A stretch of 64,000 nucleotides of DNA from Dactylorhiza incarnata (Eukaryota > Streptophyta > Magnoliopsida > Asparagales > Orchidaceae). The DNA lies in NCBI GenBank assembly GCA_033032865.1, contig JAWHQI010000328.1:2418001-2482000 (forward strand). Direction: 5' to 3'. Shown one piece after another: positions 1 to 64,000 of the stretch (within the stretch, counting starts at the first letter, position 1; each line of letters opens with the position of its first letter). A program made the translations under genes and the position numbers. Below the pieces are notes generated by a model. That model was not told where the DNA came from. It saw only the letters and a program-made list of their open reading frames with translations, and searched no databases.

Positions 1-1
1 A

Positions 2-1120
2 TGTCAACGTCCTGGTGGATTTTTGAAGTCCTTGCCGATTCCGGAGTGGAAGTTTGATGATATCTCGATGGATTTCATGCACGGATTGTCGAGATCACAA
101 GAGGGAAACGACGCCATTTGGGTGATCGTGGACCGATTGACGAAGGTATCGCATTTTATTCCGAACCGGAAGGATGATTCTGTAGAAAAGCTAGCGAAGC
201 TCTATGTTGATAGTATTGTGAGACTGCACGGTGTCCCTCGTAGCATCGTCAGCGATCGTGACGGGCGTTTCACATCAAAAGATTGGAGGCTTATCCATGA
301 ACTGTTGGGCACGAAATTAAAGTTCAGCACGGCCTTCCACCCGCAAACGGATGGACAGACCGAGAGAACCAACAGGACTATGGAGGATATGCTCTGAATG
401 TGCGCTCTAGATTTTGGAAAGAAGTGGGAAGATCATCTCTATATGATCGAGTTTGCCTACAATAATAGCTACCAAGCCAGTATACAAATGGCTCCTTTCG
501 AGGCCCTCTATGGTAAGAAGTGTCGCACGACGTTGTCTTGGGCAGAAACGGGCGATACTAAGCTATTAAAGCGAAAGGATGTTGAGGAAGCAACTTCGAC
601 GATCCGAACTGTACGTGAAAGGCTATTGATTGCCCAGGATAGGCAAGCAAAATATTTCAACGCCAAGCATAGGAACCTAGAGTTCGCCGTCGGTGACCGG
701 GTTTACTTGAAGATCAAACCGTTCAAAAGGGTATCAAGGATCCGACGCTTGAAAAAGCTCAGTCCAAGGTACTTAGGACCGTTTGAGATCGTGGAGCGTA
801 TTGGTGATGCGGCTTATCGGCTTGCACTATCTGCAGAGCTGAGCGGTCTACACGACGTTTTTCACATTTCAGTTTTGAGGAAGGCAGTGCAAGAGCCTAC
901 TCATATCGTCGCGGTCGGCAAAGTGCCAGTTGATAGTGGGTTGTCGACGAAAGTCAAGCCTTTATGCATCGAAGATACCGAAGTAAAGCAGTTGCGGAAC
1001 AAGTCCATTCGGATGGTGAAAGTCCGGTGGGACAATTGCGGCCGAGAGGAGCTCTCTTGGGAGAGAGAGCAAGCGATGCTTGCGGAGTACCCCGAGCTAT
1101 TTTTCTCAGGTAATTTATAA
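2..1120 (+). pseudogene. pol: pol 3' end: integrase core and chromodomain-like tail, one nonsense codon
   Basis: This is the C-terminal part of a gypsy polyprotein, open at the left edge. The integrase catalytic triad is visible: Asp in SMDFMHG (about 70), Asp in SDRDGRF (about 250) and Glu in TDGQTERTN (about 355). After it come the typical HDVFHISVLRK block (about 850) and a chromodomain-like tail ending near LSWEREQAMLAEYPELFF. The frame is open to the stop at 1118-1120 except for TGA at 395-397, where relatives have Arg (CGA), so one C-to-T change explains it. This integrase would insert cDNA into chromatin; this copy cannot make it whole. Confidence 0.9.
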
Positions 1121-1148
1121 CTGTAATTCCTGCTATTACTGTTTTCGA

Positions 1149-1184
1149 AATTTCGGGACGAAATTCTTTTAAGGGGGGTGGAGT
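1149..1184 (+). promoter_or_regulatory. hairpin plus polypurine tract
   Basis: A 7-bp inverted repeat, AATTTCG and CGAAATT, encloses GGA at 1149-1165. It is followed by the purine run AAGGGGGGTGGAG (1171-1183), directly before the 3' LTR. The purine run is the expected primer for plus-strand DNA synthesis. The same hairpin recurs in gypsy-2 at about 24385. Confidence 0.75.
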
Positions 1185-3158
1185 TGTAACACACCAAAAA
1201 TCATAGTTCAGCGAGGTAGGCGGAGTGGTAGTGCTGCGCTCGGGATAGGCTAAAAAATTCCATAGCAGTTCTCTGCGCACGACCATTTCTCCTCTTCGTG
1301 CATGACCAGTGATCGTGCGCCAATGATCGTGCGTCAATTCACAAGGAATCGGAGTTCTGTCTCGGGTAGTGCGCACGACCATTTCTCCTCTTCGCATACG
1401 ACCAGTGATCGTGCGCCTGTGATCGTGCGCCCTGTTTATTCTGCTCCGCGAATTTGAGCGGAGAAGGAGATCGGTCCGTCCAAATCTTTTGGAATCCGAT
1501 CCAATGGCTAGGATTAGATGCTGGAGGTCTTTAGGGCAGATGAGAGGAGGTTAATCCTCATAATTTCTAAGCCTTTCCCTCTCCAAACCTAGAGAAAGAA
1601 GAAGGAGGCAAGGAAGAAGGAGAGATCCCGCCATTGATGGAGCTCCGGAGTTCCGTTTCGCGAGCCATTTCCAGATCTGGAGAGTGCAGCCCGGTGCGGT
1701 CGTTTCCCTCCGTCTAGAATCTCGGATCCATGGCGAAGAAGAACGCTCTTAGGGTAACGATTCTTCCTCCCGATATTTGGACTTGTCATTTGTCCTCTCC
1801 TTCATTTCTCTATGCTTGCATGAGGAATCCCTTTCACCAAATGGGTGAAGTGTAGGATTTCCTCAAGTACTTCGGAACTCCGGGTAGATTGTGTCCGTCC
1901 CCGGCATATTGCATGTAGAAAATCCGGTAGTCGTGCGGATTTAGGCATTGTGTGTGAAGCCTATTCGTGGTCGTGAGCCCGAATCGGTGATGCTTGATTT
2001 GCGATATTGTATTTAGGTTAGGCCTAGAATGCGTGCCGGAGAATGACTCCGTGAAATCATCTTAGTATTGCGGGAATTAAGTGTAGGCGTCTTGTGAAGA
2101 TCCTAACGAAAGCCCCATGCTTTGAGATTGGATGAAGGCAAACCTTCACCATGAAATTGATGCGGAGCGTATTGTACCTCCCTTGTTGAGTATTTGTGAA
2201 GCCTAGATCCTTGCGAAGGGGTTAGGTGCGTAGCTTATAAATTGTGTAGCACTTGAAAGTGCTAAACCCTTACGGGCCGAGGTGAAGCCGTACCCGCGTC
2301 GAGCGTTAGATCGCGACGATTAGAGCACGGGCAAAGCTAAACCGAACCCGTTTCCATGCAGATCGGTAAGAGGTCCCTACCTCATGGAAGCCGTGTGATC
2401 ATGGGAGAGGTCGTGGAAGGTGATTTACCTAGACCGACCAAAAGCTCTTTTTCCCACCTAAGGCGATGTCCCTTACGGTGGAGTATTTTGTGGAATTGAT
2501 GTTGTTAGCCTCATGCGGTTGTTTAGGCGGTTGTGGGGAACCTTCGGGTGAACCCAACCAACATCATGTGCATACCTAGGTTCCCTTCTTTTTGATGCTC
2601 AACCTAGAAGATTGATTGTGCTTGAAACCGCACCTTGTGTAGTTGCACTTTCTTTATATTAGTACTTGTGCTAGTATGGCTTGCTTGCAGGGTAGAAGCT
2701 CCGCCACCCCGGTAAAGGGGTGGGGTCGTTATAATTTGGTCAGCTGTGCTGACCGTTACTTTGTTTGCCACCGCTTGGTGGAATGTTCTTATGCAGGTGC
2801 AGGTGAGCCTAGCGGGAAATAGCGGGCGGTGGCCCTTTTGCTGAGTTGGCCCTTGAAGGCCAGCCTCCCTTTTCTGCTTTCTCATGTATTGCCGGCCTGC
2901 GTGCCGAAGTATGTTCTGAGTTTTGTACATTGGTAAATGTAAGGCCTTAAGGCCGTAACTCTATTTTATGGTTTCATTCCTATGATAGTGGACAGTTCTA
3001 AATGAAATGTTAAATCATTATGCTTCCGCTAGTGTTTAGTATACTCTGTTGTAGTTCTTTCTGTTTATCACCTTTTAACTCCTAGCTAATGTGGTTTGTA
3101 TGGCGTGGGGTCCCGGCCGGACCTACTGTTATACTATTCGTACTGGCAGGGTGTTACA
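1185..3158 (+). repeat. 3' LTR of the Tekay-like element
   Basis: This LTR is 1974 bp long and begins TG and ends CA. Its U3 holds a 96-bp tandem duplication (1275-1370 and from 1371) dense in the keyword GATCGTGCGC and its partner GCGCACGACC. No long coding frame lies inside; short frames here are chance. Confidence 0.88.
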
Positions 3159-6098
3159 TTTAAAACTCGGTGTAGGCGGCCGCCCACGCTCGCCGCTACG
3201 TGGGTCCGCCCCTGAGTACAGGTTCAAGACTTCCAAAAATTCTGAGAATATTTCTACGGTACAATAATGATCTAAAAACATCAAATCGTAAGTTTCATAA
3301 TTTTCCAGTGAATTTATAACCCAAATCTCCATTTAATATAAAGAATGTGAAAATAGGACTTTACTCATCAAGTACTACTTCATGACTTCCAGAAATTTTG
3401 AGAAAATTACTATGGCACTATATTGGCATAAAAACATTAATTCCATAATTTCATAATTTTCTAGGGAATCTATAACCCAAATCTTTATTTAATATAAAGA
3501 ATGTGAAAATAGGACTTTACACATCAAGTACTTGTTTATGACTTCTAAAAATTCTGAGAAAATTAATAAAGCACAATAATGATCTAAGAACATCAAATCC
3601 TAAGTTTCATAATTTTCCAGTGAAGTTATAACTCTAATCTCCATTTTATGTAAAAGTGTGCAAATAGGACTTTATACATCACGTACTTGTTCATAACCTC
3701 CAAAAATTCTGAGAAACTTTCTATAGCACAATAATGACCCAGAAGCACCCTACCAAGAGTTTAATAATTTTCTAAACATTTTTCACCATAAATATTTCAT
3801 AAATTAAGAAGTGTGACTTAATTCATATTAGCCATATACCTAAAGATTTTGATCCCCAAAATCCTAAATTTCACGGAGGTAATGTGTTGTACCATAAAGA
3901 GGGTGTGGTCAAAATTTCAGGAGCCAATACTTAGCCATATGAGCTGAATACACAATACAACTCTTTTGGCTTTTGAGTAGAGACATGCATGTGTAAATAA
4001 CCCTACATGCAGTAGTCATTTTGCTCCCAAATTATTACCAGGGATAATTGATGACATGATAAGTGTGCCCCCAAAATTTGGGGTCACTATGAGGTGTCTA
4101 GTTCCTTAAATCTCATTAATTTGATAAATCAAATAATGGACAACACTTTAGAAAAATCTTCTCCTAAAAATCTGAATTTTTGACACAAGGTAGTCCTAGA
4201 AGATGTACATGCATGTTAAAAATTTCATCATCATTGGAGTTACCATTTGAGAGATATTACAATTTTAATTTCTGATCTACTCTAAGACTAGTCCCACCAA
4301 AAATGGTGCTGAGGGAGCTACAGTTGACCAAATGACCTAAAACTGGTGCCATTGGAAAGCTAACTCAACTATCTATAACTTTTATGTTTGTCATTTCCTC
4401 AGAAAATGAGGGTAGCATAGGTGAAAATCAACATGAATGAGTCTGAATGAAAAATGACCAAAAATCAAACTATACACAATTAATAACAATATTTAATTAA
4501 TTTCACTATTCATCGTCTTCCTCCCTAAGCCCAAAAATTCAGTTCGCAGGGCTGTTTTTTACCTCTTTTTCCCGGTCACCTGGTCACCCCTCCGACGGCA
4601 AACACCACCATCTCCATCGTGGATGTGAGGGCTATGGATCCTCGGTGACACCGCCACCGGCGGCGGCGAGTACGACAATTTTGAGCTTGGGCTAAAACTC
4701 CCCATTATTTTGAAAATGAAAGAATGAATCGAGCTCGTTTGAGCTCGATCTCAACCCTAGAAGATCTAGGAGGCTAGCACAGAGGGAGAGAAGAGGGAAA
4801 ACTTGCCTTATCGAGCTTGAGGTTGAAGAAATCCCGGACTTCCATGACCCACCACCTCCATTAGAGCTCCTTGCCGATTCTTCATTCCTCCACCAAATGC
4901 TGAGATCCAAAGCTTGATTTCAGTTGCTTGGCACCTTCTGAATCTGATGGAGGGGTTAATTTGTAGTGGGGGAGGCTCTATGAAGTGTTGCCATTAAGGG
5001 TGGTTGGCCAAGCCTTTCTCTCTCCTAAAATCCTCCACCACCTGACATCAATCTAGCAGGAAATTGGCTGTAATTCATGGTGGCAACTGGAAGAAGGCAT
5101 AGGGAGTGTGAATTGAAGCCATGTGGCCTTCATCCCATGAATTCATGGTTGTCTCTTTCCAAAATTTGGGAATTTCTCCTATTTACCCCCCTTTCATGGC
5201 ATCTAATTTTGAAATCTGAGGTTGACCATGGTAATTAGCACCTTGGGCTGCAGGATGGGCCACTAATATTGGGCCAAGCTCATTGAAATCAAGGCTTGGG
5301 CTTATTTGACCTAAATAGGCCAAATTGGGAATTTTCAGTTTGGGCTTGACTCAAGCTCACCCCAACCAATGTGATTGATATACATTGGTTCCTTAGACCC
5401 TATGGACATATTCCAAGGGGAATTAGGTCATGGTGGGGTCATATGGTGCTAATTTGCACATAATTGCATATAAGGGCAATTTGGGCATTTTGGTGATTTT
5501 GCCCTAATCCTACAAAATTGAATGCACACTTGTGCTCATTTAGGTCTCATATATTCCCTTAAGGGTTTAGTAAGGGTTCTGCTAGGTCAATTTCTCCAAT
5601 TGAGGGCCAATTGAACCATAAAGGGCATAAATTTTAATTTGGGGCAAATTGGTAATTTTGCCTAATTTCCCAAAATTGGCTTATCCCAAGGGTCCAATGT
5701 GGACCCATTAGACTCCCTAAGTGATCTTAGAGTGTTAGGGATGATAAATTCGATCACATTGTTTCAATTGAAGGTCAATTGAAGGGATTAGTTCAATTTG
5801 GCCAAATTTGGGCTTTTTGGTAATTGACCCAAATTTCCCAAAATTGCCCAATTCCAATAAATTCATTTTGTCTCATTAGCCTACTCTAGTATTTAGGAAG
5901 GGTGTGGGGTGGTCAATTTGTCATTTAGAAGCTAAATATCAAGTCTTAAGCCTTGGAGTCAAATTGGCTATTTGCACACCAAAGAGATCTTCACATATTC
6001 ACCTTGGTTTCAGGGCCATTTTGGTCTCTTAGAGCAATGCCATGACCTTGTCATGGTAAAATGTACCTTAGGGGTCTAGTTGTTCTGGGAATGTTACA
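3159..6098 (-). repeat. decayed LTR in reverse orientation, related to the gypsy-2 LTR
   Basis: Read on the minus strand from 6098, the sequence starts TGTAACATTCCC and reaches CTAGACCCCTAAG, then a CATGACAAGG block, AACCAAGGTG and TGCAAATAGC. The same landmarks appear in the same order at the start of the gypsy-2 LTR (14281 on). The body is AT-rich and rich in TTGACC-like words, as in gypsy-2. The far end of the LTR is not seen, because the Tekay element ends at 3158 and seems to sit inside it. Only about 2.9 kb of an expected LTR of about 5 kb is here. Confidence 0.6.
3228..3790. repeat. about 156-bp tandem repeat, 3.6 copies
   Basis: Copies begin near 3228, 3384, 3540 and 3695, each opening with a form of GACTTCCAAAAATTCTGAG and including a shared AATAGGACTTTA word. 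The last copy is partial. They lie inside the reverse LTR and are diverged from each other. Confidence 0.8.
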
Positions 6099-6743
6099 TC
6101 ATGATAGTTAGCAGGAATTGATTTATGTCCACCTGGCACTGCACCTTGAAGGATTCTCAATAACATATTAAAATTCACATTACTCTAATTTCCAAGTGTC
6201 TTAATATGAAGAAGATTCAACAAAAAAGATAATTTGGTGTAATGTTGACATCCTTCCCACAATGGTTTGTTTTCCTCTAAGAGTGACGCATATATATTAT
6301 TTGCATCTATATATACGGGAACTTCAGGGTGCTCAAATATCTCGTCTTCACCAATATCATTATGAAGTAAATCATGTTCATTCAAGTTTTCATCATGTTG
6401 TAAATTTAGAATAGCTGCATGTAAAAGTTCTTCCATTGGATTGGAGTTGTAATTAGGGTAAAATGGATTTGGATTAAAGGGCATTTATCTTTGTGCAAGA
6501 CCCTATTGTTAGACAATCGTCCATCATGATAAATCCAATCTATGTAATTTTCCATTATACCATTCCAAACAAGATGTTCCTCTACCACATTTCGACCCCA
6601 CATCTTCATATTCAAACATTTTCTACATGGACATGGACACTTCTCCCCAATTGGTGTGACTGTATAATATAAATCTAGCAAATATTTCATGCCTTCTAAA
6701 TAAGTATTTGAGTGACGGGACTCCAGCATCCATTTTTATCCAT
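6099..6743 (-). pseudogene. TNP2-like CACTA transposase, N-terminal part, frameshifted and interrupted
   Basis: The minus-strand start is ATG at 6743-6741. A one-base loss right after the first codons puts the next part (6729-6406) in another frame. That part matches the transposase-associated domain: LEGMKYLLDLYY, then Cys-rich CPCPCRKC, then HLVWNGIMENYIDWIYHDG. A second frame change near 6484 leads to MEELLHAAIL, PLWEGCQHYTKLSFLLNLLHIK and a stop at 6185. Beyond it, reading on gives MLLRILQGAVPGG and IPANYHD up to 6099, also typical of TNP2. The reverse LTR begins there. TNP2 catalyses CACTA transposition; this copy is dead. Confidence 0.75.
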
Positions 6744-7349
6744 TGTTGCTATATATATAATATTCAGATGGGTACGTACCTATATAAAGGGACAAAAAAA
6801 TTATTATAGAATAGAAGCATATATTTCATAGAAAAAATATTTTAAATCACAACATGATTGTTGGGCGTTATAAATCTAAAGGATGACAAGTTCAATAAAA
6901 ATAGAAGAAGGATGCTGCAAAAAAATATTGGCATAGAACTAATTAAAATGTTGTAGTGTCCATTCGGCATGTCATTTTTGCTCCGATATGAGTTTGAATA
7001 AAAATGCGACTGTCATAAAATATATGTTTGGCAGCCATATACCTATGTTGTAATTTTTATGTACAACAAATAGAACAGCAAAAGCCCACACCGGTTCAGG
7101 TTCACAAACTCAATAACAAACGCTGCAAACACCATAATAAAGAATCAACCACGCCGCATTATCAACATTTCTTTTATTCTCTCTCTCTCTTACTACATAT
7201 ATATACATGTATAGACTCTGATAAATAAAGATGTCAGGGTGGTGGGGGAAGGTAGAGAGGTGGCAAATTAAAAGTCTTGTATAAATTTGAATTACAAGGT
7301 GCATTGGTAATGGCCGCATAAGGTTTTTGTACGCGGGGGTGGGAAACCA
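6744..7349. other. CACTA interior without recognisable gene
   Basis: AT-rich sequence upstream of the TNP2 start on the minus strand. It contains a CT-rich microsatellite followed by ATATATAC near 7171-7210, and at 6946-6958 a second copy of the CACTA terminal word in the same orientation as the real terminus. No convincing coding frame is seen. Confidence 0.5.
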
Positions 7350-7711
7350 GGATTCAGTACATATCTTTTACTCTGTCAGCACTTATTGAGGGAAGGAAAA
7401 CTTGTGGAAGCAAGGCAATATCTGAAGAGCATGGGCTCAAACAATCTATTATGTAGCACTGAATCATACAACATGTTAATAGATTTATTTATCAAGTCTG
7501 AATTGAGGGAGGATGCAGTAAAACTCTTTTTTGAAATGCCAAGAAGGGACTTTTCTCCTAATCTAATAACATTCAATACAATAATCTGCGGACATTTCCT
7601 GGTTGGAGATATAATTATGGCGAAAAATGCTCTGAAGATGCTCTTAGATCATGGATTCAAGCTAGATGTTTTCAATTTCTGCTCCATTATAACTACATCG
7701 ACACCTAGCTG
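7350..7711 (+). pseudogene. captured pentatricopeptide (PPR) gene fragment
   Basis: The open plus-strand frame has no ATG of its own at the start. It reads REGKLVEARQYL, SYNMLIDLFIKSELREDAVKLFFEM, then SPNLITFNTIICGHFLVGDIIMAKNALKMLLDHGFKLDVFNFCSII. This is about two and a half 35-residue PPR repeats (the YNxLIxxxxK...A..LFxEM...P..xTFNxII pattern). PPR proteins bind organellar RNA. It lies inside the CACTA element, on the strand opposite the transposase, between the transposase start and the terminus, so it is best read as a transduplicated host exon. It ends in unrelated sequence and a stop at 7709-7711. Confidence 0.7.
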
Positions 7712-8219
7712 ATGAAAATTAAATTTTCCACGATTACATCAATTAAACGCGCTGAATCATTCACTAAGCGAACAATGCGACTGAAAACAACAATATAGAA
7801 TCCAACATTAAAAAAATGGTGCAGGGCTAACACTACAATTCACATCATCTAGCAGAACAACAAAAAATGGTGCAGGGCTAAATCATTAAAAAAACAAATA
7901 ACCTTGAAGATTTCAGAGCAGAACAACAGGAATCAGTAAAGATTGGAGGAGAGCAGTGGGGAAGACTAAACCTCTCGACGCAAGGTTGGAAGGCTCGAAA
8001 AAATGGCGCAGGGCTCACCGATGGACACATGATGAGCAGGATGGTATCGTGGCCGGGTCACTACTCGATTTCGCTGGGATCGTCGATGATATCGCTGGGG
8101 GAGAGTGGAGGCGCGTGATCTAGAAAATCCCTAGCCGCTAATGCCTGCGCGCTCCGCCTCAAAAATAAGAATGCCTGCTCCGCCTCGATTAAAATCGGAA
8201 TTGAAATACCCTAAAATCT
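7712..8219. other. CACTA interior with a thrice-repeated 18-bp word
   Basis: The word AAAAATGGTGCAGGGCT, or a close form, occurs near 7811, 7866 and 8000. The region becomes GC-rich towards 8150 and may be a 5' leader or first exon on the minus strand. No reading frame is supported. Confidence 0.45.
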
Positions 8220-8475
8220 ATGGCAGGGTTTTATGAAAAAACGTGGGCAAAGATGTTATTGCGGTGTTTTTTCATGAAAAACGCTGCTAAACGTATCCCT
8301 CATAAATACATTTTGCCACGCTTTAGAAAACGCCGCAAAAAAATGACGGCAAAGATGTTATTGCGGTGTTTTTTCATGAAAAACGCTGCTAAACGTATCC
8401 CTCATAAATACATTTTGCCACGCTTTAGAAAACGCCGCAAAAAAATGACGGCGTAAAACATAAATGTTGTAGTGA
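8220..8475 (-). repeat. CACTA subterminal repeats and terminus
   Basis: Two tandem units of about 100 bp (8250-8348 and 8349-8448) carry AACGCCGC/GCGGTGTT-type words and internal inverted repeats such as GCGGTGTTTTTTCATG against CATGAAAAACGCTGC. Such subterminal arrays are transposase-binding sites in CACTA elements. The minus-strand terminus is CACTACAACATTT at 8475-8463. The apparent frame through both units is an artefact of the duplication. Confidence 0.7.
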
Positions 8476-10316
8476 TAAAACTTTTAGTGGTTAAGTGCAA
8501 TTTCAATTATATGTTGACAATATGTTACTAAATATTTCTTACAAGATTATGATATATGCTTTTATGAAACTGTGTTGCACGATGCAAGAGAGATGGAGTC
8601 TCTATTGCTACCGCCAGCTATAAAAACATAGGATGCTTTGATGTAGGGGAGCACTCATATAGTGGGATCATCTATATAGGGGGAGCACATGCATACTATC
8701 ACGCTTATCCTTTACTATAAACACCAATCTTATATTTGAATGATTTCTTTCTAAGAAAATTTGTTATTATCAAAATGGGGAGTTTGTTGGAACATGTTTT
8801 CCACATCTCTTGGTTTGAGAATAACAAATCTCATTGTATTTGATCATCATTGTCATGTGTTTATAATGTGCAGGAACTCCAGCTTTCAAGACCATATGAG
8901 TACGAAAAAGAAAGACGACGATCATATGTCATTAAGATGCTCTGTTGCTAGCATTTTTGGAAATATCGTCGAGATGGCAATATCGTCGAGAATGGAATAT
9001 CAGCGTGACTCATATATAGCGAGTTCTACCGCGACACGTTAACGCTACCGCTGGCGATAGCGTCGGCATACTTGGAAACAGCGTCGAGATGACAATATTG
9101 TCGAGAAAGGAATGTCGACGGGACTCAGATATAGCAAGTTCTACCACGGCGCGTTAAAGCTAATTCCCGAAGGTAACTTATGGAAGTCTCATCATCATGC
9201 TGCTGATTGAGGAGCAAAAAACGAAGGAGATCTGATTGCGAGGAAACTCATTGTGCTAACGCGGTGCGTTAGTATTACCGTGGTGCGGTAGGAGGGGTGC
9301 CAAAATTGTATCACAAGACAAGAGGAGAGATTCATTAAACTTGACGTCCTTCTAGGAGCCATGAGAGGCATGAAAAAAAATCAGTGGAGAATGAACGGAG
9401 AAGGAAATTCTTCATTTCTACGGACTTGGATTGCCGATCGGAGTTCAAACCCTCCGACAATGGCCTCTTCCCCTTCCTCAAGACCTAACTCCCTCTTCTT
9501 TCGCACCTTCCACTCTCAAAAGCAAGAGCCGATCGAATGAAGTGTTTCGGATCTGGTTCGTCAACCTAAACTCCCTGGGGTAGATCATGTGCCATTGGAT
9601 CTAAAGCCCTCAAGATTTACGGCTCAAAGTGAAGCAAATAAAGTAAAATTTTCTTCGCGCACACTGGTGTGCGTCTATCAAATTTCTAGGAAAATGACTC
9701 TACAGGTCGAGCATGCGCCAGACACACGCGCATGCACCTGACCGTGTGTTCTCTTTTGCCCAACATCACGGGTGTGCGCATTACCACACACGATCATGTG
9801 ATCTAGTCGGGGGTTCTCATGCAAGATCGTACACTAGGGCGTGTGCCTTCATTCTTCTAGAATCTGGAGAATATAATCCCCGTTGTCAAGCGTGTGACAG
9901 ACGCATGGATGTGAGTTTGGGCAAGCACAGTCCAATATTGCTTAAAACCTTTCATTTTTCTTCAGTTTCTCCACGGGAAAAAACCCATACCTTCGCAGGT
10001 GGGTCAAAAACATGCAAACAATAACTTAAGGATTATTTTTGGGGCGTTAAACTAACAACACCAAGAGAAACCGCTCCTAACATTTGTGCTCATCAAGATT
10101 CACAACGGTAATCAGAAGGGATGGACATCGATATTAAAACTATTTGTCGATATAATCATATTTGGATTTCCTAACGAAACAATATGTTATAGATAAGGGT
10201 CTGATCTGCATGTGTGCATGACAAGTAGTTGTACATGAGTCAACTTGAGATCGCCCATATTGAGAAGAACCAGCACCGACCATGATGGACCTTATAGTTG
10301 TCAGGTGCCTGGTGAG
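8476..10316. other. decayed LTR-like region, Sirevirus-like at its left
   Basis: At about 8775 the sequence reads ATGGGGAGTT and then TGTTGGAACATG (8784), the usual arrangement of purine tract and LTR start in Sirevirus-type copia elements here. No matching end, primer site or coding frame was found. Two structured stretches lie inside: a 115-bp tandem duplication with CGTCGAGA words (8959-9170), and a GC-rich stretch with CACACGCGCATG-type inverted words (about 9655-9910). Confidence 0.3.
8959..9170. repeat. 115-bp tandem duplication
   Basis: Units start at 8959 and 9074. Both contain forms of GTCGAGATG, CAATAT, GTCGAGAA and AGTTCTACC. They are diverged, so the duplication is old. Confidence 0.7.
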
Positions 10317-10321
10317 GCCAG
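10317..10321. repeat. target site duplication of copia-1, left copy
   Basis: GCCAG, repeated at 30401-30405 directly after the 3' LTR. Confidence 0.85.
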
Positions 10322-10591
10322 TATTAGAAATAACCTGAAATAAACCGCATGTTAGTATGAACCGGTTGTGTCAAAGTCAAAGTCAAGGAGAGTTGTACTT
10401 CTTGTCTTCTTATATAGTCTTATCTTGAAAAAAGGTTGTTGTACTTATCTAACCTCTCTATCAGTTATAAATAGAGAGGGTTCCCCTGTTTCTTTTATAT
10501 AATAAGAAAATACGCATCTCTTAGTTTTATCTGGTTGCTCTATCCTCAGTTTCCTTTAATTGCTTGCTTGTAGCTTGTTCAATTTTCTACA
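10322..10591 (+). repeat. 5' LTR of copia-1
   Basis: It runs from TATTAGAAATAACC (terminal TG changed to TA; the 3' LTR keeps TG) to TTTTCTACA. A TATA box TATAAATA lies at 10466-10473 and marks the likely promoter. It is highly similar to 30140-30400. Confidence 0.9.
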
Positions 10592-10593
10592 TT

Positions 10594-10605
10594 TGGTATC
10601 AGAGC
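10594..10605 (+). promoter_or_regulatory. primer binding site of copia-1
   Basis: TGGTATCAGAGC, complementary to the 3' end of initiator tRNA-Met, two bases after the 5' LTR. Confidence 0.85.
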
Positions 10606-10630
10606 TATAAGGCCTTCATCATTGGATTTC

Positions 10631-13600
10631 ATGGCAACCTCTTCTTCAACCTCATTTTCATATTCTCATGCATCCATTCCTATTTTTGATGGTGAGAAGT
10701 ATGACAACTGGAGCATTCAAATGAAGTTCGTCTTCCTTTCCCAAGGTCTATGGGATTTAGTGGCCAATGGACCTCAACTTCCTGTGGAACCTCAATCCAG
10801 CACTCTGGAAACCCTGTCCCCTGATACTGTTCAAAAACAGATTGATGAGATTAAGATGAAAGATGTCAGGGCAATATCTTTAATCCATCAAGGTGTTTCT
10901 GAGGCCGTTTTCTCAAGAATTATTGCCGCAGAAACTGCAAAAGAGGCATGAGATACATTAAAATGGAATATAAAGGAAGCACAAAGGTAATTGCCATGAA
11001 ATTACAGCGGTTATGGATGGAGTATGAACTTCTACAGATGAAACCAGGAGAAGATATAGATGCCTATTGCCAAAACTATCAAATTGATAAATCAAATTCG
11101 TAGTTATGGTGATGAAATAGAGGATAAAAAGGTTGTACCAAAAATCTTAAAAAGTTTAACACCTCAGTTTAGTCCAGCAGCTATGTCAATAGAAGAATCA
11201 AAAGATCTCACTGTATTATCCTTGACTGAACTGATTGGATCTCTCAAATCTCATGAAGATAGATTATTGTGAGATATGAAACCTGTGGAACAAGCTCTTC
11301 AAAGCAAAATAATAGTAAAAGCCAAGCGGGATTGGAAAGCACCAATGAAATCAATTCCTTATCCTGGGTTTGCTCAAAACCAAACAATCTCAGAAAAAGG
11401 AAAACACAAAGGCAAAACTAGTAAATCTAGTTCAGGTAATCCTTCACAAAAATATTGCATCATTTGTGATAAATCTACACATGACTCCAAGGACTATTAT
11501 TCTCGATGTAAATGGTGTAGAATTCCTAATCACTCAGCCAAATACTGTTGGCATACTACTAAAGAACAAGCTCAATTCACAGAAAAAGGAAAGGAGAAGC
11601 AAGAAGAAAGAGAAGACATGTTTTATACCTGCTTTCAGGCTGCAACTGCAGTCTCAAGCATTTGGTTTGTGGATAGTGGGTGCTCAAGTCATATGGCCAA
11701 TAAAAAATCACACTTTGTAACTTTAGATGAGTCTTACAAAGCTAGTGTACACCTTGGAGATGGCAAATCTATTCCCATAAAAGGAAAAGGGACAGTTGCA
11801 ATTCTATCTCAAACAGGTGTTACCCGAGAAATTACTGAAGTAAATTATGTACCTACTCTTGCACAAAATTTGCTTAGTGTTGGACAATTATTAAGTAAAG
11901 GATATGAATTGACCTTTAGAAATGATTCCCGTCAAATTTCAGAAAGTTCAAAGGGAAATGTAATTGCAGTGGCAACTATAAAAAAGAATAAAGTGTTCAC
12001 TTTAGATATGTCTCAACTTGCACTTCAAACTCTTACCAAGCAGCAACAACCATATTCTGCATCAAATCTCACTAATCAATGGCATGCCAGAATGGGACAT
12101 CTTCATTGGGGAGCACTTCTTAAAATGGCAACACAGAAAATGGTGTACGGTCCACCCACTTTACAAAAGGAAGCACAGTTTTGCAAAACATGTGCTGAAT
12201 CAAAGATTCATTCTACTCCTTTTACCTCAGAATCAAGGAATAGAGCAAAAGCTCCATTGGATCTTCTTTGTGTAGATCTTTGGGGACCTACTTCTACCAA
12301 ATCATTGGGAGGTAATTCCTATTTTATGCTGATCATTGATGATCATACTCATTTTATGTGGATATATTTCTTACAATGTAAAAGTGAAGCATTTGCAAAA
12401 TTCAAAACCTTTAAAAGTAAGGTTGAAAAGGAATTTAAAAGATCTATAAAGTGCTTACGCTCTGATAGAGGAGGAGAATTCACTTCTACTCCTTTCATGG
12501 AGTTTTGTGACTCACACGGCATCAAAAGAGAGTTGATTGCACCTAGGTCTCCTCAGCAAAATGGAATAGTAGAACAAAGAAATAGAACAGTTTTGGAGAT
12601 GGCCAGAAGCCTGCTACAAAATAAACATATTCCCAAAGTGTATTGGGCTGATGCATGTAAAACTGCCATATACCTGCTTAATAGATCTCCTACAAGGGTG
12701 CTAAACAATGTTACACCCTATGAATTGTTGTATAACCAAAGACCTTCAATTTCACATTTAAAAATCTTTGGTTGTCCTGCTTATTCACTGACCCCAGCAA
12801 TGCAGCGAGATAAGCTCGATAAAAAGGGAGAAAATGCCTATTTGTAGGGTATAGTGAAGTTTCAAAAGCTTACAAATTATATCAGCCACAAACAAAGAAT
12901 ACAAGCATCAGTCGAAATGTCCTCTTTGATGAAGACAACATATGGAATTGGCAGTCAGATTCTGCACAAAATACTTCAGTGTCGGTTGGGCCCTATGTGC
13001 ACCCCTTCCATGACACTGAACAAGAGCATTCAGATCATTCTCCAGAAGAACACATATCTTCCTCTTCCTGTTCTTCAGCTCTGAGTCCCCGACATCATCA
13101 TCACCAATTCACACACACAGTCTACAAGACATATATGCTGATACAACTGAAATTGCTCTAGCAGGATGTATGCCTTAGAATTATGAAGAAGCCAAGAAAG
13201 AAGAAGTATGGAAAAGGGCAATGTTAGATGAACTGGAAGCTATAAAATCAAATAAGACTGTGCAGTTGGTTCCCAAACCTCCACATAAAAGTATTGTGGG
13301 ATTAAAATGGTTGTTTAAGCTCAAGCTAAATGCAGATGGCACAATATCCAAATACAAGGCTCGACTTGTTACAAGGGGCTTTACTCAAATCTTTGGTCAA
13401 GATATTATGACACTTTTGCTCCAGTTGTACGCATGGACACCATTCATCTCTTTCTTGCTTTTGCAGCACAACACAAATATCAAGTTTTCCATCTTGATGT
13501 GAAAATGGCCTTTCTCAATGGAGAAATTCATGAAGAAATTTATGTCAAGCAACCTCCGGGTTTTCAGAAGGAAGACAAAGACAGAGATAAAGTATATAGA

Positions 13601-14280
13601 TTATCAAAAGCCCTATATGGACTTAAACAAGTGCCGCGTGCCTGGAATAATCACATTGATACATTTATGTTATCTCAGAAATTCCAAAAATGTCCTAGTG
13701 ATCCTTCCATGTATATCTATCACTCATCTCCCCATATACTGACGGTAGCCTTGTATGTGGATGACATCTTAGTGACAGGAAGCTCAAAACACATGATCAC
13801 TCACTTTAAAGATTTGATGCAACAGAAATATCAAATGACTGATCTTGGGCTCGCAAGTTATTTCCTAGGTCTACAAATACAACAAGTACCTCAAGGTATA
13901 TATGTCTTCCAACACAAATATGCTTTAGACATACTCCTCAAATTTCATATGAAGGAGTGTAATCCCTCCATTACTCCAATGGAGTTTGGCCTGAAGCTTT
14001 CAAAACATGAAGAAGAAGAAAAGGTTAAGGAAGAAGAGTATAGATCTCTGGTTGGATCTTTAATGTACCCAACCAATACATGGCCAGACATAGAAAATGC
14101 AGTGAATATTGTATCCAGATTTGTGTCTATACCTCTTCAATCTCACTTGGTAGCTGCAAAACGGATTTGTGTCTATACCTCCTCAAATTTCATATGAAGG
14201 ACTGCTACATTGGGTCTTTTCTATGCCACAGATTCAGATCCATGCATTACAGGATACTCTGATTCTGACTGGGGATCTAG
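10631..14280 (+). pseudogene. gag-pol: copia-1 gag-pol, part 1 (gag to RNase H), multiply broken
   Basis: Start ATG at 10631. Domains in order: gag (to about 11270), a CCHC knuckle region near 11450-11550, protease with VDSGCSSHM near 11670, GAG-pre-integrase near 12075, integrase with VDLWGP, RSDRGGEF and PQQNG (12270-12570), and reverse transcriptase with YVDD near 13758. Lesions seen: TGA at 10949, frameshifts near 10965 and 11065, TGA at 11270, frameshifts near 12840 and 13405, and a short foreign patch at 14160-14200. The coding sequence stops within GYSDSDWGS at the gypsy-2 insertion and resumes at 29675. Confidence 0.9.
14276..14280. repeat. target site duplication of gypsy-2, left copy
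   Basis: TCTAG, matched at 29670-29674. Joining the flanks at one copy restores the copia-1 frame through GSSIDDRRSTSG. Confidence 0.92.
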
Positions 14281-16767
14281 TGTAACATCCCCCAAACTGC
14301 TAGACCCCTAAGTTGGTTTTGTCATGACTAAGCCATGACAAAACCATAGGAAGAGCCTTTTAACCTTGAGAACTTAGGAAAGGAGGAAGGAGCCACCTTG
14401 GTCTGCAAATAGCAATTCCCATCTTCCAAGCTTGGGATTGGAATCTAGTGCTTCAACCTAACCCTTGGACCCCACCCTAGTGTCCCTAACCCTTTAGGGG
14501 TCCCCTTAGGGCACCAAGGGCCCATTGAAGTCAACCTAAGAGACCAATTTGACCAAAGTCAACATACACACTCAAATTGGTCAAAGTAGCCCATTTAGAG
14601 CCAATCAACCCCCACCATGTCAAATTGATCACACTCCTAGGTTTATAATACCATTATAGACCTAATGGACCCAAAAGCCCCATCATGGGACCCCCCAGGG
14701 GTGCAAATTGACCAAAATGCCCTTTTAGGTCAAAATGACCTTTCTTCTCAAAGTACCCCAATTGACCTTTACTACATTAAATTGACCTCACCCATAGGGC
14801 TATCATGTCATAGGGGAGCTAGTGGACCAAAAAGCCCCATGACCAAGTCAACCCTAGGGCCCAATTTGACCAAAGTCAATTTAGCCTATTTTGGTCAAAT
14901 CAACCTAGATTGGGTCAACCAAGAACCAAATGACCAAATTGACTCCACCATTAGTTCCTAAACTTAATTTAGAACCTATTGAACCCAAAAGCCCCATCCT
15001 AGGGTTCCCCAATTGACCAATTTGACCAAAAGTCAAAATTGCCCAATTTAGGTCAAAATGCTCAAACCTAACCCAATCTCTTTGGGCTAACTCAATTGGG
15101 TGGTCAACCAGCCCATGTGGGCCCTCATTAAGCTCAGGAGAGAGGGTAGAAACCGACCATGGTGGTTAGGAGAGAGAAAATGGGGGTTTCACCATTTTTG
15201 GAGGAGAGAGAAGAGGCCATTCATGGCCATTAAGAGGTTTTACCTCTTGGCTCCCCCAATTGATGCCTCCATTCAACTCCTCAGCCAGCTGGGAGGAGTT
15301 TCCATCAGTTACACAAGGGAATTAAGGCAGGGGAGATGGAGAGGGGCCGGCCATGGAAGAAACCGAAGGGGGGCTTTAATGGCAATGATGTTTAAAGCCA
15401 TCACCACCCCCAATTGAACCCCCCTTCACCTTCAGAGACTTGAGAGAAGAGGAACCCCCAGCTTTCCAGGGAATTTCGTGCACTATAGGAGGGAATCGGC
15501 ATGGCTTCTCAACCGACGGCGGCTCCCATGGTGTACTCAAGATTGACCCGACGGCAAGCCCTCCAACAGGTCCCGTTCTCCTCCCTGAACTCTAAGGGTT
15601 AGATCTAAATCGACGGCGGCTCGATCCGTGGCCAATTGGCCGGGAATCAAGCCGACCTTGCCCCCCGTTGATCGGGTTGGGCATCCTCCTACAGAACACG
15701 ATTCCGGCCACCTCCGGCCGATCAAACACCGCTCATCGCCGGCCCCCACCTCAACGGAGGTGGTGGTGGCGTTGGTCGGCCGGGGCGGCGCTCAGGTGGC
15801 CGGGAAATCACCTATCAAGGCGGCCCAGGCGCGTAAAATCTGTGCCGTTGATTCCCTGGGGACGATGACCCAGCGCCATCCGATGTGCTTTACGATTCGT
15901 GCAACCTTAATTCAATCCTTATTAAATCTGTGATTAAAATGCAGATCCTATTTAAATCTGGGAAAAATACTTAGAGGCTGAATCATAAAAAGTGGTCAAC
16001 ATATAAATTGTAGCCCTTTGAGTCTAGTTTCATACAAAATTAAAATCACTCAATTTGGAGTTCTGGTTAGGGCTCAGCACTCATTCTAGTGGAGGCTGTC
16101 TTTAGGGCTAATCAGAACTCATTTTTGATGACCACCCCATTATATAACTCCAAATGACTTGATTTTTGGAGTGTAGTCTGGTCTTGTGCATACCTAGCTC
16201 ATGTCCAAAGATCACAAGGATTGGTGGAGTTTTCTTCTTAATTTTTGGGAAGGACCAATAATCCTAGTTTAACCTAATTAGGTGTCCTAAACACCTCAAA
16301 ACCCTTCCAAACTTGGATGGGTGGTCCTAAGGGGTATGTATAGGCCCTGGTTAAAATATCATGATTTATGGAGTTGTTTTGGTAGGGTATTCCACCAAAA
16401 TAGCCTTAGGCTCCCTAGGTTTGGGCAAAACTTTGGGTGAGTGCCCCCACCTTTCCACAAGGTCTTTTGGCTCCATATTTGGGGTGCACCTCACCCTCCC
16501 CCATGCCAACCTATGGTCCAAGTTTGGTGGCCATTGGAGGAGTTTTGCCCTAGTAAATCAAAAAGGGGCTAAATTGCTATTTGCACCCCAAATAGGTACC
16601 CATTGGAATTCCACCCCTCACCAAGTATTGGTAGAATCTTAGGTGGTCTTCCACTGACCTATGGTCAGTATAGTGGGTAGTATGGACTTGGGCAAGGTAG
16701 GGAGTTTCCTTGAGAATAGTTGGCTTAGAGGTGATGTTTAGGGCAAAAGTAAACATAAGAGAACTTT

Positions 16768-17387
16768 GGGGTGCAAGTAGAGGTCAATGAAGGGAGTAGG
16801 GTCAAACCCTAGTGGTTTGACCTAAAGTTTTGGTGGGTAGGTCATAGTGACCAGAGAAGACTCCCTTGTGAATTTGAAGAGGTTTGGAGTTGTCTAACCT
16901 AGGTAATAAATCCTTGGGTAGATTTGTAAATAATTGGAATTTGGAGATCTAGGAAGAAATATCACTTAGGGAATCATCATCTTCTGTCACCCACTTGTTT
17001 TTGAGGTTATAAATCTCTGGAGTTCCTACTAGAGCTATTGGAGAAGGTTAGACCCTAACCCTAGGCTAAACCCTAAAGGGGTGCAATTAGAGGTTAATGA
17101 AGGAAGAGGGATCAAACCTCAGTGGCTTGACTTGAAATTTTGGGTAGATGGCCTTAGTGACCAGAGAATGCTACTGTAGGAGTTTGGAGGGATTTGGAGT
17201 TGCCAATCATAAGTAATAAACTCCAGGGTAGATTTGTAATTATTTAGGGTTTGAGGTTTTAGGGAGAAATAGTATTTATCAATTTACCATCTTCTGTCAT
17301 AATCATGGTTTTAATGTCATATATCTCTGGAAGAATTGGTTAGATCATGAGTTAAGCCTTGGAGGTCCAAATTGTAATATTCCTCAT
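16768..17387. repeat. 310-bp diverged tandem pair inside the gypsy-2 LTR
   Basis: Units begin at 16768 and 17078 with GGGGTGCAA. Both carry GTGACCAGAGAA, GGGTAGATTTGTAA, ATCTTCTGTCA and ATCTCTGG words in order. The same pair occurs in the 3' LTR at 26908-27527. Confidence 0.8.
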
Positions 17388-18768
17388 TGTTGGCAATTTT
17401 TGGGTTGGTTAAATTTGTGATGATAAATTACTGTAATTGCATGTAACTTTGCTGGATGTCTTTTCATAACAATATATAACCTCTGTAATTTTCTCATAAT
17501 TTATAGATCAATATTTTTGGTACCTCTAGTTCATTTTGAAAGAAATTGCAAATATATCCTTGGATGGAATCACAAACATACCCTCTGAATAGCATGGTCA
17601 AACTTTGTAGGATTAAATATTTTATTAATAAGCACCACTGTGTTAATATTCACAAGGATTGAAGTTCATATGAGGGTACCTCCTTTGGAAATTATTGGAA
17701 ATAATTGTGTTTTGGAATTTCTAAAAATAATAAATCTTGCTGGTTTTCCCTAAAACTTTATATCTACTGTTTATTAGGTACCCTTGATTTATGAATAAAT
17801 TGGAGTGGGCATTGGAGGTCAGAAAAATATACTTGTAGTTCAAACCTTAGTAATATGGCCATTTGGAAAATTATTTAAAATACAATTATTAATGGGAAAT
17901 TATGAAACCCTAGATTTGATCTGAGGTAGGTAGTATGGGTCCCCAGTAAATCCCTTGGGTCAAGAAGTTGGATATTTAGTGTACCTCTCTTCATGAGCAT
18001 CAAAACGTTAAGGGTGGTCTGCGTTTAGCAATTTGACAACTTTTGGGGTTAGAGGTCAATCTGGTTGTCTAGGGTCTGAAGTGATGAAGGATGGGTGGTA
18101 GCCTTGTATTATGTATGGGCCTCTAGAGAAGTTGGGGTTTGGTAAGTCTTAGGGTGGTGGGGTGCCACCCTCGGCTAGGTCGTCCGGGAATTGACGAAAG
18201 ATCGTCTTTTCTTGTTAGCATCTTTTAGCACCTGAGTTTCTAAGGTAGGAAAGTCACTCTGAGAGTGTGCTTATGGAAGTCTAGCCGGTTTAGTCCGGTG
18301 ATCTTTTGTTTCTGAGATATTTATTGGTGACGGGCGGGTTAGCCCGGGGAGCTTGTAGCTCGGTATTGTTGGAAGATAATTTGCATGTGCATAAGGTGGT
18401 GGGTCCTTCGTGTTGGCGGTCGTTGCACCGACGTTAACACTTGGGCTCGGCAAGTGTGGTATTTACACTTAGCCATAAAAGTCTGGCGGTCCAGTCAGTA
18501 AGAGTACGCAGACGCTCTGCGGGTTTTGTGGAGGCGTACGATAGGTCTAGGTCGGGTAGTGCATATACCAACCTAGAGGTGGGCGAGGCCCAACCCACCG
18601 CTTCCGTTTGCCACTACGGGAGTATCCTGAGGAGTCTAGCTCGCTCCAAAAAGAGGGAACTAAAGGTCTATGCGCATAGAGTCGTAGTGGGTGAGTTGCA
18701 CTTGTTTGATCACCGCATAATAACATACTTGCTTGACATAGCATAATCATTGCATTCAACCCCTGACA

Positions 18769-18857
18769 CCTATCGTATAAATTGGTATGGGACTTTTTAT
18801 ACGATAGGCCTTGCTAAACGACCCCTTGGTCTATAGGTTTGTATGGGCATTCCTATA
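18769..18857 (+). other. two adjacent hairpins with the same loop
   Basis: Hairpin 1 has a perfect 13-bp stem (18769-18781 with 18796-18808). Hairpin 2 has a 6-bp stem (18832-18837 with 18852-18857). Both loops are 14 nt and share TT-GTATGGG--TT. The inner stem is TATAAA/TTTATA in the first and TATAGG/CCTATA in the second. Repeated in the 3' LTR at 28909-28997. Confidence 0.75.
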
Positions 18858-19530
18858 AATCAATGGTTTATATTATAATACTTACTTGTCTCTACTTTTG
18901 CACTTTACTGTTTTCTCTTTACTTTACCCTGCTGTTTCTATTTTGTTTCATTTATATATATATCTCCTGTGTAGAGTAGATATTACCTTGTCACCTGCAT
19001 TTGTTTCTACCCCTTGTTTGTCCTCCGCTTCCTCCTTCCCATCCGGTGCCTAGGAGCCCTGGGGGGAGGGGTGGGGAATTGGCTGAGTCTTTATGACTGA
19101 CGGTCGGTGGACCTTATCATTTTAGGAGACCGCGGCGACGGAGCAGCACCAGAGGCCGGTGCAACTGGAGGCGGGGCAGTCTAGCTCAGGAGCTCAGATG
19201 ACAGGATCCGTGAGTGTGGATTTAGTTATTTTGCTTCCGCGAGTGACCTATGTAGTGAGGCTTTGATGTATTGGGCAAGGCCCTGGTTATCTTGTTTTCC
19301 TTTCCTTCAGTTGTGGTTGTGGACATCTTTTGATGTTTTTATTTATATGTGATGTGGACATGTTTTGCTTGCTTTATTCATGTTAGCTTACTTTTCTTGT
19401 GATCGATTTGGCCGGCAGGATCGGCGTTTTGCAGTGACGACCTTCCCGAGCGAAGGTGTCACCACAAAACGGCGGTTCTGGGCCTAAGACCCGGTGGTTT
19501 TTGCAAAAAAAAAATATAGGGTCTTACAAG

Positions 19531-19542
19531 TGGTATCAGAGC
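19531..19542 (+). promoter_or_regulatory. primer binding site of gypsy-2
   Basis: TGGTATCAGAGC, complementary to initiator tRNA-Met, two bases after the LTR end. Confidence 0.9.
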
Positions 19543-19627
19543 GAACATCGATCCAAGGAAAAGAAGTCCACAAACCCTGGGCCACCCCGCGCGAGCTTAG
19601 TTTGCGGACAAACTAGCAGCGGAAGCA

Positions 19628-20866
19628 ATGGTGTGCCCATAAGGGAAATCACATGTAAAATTCCACTTATAACTGAAATTTTCCTTCCCTTTAGCTAAGT
19701 CCCTTATAAGTGCAATCTTTCTTGTGTAGCCGGCAACGGAACCTTCACCGCAGCATGGAGTCCCGCCAACTCCGAACGTCGTCCCACCACCACCGGCTCC
19801 TACCCCGTTCCAGCAGACGGAGTTGGGGCAGACCCTGACTGCCATTTTGGAGACATTCAGAGCACAGCAGGCACCGGCTCCTCAGCAAAACCCTGGGGCC
19901 AACTGGCTGAGCATCTTTCGGGGTCTCTCCCCACCAGCATTCATCGGGACGGAGACTGTTGTGAGGACCGAGGAATGGGTAGACATCATGGAGGAGATGT
20001 TGTCAGGAATCCGGTGCCCGGCAGACATGGAGGTGCCACTGGTGGTTTCATGCCTGGAATCCCATGCTAAGAGGTGGTGGAAGAGGTTCCTGGCTACGTC
20101 GTACCCGGGATTAGAGGCAGCAGATGTTGCTTGGGATGATTTCAAAGCGGCGTTGTTGGAGCATTTTGTGCCACAGTCGGCAAGAGATGACTTGGAAGAT
20201 AGATTTCTGCAGTTGCGGCAGGGGAGTAGATCAGTGCTGGAGTACCATCAGGAGTTCACCCACCTGTCCCGGTTTGCGGTATCCTACCAACTGGACGATG
20301 CGGGATATGCTAAGAGATTCTATAAGGGCCTCCGTGACGAGTTGAGGCAGGCCCTCCTTTTTGTCTCCGACGGTTGTATGTCCAGGATTCTGGAGATGGC
20401 GAAGAAGCTGGAAGGAGACCAGCAAGTTGTTCGTGGGAGGAAGAGACCCATGGAGGACCAGGGAAGAAATGGCAGGAGAGATCAGCCGAGAAACAGAGAC
20501 GCTGGAGAAGGAAGGACGGAGGTCCGACCCCGTCAGGGGGAGAGGCAGGAACAAAGGGAGCCGGTAGTTTTGACTCCTCAGCCTCTGCAGATGAGGGAAA
20601 TGCCAAGGATTGGAGGAGGTGGGCAACCTCCGGAATGCTACCACTGCCACCAGGTCGGCCACATCAAGAGGAACTGCCCCCAGAGGAATGCTCTTCCAGC
20701 ACCTCAGGCAGCACCTCGGGGTCAGCATCCCGGAGGCCGAGGACGTGGTCGAGGCCGTGGATTTCAGGGTGACGATCGGAGGCACTACAGGGAGCAGGCT
20801 TATGCCTTAGATTTGGCCAGGCCCAGGGACCCGGCAAGGGTCATCGCAGGTATTTGTCGCTTTTAA
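19628..20866 (+). CDS. gag: gypsy-2 Gag (proposed spliced start)
   Basis: The gag frame is open from 19730 to TAA at 20864-20866 but has no ATG before the middle of the Gag domain. A TAG at 19727-19729 closes it upstream. ATG at 19628 (context GCAATGG) joined over a possible intron 19631-19729 gives M-PATEPSPQHG in the right frame; this start is inference. Visible parts: a proline-rich N-terminus, a retrotransposon Gag domain (WVDIMEEM, then AKRWWKRF, then FYKGLRDEL; roughly 20000-20400), an Arg-rich linker, and the zinc knuckle CYHCHQVGHIKRNC (about 20637). A GRGRGRG tail follows. Gag forms the particle and binds the RNA. Confidence 0.75.
19631..19729 (+). other. possible 99-bp intron directly after the gag start codon
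   Basis: Donor ATG/GTGTGC, acceptor TTTCTTGTGTAG/CCG, phase 0. The segment is AT-rich compared with the coding sequence around it and has stops in the gag frame. The donor is weak apart from GT. Inferred only from frame and composition. Confidence 0.4.
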
Positions 20867-20937
20867 ATTTTTAAATAGTTAATGTTTTGAAAGTTTCAGC
20901 TTTACCTTAGCGTTGAACCAATCGTCAAACCCTTCAG
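20850..20937 (+). other. probable 88-bp intron between gag and pol
   Basis: Donor GCAG/GTATTTGT at 20850 and acceptor CCCTTCAG/GTTTAG ending 20937. Removal joins GCA-G to GT-TTA-GTT and fuses RVIAG to [18 protein letters not shown] in one frame, with no residue to spare. The segment is AT-rich, unlike its flanks, and contains the gag stop five codons in. Unspliced RNA would give Gag, spliced RNA Gag-Pol. Confidence 0.65.
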
Positions 20938-23900
20938 GTTTAGTTTCCATTTTCGGCAAACCTGCTTTGGCCTTGTTCGATACGGGTGCCTCGCACTCGT
21001 TCGTCTCGGCCAAGTTTATCGAAGACCTAGACCAAGTCAAGCACCTCAAAAGCGACTATAGGAGAGTGAGATTTCCGGACGGATCAGAGGTCTTAACAAA
21101 TTTAGCATGCCTAATAAGTCTGGAGATTGGGGGAAGACTGTTCGAAGTCCCGGCAACTGTTCTGAAGATGAGGGATTACGACCTGATCCTGGGCATGAGT
21201 TGGTTGTATGAGAACCGGGCAAGGATTGACTGCCCGGCAAGGCGGATCGTGCTAGAGCATAAAGACGGGGTTGTGGCATTCGAAGGTACTCAACTTACCT
21301 CTCGTCTCTTTTTATCGTCCATTCAGGCCGTCAAGGCCCACCTGCAGGGAGACGAGGTTTACCAGGTGCTCTTCGAGGCGACTGAAGTCAGGGACTCAGT
21401 GCCTAGTATCCCGGTAGTTCGAGATTTTGCGGATGTCTTTCCGGAGAAGCTTCCTGGGCTACCACCGCACCGCGAGAAGGATTTTCAGATTCAGCTGGTG
21501 CCAGGGGCCAAGCCGGTGTCCAAAGCTCCTTATCGGATGGCCCCGAAGGAGTTGGTAGAGTTTCGGAGCCAGCTGCAGGAGCTGGTGGAAGCCGGGTTCG
21601 TTAGGCCGAGTTCCTCACCTTGGGGAGCTCCGGTGTTATTTGTGAAGAAGAAGGATGGGACGCTCCGACTGTGCATCGATTACAGAGCTCTGAATAGGCT
21701 GACGGTGCGGAACACGTACCCTCTGCCAAGGATAGACGAGCTCTTTGACCAGCTAGAGGGAGCCCACTGCTTCTCGAAGCTGGATTTGAGATCGGGATAC
21801 TATCAGCTAAGGATCCAAGAGGAGGACATCCCGAAGACGGCCTTCAGCAGCCGGTATGGATTGTACGAGTTCACGGTGATGCCGTTCGGGCTCACAAATG
21901 CACCTTCAGCATTTATGAGCTTGATGAATCGGGTGTTTGAGCCTTACTTCGACATCTTTGTCATAGTGTTCATCGACGACATCCTCATCTACTCGAGGAC
22001 GGAGGAGGAGCATGCGCAGCATTTGGCACTAACCTTGGGGAAGCTGCGGGAGCATCGGTTATATGCTAAGTTCAGTAAATGCCAGTTCTGGTTGAAGGAG
22101 GTGGCCTTCCTGGGCCACATCATCAGTGGAGCAGGCTTGGCAGTAGATCCAGCAAAGGTTCAGGCAGTACGGGACTGGCCGCCGCTGAAGACGGCCACCG
22201 ACGTAAGAAGTTTCTTGGGACTTGCCGGCTACTACCGGAAGTTCGTTCAGGGATTCTCTCAGATAGCCCTCCCGCTTACCTCTCTGACAAGAAAGGATGC
22301 TGTTTTTACTTGGACGCCGCAGTGCGAGACAGCTTTCCAGGAGCTGAAGGGTCGGCTCACTTCAGCTCCCATCCTTGCCCTTCCGTCGGGGAAGGAAGGA
22401 TTTCAAGTGTATACGGATGCATCTTATCAGGGGATGGGTGCCGTTCTGATGCAGAACGGGCACGTGATAGCTTATGCCTCCCGCCAGTTGAAGGACCACG
22501 AGCGGAACTACCCAGTGCATGATTTGGAGATGGGAGCAGTCGTATTCGCTCTCAAGATCTGGCGACACTACCTCTATGGGGTCCACTGCGACATATTCTC
22601 AGATCACAAAAATCTGAAGTATGTAGATACGCAGAAGGAGTTGAATATCCGACAAAGGCGATGGGTGGAGTTCCTATCAGATTACCAATATACGATGCAT
22701 TACCACCCAGGGAAGGCAAACGTAGTAGCAGACGCTCTGAGCAGGAGAGCTACCACATCAGGAGCAGAGCCTAAGCTGATGGCCATGGAGTTGGTGCGAA
22801 TGTTCGAAGATATGCAGATCTCCCTGGTATCGGAAGATGATCCGGAGCTGTACAAGGAGTACCTAGCGGCGATTGGTGCCACATATGACATTCGAGACCG
22901 CATCAGGGAAGGGCAGAGGCAGGATGCCAAGCTGGAGCCGATATTCAGAGCCTTGGAGGAAGGCTCAGCTGGAGATTATTCGATGAAGGACGGCCTGTTG
23001 AGTTTTAGAGGTCGGGTGTATGTGCCGGCAGGAGATCAGATCCGGGAAGATATTATGGCAGAGGCTCACTGCAGTAAGTATTCAGTGCACCCGGGCATTA
23101 CCAAGATGACGGCAGATCTGAAGAAGACCATGTACTGGCCGGGTATGAAGAGGGATATCATTTATTTTGTGACCCACTGCGAGACCTGCCAGCTTGTGAA
23201 GGCGGAGTGTCGGAACCCCGCAGGATTATTGCGGCCACTCCCAGTGCCGGAGTGGAAGTTCGACGATATAGCGATGGATTTTATTCATGGTCTTCCCCGA
23301 TCTCGTACGGGGAATGACTCGATTTGGGTGATTGTCGACAGGCTGACGAAGGTGGCTAGATTCATTCCGATCAGGAAGGATGATTCAGTCAGAGTTTTGG
23401 TTCGAAGGTTTGTGGAGCAGTTTATCCGTTATCATGGTGTGCCAAGGACGATAGTTTCCGACCGAGATGGACGTTTTACGTCAAGGGAGTGGAGAGCGGT
23501 GCAGGCCTATCTAGGCACCCGGTTGACCTTTAGTACAGCTTTTCACCCCCAGACAGACGGGCAAACGGAACGCACCAATCGGACCCTGGAAGATCTTTTG
23601 CGTCTTTGCATTCTGGACCGTGGGGAGCCTTGGGAGAGACTGTTGCCGTTGGTCGAGTTCTCTTATAACAACAGTCACCAGGCTAGCATAGGCAGAGCAC
23701 CTTACGAGGCATTATATGGACGGAGGTGCAGGACACCGTTATCTTGGATTCAGGATGAGGACCCCAAGGCTCTTGGCTCAGAGTTCGTGGAGGACACGGA
23801 GGCCCAGGTAAGGTTGATTCGAGATAGGATGCTGGAGGCCCAGAGCAGGCAGGCCAAGTATTACGATGCGCGTCATCGTATGGTGGAGTTCCAGGTAGGA

Positions 23901-24356
23901 GACCGGGTTTTCTTGAAGATACGTCCGATGCATGGAGTCTCGAGGGTTCGTGGCCGGAAGAAGCTCAGTCCTAGGTTTATGGGACCCTATAGGATCCTGG
24001 AGCGGATCGGCCCCTTGGCTTACAGACTGGAGCTACCGCCGGATTTGGAGGGACTGCATGACGTATTCCACGTCTCTTCACTTAGGAAGGCCTTACTTCG
24101 GCCTGAGCAGCAGGTGTCTACTTCTGAGGGGCCAGTAGCTACAGATCGATCGATCCACTTGGAGCCGGTTCGGATAGACGACACAGAGCTACGAGTCTTG
24201 CGGCGCAAGAAGGTTCCACTGGTCAAGGTCCTGTGGAGGAATCATGGACAGGAAGAACATACTTGGGAGCCACTGGACTTGATGAAGCAAAAATATCCGC
24301 AGCTTTTTACAACAGGTACAACTTACTTCTCTGGGATGTTACAGTTTTTCCTCTAG
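20938..24356 (+). CDS. pol: gypsy-2 Pol: protease, reverse transcriptase, RNase H, integrase, chromodomain-like tail
   Basis: About 1140 codons are open to TAG at 24354-24356, with no ATG at the beginning, as expected for a part made by fusion to Gag. Protease: [10 protein letters not shown] near 20980. Reverse transcriptase: [10 protein letters not shown] (about 21665) and the active site FIDDILIYS (about 21971). RNase [13 protein letters not shown] (about 22412) and SDHKNLKY. Integrase: HHCC zinc region (about 23090-23205), catalytic Asp in AMDFIHG (23274), Asp in SDRDGRF (23458), Glu in TDGQTERTN (23568). Tail: [12 protein letters not shown], then a chromodomain-like [19 protein letters not shown]. 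All key residues are present, so it is probably functional. Confidence 0.93.
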
Positions 24357-24384
24357 TAGAAACCCCCATAGGCTTGTCTGAATT

Positions 24385-24402
24385 TCGGGGACGAAATTTT
24401 TA
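24385..24402 (+). promoter_or_regulatory. conserved hairpin before the 3' LTR of gypsy-2
   Basis: AATTTCG GGGA CGAAATT: a perfect 7-bp stem with a GNRA-type loop. The same hairpin (loop GGA) precedes the LTR of the Tekay element at 1149. Between it and the LTR there is TTTTTATTTTTATG and then ATTGGGATT, so a normal polypurine tract is missing. Confidence 0.65.
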
Positions 24403-24420
24403 TTTTTATGTATTGGGATT

Positions 24421-27400
24421 TGTAACATCCCCCAAACTGCTAGACCCCTAAGTTGGTTTTGTCATGACTAAGCCATGACAAAACCATAGGAAGAGCCTTT
24501 TAACCTTGAGAACTTAGGAAAGGAGGAAGGAGCCACCTTGGTCTGCAAATAGCAATTCCCATCTTCCAAGCTTGGGATTGGAATCTAGTGCTTCAACCTA
24601 ACCCTTGGACCCCACCCTAGTGTCCCTAACCCTTTAGGGGTCCCCTTAGGGCACCAAGGGCCCATTGAAGTCAACCTAAGAGACCAATTTGACCAAAGTC
24701 AACATACACACTCAAATTGGTCAAAGTAGCCCATTTAGAGCCAATCAACCCCCACCATGTCAAATTGATCACACTCCTAGGTTTATAATACCATTATAGA
24801 CCTAATGGACCCAAAAGCTCCATCATGGGACCCCCCAGGGGTGCAAATTGACCAAAATGCCCTTTTAGGTCAAAATGACCTTTCTTCTCAAAGTACCCCA
24901 ATTGACCTTTACTACATTAAATTGACCTCACCCATAGGGCTATCATGTCATAGGGGAGCTAGTGGACCAAAAAGCCCCATGACCAAGTCAACCCTAGGGC
25001 CCAATTTGACCAAAGTCAATTTAGCCTATTTTGGTCAAATCAACCTAGATTGGGTCAACCAAGAACCAAATGACCAAATTGACTCCACCATTAGTTCCTA
25101 AACTTAATTTAGAACCTATTGAACCCAAAAGCCCCATCCTAGGGTTCCCCAATTGACCAATTTGACCAAAAGTCAAAATTGCCCAATTTAGGTCAAAATG
25201 CTCAAACCTAACCCAATCTCTTTGGGCTAACTCAATTGGGTGGTCAACCAGCCCATGTGGGCCCTCATTAAGCTCAGGAGAGAGGGTAGAAACCGACCAT
25301 GGTGGTTAGGAGAGAGAAAATGGGGGTTTCACCATTTTTGGAGGAGAGAGAAGAGGCCATTCATGGCCATTAAGAGGTTTTACCTCTTGGCTCCCCCAAT
25401 TGATGCCTCCATTCAACTCCTCAGCCAGCTGGGAGGAGTTTCCATCAGTTACACAAGGGAATTAAGGCAGGGGAGATGGAGAGGGGCCGGCCATGGAAGA
25501 AACCGAAGGGGGGCTTTAATGGCAATGATGTTTAAAGCCATCACCACCCCCAATTGAACCCCCCTTCACCTTCAGAGACTTGAGAGAAGAGGAACCCCCA
25601 GCTTTCCAGGGAATTTCGTGCACTATAGGAGGGAATCGGCATGGCTTCTCAACCGACGGCGGCTCCCATGGTGTACTCAAGATTGACCCGACGGCAAGCC
25701 CTCCAACAGGTCCCGTTCTCCTCCCTGAACTCTAAGGGTTAGATCTAAATCGACGGCGGCTCGATCCGTGGCCAATTGGCCGGGAATCAAGCCGACCTTG
25801 CCCCCCGTTGATCGGGTTGGGCATCCTCCTACAGAACACGATTCCGGCCACCTCCGGCCGATCAAACACCGCTCATCGCCGGCCCCCACCTCAACGGAGG
25901 TGGTGGTGGCGTTGGTCGGCCGGGGCGGCGCTCAGGTGGCCGGGAAATCACCTATCAAGGCGGCCCAGGCGCGTAAAATCTGTGCCGTTGATTCCCTGGG
26001 GACGATGACCCAGCGCCATCCGATGTGCTTTACGATTCGTGCAACCTTAATTCAATCCTTATTAAATCTGTGATTAAAATGCAGATCCTATTTAAATCTG
26101 GGAAAAATACTTAGAGGCTGAATCATAAAAAGTGGTCAACATATAAATTGTAGCCCTTTGAGTCTAGTTTCATACAAAATTGAAATCACTCAATTTGGAG
26201 TTCTGGTTAGGGCTCAGCACTCATTCTAGTGGAGGCTGTCTTTAGGGCTAATCAGAACTCATTTTTGATGCCCACCCCATTATATAACTCCAAATGACTT
26301 GATTTTTGGGGTGTAGTCTGGTCTTGTGCATACCTAGCTCATGTCCAAAGATCACAAGGATTGGTGGAGTTTTCTTCTTAATTTTTGGGAAGGACCAATA
26401 ATCCTAGTTTAACCTAATTAGGTGTCCTAAACACCTCAAAACCCTTCCAAACTTGGATGGGTGGTCCTAAGGGGTATGTATAGGCCCTGGTTAAAATATC
26501 ATGATTTATGGAGTTGTTTTGGTAGGGTATTCCACCAAAATAGCCTTAGGCTCCCTAGGTTTGGGCAAAACTTTGGGTGAGTGCCCCCACCTTTCCACAA
26601 GGTCTTTTGGCTCCATATTTGGGGTGCACCTCACCCTCCCCCATGCCAACCTATGGTCCAAGTTTGGTGGCCATTGGAGGAGTTTTGCCCTAGTAAATCA
26701 AAAAGGGGCTAAATTGCTATTTGCACCCCAAATAGGTACCCATTGGAATTCCACCCCTCACCAAGTATTGGTAGAATCTTAGGTGGTCTTCCACTGACCT
26801 ATGGTCAGTATAGTGGGTAGTATGGACTTGGGCAAGGTAGGGAGTTTCCTTGAGAATAGTTGGCTTAGAGGTGATGTTTAGGGCAAAAGTAAACATAAGA
26901 GAACTTTGGGGTGCAAGTAGAGGTCAATGAAGGGAGTAGGGTCAAACCCTAGTGGTTTGACCTAAAGTTTTGGTGGGTAGGTCATAGTGACCAGAGAAGA
27001 CTCCCTTGTGAATTTGAAGAGGTTTGGAGTTGTCTAACCTAGGTAATAAATCCTTGGGTAGATTTGTAAATAATTGGAATTTGGAGATCTAGGAAGAAAT
27101 AACACTTAGGGAATCATCATCTTCTGTCACCCACTTGTTTTTGAGGTTATAAATCTCTGGAGTTCCTACTAGAGCTATTGGAGAAGGTTAGACCCTAACC
27201 CTAGGCTAAACCCTAAAGGGGTGCAATTAGAGGTTAATGAAGGAAGAGGGATCAAACCTCAGTGGCTTGACTTGAAATTTTGGGTAGATGGCCTTAGTGA
27301 CCAGAGAATGCTACTGTAGGAGTTTGGAGTGATTTGGAGTTGCCAATCATAAGTAATAAACTCCAGGGTAGATTTGTAATTATTTAGGGTTTGAGGTTTT

Positions 27401-29669
27401 AGGGAGAAATAGTATTTATCAATTTACCATCTTCTGTCATAATCATGGTTTTAATGTCATATATCTCTGGAAGAATTGGTTAGATCATGAGTTAACCCTT
27501 GGAGGTCCAAATTGTAATATTCCTCATTGTTGGCAATTTTTGGGTTGGTTAAATTTGTGATGATAAATTACTGTAATTGCATGTAACTTTGCTGGATGTC
27601 TTTTCATAACAATATATAACCTCTGTAATTTTCTCATAATTTATAGATCAATATTTTTGGTACCTCTAGTTCATTTTGAAAGAAATTGCAAATATATCCT
27701 TGGATGGAATCACAAACATACCCTCTGAATAGCATGGTCAAACTTTGTAGGATTAAATATTTTATTAATAAGTACCACTGTGTTAATATTCACAAGGATT
27801 GAAGTTCATATGAGGGTACCTCCTTTGGAAATTATTGGAAATAATTGTGTTTTGGAATTTCTAAAAATAATAAATCTTGCTGGTTTTCCCTAAAACTTTA
27901 TATCTACTGTTTATTAGGTACCCTTGATTTATGAATAAATTGGAGTGGGCATTGGAGGTCATAAAAATATACTTGTAGTTCAAACCTTAGTAATATGGCC
28001 ATTTGGAAAATTATTTAAAATACAATTATTAATGGGAAATTATGAAACCCTAGATTTGATCTGAGGTAGGTAGTATGGGTCCCCAGTAAATCCCTTGGGT
28101 CAAGAAGTTGGATATTTAGTGTACCTCTCTTCATGAGCATCAAAACGTTAAGGGTGGTCTGCGTTTAGCAATTTGACAACTTTTGGGGTTAGAGGTCAAT
28201 CTGGTTGTCTAGGGTCTGAAGTGATGAAGGATGGGTGGTAGCCTTGTATTATGTATGGGCCTCTAGAGAAGTTGGGGTTTGGTAAGTCTTAGGGTGGTGG
28301 GGTGCCACCCTCGGCTAGGTCGTCCGGGAATTGACGAAAGATCGTCTTTTCTTGTTAGCATCTTTTAGCACCTGAGTTTCTAAGGTAGGAAAGTCACTCT
28401 GAGAGTGTGCTTATGGAAGTCTAGCCGGTTTAGTCCGGTGATCTTTTGTTTCTGAGATATTTATTGGTGACGGGCGGGTTAGCCCGGGGAGCTTGTAGCT
28501 CGGTATTGTTGGAAGATAATTTGCATGTGCATAAGGTGGTGGGTCCTTCGTGTTGGCGGTCGTTGCACCGACGTTAACACTTGGGCTCGGCAAGTGTGGT
28601 ATTTACACTTAGCCATAAAAGTCTGGCGGTCCAGTCAGTAAGAGTACGCAGACGCTCTGCGGGTTTTGTGGAGGCGTACGATAGGTCTAGGTCGGGTAGT
28701 GCATATACCAACCTAGAGGTGGGCGAGGCCCAACCCACCGCTTCCGTTTGCCACTACGGGAGTATCCTGAGGAGTCTAGCTCGCTCCAAAAAGAGGGAAC
28801 TAAAGGTCTATGCGCATAGAGTCGTAGTGGGTGAGTTGCACTTGTTTGATCACCGCATAATAACATACTTGCTTGACATAGCATAATCATTGCATTCAAC
28901 CCCTGACACCTATCGTATAAATTGGTATGGGACTTTTTATACGATAGGCCTTGCTAAACGACCCCTTGGTCTATAGGTTTGTATGGGCATTCCTATAAAT
29001 CAATGGTTTATATTATAATACTTACTTGTCTCTACTTTTGCACTTTACTGTTTTCTCTTTACTTTACCCTGCTGTTTCTATTTTGTTTCATTTATATATA
29101 TATCTCCTGTGTAGAGTAGATATTACCTTGTCACCTGCATTTGTTTCTACCCCTTGTTTGTCCTCCGCTTCCTCCTTCCCATCCGGTGCCTAGGAGCCCT
29201 GGGGGGAGGGGTGGGGAATTGGCTGAGTCTTTATGACTGACGGTCGGTGGACCTTATCATTTTAGGAGACCGCGGCGACGGAGCAGCACCAGAGGCCGGT
29301 GCAACTGGAGGCGGGGCAGTCTAGCTCAGGAGCTCAGATGACAGGATCCGTGAGTGTGGATTTAGTTATTTTGCTTCCGCGAGTGACCTATGTAGTGAGG
29401 CTTTGATGTATTGGGCAAGGCCCTGGTTATCTTGTTTTCCTTTCCTTCAGTTGTGGTTGTGGACATCTTTTGATGTTTTTATTTATATGTGATGTGGACA
29501 TGTTTTGCTTGCTTTATTCATGTTAGCTTACTTTTCTTGTGATCGATTTGGCCGGCAGGATCGGCGTTTTGCAGTGACGACCTTCCCGAGCGAAGGTGTC
29601 ACCACAAAACGGCGGTTCTGGGCCTAAGACCCGGTGGTTTTTGCAAAAAAAAAAATATAGGGTCTTACA
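24421..29669 (+). repeat. 3' LTR of gypsy-2
   Basis: Copy of 14281-19528 at an offset of 10140. Differences noted at 14679, 16042, 16131, 16170, 16962, 17190, 17356, about 17633 and about 17822 (5' LTR coordinates), plus one extra A near 29655. Confidence 0.95.
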
Positions 29670-29674
29670 TCTAG

Positions 29675-30116
29675 TATCGATGATCGTCGCAGTACCAGTG
29701 GACACCTCTTCTACTATGGATCCAAGGCAATAATGTGGGCTTCCAGAAAACAGCCATCTGTGGCACTATCAACCACTGAGGCAGAATATATTGCCTTAAG
29801 TAATGTTGCATGTGAAGCTATCTGGCTAAAGAACATCTTAGCAGAAATTGAAGGCAAAATCGAGCAAAGGGCGATAACGATTTATTGCGATAATACATCC
29901 ACCATTCATCTTGCCAAAAATCCCGTGACTCGGAGGAAAAGCAAACACATTGAGATGAAATTCCATTTCATTCGTGAACAGGTGGAGAAGAAAAACATCA
30001 CCGTCGAGTTTTGCTCCACTACATTGCAGCTCGCAGATCTCTTGACAAAGCAGCTTCCTCGACTTCGCTTCCAGCAACTCAGAGATAAGTTAGGGCTGAT
30101 ATTAAGCCCGGTTTAA
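29675..30116 (+). pseudogene. pol: copia-1 gag-pol, part 2 (RNase H end)
   Basis: Continues copia-1 after gypsy-2: SIDDRRSTSGHLFYYGSKAI, then LSTTEAEYIALS, CDNTSTIHLAKNPV, RRKSKHIEMKFHFIREQV and a stop at 30114-30116. These are the standard RNase H end motifs of copia Pol. This part has no further lesion. Confidence 0.9.
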
Positions 30117-30118
30117 GA

Positions 30119-30139
30119 GGGTTGATTTAAGAGGGGGAA
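30119..30139 (+). promoter_or_regulatory. polypurine tract of copia-1
   Basis: Purine run AAGAGGGGGAA immediately before the 3' LTR. Confidence 0.8.
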
Positions 30140-30400
30140 TGTTAGAAATAACCCAGAAATAAACCGCCTGTTAGTATGAACCGGTTGTGTCAAAGTCAAA
30201 GTCAATGAGAGTTGTACTTCTTATATAGTCTTATCTAAAAAAGGTTGTTGTACTTATCTAACCTCTCTATCAGTTATAAATAGAGAGGGTTCCCATGTTT
30301 CTTTTATATAATAAGAAAATACGCATCTCTTAGCTTTATCTGGTTGCTCTATCCTCAGTTTCCTTTAATTGCTTGCTTGTATCTTGTTCAATTTTCTACA
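30140..30400 (+). repeat. 3' LTR of copia-1
   Basis: From TGTTAGAAATAACCC to TTTTCTACA, 261 bp, with a short deletion and a few substitutions against the 5' LTR. Followed by the duplication GCCAG. Confidence 0.92.
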
Positions 30401-30656
30401 GCCAGATCTATGTGATAAAAATTAGGCAAAATGACTCCCAGATACCCAGTACTGTGATACAGATGTGAGATAAAAACCAACGTACTACTTGGGCAAAACT
30501 CTAAGCCATCTCTTTCTCTAATACCTTGATAAAATGAAATGGTTATAACATCAGATGAATAAGATTATCTCGAAAAATAAAGCCTCTTTTTCTAACTAGA
30601 AAATCCAAGTACATCGCAATTCTTGGGAAGGAAATTATAAGAATGTCCCAAAAACT

Positions 30657-31276
30657 GTTGAGGGGTTGATCTTTCAAGCCTATGTGCTTCGTGCTTTCAT
30701 ATACCAGCCGTCAATGTTGACTTTCCAAGCCGCCCATGTGCTTCACATGCAAGGAAGCTTCTAGGAATGAGGCTAAGGCATGTGAAATGGCTATATAAAG
30801 GGTTGAATTGTGGTTTGAAAGTACACACCACCGGTTCTCATCTTGAAGAAAGAGGCTCTTGGAGGTGGATCCACGGAGAAGGAAGTGAGGCTGCGGCGGG
30901 CTGCAGTAAGTGCTGTGAGGGTGTAGTGGGGCAAGCAGCGCAGTGAGCATCGGGCTTACACGCGAGCTTAGAATTATTCCGCGTCGACTTCTCCGATGGT
31001 GGTGGTGGTGGTCGGGCGTCTGATGACGACGAAGGTTTGCCAGAGCAAACCTTATGCGTTCTTCTAAGGATTGCATTCCAAGATCATTTGCCCACCCGCG
31101 GATCAAGCTAATCTGTCTCATCTGCGGTGTACTTGTAACGTATTAGCACTTTCGTCTCTCATATTTGCAATTTTTTTGATAAATTATCGTCCATTCATTT
31201 TTCTCTTGATTATTGAATTTTCTTTGTGCCCCTGCGGTTATTGTGATTGTCCTGGGAATTGTGGGAAATCCCAACA
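30657..31276 (+). repeat. probable solo LTR, copia-like
   Basis: Starts TGTTGAGGGG and ends TCCCAACA. Flanks AAAAC and TAAAC match in four of five bases, as for an aged target duplication. A TATA box TATATAA lies at 30792-30798. No internal region is present on either side. Confidence 0.5.
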
Positions 31277-31833
31277 TAAACAATGAAACCAATTAAGATA
31301 ATCATCTCCTTACAGATATCAGGCCCTCCCAAAAGCCCCTTAGACATCTCCAGAGAGTGGAAAATTAGCCTCTAGCAAGTCATCATCAAGCACCAAGAGG
31401 AACACATGCATGGTGGAATTCTCAGGCTCAAAACCTTGCATCCTCAAGATCAAGTAGGTCGAGGACCAAATAAACTACGGGTCCATGTGGCATGGCGGTG
31501 GCTGTCATTGGAGCATATACGTCGTGCCAAATGGACACTAAATTACCCCTTCAACTCTTGGATCCGTTCAGACCATAGAGCTGTCTGGAGATGGCCTCCG
31601 TTGGGTCCTTGATATCCAAATCAAAGATATTTGATTTTATCCTTGAAATTATTGAAAGGAGATAGTTCTATTACTTTAAGGTGTTGCAATTGTAAACAAT
31701 TCTTATGAATACGTTGCTAAATCTAACACTTTCATTGACATTATTGTAGATGACTTTGTTTTTGTAGGCACAAACTCTTGCATAAGTTATTAAGCAGCTT
31801 GAGTGGCACAACTTCATGATTGTTTGTTTTAAC
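31277..31833. other. unassigned intergenic sequence
   Basis: No coding frame, repeat or RNA gene could be supported. Confidence 0.5.
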
Positions 31834-32514
31834 TCAGGACCAACGTTTTGAAAATCGGACCGGACCGGCCGGTTCAACCGGTCAGACTGCCAACCGGTGC
31901 ACTAGGCGGTCCGGTCTTGGTTCTAAAACCGCCTCCGCCCAGAACCGGTCAACCAGCCGGGCCGCCCATAAAACCGCTAACCGGAGCGGGTTTTGATCAA
32001 CCGGGCTGGTCTTGGGCTGGGTTTAAACTGTATTTTATTTTAAAATTTATAAAAAGTTTAAAAGATGCAGCCGCCTGGGATTGAAGTGCCGACCTCCCAT
32101 ATGAATTTACCACCCTGCCTACCAAGGAGTCGTGAAGATCTTGAGCTATTTTATACATATAATAATAAATTGATATACATATCACATAATATATATTATA
32201 ATATATTTGTACATATATATATAGATAAATCTATGTGCATATATACATATGTACAGGAGAATATGGTGACATGAATTTCTATAGATAATATAAATAATTC
32301 ATATATGCTAAGATATAAATATAATATTTCTTTATACATAATGAGATACAAATATAATATTTTTTTTGATAATTATAATATTTTGTATATGCTTTTATTA
32401 TTTATTATAGTAACACGGTTCAACCCCGGTCAGACCGGTCCAATCGGTCGGACCTTGAACCTTTGATCGCACCGGTTAGATCTCCGGTCCGGTTCTTAAA
32501 ACGTTGTCAGGGAC
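31834..32514. mobile_element. hAT-like MITE with GGACCGG-rich termini
   Basis: Terminal inverted repeats: CAACGTTTTGAAAATCGG on the left (31841) against CAACGTTTTAAGAACCGG read inward from 32506. The ends continue into GGACCGG/CCGGTTCAACC-rich arms, and the centre is AT-rich. Flanks TCAGGAC (31834-31840) and TCAGGGAC (32507-32514) look like an 8-bp duplication with one base lost, which fits hAT elements. It encodes nothing. Confidence 0.65.
32065..32150 (-). other. tRNA-like remnant inside the MITE
   Basis: On the minus strand TAGCTCAAG is followed by TTGGTAGGCAGGGTGG (resembling box A) and later CACTTCAATCCC (resembling box B, imperfect). Not a functional tRNA; perhaps a pol III-derived fragment or chance. 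Confidence 0.2.
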
Positions 32515-33690
32515 ATCATTTCATGGGTGTTAATAAAATAATAAGTCAAATTTGTGCGCTATTAAAATATTATGCTATCCAAGGGCCCGTTGTTAATGCC
32601 ATGATGCACTGTCCCAATCTCTGAGGGTCTGTTCGTTTGGAAGAGATTGGTTTTAAACAATTGACTTTCAATCAAATATCAATACATGTAGGAATGGACA
32701 TTGGGTTTAAATACAATTTTGTTGTTCGTCCACATGATGATATTCTATCACGGGAATTGTCATTAGTTACTTTTGTTTGTTCGTATGGAAGACATTGGTT
32801 TCAAGAATTGAAAAAAATTAAATTTCACCCGAGCACGCGTTGTTCACCCGATCGAACGTTTTTCGACTGCAAGCAAATTTATTACGTGGGACGGTACGTA
32901 CTATTTATTACGTGGGAAGGTATGTACTAATAATCAATAATACAAAAGGTAAACTGGATTTTAACCATAGAAGAACATAATTATCAGTACTGAAGGTAGA
33001 ATGCTCTACTAGAACAACAAATTGACACAAATTGACGACATGTAGGCAGCCTTCAGATAGGCTCTTTTAAAACCGGGCAAAAATACATGCTGCCAGGGAT
33101 TCTCTACGCTATTTTCAGTAGTATTCATCTTGTAACCTAATTTATGAACGAATGTAATTTACATCACCGCGGTAATATATAGTTGACGGTGAATGAACAG
33201 ATATGCTAAGTGCTAACAACCACTGTAACAACCTAGTAATACCCAAAGTCTAAGGTTTGGAAAATAATATAGATTGTGACCCAAATCTGATGATGAAAAG
33301 GAAGCCATTAGTCTGGGGAGGAATCAATTAGAGACCGGACTCAAAACCATATAAAATAATATAAAGGAATCTGCGACTTGGTCTTGATAGGGATGGCATG
33401 ACTAAAGAGCTTGGGTCAAATATTAGTTTTGTCGCTAATTTTCAAAAGCAGGCTCCGTTATATCTAGAAGTTAAAACTTCTCCGGTAGACTTTAAATATG
33501 CCATCAAGTCAAGAATGAGGAGTCCACTCAGTGGTTGGTAATATCTCCCTTGTCAAATTGACTAATATGTTGTAGTCTTGTAGATCATCTTTTAAGATTT
33601 CTGGGTGAAAACGGCTATAGATTGACCGTAACGATCTTGTGCACAATTATTGATGTCAAAAGGAACATAGGAGCGGTCTGACCGTAAATC
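32515..33690. other. unassigned, with one degenerate direct repeat
   Basis: A word like TGTTCGTNTGGAAGA followed by ATTGGTTT occurs at about 32629 and 32778, and TATTACGTGGGA is repeated at 32880-32920; these may be MITE remnants. Nothing else is recognisable. Confidence 0.35.
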
Positions 33691-34073
33691 TTGGCGCTGA
33701 AGGATCAGATTGCCCCTTCTTTATATGGGACTCGCGGAGCTATTATAGAGGGCGACTGTCATACCCTTATGGATAGCTGTGCTGCTGGGATGAGACGGGG
33801 TGACTGGAGCGTGACAGTGGATGGCGACGAGGACTTCTCATTTCTGAGCGGCTTTCCCCAGCTTCGGTTCCAGCATATTGGCCGTGAGGGCAATAGAGTT
33901 GCTGATTTTTGTGCGCGTTTTGCCTTTCGGGGAAATTTTGTTTGGCTGGACGTTGATAGCACCCAGACTGAGTTTGCCGAGCTTGTTCGGGTGAACTTAG
34001 ATGGCATGCTGTAGTTTATTTTCTTTTCTTTTTGGTTTTTAATTACATGCTATTTGCATCTTTCAAAAAAAAA
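33691..34073 (+). pseudogene. LINE 3' end: RNase H-like tail and poly(A)
   Basis: The frame to 34014 reads AIIEGDCHTLMDSC and then FQHIGREGNRVADFCARFAF, the RNase H-like C-terminus found on plant L1-type LINE ORF2 and in similar plant proteins. A short 3' region ends in an A-run (about 34063-34073). This fits a strongly 5'-truncated LINE. No target duplication was identified, and the upstream boundary is uncertain. Confidence 0.55.
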
Positions 34074-34317
34074 CAATTTTTATGCTTGCCAGAAGATTTT
34101 AGAGAAATTTGAAGTTTTGAAAATCTTTGTGCATCAAAGGATATAAGAAGATTATAATAAAGAATTTTAGCTAGGATGCTGTTATTAGAACACTATAGAG
34201 TAATCTAGAAAATTCATGAATGTTATAAACATAAGAGAAATATAGTTTAAAATTCGACGTATTCTAGATTTTATTATCTATGCATATATATATATATAAA
34301 GTATATCTATAAAATAT
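34074..34317. other. AT-rich intergenic sequence
   Basis: Nothing recognised apart from a short TATATA tract near 34285. Confidence 0.4.
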
Positions 34318-34548
34318 ATATGCACGGGGCCATGTGCCCGTGCGACGGTACCCCGGCCACGACAGCCATGACTCGAAGGTGCTCACGCCGCTCGCATTTT
34401 CTCGAGCGCACGACAAAATGAGTCAACGACCGTAGTTCCGTGCGCTTGAGGGATTGCAAGCGGTGTGAGCTCTGTCAAGCTGGGGTACCGTCGCGCAGGG
34501 CACGGGGGGCATAGGAGGGGTCCCTGTGCACCGTCACTTGTAATTTAA
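34318..34548. repeat. small GC-rich inverted-repeat element
   Basis: The left end GTGCCCGTGCGACGGTACCCC and right end read inward GTGCCCTGCGCGACGGTACCCC form an inverted repeat of about 20 bp around a core of about 130 bp. A related single end occurs at 35370-35420 (GTGCACGGGGGCCCC, then CGTGCGACAGTACC). Probably a MITE family; boundaries uncertain. Confidence 0.4.
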
Positions 34549-34695
34549 AGTGAAAATTCACCGGGGCCTATAAAAAAAGAAGACTCCCTCAATTGTATTC
34601 ATCCAAATTTTATTTATTTACTAGCATTCTCTTAAGTTGTTTTTCCCATGACTCTTCTTCACCAACAAGTTTTTGCATGTGGTTGAGTTAACTTT

Positions 34696-35222
34696 GCTAC
34701 ACGCAGGCGTGTCCATAAAGTCCGACTAACTCAAGCTGGGCCCGGGCGTGCCAGGACCCGGCCTTTCTTGCTCCAAGCCGGGCCTATCTTTTGCCAGGCC
34801 CAGGCACCCCCTCGAAAGGGGGCCCCAGTTTAGGCCATGTAGGCAGGGTCAAGCCTGGCTCGACTTGCAGGAATTAAATAAGTTAATTTTAAAAAACAAT
34901 TAAAAAATAAAAAAGAGGCGCCAGCCTAGGTCTAGGCTGGCACCTGGCAGTTAGTAAATCCCGCACAGTGACATCATTTACATGTTTAAATCCCACCAGT
35001 GCGGGATTTACAGCCTGGTCTGGCGTCGGGATCGGGCAAGGCCGGCGCCAGGTCCAAGCCAGGGCTGGTGCCCGGGCCTGGGTGGGCACCAGGCCAACCT
35101 TTTGGCCAAAAAGGGGGCCTTGTTAGGCCCTCTAGGCCTGGTACAGGCCTAGTCGGGCTTTTTCGGGCCGGGCCCAGACGGGCTTTCTAGGCTCAGATTT
35201 TTTGGACATCTCTAACTACACA
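34696..35222. mobile_element. hAT-like MITE with GGGCCCGGGC-rich arms
   Basis: The element is 34704-35214. Termini: CAGGCGTGTCCATAAAG on the left and TAGAGATGTCCAAAAAAT read inward from the right, like hAT ends. Flanks GCTACACG and ACTACACA agree at six of eight positions. Inside lies an inverted repeat TAAATCCCGCAC/GTGCGGGATTTA around 34955-35010. Non-coding. Confidence 0.6.
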
Positions 35223-35323
35223 GAGTTACAAAAGAGGAGCTAAAGTTGCACGGGTGCTTGAAAGATGACAAATTCGTGAGAGGATGCATTTTATATCTTT
35301 ATTTTATTTTTTTAATATTTTTT

Positions 35324-35366
<43 letters not shown>

Positions 35367-35690
35367 GAGTGACAGTGCACGGGGGCCCCCCGTGCCTCGT
35401 GCGACAGTACCTGGCTAACCCCCGGCGGGCTTCACCAGCGCCCGGCGGGCCCGTGCCCAGTTATATTTATTTATTTATTTTCCTTATTTTCATTTTTTTA
35501 GAATTTTTATAAACAAAATGTGTAATTAAAGTATCTGTAATTTAAAAAAATTTAATTTCTCTCTCTATATATTATATTAGATATATAATATATATTAGTT
35601 TATGTATATATATAGATTATATTACATATAATATAGTTTATTTACATATAATTTTTATAAAAATTTTACTTTTTTTTTACAGAAAATTGC
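35223..35690. repeat. simple repeats and AT-rich DNA
   Basis: (AT)n at 35327-35356 followed by (AC)n to 35366, then a GC-rich MITE-like end at 35370-35460, then AT-rich sequence. No gene. Confidence 0.6.
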
Positions 35691-35715
35691 CCGACGACGA
35701 TTACCCTCCTTCCCC

Positions 35716-35973
35716 GCCGCCGCAGGAGCCAACTAATGCCTGACCGGAGCACACCGGCAGGTTCGCAGGACTCAGGCGAACCTGCCGGGGGTAGTCCGGC
35801 GGCGCCCCGGTGGTGGCTCCGGCGGCGGCAGCCCTGGCCGTGGCCCCACGGCCAGGGCTGCCGCCGCCGGAGCCACCACCGGGGCGCCGCCGGACTACCC
35901 CCGGCAGGTTCGCCTGAGTCCTGCGAACCTGCCGGTGTGCTCCGGTCAGGCATTAGTTGGCTCCGGCGGCGGC
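35716..35973. repeat. large near-perfect palindrome
   Basis: Arms 35725-35843 and 35846-35964 are perfect inverted copies (119 bp) separated by two bases, and extend about nine further bases with one mismatch. Each arm contains a smaller inverted repeat GGCAGGTTCGC/GCGAACCTGCC. It is very GC-rich inside AT-rich flanks. Weaker symmetry (AGAAAATTG against GATTTTCTG) continues to about 35682 and 36030, so it may be a foldback element. Reading frames across it are mirror artefacts. Confidence 0.9.
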
Positions 35974-36030
35974 GGGCGGCAAGGGGGCTTTTCTTCCGAT
36001 CGGGTTTCGTCGGGGAAGAAGATTTTCTGA

Positions 36031-36687
36031 ACAGTGTAATATTGCTATTCGCAGCCCCATTAAATCCGGATATCACTATTTGCAGCCCAGATCATCGGGA
36101 TCGAACGGTGGAGATTCAATGAGTGGTCATATTTTAGCTTCAAATGGTCCTATAAGTATTTGCTTATATAATATAGATATATATATATATCTTTATTATA
36201 TAATACAATACGCATATCTTCAAGCACACCAAAACTCTCATCTGGACCGTCCGATCAAGCCACTTCAAATATTGGTTGTCTGATTCAAAGTGGCAGGACT
36301 GCCAATATCGAATACTCCAAAATTCTGAAATTCTGAAATCCTGAAATCCCGATAGCAGCGTTTCCGCCCACCCTCGCTTCACGTCTTCACCACGCCGCCG
36401 GCGGCTCTGCCGCCGGCGCCCACCGGGGAGTTCGCCGGCCTCCGGCGAACCCGCCGGGGGTTGTCCAGCGGGCAGGATGCCGGCGGCGGAGCCACCGGTG
36501 GCGTGGTGCAGCCGTGAAGCAGGCGGAAGGCGGAGCGGGGGGGGGGGGGGGGGGGGGGGGGGGGTCACGGATTTTTTTTTTAAATTTAAATTTAATAAGT
36601 AATTCTTTAGATAATTAATGAAATTATTAAAATTTCTAATAAATAAAATTTTAAATACTTTTAAATTTTAAAAAATTGTGGGGGGGT
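36031..36687. other. AT-rich and GC-rich mosaic with a 28-G run
   Basis: Contains ATATAT near 36175, a short ATTCTGAA repeat near 36325, GC-rich inverted words (GCCGGCGGC, GTTCGCCGGCC) at 36390-36490, an uninterrupted G run at about 36537-36564, then AT-rich DNA up to copia-2. No gene. Confidence 0.55.
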
Positions 36688-37866
36688 TGTTGAAATTGTT
36701 GAAGTGAAGTGGAAAGGAGTCCGACCGGTCTGGAGGCTGGAGACCGCAGAGACCGCGCGGTCTGCGCTGGTACTCTGGCGGTTTGGGTCTGGCGATCTGG
36801 TGTGATCGGCCAGCTTGCTTCTTGGGTTTGGTCGCTGGTTCTGGCGACCTGTTGCGGGTTGTTTCCGGTCTTGTTCTAGTCGGTCTGTTCCTGGTTGACC
36901 GCTGTGACCGGGCGGCTTGGTTTTGTGTTCTGGCGACTTGGTTCAAGTCGGCCAGTTGCTTCTCTGTGTTGGCGATCTCAGGGAGGGTGATCGCTGTGTC
37001 CGCGCGGCTTGTGCGCGGCTTGCTGCTGACTTCGGTCTTGGACTGAATATTGTCCAAGTGCTGTGTTCGCGCGGTCTGTTCTTTGAGACCGTTCGCGATC
37101 TGATGGGTGGTGACTGTATCCCGGTTTGTGCGGTGACGACATCCGTCCACCCGCCTATAAATAGGGGTGCATGGCCCGTCATTCCTAACGAGAACTGTAA
37201 GAACAAGAGCCCGGATAGATTCTTGCGGTCTCAAGTTTGAGTTCGCGCGGCTTGGTTGCGAGTTAACCGTTTGTTGTGTTCGCAGGTTTGCGGTCAGCAG
37301 GTTGCGATCTCCTTCCTTGGTGATTTCCGGTGGCTCGAATAAACAGTTCGTCTGCGGTCTGTCAGCGAACTGGTTTATTGTTCTTGTGCTGTTCGCATCG
37401 AGCTCAGCGATCAGGCGACCTTCAGTGGTTAGGCGATCTGAGTTGTGATCTGGCGACAGCTTCTGTTCTTCGTTCAGTTCAATAAGCTTCAGTTCGTGCG
37501 GTCTGAGATTGCGGTCTGGCAGTGCAGTTTGTCTGCTCCTGTTCGCGCAGTCTCAAGGTGTTTCTGCGGTCTGACTGTGCAAGCGGTCTGGGAGTACAGC
37601 AGAACAAGCCGGGCGGCTGAGCCTTTGTTGCAGTCCGTGCGGTCTCCTTCTGGCAGACCGCCGGTTTCTGTTTTTGGTGTGTTTGTTCTTCTCATCTCCG
37701 TGATTCTTATGAATCATGTCTCGCCATGTATGCCTCGCATTGTAAAGCAGTATTATTTCAATAAAGATTTCTTGTGTTGTTGTTTTTGGCATCGTGGTTG
37801 TTTGGCTATAACTCTTGTTGATACAACTCCTGCTTACTCCTAAACGGTCCAATCAAAATTTTAACA
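36688..37866 (+). repeat. 5' LTR of copia-2
   Basis: From TGTTGAAATTG to TTTTAACA. U3 is crowded with GCGGTCT/AGACCGC and GGCGACC words in both orientations, including the palindrome AGACCGCGCGGTCT. A TATA box TATAAATA at 37156-37163 (42498-42505 in the other LTR) follows this array and should direct transcription. Confidence 0.92.
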
Positions 37867-37879
37867 TGGTATCAGAGGC
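37867..37879 (+). promoter_or_regulatory. primer binding site of copia-2
   Basis: TGGTATCAGAGGC directly after the LTR, tRNA-Met type with one change from the usual end. Confidence 0.8.
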
Positions 37880-37955
37880 AGGTTGCTGGAGTGGATAAGC
37901 AGTGATCAACTAGAGTTGCCATCGTCTTTGTGAAGAAGAGACCACATAGGTTGCC

Positions 37956-40900
37956 ATGGAAGGCGGATTCGCAAGAGGTCTTGGTATTGAACTCCTCACA
38001 TCGACTAACTTTAAAAAGTGGAAGTCATGTATGGAGAGTTACTTGCTTGGCGAGGATTTATGGGAGGTAGTTGGTGGAGAAGACACACAAGAGGTGTTTC
38101 TTGCAGGAGATAATATGGCAGAGGTGAGACTTTGGAGGAGGTTGAATGCTAAGGCAGAGTTCACTCTCAAAAGGGCTATCTCACCGGAGCTGTTTGATCA
38201 TATTATCGGATGTAAGTCTGCTGCTGAGATTTGGACATCCTTGGATGGATTGTTCAATAAGAAGAATGTAGCGAGGCTACAATTTCTTGAAAATGAGTTG
38301 GCGAGAGCCTCTCAAGGCGATCTGTCTATTTCTACTTTCTTTCTTAAGATGAAGAACCTCACGGCAGAGATTTCTGCTCTGGACCCTGATGAGCCAATCT
38401 CTGAGGCAAAGCTGAAGAGGCATATCATCTGCGGGTTGCGGAAGGAGTATCTTGCTTTTGTAACTTCAGTTCAGGGTTGGGCAAATCAACCGTCGTTGTT
38501 AGAGCTGGAGAACCTTCTTGCTTCGCAAGAAAGTTTAGCAAGACAAATGGCGGGGGTTTCTATCTCCGGGGAAGGAAGTGATGTGATGTTCTCTGGGAAG
38601 AGGAAGAAGAAATGGGAGAAGAAGAAGCCGGGTCATGATGGACCCTCCACTTCAGGTCAGCAAGATAGGGGTTATGCTCCTAAGTCTGATGGGAAGAAGA
38701 AAGGAGAGGGACCGAGGTGCTTTAGATGCAATAAGACCGGGCACTTCAAGAAAGATTGCCGGGTGAATCTTCAGCCGGGACATGCAGTGGAGAAGGAGAT
38801 GCCAAAGTCTGGTGAAGTTGGATGGGGAGGAGCCTTTGTGTCTAATATAACGGCGATGCCCGTTAAGGCCTTGGCTTCCATCAACTATGAAGAGGACTGG
38901 ATTGTTGATTCAGGGTGTGGACATCATCTCACCGGGGATGGATCAAAGTTCTCTTCTTTGGCACCTTACTCAGGTAACAATGCTATCATAACGGCTGATA
39001 ATTCTATTCATCCTGTAGAGCACGAAGGAGTCGTCTCTCTAAGCAGTGATAAGGGTCCACTCATGTTGAGGAGTGTTTATCACGTGCCTGGTATGAAGAA
39101 GAATCTCTTCTCTGTGACCAATGCGGTCGATGCCGGTTATCACGTTCTGTTTGGCCCTACAGAAGTGAAGTTTCTCAAAACTCAACCGGAAATAAAGGGA
39201 GAAGTTATTCATGTCGGCAAGCGGGTGAAGGACTTGTTCGTTTTATCGACAAGTACCTATGTTGATAAGATGAGGACAAATGATGGCGCGGTCATCTGGC
39301 ATGAAAGGTTGGGGCATGTAGGCATGGACAAATTGAAGGCTATGGCGGTAAGGAGCCTTGTTAATGGCTTGCCTAGCTTGTCCTCCTATGGAGACGGTCA
39401 TGTCTGCGAAGGATGTCAGTTTGGTAAGTCTCATCGACTTCCATTTGACAAATAATAAACAAGGTGCAAAGTGCCGTTGGAGTGCATCCACGGTGATTTG
39501 ATGGGACCGACTGCCACCCCAAGCCTTGGAGGCAACAGATACATGTTGGTGTTGATTGACGATTACACCCGATATGTCTGGGTGTATTTCTTGAAAAAGA
39601 AGTCAGAAGCCTTTGCACAATTTGTGGAGTTCAAGGAGCTGGTTGAAGGTCGGCTTGGCCTGCGGGTTAAAAAACTTAGAACTGACAATGGTGGGGAGTT
39701 CACCTCTGGTGAGTTCTCAAGTTTTTGCAGGAAGCATGGCATCAGGAGAGAGCTCACTTGTGCCCATACTCCACAACAGAATGGCGTTGCGGAAAGGAAA
39801 ATCCGTCATCTGACGGAAACCTGCAAATGCTGGCTTCATGCCAAGACTATCCCAAGGTCCTTCTGGGCGGAGGGAATGTCTTGTGCAGCTTATGTCATCA
39901 ACAGATTGCCTCTGAGTCCTATCAACATGAAGACCCCTCACGAACTAATGTTCAAGGAGAAGCCGAGTGTTGCTCACCTTCGGGTGTTCGGATCAACCTG
40001 CTATGTGCATATTCCTGATGCTCTTCGAACAAAGCTAGATGTGAAAGCAAGGAAGCTAGTCTTTGTTGGGTATGATGAGCGGAAGAAGGGATGGAGATGC
40101 ATGGATCCTGAGACACGGAGGTCAATTGTTTCTCGGGATGTGGTGTTCGATGAAGTGACTTCCTACAAGGGGAGTTCAGGAGTTGAACTACCAGAGAGCA
40201 GGATTGATGAAGGTGGAAAAGCTGCGGGAAATCTTCAAGTGGAGTTGCTTGTTTCACCAGGAGCTCCAGTTGTGTCAAGCTCTGAGATGGAGTCTTCAGG
40301 TTCTGGAAGCAGGGGGAGCGATGCTCCAAGTTCATCTGGAAGTGGAGCTTGCACAGAAGAAGCGGCTGAGGAGGTGGTTAGTCAGGAGCAACCTCTTAGG
40401 AGGTCGAAGAGGACTATTCAACCACCAGATCGATACACAGGAGGAAACATGGTGAACTTTGTTTCATGTTTCTTTGCTGGTCCCTTAGATGAAAGGGAGC
40501 CGTCGAGCTTTGAGAAGGCCAGAGGTGTGAATGAGTGGGACATTGCTATGCAAGAAGAAATGACAGCTCTCGAGAAGAATGAGACCTGGTCTCTTGTGCC
40601 CAAGCCCAAGGGCACTACTCCTGTCACTTGCAAGTGGGTCTTCAAGCTGAAGAAGAAAGCTGACGGTAGTATCGAGCGTTACAAGGCTCGCCTTGTGGCT
40701 CGCGGGTTCTCACAGCAGTACGGAGAAGATTATGATGAAACATTTAGTCCAGTGGCAAAGATGACTTCGGTTCGATTTGTTATTGCCTTGGCGGCTTCGA
40801 GTGGTTGGGAGATTTGGCAGCTCGACGTGAAGAATGCTTTCTTATACGGCGAGATTGACAAAGATATCTTCATGACTCAACCGCAAGGTTTCATCTCGAA

Positions 40901-42044
40901 GGAGTATCCGGACTATGTTTGTAAATTGAAGAAGGCCCTGTACGGGTTGAAGCAAGCGCCTCGAGCGTGGTACGGGAAGATTGCAGAATATCTCTTATTC
41001 TGCAGATTCGTTGCTTCAGACTCTGATTCAAGCTTGTTCATCAAGAAGGAGGGGGTGCTTCGGGTGGTTGTGCTGCTGTATGTGGATGACATGATTGTCA
41101 CCGGGAACTCGAAGGAAGCTGTTGCAAGACTCAGGGCTGAGCTTGCTATCAGATTCGAGATGAAGGATCTGGGGGAGCTTCATCATTTCCTTGGACTCGA
41201 GGTCCAGAGGCGGGAGAGCGGAGTGCTTATTTCTCAGGAAGGATATGCAGAGCGAATCGTGAAACGATTTGGCTTGGAGGAAGGGAAGAGCAGCTCTATA
41301 CCTTTGGAGCAACATCATAAGCTTCGGAAGGATGAGGGGAGAGTCTTATCTGATCCGTTGGTGTTCCGAGCTCTGGTTGGGAGCTTGATCTACTTGACGA
41401 TCACAAGGCCGGATATTGCTTATGCAGTTGGCAAGGTGAGTCGGTACATGGCGGAACCACGAAAACCTCATCTTCTGGCGGCAAAAGGCATATTGAAGTA
41501 TGTGAAGTCGACCTCTGATTTGGGTCTCCTATATAGGAGAGGGTCAAGCTTGGAGTTGCATGGTTTCATGGATGCTGATTATGGGGGAGACGTGGATGAT
41601 CGGAGATCAACGTCTGGTTATGTCTTTATGGCGGGCCCCACAGCTATTTCTTGGTGCAGCAAGAAGCAAGACTCGGTGTCTGTATCTACCATAGAAGCGG
41701 AGTACAAGACTTCGGCCTTGGCAGCTCAAGAAGCTATTTGGCTCAGGAGGTTGGTAGAGGACGTTCATCAGGAGGTTCGAGGTCCCACTATGCTACGCGG
41801 GGACAATGAGAGTGCTCTCAAGCTGGTCAACAATCCAGTCTGTCACGCGAGGACCAAACATATAGAGATTGAGCACCATTTCATTCGTGAAAAGGTGTTG
41901 GGAGGATCTCTTATGGTCGAGCATGTTCGGAGTGCGGACAATGTCGCAGACATCTTCACAAAGCCGCTGGCGAAGGGACCGTTTACTCGGTTAAGGGAGT
42001 TGCTCGGGCTAGTTTCCACTTCCCACTTCAAGGGGGAGTGTTGA
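37956..42044 (+). pseudogene. gag-pol: copia-2 Gag-Pol, intact except for two tandem stops
   Basis: ATG at 37956 in context GCCATGG. Order: Gag (KKWKSCMESYLLGEDLWEVV), zinc knuckle CFRCNKTGHFKKDC (about 38720), protease IVDSGCGHHLT (about 38900), GAG-pre-integrase CEGCQFGKSHRLPF ending 39447, then TAA TAA (39453-39458). The same frame continues with integrase ([27 protein letters not shown]), reverse transcriptase (YVDDMIVTG, about 41080), RNase H (DADYGGD, EAEYKT, ARTKHIEIEHHFI) and a stop at 42042. All catalytic residues are present. STTEAEY has become STIEAEY. Total about 1360 codons, normal for copia. Confidence 0.92.
42026..42038 (+). promoter_or_regulatory. polypurine tract of copia-2
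   Basis: TCAAGGGGGAG directly before the 3' LTR, overlapping the end of the pol frame. Confidence 0.8.
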
Positions 42045-43209
42045 AATTGTTGAAGTGAAGTGGAAAGGAGTCCGGCCGGTCTGGAGGCTGGAGACCGCGC
42101 GGTCTGCGCTGGTACTCTGGCGGTTTGGGTCTGGCGATCTGGTGTGATCGGCCAGCTTGCTTCTTGGGTTTGGTCGCTGGTTCTGGCGACCTGTTGCGGG
42201 TTGTTTCCGGTCTTGTTCTAGTCGATCTGTTCCTGGTTGACCGCTGTGACCGGGCGGCTTGGTTTTGTGTTCTGGCGACTTGGTTCAAGTCGGCCAGCTG
42301 CTTCTCTGTGTTGGCGATCTCAGGGAGGGTGATCGCTGTGTCCGCGCGGCTTGTGCGCGGCTTGCTGCTGACTTCGGTCTTGGACTGAATATTGTCCAAG
42401 TGCTGTGTTCGCGCGGTCTGTTCTTTGAGACCGTTCGCGATCTGATGGGTGGTGACTGTATCCCGGTTTGTGCGGTGACGACATCCGTCCACCCGCCTAT
42501 AAATAGGGGTGCATGGCCCGTCATTCCTAACGAGAACTGTAAGAACAAGAGCCCGGATAGATTCTTGCGGTCTCAAGTTTGAGTTCGCGCGGCTTGGTTG
42601 CGAGTTAACCGTTTGTTGTGTTCGCAGGTTTGCGGTCAGCAGGTTGCGATCTCCTTCCTTGGTGATTTCCGGTGGCTCGAATAAACAGTTCGTCTGCGGT
42701 CTGTCAGCGAACTGGTTTATTGTTCTTGTGCTGTTCGCATCGAGCTCAGCGATCAGGCGACCTTCAGTGGTTAGGCGATCTGAGTTGTGATCTGGCGACA
42801 GCTTCTGTTCTTCGTTCAGTTCAATAAGCTTCAGTTCGTGCGGTCTGAGATTGCGGTCTGGCAGTGCAGTTTGTCTGCTCCTGTTCGCGCGGTCTCAAGG
42901 TGTTTCTGCGGTATGACTGTGCAAGCGGTCTGGGAGTACAGCAGAACAAGCCGGGCGGCCTGAGCCTTTGTTGCAGTCCGTGCGGTCTCCTTCTGGCAGA
43001 CCGCCGGTTTCTGTTTTTGGTGTGTTTGTTCTTCTCATCTCCGTGATTCTTATGAATCATGTCTCGCCATGTATGCCTCGCATTGTAAAGCAGTATTATT
43101 TCAATAAAGATTTCTTGTGTTGCTGTTTTTGGCATCGTGGTTGTTTGGCTATAACTCTTGTTGATACAACTCCTGCTTACTCCTAAATGATCCAATCAAA
43201 ATTTTAACA
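42039..43209 (+). repeat. 3' LTR of copia-2
   Basis: Same as 36688-37866 with one 8-bp gap near 42095 and a few substitutions. Confidence 0.93.
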
Positions 43210-43352
43210 GGGTTGGTGTGGGAGGGCGAAGCCCGGCGGCGGGCGGGGGCGGACGAAGCCCGCTTGAATGCCAAGCGGGCGAAATCCGCTTGATTGCGGG
43301 CAAAGCCCGCAGCGCCGCATCGAGAACGAGCGTAGTCCGTTCGAAGATGCTA

Positions 43353-43353
<1 letters not shown>
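43210..43353 (+). mobile_element. possible Helitron 3' end
   Basis: GC-rich hairpin words (GCGGGCAAAGCCCGC, GGGCGAAGCCC) are followed by a short hairpin GAACG/CGTTC and, seven bases on, CTAG-T. Helitrons end in CTRR after a hairpin and insert before T. The 5' end would lie left of copia-2; it was not identified. Confidence 0.3.

Positions 43354-43397
<44 letters not shown>
43354..43397. repeat. (TA)n microsatellite
   Basis: About 20 TA units. Confidence 0.95.
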
Positions 43398-43400
<3 letters not shown>

Positions 43401-43425
43401 CTCAATTCACCTTATTATATTATAT

Positions 43426-43563
43426 TAAGGCTTTGTTTGGGGGGGGACTTATTTTCACTGGTCAAGCGGTTACGACCGCATGAACCAGATCTTAATTTAG
43501 GTCCGGTTCATGCGATCGTAACCGCTTGACCGGTGAAAATAAGTTCTCCCAAACGGAGCCTAA
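43426..43563. mobile_element. Tourist-like (PIF/Harbinger) foldback MITE
   Basis: The element 43429-43560 (132 bp) starts GGCTTTGTTTGG and ends CCAAACGGAGCC. Its arms are inverted copies over almost the whole length, including CAAGCGGTTACGA. It is flanked by TAA on both sides (43426-43428 and 43561-43563), the usual three-base Tourist duplication. Confidence 0.85.
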
Positions 43564-43783
43564 ATCCTTGTAGTAAAGATAAAATAATGGAATACATATT
43601 TTTTCTTCTCTAATAAAAAAAATTCAAATGAATTTAAATAGCTATTTTTACAAATAAAATGTTACTTGTTTAGAAATAAATATTTTTCTCGGATTATTTT
43701 TTGGTCCGGGTTTAAATATCACGAAAACTCCATTTCGCGGAATTTTTTTCCTTCCCAGTGTACCGCGCATTCTCCCTCTTCTC

Positions 43784-43950
43784 TTCCAGCCAGCTGCTCA
43801 TCTTTCCCCTTCTCCTTTCTTCCGGCGAGCTGCTTCTTTCTCCTTCTCCTTTATTCCGGCGAGCTGCGCATCTCTCCTTATTCTTTCTTCCGGCGAGCTG
43901 CGCATCTCTGTCCTCCTTTCTTCAGGCGAGCAACGAACCTTTCTCCTTAT
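43784..43950 (+). repeat. about 34-bp tandem repeats in the FRS leader
   Basis: Units at about 43784, 43820, 43854, 43888 and 43921 carry TTCCGGCGAGCTGC or a close form with C/T-rich spacers. They lie upstream of the FRS-like start codon, in its probable 5' UTR. Confidence 0.7.
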
Positions 43951-44052
43951 TATCTTTCTACCGGCTGCAACCGTTGTTGTCATTCTCGCAAACTTTGTCC
44001 AAGCGACCGTCGTCCTATCTTCCGCCGAGAAGTGCAGATCCGCTCAGCCACC

Positions 44053-45111
44053 ATGGAGAAAACTAGAGAAACTTTAGAGAAGAACATTCCGGCAGTTAAT
44101 GTAAGCGACCGCTATCCTATCTTTGCCTTTTCTGTAGTTCTGTTTGTATGTTTGATCATGTTGGAGGTGTGATTGTAGAGTTTTGCAATGTGTTTTTTTT
44201 GTTGATTATGTAAAATTCTGTTGGAATTTGTTTATTTGTACTTTTACTAGGCTATTCTTCGGTCGGATTTTACTAGGAATTTTCTGTTGCAGTATTCCTT
44301 GTTTTGCAATTAAAGGTGTTTTATTTCTTAAACGAATGACTCCTTTTAATCCGTAGGAGAATGACGTTGTTGTCTTTCCGACCGTGCACTCTGATGAAGA
44401 AGCCTACAATATGTACAGGGAGTACGCTCGCAAAGATGGATTCAGTGTGCGCAAAGAATATATCTTATATTGGACAAATACTCGGATTGTCAAGGCATGC
44501 AAGGGAGTTTACATGTGCAAGCAGGTTGTAAACAATTGAATCCAGAGAAGGATGTGCAAAGAAAATTCCGCAAACTTGATACTCGTACAAGGTGCTTGGC
44601 TTGCTTGCATTTTGCTGCTGATATAGAGGGCAAGAATTGGGAGGTGGTGAGATTCGTAGAGGAACACAATCACCCACTCTCTCCAGAAAAAGACAGTCAT
44701 TTATTGAGATCTCATCGGGATATATGTGATGCCCAAGGAAGTTTTCTGAAGAGTATGACCGGTGCTGGGATCAAAATAATTCAAGCATACAACTTCATGG
44801 TTGATGAGGTGGCTGGATACGAAAACATTAGTTTTTGTAAAATAGATGCGTACAATTACGTACAACGAGAACAAAGAGCACTAATAGAAAGCAGTGATGC
44901 CATGAGTTTGCTGAAAATATTTAAGGAAAGACAAAAGGAAGATAGCATGTTCTCCTACGATGTCCAAACGGACGAGTTAGGACGTCTGACTAGTTTTTGC
45001 TGGATATATGATCATAGCAAGATTGATTATGATACGTTTGAGGATGTTATTATTTATGATACATTCGGGGAAGTTCGGGGATGGGTTGCACAGTCACATG
45101 TTTCATCTTAG
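44053..45111 (+). pseudogene. FAR1/FRS-like gene fragment (MULE-derived family), broken
   Basis: ATG at 44053 in context CCACCATGG. Exon 1 (44053-44100) ends at /GTAAGC; an intron to about 44356 ends CCGTAG. Exon 2 reads FPTVHSDEEAYNMYREYARKDGFSVRK, the FAR1 DNA-binding domain start. A frameshift near 44490-44515 follows, then CLHFAADIEGKNWEVVRFVEEHNHPLSP (the conserved EHNH zinc-binding end), about 130 residues of the middle region, and loss of similarity after FEDVIIYDT. The stop is at 45109-45111. Members are Mutator-transposase-derived regulators or autonomous MULE transposases; here about 300 of a usual 600 or more residues remain. Confidence 0.75.
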
Positions 45112-45936
45112 GGATAAACTTTTGAGGAAGAGTGTTGGTGCTATAGATTCAAACACAAATGATCCATAATTTTTCATCTAGATTTTCTTATGAGGTTCCT
45201 TGAAGGCACTCTGTCTAATATCTGCCCTATTCTTTGAATTATGTGGCTTTGTGAGCACTCATTGGACAAGAATTCATAGGAAAAATCATAATTATAGGTG
45301 TTGGTAGCCAATATGACATTATGAAAAATAGTCTGATCCTTGGGTCTCAAATTCTACAAGGCTTGTCTTGAATCTTCCCCAGCTGAATTTTGATTCAGAC
45401 ATCCTGCTGAGTCATCTCACAAAAGAAATGCAATGACACCTGAAGAAGAGATGTTGGCCCGGAAGAGGAGAAGGGAGGAAATTAAACAACTACCAATTTA
45501 TGAAGAATGGAGCCCAAAATCCAAGTCCATCATAATGTACACGTGGATTCAGTTCGGCAGTTTAGGTATAAATATCTCAAGATATTATATCACTGTGGAA
45601 TGGAACAAACATGAAGAACAAGAGAGGAAGAGGATTCACATGAAGAAGTATCCTAATGGTCCACCTCCTCCTCCCAAATACATCCATAAACCACTAGGCT
45701 ATGCTTAAAAGCAAATGGGAAAGTTGTTGGAGATAGTGATTAGAAATCAAGTCATGATAAAGAAAAGTTGATGCTCTTTGGTTTATGATGTCTTTATTAA
45801 ACTCTCCAATGTAAACATTGTTCTGATTTATATAAAATAGAATGTTTACTTTATGCTTTGTGTCAATTCTGTTTATTATAATGGACATGTGTCGATTGTT
45901 ATATAAGGATCTGAATTCTTCAAATAGGGGGGAGAT
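45112..45936 (+). other. Sirevirus-like 3' internal region with an extra-ORF remnant
   Basis: A frame at 45433-45708 encodes a charged, Pro-ending protein (EEEMLARKRRREEIKQLP, then GPPPPPKYIHKP), similar in character to the extra ORF of SIRE-B. It is followed by the purine tract AATAGGGGGGAGA (45924-45936) and an LTR start. No pol is present, so the element is truncated on the left. Confidence 0.45.
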
Positions 45937-47543
45937 TGTTGGGAATATTGACCACAAGATTCCTAATTTGAAGTAGGTCTTATGTTAACAATAAGCACAT
46001 CATGTATTTGATATTCAATTTTAGTTTCGATGTGATAGGTATAACTAAAGTGCATGGCTAATGTAGGGTTAGACTTATAGTCTATCAAACAGTGTTTTGA
46101 CTATATAATCCCTCATGGTGTGTTGACTTATGATCTAACACTATATTAGACTTGTCACTATCAAGAAGAAGTCACTTGAAAATGGTTTGGATAAGAAACT
46201 GTAAAGATAGCAAATAGGTTGGATTAAGCCTAAAATTGGCTAAGAAAAATATCAGCTAGATGATCTAGACGACAAGGATTCTATGTCGTCTAGACCACTG
46301 CTGTGTCGGCTAGAAGATCTCGACGAAAAAAAATTATATGATGTATAGATCATTGCAGTATCAGATAGAAGTTCTCTACGACAAAGTTGTATGTCGGTTT
46401 AAAGGCTTATACCAACTAGAAGCGATATATCGACCAGAAGGCCTATATCGACTAGAAGGCTTATATCGTCTAGAAGACTATATCATCCAGAAGATTTTTA
46501 TATTTGCAAGGCATGAGAATAAAGTCAGATATTATGCCTTAAGTTTATATTCATTTTTAATTACAATATTTAATGCACCAATCAGAGGATTTCTTCTAGA
46601 AGGTCATAATTAATAAATCATTCTTGATTTATGGTCGTTAGATAATGGGTCTATATAAAGGCCTCGAGGGCTCTCAATTAAGACAAGAAATTTAATTCTA
46701 ACTTCATAAACTTTTGCGATTCATCTTCATCCTTCTCGAGAACACAATTTCATTGGAGGGAGCACCGAGATTTCTCAAGGAAGAACCCTAAGGTGCTGCT
46801 CTTACAAGTTCTCATATTTTTCTTGCAAGATCTTCATATCCTGTACAATTAAGAATTGATTCAGCATATTGCTCAAGTTCTTCTCAGCAATTCCAATTCT
46901 CCATCAAGATTATTTGAGTAAGAAGATTATTTTCTACAAGACGAGTTTGTTTGATCTAGATCTTATTTCGCAAGAAGATCATTTGAAGATCTGTTCATGA
47001 AAGAAGAAGCTACTTTACTGTGCTTCAAGAGAAGACTCAAGTCATTTATCTCTTTATCTTATTGAGTCAATATTGCAAAGCAAACAGTAAAATTATAAAC
47101 TGATTGTTGTAGGATCTTTTAAGATCTAAGTGGAAGGGCTTTTTGTGTAAGCCTGAGTTGTAGGGTTATTTGAGCTTGAGTGTCCGGATTCTTTTGAGAA
47201 TCTGAGATTGTTGTAGGATTCTTTTGGGAATCTGAGTGTAGGATCTTGAAAAGGATATGAGTGTAGATCTCTTGTTGTAGAGATCGAGGTAGGGCCTTGG
47301 TGGCCTGAGTGTAAGTCTTGAAGAAGAAGACTGAGAATTGGAGGAGTTTACTTAGTCTAGCACATTGCTAGATATGTGGTGTGGAGAGAGGACTACCCAA
47401 GACATTCTTGGGGAACCTCTATAAATCATTGTGTTCTTTCTGTGCTTAAATTTTTATCTTGCTAAAAAATAGAAAATGATTTAAAAACACCCATCACCCC
47501 TCCCCCTTTAGGTGTGATCTAGGTGAACCAAAGTAAAATAGCA
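45937..47543 (+). repeat. Sirevirus-type 3' LTR (LTR-0)
   Basis: Starts TGTTGGGAATATTG after a purine tract. U3 holds a keyword array of TCTAGAAG/CTAGACGAC words (46262-46500). TATA box TATATAAA at 46652. Downstream come the hairpin array (47110-47335), single hairpins at 47357-47371 and 47396-47412, GGAACCTCTATAAATC, and a C-rich CACCCCTCCCCC. The right end is estimated by comparison with SIRE-A. Confidence 0.65.
47110..47335 (+). other. array of nine short hairpins in LTR-0
   Basis: Units have the form GTAG, stem, loop, stem, CTGAG. Stems include GATCTT/AAGATC, GATTC/GAATC (twice), GATCTC/GAGATC, GGCC/GGCC and AGTCTT/AAGACT. Most stems differ in sequence yet still pair; unit 3 does not fold. 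Confidence 0.75.
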
Positions 47544-49273
47544 AAAAGTCGACCAAAAGATATGTTTATCCAAAATAATCTAATTCATTCTTATAGAAGA
47601 CTTATATTGAAAAATATGCTAAGTCCAGATTCGACTTAATGATAGACCGATCGTACAGAACTAACAAGACGATTCTGGCTAATACACTTAGAATACAAAG
47701 GGCCTATAAATATTCGACTGAATGAAGATCGATCAAGCTGATGAATCAAGATGATTCGTGTAGATGATACGTAAAGAGTATAATGTTCGTATAGAACATC
47801 TACACGATCGTGCAGACAGGTCAAGGCGATTCTTCCTAAAGAAGCATAGAGAAAACAAGTCTTCAATAGAAATACGCTAAGTAAGAATTCAACTGAATAA
47901 GAAGCCGATTCGACCAGATGAGTCTGATTCGACCATAAGCAAGCCTTGAAGGCATAATTCAACTGAATAAGGAGAATTCAACCAGAAAGGCTGAATTCGA
48001 GCAGAAGCAAGTTATGAAGATAGAATTCGACCAGAACAGTGGGATTCAACCAGAAAGGCTGAATTCGACCAGAAGCCCAATATAAAGATTAAATTCGATT
48101 GAATTAGAAGGTTTCGACCAGACATGCTAAATTCAACTAGAAGCAGACTGTGAAGAACACATTTGATTGAATGAGATGAAATTTGACTAGACAGCTAGTC
48201 GAATTACAAAAAAGGTGGAGTTCAAATTGAAGCGCTGATTTGGCATTATCTCCATTAATGCCGCCGCGGATTGAGTAAGTGAATCACGTCTGATATGGAA
48301 GAAGATCTCTGACTTAATGTCAGTACTAGAATCGACCATTAGACAATCTTGTCTTATATAAGGGGATGCGACGCTGATGCAAACCATAATCACTAATCGC
48401 CTAATCAAAAAATCTAAAAGAAAAGCTTTTTCGCCGCTTACATTTTATTGTTCTATTGAAAAGCCTAAGGGAGGGGAAGACAAGTAAAAATAAATCAATG
48501 AACTTCTCCAAGAAGAAACATTGATTCAAGTTGCTGATTCAGATCAAGGATCTTTCAGCTAAGAAGAAGAGTCTTCAACAATGCATAAGATAGTTCACTA
48601 ATTCATTCAAGATCTCTGCTAGAAGACTCAAGTATAAGCCGATCTTCATCAAGGCTTACAGAAGACTCCAAATCATTCAATCTTATCATTTTGAGTCTAT
48701 AGAAAGTTTGCATAAACTTATTAAAACTGTAGGATCTCTCTGAGATTTGAGTTGTAAGATTTCTGAGTGGAATCTGAGTTGTAGGGCACTTCGTGGTCTG
48801 GTAGGAGACTTGGACTCTGAGGTAGGAAGCTAGTGAGTGCGTCTGAGTTGTAGAATCTCGTGGGATCTAAGGTAGGGTACTTGGTCTTTGAGGTAGGAAG
48901 CCATTGAGTGCTTCTGAGTTGTAAGATTCTGTGGGATCTGAGATAAGAGACTTGGTCTCTAAGGTAGGGAGCCAGACTGGGCTTCTGAGTTGTAGGGTCC
49001 TTGGGACTTAAGGTAGTAGACGTGGTCTCTGAGTTATAGGATATGCGGATCTGAGTTTTGGTGGAGATTGCTGAGTTTAGCACACTGCTAGATAGGCGAG
49101 GGGGGAAATGGAGTACCCAAAACACATTATCTTAGGGAACCACAATAAATCACAGTGTGTTTGTGTTGTGATCTTTCTGTGGTTGTGTGATTATTGTGCA
49201 TAGATTAATAATTCCGCGATAAATTAAAAAATAGCCGACATCATCTATTCACCCCCTCTAGGTAAAGTCCTCA
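47544..49273 (+). repeat. second Sirevirus-type LTR (LTR-D), 5' truncated
   Basis: No start is seen. U3 is packed with ATTCGACCAGAA words and forms ATTCAACTGAA (47620-48200). TATA box TATATAAG at 48355. Hairpin array 48730-49055, single hairpins 49077-49091 and 49116-49137, GGAACCACAATAAATC, then CACCCCCTCTAGG. No primer site follows, so it is a 3' or solo LTR, possibly nested in the next element. Confidence 0.55.
48730..49055 (+). other. array of about fourteen short hairpins in LTR-D
   Basis: Linkers are GAGTTGTAG or GAGGTAGG. Stems include AGAGAC/GTCTCT, GGAAGC/GCTTCT, GGGAGCC/GGGCTTCT (with wobble) and ATCTC/GAGAT. Some units have one mismatch. Confidence 0.75.
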
Positions 49274-49815
49274 TGTATTTTCATCCTATGAAGAAGGCTG
49301 CTCAAATTAAAAAGGATAATCTCAATCTTCAAAAAGGCAAAAACATTGTTGATTCAGACTTATAAATCTCATTAATTGAAAAGATGATCCATGAGCTTTA
49401 TAGAAGAGGGTTCAATCTTTCAGATGTTTATAATTTTGCTTTAGAAGGTTTGAGGAAGTTAATTTATGTTTCAAATTCCTTAGAAGACATTCTAGGAAGA
49501 TAACCAAGAAGATTCTCTAAATACTATGATAAGCTCAAAGAAGACCTACACTTTCATATCAATACTTTTCTTGGAAAGAATCTCATGTGAAATTGATGCA
49601 TCATTGAATGTATTTAAACCTTATCTTCTATATTTCTATCTCTAAAAGTTGAATATAAAGGTTCCATGATGAAAGTCTTAAGTAATGAACATGGGGGTTG
49701 TCCGTAGATCATCTTGTCTATCTATCCTCTATATTTTTATTATTGTATTCATCTAGAAGTATGTGATAATTGTTTTTTTTGTTCCAAATCACTTACATAT
49801 TAAATAGGGGGAGAT
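49274..49815 (+). pseudogene. decayed Sirevirus-like extra ORF and purine tract
   Basis: One plus-strand frame (from 49274) reads MYFHPMKKAAQ, then SLIEKMIHELYRRGFNLSDVYNFALEGLRKL, then FSKYYDKLKEDLHFHINTFLGKNL, with stops in between. Helix-rich and charged, it resembles the C-terminal part of the SIRE-B extra ORF in style only. The purine tract AAATAGGGGGAGA (49802-49814) precedes a new LTR. Confidence 0.35.
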
Positions 49816-50601
49816 TGTTGGGAAAAATCCCTTCATAATTTGATATATCAGATTATCAAAGTGATATAAGAATATAATTCTGTATATAAATGACAAATTG
49901 TATATAGCCTGGAATTCAAAGTCATTCAAAATATCAATGAAGTGAACTAAAAGTCTTAAGAGATCTTAGAATATGGATAACTAAAGAAGTTTACTTTGAG
50001 AAGATGTCGATGTACGTCTACAAGTAATAAAAGTAGAAGTCAATGTACACTGAGAAGTTAGAACTCAAGTTCTACAGAGTTAGAGCAAAAATATATATTG
50101 AGATATCGTCTTGTCTAATCCATCTCCATATACTTCTACTTCCAAGTCAGAGTTTAAGATTTCTTGAGTCGACATCCATGCAAAGCAAATTCAAATTGAG
50201 CATAAGCAGATCAAGGCAACAAATCAGATCTAATTAAAGTCGTTGATATTCGAGTATTGAAGGATATTAATCTCTTTAAAACAAATATGGCAAGGTATAA
50301 TTGAGGACAATCAATATTTATTAATGGACATTCATATTATGATATATCAGAGACAAAATATTGTGAAGTGATTGTACAAAAAGAAAAAAAAGATCTCTCT
50401 CACCCTCTCCTTTCTGATCTAATTCTTTCTTCTTCCCTTATTCCTTCAAGTCTCAAGATAGAAAACTGCAATCATCAAGGATCATCTTCTCTTGATCTAT
50501 AGGCCGCTCCTAAAGATGAAATTACAAGAGGATTCATTGAGTATTGTCTCACAACAGATTCAATCTTCTACCTATTAAATCGGATCTATCAAGAAAAGTA
50601 T
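49816..50601 (+). repeat. Sirevirus-type 3' LTR fragment (LTR-1)
   Basis: Starts TGTTGGGAAAAATCCC after the purine tract and is cut at 50601 by a minus-strand LTR before any hairpin array is reached. Confidence 0.5.
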
Positions 50602-51979
50602 TGTTGCGGATCGCTCGGGGCCTCCGGTAGATTGGGCAACTTTACTGCCTTAGCCCGCTAACGCTCGAACGTGCAAACAACTAAAAGGGTCTCCTGAAGA
50701 GACCGAGTCCAAGAGCCGATGACGTGGAAAACCCCAATCGGGGTGAAACACCACGCGGCCGGAGCTATGCCGGCCTAACTTCCACTATGATGTGCTTTTC
50801 TTTTACATGCTTATTCTTGAGAGAGCGAGGGAGAGAGGCCGCATCTCGTTACAATGACGGGAAAGAGAGAGAAAGAGAAAGAGAGAGAGTTCGTTTTCTT
50901 GTTCCATTACGACTTTTCCTCCCAAGTCCAAGCTTCGCTCGTACCCCCGCGGGCACTTAGCTCCTCGATTGGTCTACAAACAGTAAACTCCAAGTTTCCA
51001 CGGTGGTTTGCGAACATTAAACTCCAAGCTTCCACGGTGGTCTGCGAACAGTAAACTCCAAGCTTCCACGGTGGTCTGCGAACAGTAAACTCCAAGCTTC
51101 CTCTGTGTTCTGCGTACAGTAAACTCCATGCTTCCACGGTGGTCTGCGGATATCTCTCTCCAAGTCTCCAATCTGTAGAGAGAGAAAGTGGAGATAGAGA
51201 GATAGACAGGAAAGGAGAGGGTTAGAGCTCCAAGCCAAAAGTGGCTAAATGAGTAGTCCAAAGGGTCTATTTATAGTTTCTTAGAGGGGCAGCCCGGTAA
51301 ATTTACCCATTATTTACAGGACCGGCCAATAGGAGGGCTCCGCTTGAGGCACACAGATCACCAAAATTTCGAAAATGATGGCCCTACCCCCAACCCTAAA
51401 CAAACGTAGCCGAAAGGAGGAGATGGCAGCCGGAAGGAGGGCGGTCGTGGCCTAGGGCGGTGGTGCCCTTGGCGTCCACGGCCAAGGGCGGCCTTGCCTT
51501 TGGCGGCCACATCCAAGGGCTTCCACCCCTTTGGCGTCCGCGGCCTTGGCCGACGGCCACCTTGGCGGCCACGGCCAAGGGCGGTGGTGCCTTTGGCAGC
51601 CGCGTCCAAGGGCTGCCTCGCTCTTGGCGGCCGCGCCCAAGGCCGGCGCCTGCTAGGCCTTTGGCGGCCACGCCCAAAGCCGGCGTCGGCACGGCCTTGG
51701 GCGGCCGCGTCCAAGGCCAGCGCTGACGCGGCATTGGGCGGCCGCACCCAAGGCCGGCATGGTCTTGGGCGGCGGCCCCGTGGGCGGTCGGTCCTTGCGC
51801 GGCCGGCCGTGAGCGTGAGGAATTGTGCGGGGATTGCGGCCTACGCGCACAATCCAGTGCGCCGATCTTGCGTGCGGGGAGGACTCTCCTTGCAAGGAGG
51901 ATTTGCTATATATGGTGTTTCCTTGCTTGCCGACCATCTATAAGCGGTGATTCCCCAATTAGTGGGCCTGGTCCCATCA
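50602..51979 (-). repeat. minus-strand LTR of another element
   Basis: On the minus strand it begins TGATGGGACC (51979) after the purine tract AAGCTTTGGGGGGAAAA and ends GATCCGCAACA (50602). U3 holds an array of CTTGGGCGGCCGCGTCC-type palindromic words (51440-51790). TATA box CTATAAATAG at 51267-51276. Downstream lie five 34-bp tandem units (50989-51158). No primer site follows at the left, so it is a 3' LTR. Confidence 0.55.
50989..51158 (-). repeat. 34-bp tandem repeat, five units
   Basis: Units start at 50989, 51023, 51057, 51091 and 51125. Each contains TCCAAGCTTCCACGGTGG or a near form, and most end in AGTAAAC. It lies in the transcribed part of the minus-strand LTR. Confidence 0.85.
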
Positions 51980-52926
51980 TTTTCCCCCCAAAGCTTTCGG
52001 AGCCGAGTAATAAAGTAATAGAGTTCCGAGAACTTTCTTCCCTTTCCCTCGGGATGACAAATGGTGTTGAAGGAGATAGAGTCAACGCGTCGAAGGCTAG
52101 TAAGGTATGCGAACGGATTGAGAGTACACATGAGGGGTATAAAGGACACGCGTGCGGGACGCGTGCCGACAAGCATGTTATGCACGGGGTGGGCACGCGT
52201 GCATGCTCGCATCACGTGTGCGCACGATGAGGCATGTGTAATGCGTATGCGCCATGGGGAAGCGCGCCGCGTTAGCCCCCACGCACCATGCGGGTGCATG
52301 CAGCGTGAGCCCTCACGCGCCGTGCTAGCGTGTGCATGGACCGCGCGGTGTGCGCTCTAGCGTGTGTGCGAACCATGTGCACGTGCGGTGCTAGCGCACG
52401 TGATCCGCGTGGGCGTGCTGGGCTAGCACGCGCTGTGCGCGCGCGCTAGCTAACCATGCGTGTGTGATGGGCTAGCACGTGCGCGCTGCACTAGCGTGCG
52501 TGATGCACTAGCGCGCATGCCGTGTGCGTGATGCACACGCCCTGCCTGCGTGCGTGTTGTGCGCATTGTGTTCCGCGTGTGCGCCCGACGTGTGCATGCT
52601 TTTGTGCGTGTTTGTTGGTGGCCCGTTTATCTTTCCGCGTTCATGCTTGTGCGGCGTGATGCTGCTCTAACGGCTAGCGAGGCCTCGTTGGGTTTATGTT
52701 CATCCCCTTGGGCAAATGGCAGATTATTTGAACACATTGGCGGAGGTTATGCACGAGATTTTGGAAGGTGTTTGGGGATGAGGCCTAAGCGTACCGGGGG
52801 GTCTTTGCTTGATGCTCGGACGAGACCTGGGTAAACCGGGTGATACCGCTGAATTTTTGGGCGAGTCCCGGATGAACTGGGGGTTGCCGCTGTATGTTTG
52901 GGCGAGACCCGGGTAAACTGGGGGAT
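51980..52926. other. GC-rich region with GCTAGC/GCGTGC word array
   Basis: Next to the minus-strand LTR lies its purine tract (51980-51996). From 52150 to 52560 the sequence is dominated by GCTAGCGCGTG/CACGTGCTAGC-like words in both orientations. At 52800-52926 a roughly 50-bp tandem repeat with GGCGAGACCCGGGTAAAC occurs. The open frames here reflect composition; no gene is recognised. Confidence 0.45.
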
Positions 52927-54153
52927 TGTTGGGAAAATGACCCTCAATGTTTCCCTGATTTGAAGAGGCTTCACACTCAATGCTAAGTACAAGTTGTATT
53001 TGATAAACCTTATTTCTATCTCATGACAATGCAGGACTAGGACATACCAAGGTGTGATGTATGATCAGTTGGTTTACTGTCAAAACCGCTGAGATAAGCT
53101 CTCAGTCTCAACTGAACCGCTGAGACATGGCCAAGAGCCGCTGAGAAGATGTCTGGGCCAGATGAGCTGCAGATAGAAGATAACCGTTGAGACAACTGTC
53201 TGTCTCAGCGGATCTGCTGGGATGGGACAGATGTAACCGCTGAGACGGTTGGCCATCTCAGCCCAACCGTTGAGACATATTCAAAAGTGATCTTGCAGGT
53301 TCTGCTTTTGTGCAAGCTGCAGAAAGGCTTATTGAGGTCCACCAATCACTCCCATACCTGTTAGAAGGACAACTAAGAGCCGTTGAAGATCAGTGGTGTA
53401 TAAAAGGAATAAGTTACGGTTGAGCAAAGTGCTTTTTGCTTTTGATCTTACTCTCCAACACACAAGAAAGAAGATTCACTGTTTCATTGTCGGCAGTGAA
53501 GAACTGATTACACAAGGGTGGAAGGAGAGAAGATATTGCTTATCTTGATTCATCTCAAGAAAGAGCAAGTTGATCCAGTCCATCATCTAAAGGGTTGATC
53601 AAGAAGAATCAAGTTGGAGCGGCACTTCTCCTCCCTGGTTCAAGTCTGCAACAGCAGCTGTTAAGAAGAAGAAGACCAAGGATTGACCTCTTCTTCCTTC
53701 TATATGTAATCCTTTATTATATTATCTGTAGGAACTTGTGTGTTCTGAGATTGTAGGGCTTTATTGCCTGAGTGTGTAAGGCTGATTGGCCTGAGCTGTA
53801 GAGCTGAGAGGTCAACTTGAGTGTATGATCATTGTGTGATCTGAGGTAGGGATGTTGTGCCTGAGGTAGGGTTTGGGAAAACCTGAGAGATCCTGTGGGA
53901 TCTGTGTTGTAGGCCCTTGGAGCTGAGTTTGGAGAAATTGGCCTTATCTAACTCATTGTTAGAAAGGTGAATGGGGGAAAGAGGACTACTCAAGGCACCA
54001 TGTCTTGAGGAACCTCTATAAATCTCTTCGTATTTTCTGTGCTTGATATTTTACTAACCTAAATTCAAAAAACACTAATCCTAAAACAAAAGAAACCTAT
54101 TCACCCCCCCCCCCCCTCTAGGTTACTTAGACTATATCCTAAATAAACTATCA
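52927..54153 (+). repeat. 5' LTR of SIRE-A
   Basis: From TGTTGGGAAAATG to AAACTATCA, 1227 bp. U3 keyword array CCGCTGAGAC/GTCTCAGCGG (53087-53282). TATA box TATAAAAG at 53399-53406. Hairpin array 53728-53928, single hairpins 53948-53962 and 53989-54009, GGAACCTCTATAAATC, a run of 13 C (54104-54116), then CTCTAGG. Confidence 0.85.
53728..53928 (+). other. array of about nine short hairpins in SIRE-A
   Basis: Stems include GGAAC/GTTCT, AGGCT/GGCCT, AGATCC/GGATCT and AGGTTT/AAACCT (with a bulge), between GTAG and CTGAG linkers. Two or three units are decayed. Confidence 0.7.
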
Positions 54154-54155
54154 AG

Positions 54156-54168
54156 TGGTATCAGAGGC
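54156..54168 (+). promoter_or_regulatory. primer binding site of SIRE-A
   Basis: TGGTATCAGAGGC, two bases after the LTR. Confidence 0.85.
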
Positions 54169-54231
54169 AGGTTATCAAGAAGGACATAGCTGTCTGACCA
54201 GATCCAATAAAGGAATAGCCTTATCAATCCA

Positions 54232-54536
54232 ATGGCTTCCTCTGGATTGTAGAAGGAGATGGGATCCATGAAGTTGCCCATATGCAACAAAGTAAACTTT
54301 GGCATATGGAAGCAAATGGTTAGATTGTTTATGGAAGCATCTGATCCAAGGATCTACATAACTGTAAAGCAAAGGCCTTTCACCTTTCAAACTGCCTCCA
54401 CCATAGATCCAACAAGAAGAGTGCCCAAGACATTCAATGACTTAACCAAGGATGAACTTGCACTGTTCACTATAGATAAAAGGGCACAAAACATAATTGT
54501 TAATGTTATTGATGACTCTACATTTCAGAAATTGGT
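54232..54536 (+). pseudogene. gag: SIRE-A gag, N-terminal part
   Basis: ATG at 54232 is followed after six codons by TAG (54250-54252). The same frame then gives ICNKVNFGIWKQMVRLFMEASD and LTKDELALFTIDKRAQNIIVNVIDDSTFQKLV, the usual start of Sirevirus Gag. The interruption by SIRE-B follows LVK. Gag packages the element RNA; this copy is dead. Confidence 0.75.
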
Positions 54537-55882
54537 TAAAAGTACACAGTTAACCTCACTAGAATTCTCTAGAGGGGGGGGGGGGGGGGGGGGTGTGAAT
54601 AGAGATTTAAAAATACTTTGTGCAATTATATATATATATATGTGTAATAATCACAGAATTAAGCTTCCCACACACCAACAAGAATTAAGCAAGTAAAGAA
54701 GAAAAACAGCAAGAAGAAAATCACAGCACAACACAAAGAAATATAGTGGTTCCCCAAACTTTGGGTAGTCCACTCTTCTACCCCCTTGGTAGGAATTCAC
54801 TATCTTGCACTGAGTCTTTTGATAAGGAGACTCTTAGAACCAGCCTGAGTCTTTTGATAAGGAGACTCTTAGAACCAGCCTGAGTCTTTTGATAAAGAGA
54901 CTCTTAGAACCAGTACAACTGAATTTTTTGAAGAGAGATTCTAAAAACTCTTTTACACAATTGAAGTTGAAATAAGAATGAGAAGGAGAATTAGAAGAAA
55001 CAATTAAAAACAAGAAAGAATCTTCTTCCTAGCAAGAAGATTAGAAGCACAAGAATAGTGAATGTAATCTCTCTTTTATAGTGAGAAGGAGATTGTAAGC
55101 TTTTCTCTCTTTTGTGAGAGCTTTCAGAATTTGCAGTAGAATGGCTTCAGAAGGAGGAGAAGATGAAGGCTTTTTCTTTGCTGCAGCACACTATCTCTTT
55201 TCTCAGCTTTCTCACTCTTCACTTGGGAGCTCTTCCTCTTTTTCAAATGTATATGGCGGATCACTAGTTGTGATTCTATGTCGACCTCCTCTTTATTTAT
55301 AGCTCTGTTTAAAAAGATATTGCTAAAGGAGAATAATCAATTAGCAATTAGAGAGAAAGAGTTTCCATAATAATTAAATCTGTAGAAGGAAAGAATTCAT
55401 TCTGATTTTAAATAATATCCATAATAATCTTAATCAAATTAGCCAAAAATCAAATAGAAGGAAAGACTGATTCAGAACGGCTATAAAAGAATAATATCAT
55501 TCCATAAAAATCAGATCTACAGAAAGAAGGAAAGAGATCTGGTGTGTTTTTGAATTTCTTATAGAAATTGACGTGCGTCGATTACTATTCGACGTGAACG
55601 TCGATTTCATCCTGGCTGAGCGTCGAGAGGAGAATAAGGAAGGTGCATCGACTAAGGTGCGTCGACTTTATTAAATGCGTCGACTAGAAGTCAGAGGTAC
55701 GTCGACAAAGATTACGTCGAATTCTTCTTAGAGTTACTTCGAATCATTCTGAGAGAAACGTCGACTACATTTCAACGTTGCGTCGAATACTATTCGACGC
55801 TTTTTTACTTAGCCTAATTTTTCATTCTTAGAATTTATATTCTACTCAATTCTAGGGGTTAAGATAAATCATTTCCCCAATA
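54537..55882 (-). repeat. 3' LTR of SIRE-B
   Basis: On the minus strand it starts TATTGGGG (TG to TA) and ends with the complement of TAAAAGTACAC. Keyword array GCGTCGA/TCGACGC at 55569-55800 (U3). TATA box on the minus strand at 55291-55302. Three 35-bp units with GAGTCT/AGACTC stems at 54811-54913. Hairpins at 54778-54792 and 54753-54767. A run of 20 G at 54574-54593. Confidence 0.88.
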
Positions 55883-55895
55883 ATCTCCCCCTATT
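55883..55895 (-). promoter_or_regulatory. polypurine tract of SIRE-B
   Basis: AATAGGGGGAGAT on the minus strand just before the 3' LTR. Similar tracts recur at 57243-57257, 57210-57220 and 57501-57512; multiple tracts are known in Sireviruses. Confidence 0.8.
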
Positions 55896-56022
55896 TGTCT
55901 TAACCCTATTTAGAGAGAAATTGTATCAGCTTTTAATCAACACAGCAAAGCATTTATATAGAGAAGAAATATGCTAAGTAATCAGAAGAAATCATATAAC
56001 AAGTAATTGTCTTTCACAAGAT

Positions 56023-57291
56023 TTAAACTAGGAACTTCTTGTTATACATGAAGTTGACAAAGGCAGAATAAAGTTTCCTAGATAAATTTTCAATAACATC
56101 AAAAATATAGCCCCTGGCTCTATCAGGATGCTCCTGGACATTTCTGATGATTGTGTGCAGTTTCTCCAGGATTTTGTCAGCATCAGGGAGAGTGTCATTT
56201 ATAGAATAGCCCTTGCTGATGATAATTGCTGCCTTTTCATCAATCATCTCAATTGTAATGTTTTGAGGTTTCTTTTGTGTAGGATTGGGCTCAGGTGGTC
56301 CTTTGTTGTCAACCTTTGACCTATATATTCTCTTCTCTGATTCCTGTTTCTCAGGGATCTCAGTCATTTTTGCTTTCCCTTTCCAGGGTGAGTCATGCCA
56401 TTTGTCTAATCTTGCAGGTCTTTTAGGCTTCTTATAGGGAATGTAGATATCTTCTGCACACCCTATACCCCTCTTGTGCTTTTGTACTTTTTCTAGGATG
56501 AGCCCTGCCTGAGGATTTTTCTTTTGATAAGCTTCAACATCAAACAATTTCTTTGGAAGTTTGATGGAAGATTCAGCAAGAATCTGTTCTTTAGTCATCC
56601 CTTTCTTGATCTTTTCCAACCAGATATTCCTTTTATCTTCTACTTCTTTCATAGCTGCTTCATATTCATACAGCTCTCTTTCTCTTATTTCTTCATGCCT
56701 CTTTTCTATGTCAGGATCATGGTACTCCTTTACAGGACTGTTAGGAGTGATATTAGGCATTCTTTCAAACCTTTTTATCTCCTCAACAGCCTTTCTATAT
56801 TTCTTTTCCTTTGCATAGTCTTTTCTTTCTTCTTTGGAGAATTTTTGCCAATGAAGGATGGATTCTCTTCTTCTTTCCATTTGTCCTCTTGGTTTTTCCC
56901 AAGATAGCATTTGTGGAGGTAAAGGTAGCAGAGGAGGTAGAGATGGAGGTTGAAGTGGTGGAAGAGGCAGAGGTGGAGATGTAGTCTTCTTTTTAGAAGG
57001 AGAAGGTGGAGAAGGAACTTTTGAAGGAGAGGGAATTTGTTCTGTAACAGGAGGCTAAATGTCCTTTGGAGGAATATCCTCAAGTAAGGGTGTCTTGAGT
57101 TTGATATAGCTAGCAGAGAAGCCAGGAGAGTGATGCTGATATTCTTCCACACACAAGGGTGCCTCAATCCAGACTTGACCTTTTAGGTCATCAGAAAAAG
57201 CTGTTTCTTCCTCCCCCTGGACTTCTAGATTTTGTACTGCAACAATCTCCCCCTGAATATATGGGGCATCTACTCTGAATGCTGAATCCAC
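56023..57291 (-). pseudogene. SIRE-B extra ORF downstream of pol
   Basis: One minus-strand frame of about 420 codons is interrupted only by TAG at 57057-57055. It has an acidic N-terminus, a proline-rich stretch (SPPSPSKKK, PPLPLPPLQPP), then a highly charged helical region (ERRRESILHWQKFSKEERKDYAKEKK and onward) and a C-terminus without a membrane segment. Position and length fit the additional ORF of some Sireviruses. Function unknown; I see no signal peptide or transmembrane helix that would support an envelope role. Confidence 0.5.
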
Positions 57292-57522
57292 AGCATGGTC
57301 TCCTTCTGTATGGTAGGAGGAGGATTCACCAAGGTGTTTGTTGAAGGTGTAATCAGAGTGATTGGAGAAGATTTGAGCCTAGGATAAAAGAAAAAAATGA
57401 AGTTGGTTTAATACTTAAAGATAGTATTTAGAGATTGGAGAAAATATAAAACCTGAGCTTTAAGAAAATATAAACCTGAATAGGGGGGTTTCTGGAGCAA
57501 CTCTCCCCCTGGTTTATATCCT

Positions 57523-57747
57523 TTAGAAAGGATGTAAACCCTTTTGGCGCAGAGGTTGTTCTTGAAGAAGAACATGAAGCTCAGGAAGAGAAGCAGAGAG
57601 GTTGGCCAATTTGGCTTCACAGGTGGTGAGCATGTCGGCACACTCATTTGAGAAGTTGGTCAGACGTGTCTGGAAGTCATTCAGAAGTTGTTCCAGAGCA
57701 TCGTTTATTGTTTTGATGAGAGCAGATTGAGTAGGGGTTGGCGCCAT
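57523..57747 (-). CDS. small coiled-coil-like ORF in the SIRE-B 3' region
   Basis: Minus-strand ATG at 57747. It encodes about 74 residues, SALIKTINDALEQLLNDFQTRL and onward, Leu/Asn-rich and helical. It is in the same frame as the extra ORF but separated by stops. A good acceptor-like TTCTTTTATCCTAG ends near 57379, so an intron is possible, but no donor gave a continuous frame. May be an upstream exon of the extra ORF. Confidence 0.3.
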   Translation of the reverse strand: MAPTPTQSALIKTINDALEQLLNDFQTRLTNFSNECADMLTTCEAKLANLSASLPELHVLLQEQPLRQKGLHPF

Positions 57748-57926
57748 TGATGCAGAGAGAGAGGTAGAAGACGAAGATTTTGGTGGTTTGGGAGAGTATG
57801 AGTTATGAAATAAGAGGTGTTATTTAAAGGAGGTGAAACGTCGAAAAGGAAACAGAAATCAAGGTATATTAGGTAGCCAATCGTCAAAAGAAGAAGGGAA
57901 GATTTGTTTCCAGTTTTATTATGAAA

Positions 57927-58192
57927 TCGACGTTACGTCGAATTGGAGTCGACGTATGGTCGATTTGTCAGAGCATCTGTGACATTGGTCATTGATGTCG
58001 ACGTATGCGTCAATATGAAGTCGACGCTCCGTCGAAACATTGTCAGCCTAATGTCCTGCCGACGTGGTCGCAGACTTGCGTCGAGATTATATCGACGGTG
58101 CATCGATACGGGATCGACGCATCTTTGTTTTTTTTTAAGAAATCAATGCTAGCGTCGAGTTCCTCTCGACGGTGCGTCGATAGGTAATCGAC
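57927..58192. repeat. second CGTCGA/TCGACG array of SIRE-B
   Basis: About fifteen occurrences of GTCGA or TCGAC, many paired as GCGTCGA, 6-8 nt, TCGACG. It lies between the end of pol and the extra ORF, outside the LTR. Confidence 0.85.
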
Positions 58193-58252
58193 GTGTCTTT
58201 AAGTACTTGCTTAGTTTTTCTGATCTCTTTTAGATTTCCCCAACAATGGTGT

Positions 58253-61200
58253 TTACAAGCTTCCATCAAGCATTCCCAAGGTGTTGATAAAGTAAGTATG
58301 CTTAGTTTCATCTAAGGGTTTGGTAAAAATGTCTGCTCTTTGACTATCTGTAGGAATATATTCTAAGGTTATCTTACCTTTTTCTACATTGTCTCTAAGA
58401 AAGTGATGTCTGATCTCTATATGTTTGGTTCTACTATGAAGGACTGGGTTGGATGCTATGGATATAGCACTAGAGCTATCAAAATAAATTTTAGAGTTAT
58501 TGACTTCCAATTTATAGTCAAGAAGCTGATTTTGCATCCAGAGGATTTGTGAACAACAGCTCCCAGCAGCTATATATTCAGCTTCAGCTGTTGAGGTTGA
58601 GACTGAAGTTTGTTTCTTACTGAACCATGATATTAATCTGTCACCTAGGAATTGGCAAGTACCAGATGTGCTTTTTCTATCAACCCAACATCCAGCATAG
58701 TCTGCATCTGAGAATCCTATTAATTCAAAATTTGTTTCTGCTGAGTACCACAGACCTAGTTCAGGTGTTCCCTTTAGGTATCTAAGAATCCTTTTTACAG
58801 AGGTGAGATGGGATTCTTTTGGATCAACCTGAAATCTAACACATATGCAGGTTGCAAACATAATGTCAGGTCTGCTAGCTGTTAGATAGAGAAGGGATCC
58901 TATGATTGCCCTATATGTCTTTTGATCTATTGATTTTCCCTTATCATCCTTTTCTATAATGGCATTAGTTGTCATAGGTGTTTTCATGGTAGAGGCCGAT
59001 TCCATACCAAACTTTTTGATTAATTCTTTAGTGTATTTAGATTGTGAGATAAAGATTCCCTCACTGCTTTGTTTCACTTGTAGCCCTAAGAAATAAGAGA
59101 GTTCTCCCATACTACTCATTTCAAATTTTGATTGCATTAATTTAGCAAATCTTTTACAAAGTTTGGGATGAGTTGAGCTAAAGATGATGTCATCTACATA
59201 AATTTGAACAAGGAGTTGATTTTTATGGGTTCTAGTAAAAAGTGTTTTATCTACTTTTCCTCTTTCAAAAGAATTTTCTAAAAGGAAGTTGGAGAGAGTT
59301 TCATACTAGGCTCTAGGTGCTTGCTTAAGACCATAAAGTGCTTTGTTAAGTCTATAAACAAAGTTAGGTGAGGAGGGATTGACAAAACCTGGTGGTTGCT
59401 CTACATACACCTTTTCTTGAAGGTCACCATTCAGAAAAGCACTCTTGACATCCATCTGATAGACTTTCATCTTCATGAAGGCTGCATAGGCAAGAAAGAG
59501 TCTGATTGCTTCCAATCTGGCTACTGGAGCAAAGGTTTGATTGTAGTCTATCCCTTCTTCTTGTCTGTATCCTTGTGCTACAAGTCTTGCCTTGTTCCTG
59601 AAAATTACTCCAGTGGAATCTAGTTTGTTTCTGTATACCCACTTTGTACCAATAACTGGGTAGTTTCTTGGTCTCTCAACTAGGTTCCACACTTTGTTTC
59701 TCTCAAATTGGCTTAGTTCTTCTTGCATGGCTATAATACAGTGAGGATCACAATTTGCTTCCTCAAACTTCTTTGGTTCAACTTGAGATAAGAAGCATTG
59801 GAGCATCATCCCATTGGAGACTTGGTGTCTTGTTCTTACTCTAGTATTGGGGTCTCCAATTACTTGGGATTGTGGATGATTTTTCATATTGATTCCTGTT
59901 CTGCTTGGATTTGTCAGATGCTCTTCTTCCTCATTAACAATGGGATCATTGTCCAACTGTTCTTCCTGAACCATGTTCTCTTGTGGGAGTTGGTTTTGAT
60001 TGCTCTTTTCTGGACCTTCTTCATGCTCTTGTTCAGACTCCTCACTTGGTTCCTGTAGCTGGTTTTCTTTCCCAGTGTCTAGAGTCAGTTGTTCAAGATG
60101 AGCCTCTATGCTGCTATTTTCCTGTGGAAAAGGATTGGTGGAAGTTTCCTCCCCCTTAAACAGCATGTTAGTTTCATCAAATATAATGCGCATAGATTCT
60201 TCAATTCTGAGAGTTCTCCTGTTATAGCATCTATAAGCTTTACTAGATGATGAGTACCCCGAAAATATTCCATCATCAGACTTCTTGTCAAACTTGGCAA
60301 GATGATCTTTCCCATTATTTAGAATAAAGCAAGCACATCCAAAAATTTTAAAGTATTTAACAATGGGTGTTTTTCCCTTCAGAAGCTCATATGGAGTTTT
60401 TGCCTTAGTTTTGTGAATGAGGCTTCTATTTAGAACATAGTTTGCAGTGTTGACTGCTTCAGCCCAGAAGGTTTTTGGTAATCCTGATTCTGCAAGTAAG
60501 GTCCTTCCTGATTCAATTAAAGTTATATTCTTTCTTTCAGCAACTCCATTTTGTTGAGGAGTTCTAGGGGCTGAAAAACTTTGTTTAATACCTATATTCT
60601 CACAGAAACTACAAATTGACTGATTTTCACTCCGGATAATTGAAACATGAGTATTGAACTCAGATTGAATCTGTCTTATGAATCTTGAGAGAATCTTATG
60701 GGTTTCAGACTTAGCCCTTAGAAAGAATACCCAGATAAACCTAGAATAGTCATCTACAATGACTGAGGTATAAGACTTTCCACCTAAGCTCTGAGTGGAT
60801 ATGGGACCAAAGAGATCCATGTGTAGTAAGTAGAGGATCCTAGGGGAGTCATCCTTACCAATTGGTTTGAAGGATGACTTGGTCTGTTTTCCTAGTTGGC
60901 AAGGTCTACATGGAGAGTCCTTAGAGAATCTACCCTTTGGTTGGCCTCTGACTAGGTTATTCTTTGATAGTTTACTAATGGTTTTGTAGTTTAGATGACC
61001 CAGTCTTCTATGCCATAATTCACTTTTATTAATAATATTGTTGAACAAACAAACTTCTGTGGGTGAGGAGCTAAAGTCTACTATATATACCTTCCCTTTT
61101 CTAATTTCATTGAGTACTATGGCACCAGTCTTGATGTCAATAATATGGCAAAATAGTGTGGTGAATTTTACCTCATACTTACCACTATCACATATCTGAC

Positions 61201-61440
61201 TTATACTTATCAGATCGTGCTTCAGTCCTTTGACTACTGCCACATTCTTGAAGGTAACTTTCCCTTCTTTGAAATCTCCAAAGCCCCTGGTTTGGCCACA
61301 GCTAGAGTCTCCAAAAGTCACTGGTGGTCCAAGTCTATCCTCAAAATTGATTAATAGGTTTTTGTACCATGTCATGTGCATGGAGCATCCACTGTCCAAG
61401 TACCACACCAGCCTGGAGATGTGATACATCTGCACATAAA
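58253..61440 (-). pseudogene. pol: SIRE-B pol: protease to RNase H
   Basis: Minus strand. Protease [12 protein letters not shown] (about 61400), GAG-pre-integrase [10 protein letters not shown] and [14 protein letters not shown], integrase MDLFGP and [14 protein letters not shown], reverse transcriptase [22 protein letters not shown] and YVDDIIF, RNase H FSDADYAGCWVDRKSTSG, TAEAEYIA and SRTKHIEIRHHF. Stop at 58255-58253. Lesions: TAG at 59308-59306 where relatives have Trp, and in the integrase the expected RSDxGxEF block is replaced by [10 protein letters not shown], so the second catalytic Asp and about ten residues are lost. A frameshift at about 61440 separates it from gag. Confidence 0.9.
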
Positions 61441-63497
61441 ATTTTAAACATTAGTTTGGACCCTCCTAAGCTGGGGTCCCTTCCTCCCAACAGTGAAAGG
61501 TTTAACGAAAGAATAAGTGGGTTTTTCAGAATATCCTTCCTCCTTTAGGGGTATTGGCTTATCATACCAATTTTCTTTGGTAATGTTGCAGAAATAGTGT
61601 TCATAATAAAATGAAATGGATTGAGAAGACTTTTTGGAAAAGGAGACATTTCTGTTAGATTGGTTGCGTCGATATGAATTCGACGTATGTTTAAAGTTGT
61701 GTCGAGTGGAAGTCGACGCTTCCTTCATTCTGTGATTACTTTTAGTCGAAGCATAGGAGAGATTGCGTCGATTGGGAGTCGACGTATTTTGGTGTCTACA
61801 TTGATTAGAAATCGATGCATTATTTGAGTTGCGTTGAGTAGAGTTCGACGCACGTCGATAATGATTCGACGCAAGTTTGTTTCTTTTCTGAGGATATTTA
61901 CCTAGGGTTCCTTCATGCATAGTGAGATTATTTTTGTTAAAAATAGTGGTTGTTTCTAGATTTTCTTGTGATCTTTCTCCTGTCAAATGATTCTGCCTAG
62001 TGAAGTGAATAGGATGTCTCCAGACAGATTTGCTGGGTGATTGAGGTTTGGGTTCTAACTCAGTGTTATATTCTAGTTGTCTAAATCTATCAGTGAGATT
62101 GTTAGAGATATTCTTGAGCTTCTGACTTCTGCCATTTAGAGAGTCTTCAAAGGCTTTTGCCTTTGCTAGCTCATTTCTTAGTGCTTAATTTTCAGTATTG
62201 ATTTTATCTAGTTGCTCCTCTGAGAGTCCTAGACTGAGCTCATAGTTTTTATGTTGTGTATTTATTTGTTTGAGATTGTTTAGCTCATTTCTTAGTTCCT
62301 TGACTTCTTTCTCAGATTTGACTAGATCTAAACAGAATTCTTTGAAACTATTTTTGAAATCAGTGGAAGAGAAATCTATATCATAAATATATTTACCAGA
62401 GATGTATCTTCAGGCTTTTCAGTAGCCATCAAATAGGTTTCCTCTTGCTTAGCCTTTTCCTGATCATCTTCAGATGAGGTACTTCCTTCAGATTCTGAAT
62501 CACTCCATGATTGAGCAATGAACCCTTTCTCTTTCTTCTTCTTCTTCTTCTTTAGATCTGTTCTTTTCAGATCTTTCTTATTGTTGATCTCTTTAGGACA
62601 TTCAGGTGCAATGTATCCAGGTTTCCTGCAAGAGTATATAATCTCTTTATTAGGAGTTTTGTCATACCTGGTTTTTGAGTCTCTCCTTCTGGATCCTTCT
62701 GTTTTGATCCACTTCTTGAACCTTCTGGCCAGTAGACTGATCAGCTCTTCATCATTTGTAGAGGGTTCACCTTCAGTAGCCTTCAAAGCAATGATCTTTT
62801 CTTTTGAGAGTGGAGGAGACTTTTCTTTCTCTTCCTTCTCAGCTCTTGTTTTCAACAACAACTTTTCATAAGATCTTAATTTACCCAACATGACATCTGT
62901 TGAGATTTCTTTTTGACTTCTGGAGTCTTTAATTGGCCAGATTCTTGAATCCCAAGAGCTAGGGAAGCAGGTTAGCAATTTGTCATTTATCTCAGTGATA
63001 GATATGTCCTTCTCAAGTGTTCTTAACTAATTTACTATGAGGCTGAATCTGGCATACATGTCTGCAACACTTTCACTTTCTTTCTTCTGGAAGTTTTCAT
63101 ATTGAGAGATGAGTAATGCCTTTCTGTCCTTTCTCTCATCAGCACTTCCTTCTACCATTTTAGAGAGAGCTTCCCATATTTCCTTAGCTGACTCACATTC
63201 AGCAATCTTTTAGAAGATTTCATCTGAGAGGGTTGAGACTAGGATATTCATAGCCTTGGCATCATATGCTTGGGCTTTCTTTTCTTCATCTGTCCATTCA
63301 GCCTTTGGAGCAAGTGTTTCAGTTACTTTTCCACTTGAGTCCTTTCTGAATGGCTTGGGAGGACCTGTCATAATAACATCAAATAATTCCCCATCAATAG
63401 AGTTTAGATAAATTTTAATTCTTGTTTTCCAAAGTGCAAACTTTTCAAGGTTGCAAATTGTTGGTCTGGTGGAAGCATAATCTTTGATTTGTGCCAT
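61441..63497 (-). pseudogene. gag: SIRE-B gag with keyword-coding linker
   Basis: Start ATG at 63497 (MAQIKDYASTRP). A Gag domain follows (KFALWKTRIKIYLNSIDGELFDVI), TAA at 63212, TAG at 63029, then an incomplete zinc knuckle YSCRKPGYIAPEC (first Cys and His lost), an acidic Ser-rich part, a frameshift near 62390, a coiled coil with TAA at 62187, and a Ser/Asn/Arg-rich linker (61668-61872) encoded by six GCGTCGA/TCGACG hairpins. The C-terminal end is near 61444. Gag assembles the particle; this one is inactive. Confidence 0.85.
61666..61872. repeat. third CGTCGA/TCGACG array of SIRE-B, inside gag
   Basis: Six units of GCGTCGA, about 7 nt, TCGACGC (one with ATCGATGC) in about 200 bp. All are read in the same codon phase and give repeats of the type (T/A)S(N/T)xxxRRN. 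Confidence 0.85.
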
Positions 63498-63579
63498 GTG
63501 AAAAATAATTTTTAGAAATATATATATATATATAAGAGGTAGGATCTTTTTGATCAAGGAGTTAACCTTTTTAGATCAA

Positions 63580-63595
63580 CCTCGCTCTGATACCA
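63580..63595 (-). promoter_or_regulatory. primer binding site of SIRE-B
   Basis: Minus-strand TGGTATCAGAGCGAGG, two bases after the 5' LTR. Confidence 0.88.
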
Positions 63596-63597
63596 AT

Positions 63598-64000
63598 TGA
63601 AAGTACACAGTTAACCTCACTAGAATTCTCTAGAGGGGGGTGAATAGAGATTTAAAAATACTTTGTGCAATTATATATATATATGTGTAATAATCACAGA
63701 ATTAAGCTTCCCACACACCAACAAGAATTAAGCAAGTAAAGAAGAAAAACAGCAAGAAGAAAATCACAGCACAACACAAAGAAATATAGTGGTTCCCCAA
63801 ACTTTGGGTAGTCCACTCTTCTACCCCCTTGGTAGGAATTCACTATCTTGCACTGAGTCTTTTGATAAGGAGACTCTTAGAACCAGCCTGAGTCTTTTGA
63901 TAAGAAGACTCTTAGAACCAGCTTGAGTCTTTTGATAAGGAGACTCTTAGAACCAGTACAACTGAATTTTTTGAAGAGAGATTCTAAAAACTCTTTTACA
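63598..64000 (-). repeat. 5' LTR of SIRE-B (partial, runs off the window)
   Basis: On the plus strand it starts TGAAAGTACACAG. It matches 54537-54940 with only a few differences; the G run is 6 here against 20 there. The three GAGTCT/AGACTC units are at 63854-63957. Confidence 0.9.

Follow-up and report, generated by a model that had tools for sequence, protein, structure and literature searches.

Little is known about how a plant copia element, sharing its genome with many other families, picks out its own RNA for packaging. A 64,000-nucleotide stretch of the Dactylorhiza incarnata genome (hereafter the window) raises this question through Sirevirus-type LTRs that carry tandem arrays of short hairpins, and we ask here whether these arrays are selected RNA structure and what role they might have. 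A repeated, design-switching and covarying leader array would offer exact sites for testing RNA self-selection, and a concrete candidate for how Sirevirus-type elements mark their own RNA.

Hairpin arrays of the window LTRs

Hand parsing of three LTRs, here called A, B and C, yielded 9, 14 and 9 units respectively (32 in total), in agreement with a first-pass annotation that had claimed 9-14 paired units in each. The units take the form GUA-[~6-bp stem and loop]-GAG, and in most of the 32 the 5' arm begins directly after GTA and the 3' arm stops directly before GAG. Unit length ranges from 19 to 26 nt and varies within a single array, which rules out coding repeats as their source. The annotation had also described a constant linker: GUA and GAG are indeed fixed, but they do not make up one constant block, the intervening spacer being 0 to 6 nt. 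A sarcin-ricin or loop-E-like GUA/GA module was considered for the stem base; the letters agree with it in topology, but the outer helix is absent. The annotated SIRE-B array of three 35-bp units is likewise real. The features of these LTRs are given below; the TATA boxes and LTR C were read from the sequence, and the evidence for each array is in brackets.

46652..46659, + strand: TATA box, LTR A
47109..47335, + strand: LTR A array, 9 GUA-stem-GAG units (hand parsing, arm swap, copies)
47356..47372, + strand: box 1 hairpin, LTR A (UCUAGC/GCUAGA)
47387..47420, + strand: box 2 hairpin, LTR A, with outer stem, ACUA/GAA internal loop and inner stem
47886..48197, + strand: repeats upstream of the LTR B TATA box, located where the published Sirevirus RM lies and distinct from the array
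48355..48362, + strand: TATA box, LTR B
48729..49055, + strand: LTR B array, 14 units, partly three 71-nt higher-order repeats (hand parsing, arm swap, copies)
49076..49092, + strand: box 1 hairpin, LTR B
49107..49144, + strand: box 2 hairpin, LTR B, imperfect
52927..54153, + strand: LTR C, from TGTTGGG to the CA before a PBS match at 54156
53399..53405, + strand: TATA box, LTR C
53728..53927, + strand: LTR C array, 9 units (hand parsing, arm swap)
53947..53963, + strand: box 1 hairpin, LTR C (UCUAAC/GUUAGA, with a single compensated pair)
53980..54017, + strand: box 2 hairpin, LTR C
54745..54774, - strand: box 2 hairpin, SIRE-B 3' LTR
54810..54914, - strand: SIRE-B 3' LTR array, three 35-bp units with a GAGUCU stem around loop CCUUAUCAAA (unit also in relatives)
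55294..55301, - strand: TATA box, SIRE-B 3' LTR
55574..55799, - strand: GTCGA-type repeats upstream of the SIRE-B TATA box, distinct from the array
63853..63957, - strand: SIRE-B 5' LTR copy of the 3' LTR array, ends approximate (98.4% over 368 aligned positions)

SIRE-B has the copia order, with rve followed by RVT_2 in 59306-61435 (- strand), and its 5' LTR shows a PBS and, close to its end, a polyC integrase signal. LTR C retains the polyC signal and a PBS that differs by one letter, LTR B a polyC signal with no PBS, and LTR A a degenerate polyC signal, while a G-rich PPT tract, GGGGGAGATT, precedes both LTR A and the SIRE-B 3' LTR. The PBS sequence TATCAGAGC following CA-ATTGG or CA-AGTGG has 627 exact sites in the genome, as against 0 in a reversed-pattern control.

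The arms vary from unit to unit yet pair, as the annotation had stated. The stem score of the 32 units was 389, whereas 300 shuffles of the unit interiors gave 293.3±10.9 and did not exceed 324. When arms were swapped between units within each array, 131 of 192 possible Watson-Crick pairs in the true units compared with 83.5±6.2 after swapping, a value reached in 0/20,000 trials (per array, A 0, B 1 and C 0 of 20,000; 3/20,000 with 15 non-redundant units of the 32), the register of A2, A4 and B3 being hand-set. RNAalifold recovered a 6-bp stem in the hand-parsed register from 28 of the 32 units (leaving out the poorly fitting B3, B14, C4 and C9); in this alignment 44 cells were altered on both sides versus 12.1±3.4, although 132/500 shuffles reached the number of pairs with a two-sided change (5). 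The complementarity extends to copies elsewhere in the genome: including the window, all 40 copies of LTR A showed it at no more than 10/1000 shuffles (37 of them at no more than 1/1000), as did all 28 of LTR B at no more than 1/1000, with 13 of the 14 units used and the LTR B copies other than that of the window being 27 of the places listed. Several units had been noted as imperfect, which is true here of B4, B5, B7, B13 and B14; however, in most of the other 27 copies these have a standard pair, and the imperfections are largely private decay of the window copy. The LTR C array has relatives in L125, L136, L139, L145, L148, L154 and L159.

Array designs across the genome

We collected 50 Sirevirus-type LTRs from the window's own genome, 20 of them hand-picked for variety from the 627 sites, and found GUA-stem-GAG (type I) units in 17. 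These 17 were defined by at least three units in a pairing-based count, after which the units were delimited without reference to pairing. Pooled, their 105 distinct units formed 353 of 525 pairs versus 194.0±10.1 after arm swap (0/2,000), and each of the 17 LTRs was individually significant at no more than 13/3000; the same swap gave no significant result for the antisense strand (1951/2000), upstream regions (168/2000) or the other LTRs (110/2000). Eight further LTRs, chosen by eye and by junction type, display a type II design in the same place, in which variable stems enclose a fixed UUGMGG loop; with units delimited by the loop core alone, 8/8 were significant at no more than 37/5000. There is probably also a third design, with stems around an ACCUKAUCAAAA loop (arm swap 3/5000), for which the set comprised 12 LTRs; the remaining LTRs, mostly SIRE-B copies, together with L143 and L146, belong to neither group. 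Between array-bearing families blastn aligned only the surroundings of boxes 1 and 2. Box 2 was matched in 48 of 55 LTRs, or 46 once the false matches in L145 and L154 were dropped.

A covariance model of the unit, the kind of search that the annotation had put forward, bore out this spread: built from 12 of the 14 LTR B units (poor fits omitted) and run on 37 of the 50 LTR loci, with 13 SIRE-B copies left out, it gave 61 matches at E of at most 0.1 as against 4 for a sequence-only model, and 57 of the 61 lay in array position, as judged by eye from their coordinates. Outside this genome, pattern searches of a viral contig collection gave 0 and 33 matches; a grammar scan singled out one locus among the 33 (L028), but this consists of TTQAP coding repeats of a phage. 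No relative came up in that collection with reverse transcriptase queries, and the single pattern match in a genome contig collection, in a bacterial record, was taken as chance. The array evidence is drawn from one genome.

The annotation had set a lack of covariation among aligned LTRs as grounds for refutation; the signal is very strong between units and families but slight within a family. Compensated cells numbered 13 versus 7.7±2.1 among copies of A (reached in 4/300 shuffles) and 9 versus 7.8±2.3 among copies of B (111/300; 13 of 14 units). Within-family covariation is weak or absent in both, since each family has its own fixed units. Among 119 well-paired type I units the first pair is G.U in 85, and over pairs 2-6 G.U to A.C stands at 27:3; the window units give 17:3, against 32.7:17.7 for shuffled arms. 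One-sided changes within the two families (77:28 and 93:45) show no excess over shuffles (79.6:33.0 and 98.0:50.2). Base composition and C-to-T decay may account for part of the G.U bias, and as a strand test the comparison with A.C is indicative only.

Folding against shuffled controls was favourable for A and C (local z -3.85 and -3.55; global -2.04 and -1.8) but unremarkable for B (-1.11 and -0.06), and 26 of the 28 LTR B copies had a median global z of -0.58 and local z of -1.13. The antisense strand scored as well as the sense strand or better. With B near zero as well, energy z-scores were not accepted as proof that the sense RNA is structured. The lowest 110-nt energies of the four window arrays were -26.5 to -34.5 kcal/mol, and isolated units had a median of -5.5 kcal/mol. 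A search of 46000-56000 with Rfam returned two matches, both far under the gathering score and neither at an array.

Position in the putative leader

The arrays had been placed about 320-490 bp past the TATA box, and the measured distances to the array start fall within this range: ~457 (A), ~374 (B), ~329 (C) and ~390 bp (SIRE-B). All are flanked by the TATA box on one side and gag on the other, with two further hairpins and the PBS downstream of the arrays. Relative to the PBS, in 22 hand-picked LTRs of the 50 (10 with sequence past the PBS), ATG occurs at 12.7-26.7 per kb upstream, 0.6-4.8 per kb from -825 to the PBS, and 36 per kb at +75..+150. CAT shows no drop from -825 to -525 (15-22 per kb) and is as rare as ATG from -375 to -225. 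In the array part of type I LTRs we counted 19 ATG versus 101±7.5 expected and 44 CAT versus 42.5±5.7, so that most of the depletion is on the sense strand. The null for word counts is crude, as it also puts GTA at 184 versus 92 in the type I array part and 12 versus 48 in the boxes, and CAT at 36 versus 67 upstream in type III. In L111 Gag (Retrotran_gag_2) begins at +73 and in L138 at +67, and 22 of 30 loci have a CCHC pattern in some frame in the first 1.5 kb past the PBS.

The rarity of ATG from the TATA box to gag suggests that ribosomes scan through the arrays, in a leader of ~750-1,000 nt. Their sites resemble transcribed leader and the sense-strand depletion agrees, in keeping with the annotation's view that the arrays are in the RNA. 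Leader arrays of this kind further suggest that structured, scanned leader, and not promoter DNA, takes up a large share of the length of Sirevirus LTRs.

Candidate roles of the arrays

Selection on structure, as proposed by the annotation, is supported by the variable-but-paired arms, their recurrence in many families and the ATG depletion. Across the designs a fixed motif is left unpaired beside varying complementary stems, as flanks (GUA...GAG), as a loop (UUGMGG) or, probably, as the ACCUKAUCAAAA loop. The reading that we favour, while placing it somewhat short of an even chance, is that selection maintains the arrays as RNA structure in the 5' leader of Sirevirus-type elements, where they would act as a multivalent Gag-binding, packaging-type signal. 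The stems would be interchangeable spacers that hold the motif unpaired in many copies, 9-14 of them per window array, yet weak enough, to judge by the isolated-unit energies, for scanning ribosomes to open. The element's own Gag, in many copies equipped with a CCHC zinc knuckle, would bind these sites cooperatively while the leader is free of ribosomes, making the array a family-specific packaging and assembly signal. More tentatively, and as a generalization we consider rather doubtful, Sirevirus leaders might be modular display RNAs, in which stems are free to vary as long as they pair, a short family-specific motif, placed in flank or loop, is shown repeatedly to the element's own Gag, and the motif's position or design has switched between families; the array would then be an RNA identity tag diversifying between co-resident families.

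Retroviral Gag is said to select RNA by a signal near the 5' end (PMC8396678, as excerpted), and such packaging leaders are structured RNA near the PBS at the 5' end, as the arrays would be, Gag recognition being only proposed for the arrays. However, the parts of PMC8396678 and PMC8096270 used here describe few, unlike stem-loops or a pseudoknot, whereas the Sirevirus leaders have long tandem runs of interchangeable stems. The pseudoknot involved in Ty1 Gag preference (PMC8396678) and the MMTV mutants, in which changing several Gag-footprinted unpaired stretches beside stem-loops left packaging undiminished (PMC8096270), speak against the Gag-packaging reading, as far as these excerpts go. 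The weak folding energy of B, the equal folding of the antisense strand and the weak within-family covariation also count against it.

The annotation had regarded the array as undescribed. No description of leader hairpin arrays was found in the open-access papers searched, a coverage without Bousios 2016, the most relevant work; palindrome-rich regions of Sirevirus LTRs are, on the other hand, published, with different features. The Sirevirus RMs, in the sections of PMC2829016 consulted, occur in the same kind of LTR and likewise comprise many short dyad-symmetric units, but lie mostly in the upper LTR half upstream of the TATA box, with CpG islands, a CGG-CCG core in 12/13, and units commonly >85% identical within one element and near-invariant in most elements. 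That the arrays are DNA-level cis-regulatory palindromes of this sort, as the known palindromic repeats might suggest, is scarcely credible: they are downstream of the TATA box (329-457 bp), their variable arms keep complementarity without sequence conservation and use G.U pairs, and the CGG-CCG core is absent from all 32 window units. The palindrome region of maize Sireviruses, with its hairpin potential and miRNA-like structures (Martin 2023, PMC10760457), is reported in excerpts of that paper and of PMC5311732 as a small RNA hotspot, and arrays might similarly feed or divert small RNA production. All 8 type II LTRs do pass the published cut-off of -40 kcal/mol per 110 nt; nevertheless only 4/17 type I and 0/12 type III do so, type I upstream regions pass it more often (10/17), and the motif cited for maize in PMC10760457 is a fixed palindrome, CACCGGACNNNGTCCGGTG. 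With no clear benefit to the element in maintaining pairing and motifs, this role appears distinctly unlikely.

Tuning of gag translation, with weak stems slowing scanning ribosomes to set Gag output or to separate translation and packaging pools, fits the ATG scarcity and the median unit energy, but we judge it unlikely; by itself it leaves the fixed GUA/GAG or loop motifs and the several designs unaccounted for. The shunt leaders of plant pararetroviruses, also long structured leaders of plant retroelements, carry short uORFs with which shunting goes (PMC5902531, in the part available), whereas the leaders studied here are ATG-depleted and such uORFs are rare. A part in reverse transcription, through RNA dimerisation, annealing or strand transfer near the PBS, is suggested by the position of the arrays upstream of the PBS and by the type II core CUUGCGGG, which by inspection self-pairs if G.U is allowed; type I loops, however, vary between units and, also by inspection, have no common self-complementary core, so that there is no kissing site common to all families, and we judge this role improbable. 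Compensated arms can also arise without function through templated changes. Template switching in reverse transcription or replication could thus perfect quasi-palindromes, the arms matching by mutation in the absence of structural selection. We consider this very improbable, as it leaves unexplained the fixed flanks and loops, the mostly G.U first pair, the shared place in families whose blastn alignments are confined to the surroundings of these two boxes (1 and 2), and the stability of each unit across copies.

Pairing within and between array units

Sirevirus-type LTRs A, B and C carry the arrays at the positions claimed in the first-pass annotation (47109-47335, 48729-49055 and 53728-53927), and we parsed these by hand into 32 units. 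In most of them the 5' arm directly follows GTA and the 3' arm directly precedes GAG, while the first pair of the stem is usually G.U. Pairing exceeded that of shuffled sequence (stem score 389 versus 293.3±10.9; 300 interior shuffles per unit). A sharper control is the arm swap, in which 3' arms are exchanged among units of one array, the register being set by hand for three units. Here Watson-Crick pairs numbered 131/192 versus 83.5±6.2, a value reached by 0/20,000 swaps overall and by 0, 1 and 0 of 20,000 for A, B and C respectively; a non-redundant set of 15 of the 32 units gave 56/90 versus 38.6±4.6 (3/20,000). RNAalifold likewise recovered the same 6-bp stem from 28 units (four poorly fitting ones omitted), with 91.1% of cells paired (shuffles 69.3%) but only 12.5-61.8% once the partner is displaced by one to three columns. 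In this 28-unit alignment pairs with any two-sided change showed no excess over shuffles (132/500 reached the observed count). LTR B also contains, at 48800-49012, a 71-nt higher-order repeat made of three units, and array growth thus seemingly proceeds by multi-unit duplication. Separate tandem arrays of 34 bp (50936-51170) and 31 bp (51409-51656) lie between the elements.

Searching the 3.27 Gb assembly, which represents one genome, yielded 39 copies of A and 27 of B besides those of the window. With the window copies included, arms matched better than swapped arms in 40/40 copies of A at <=10/1000 (37 at <=1/1000) and in 28/28 copies of B at <=1/1000. Most positions have a standard pair in most copies, pair 6 of both the third and the eighth unit of A being among the few unpaired in most. 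Imperfect units do occur, as had been noted: units 4, 5, 7, 13 and 14 of B contain mismatches, largely private to the window copy. The covariation anticipated among related LTRs was weak or absent within families, as two-sided changes between copies are few. Each family keeps its own fixed set of units, and sequences differ from unit to unit and from family to family.

The proposed comparison of folding with shuffled controls gave a clear result only locally, and only for two arrays. When pairs could span at most 30 nt, A (z -3.85) and C (z -3.55) were clear and B was unremarkable (z -1.11; 27/200 shuffles reach it), and global folds were unremarkable (z for A, B and C: sense -2.04, -0.06 and -1.8; antisense -5.69, 0.39 and -4.05). 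Median local z values were -2.89 sense and -3.74 antisense in 40 copies of A, and -1.13 and -2.10 in 26/28 copies of B. Folding energy is neither proof nor refutation of an RNA structure, and it selects no strand.

Element C, whose LTR C spans 52927-54153, probably has its second LTR outside the window (G000:C2438:2493069), with an array 96% identical to that of LTR C. SIRE-B, a minus-strand Sirevirus-type element, appears to be nested inside element C; among the 120 of 7,990 matches listed for its reverse transcriptase piece, the named relatives are plant proteins and the top identity is 76%, to the orchid Platanthera.

Two array designs and a probable third across the genome

A pattern joining the polyC signal and the PBS matches the genome exactly at 627 sites, its reversed form at 0. 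From LTRs of many junction types we sampled 50, of which 30 were taken in the order returned and 20 chosen for diversity. Type I arrays (GUA-stem-GAG), with 6-14 units each delimited without using pairing, were found in 17/50; each of these 17 passed the arm swap at <=13/3000, although their preselection by a pairing-based count introduces a bias. Pooled, their 105 distinct units have 353/525 pairs versus 194.0±10.1 (0/2,000). No significant excess of pairing was seen in controls from the antisense strand (17 units, 15/85 versus 22.0), upstream sequence (33 units, 51/165 versus 43.0) or other LTRs (34 distinct units, 51/170 versus 42.2).

The suggested covariance model, built from 12 LTR B units, did find relatives: across 37 LTR loci of the same genome it scored 61 matches (E<=0.1), of which 4 fell outside array position (L138, L153 and two in L155). 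Stripped of its pairs, the model gave 4 matches in the 37 loci. Within the window, at E<=10, it recovered 8/18 A and C units versus 1 for the sequence-only model, with 2 and 0 matches respectively outside the arrays. The families are distinct: in blastn the window LTRs align with one another only over 79-134 nt near boxes 1 and 2, the two hairpins between array and PBS. Chance mimicry of the unit grammar was observed in a phage locus with long TTQAP coding repeats (L028:7480-8360), a useful false-positive control.

In the place that type I arrays occupy elsewhere, eight LTRs (L113, L133, L142, L152, L153, L156, L157 and L158) carry type II arrays, in which a UUGMGG loop core, by which the units were found, is repeated and the stems vary. 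Arm swaps of their 83 units (29 distinct arm pairs) gave 56/87 versus 35.2±4.1 (0/5,000), and <=37/5000 in each LTR. GUA and GA flanks also surround 14 of these cores (15/84 with L146), and since such hybrid units (L113, L133, L146, L152, L153, L156 and L157) combine flanks and loop, types I and II grade into each other. An ACCUKAUCAAAA-centred loop recurs in SIRE-B-type and related LTRs on stems such as GAGUCU, UAAGC, GAGC and UGGG, and 16 distinct units score 161 versus 134.3±8.2 (3/5,000). This third design is only probable, because several of its units show poor pairing or might adopt another fold.

Among the open-access papers searched we found no description of arrays downstream of the TATA box, though an earlier mention is possible, e.g. 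in Bousios 2016. The published palindromic repeated motifs of Sireviruses (PMC2829016) lie upstream of the TATA box, with a CGG-CCG core in nearly all of them and near-identical units in most elements, whereas the present arrays lie downstream and their stems vary.

Conserved hairpins and the probable transcribed leader

In LTRs A, B and C the array is followed 3' by box 1 (UCUAGC/GCUAGA), in which one pair is compensated; box 1 is poorly kept in SIRE-B and was seen by eye in other LTRs. Box 2 occurs in the window as follows.

Box 2 hairpins of the window
47387-47420, plus strand, compensated stems, ACUA/GAA-type internal loop
49107-49144, plus strand, compensated stems, ACUA/GAA-type internal loop
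53980-54017, plus strand, compensated stems, ACUA/GAA-type internal loop
54745-54774, minus strand, compensated stems, ACUA/GAA-type internal loop

Box 2 is kept in 46/55 LTRs, many of them close SIRE-B copies, with 17 distinct stem sets. The outer stem reads AGAGG/CCUCU, AGUGG/CCACU or AGUAG/CUACU, the internal loop is of the ACUA/GAA type, and the second pair of the inner stem is C-G or U-A. Changes are two-sided at outer pairs 3 (T-A 30, A-T 16) and 4 (G-C 40, A-T 4) and at inner pair 2 (C-G 31, T-A 15); in the register used, 22 LTRs have A-T at inner pair 4, and the pair is non-standard in 24, mainly of the short SIRE-B form. Box 2 is a second structured RNA in its own right, and no Rfam family matched the region 46000-56000 above its gathering score.

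Measured from the PBS in 22 hand-chosen LTRs (10 from -75 on), ATG occurs at 12.7-26.7/kb upstream of about -825, at 0.6-4.8/kb from there to the PBS and at 36/kb at +75 to +150 (10 LTRs). CAT, its reverse complement, stands at 15-22/kb at -825 to -525 (119 CAT versus 24 ATG) and is as rare as ATG at -375 to -225. In the array part, ATG counts against shuffled expectation were 19 versus 101±7.5 (type I), 11 versus 24.0 (type II) and 5 versus 37.8 (type III), with CAT at 44 versus 42.5, 11 versus 12.3 and 55 versus 52.7; none of the three groups falls below expectation for ATG upstream of the TATA box. The PBS-anchored profile is the better evidence, because these shuffles ignore how the LTRs are related and because further words depart from expectation (GTA 184 versus 92 in type I arrays and 12 versus 48 in their boxes; type III CAT upstream 36 versus 67). 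Such depletion, which runs from about -825 to the PBS and so covers the entire presumed R-U5 leader before gag, could map LTR transcription starts from sequence alone.

An open frame with Retrotran_gag_2 begins at +67 in L138, where it runs for 371 codons, and at +73 in L111, where no stop interrupts it before the stretch ends. The remaining 11/13 loci tested have shorter frames at the gag position, in keeping with decayed copies. In 22/30 loci one frame or another contains a CCHC pattern, the Pfam knuckle score of L111 being below cut-off. Where a TATA box was found, it mostly precedes the PBS end by 715-980 nt, which would give a leader of about 750-1,000 nt. Judging from the ATG depletion and the downstream gag, the arrays are probably part of the RNA, as first proposed, in a sense leader scanned by ribosomes. 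An HMM study (PMC3601003) assigns Sire LTRs an R region of ~10 bp close to the TATA box; if valid here, this would make the arrays part of U5, so that the RNA carries them at its 5' end alone.

Candidate roles of the arrays

The unit combines a short, unpaired motif that is fixed with a stem that varies, so that the stem seems to serve as a holder and the motif as what is recognised. Since the motif occurs many times in the leader and the element's Gag bears a zinc knuckle, the arrays may bind Gag multivalently and act in packaging. Rival roles are translation control and aid to reverse transcription, and matching of the arms by mutation is a further rival. Location in a sense leader that is probably scanned argues against ribosome shunting and against a role as promoter DNA only. 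Small RNA production is an open alternative, above all for type II: the cut-off of -40 kcal/mol per 110 nt, taken from maize work (PMC10760457), is passed by 8/8 type II LTRs, but by only 4/17 of type I and 0/12 of type III.
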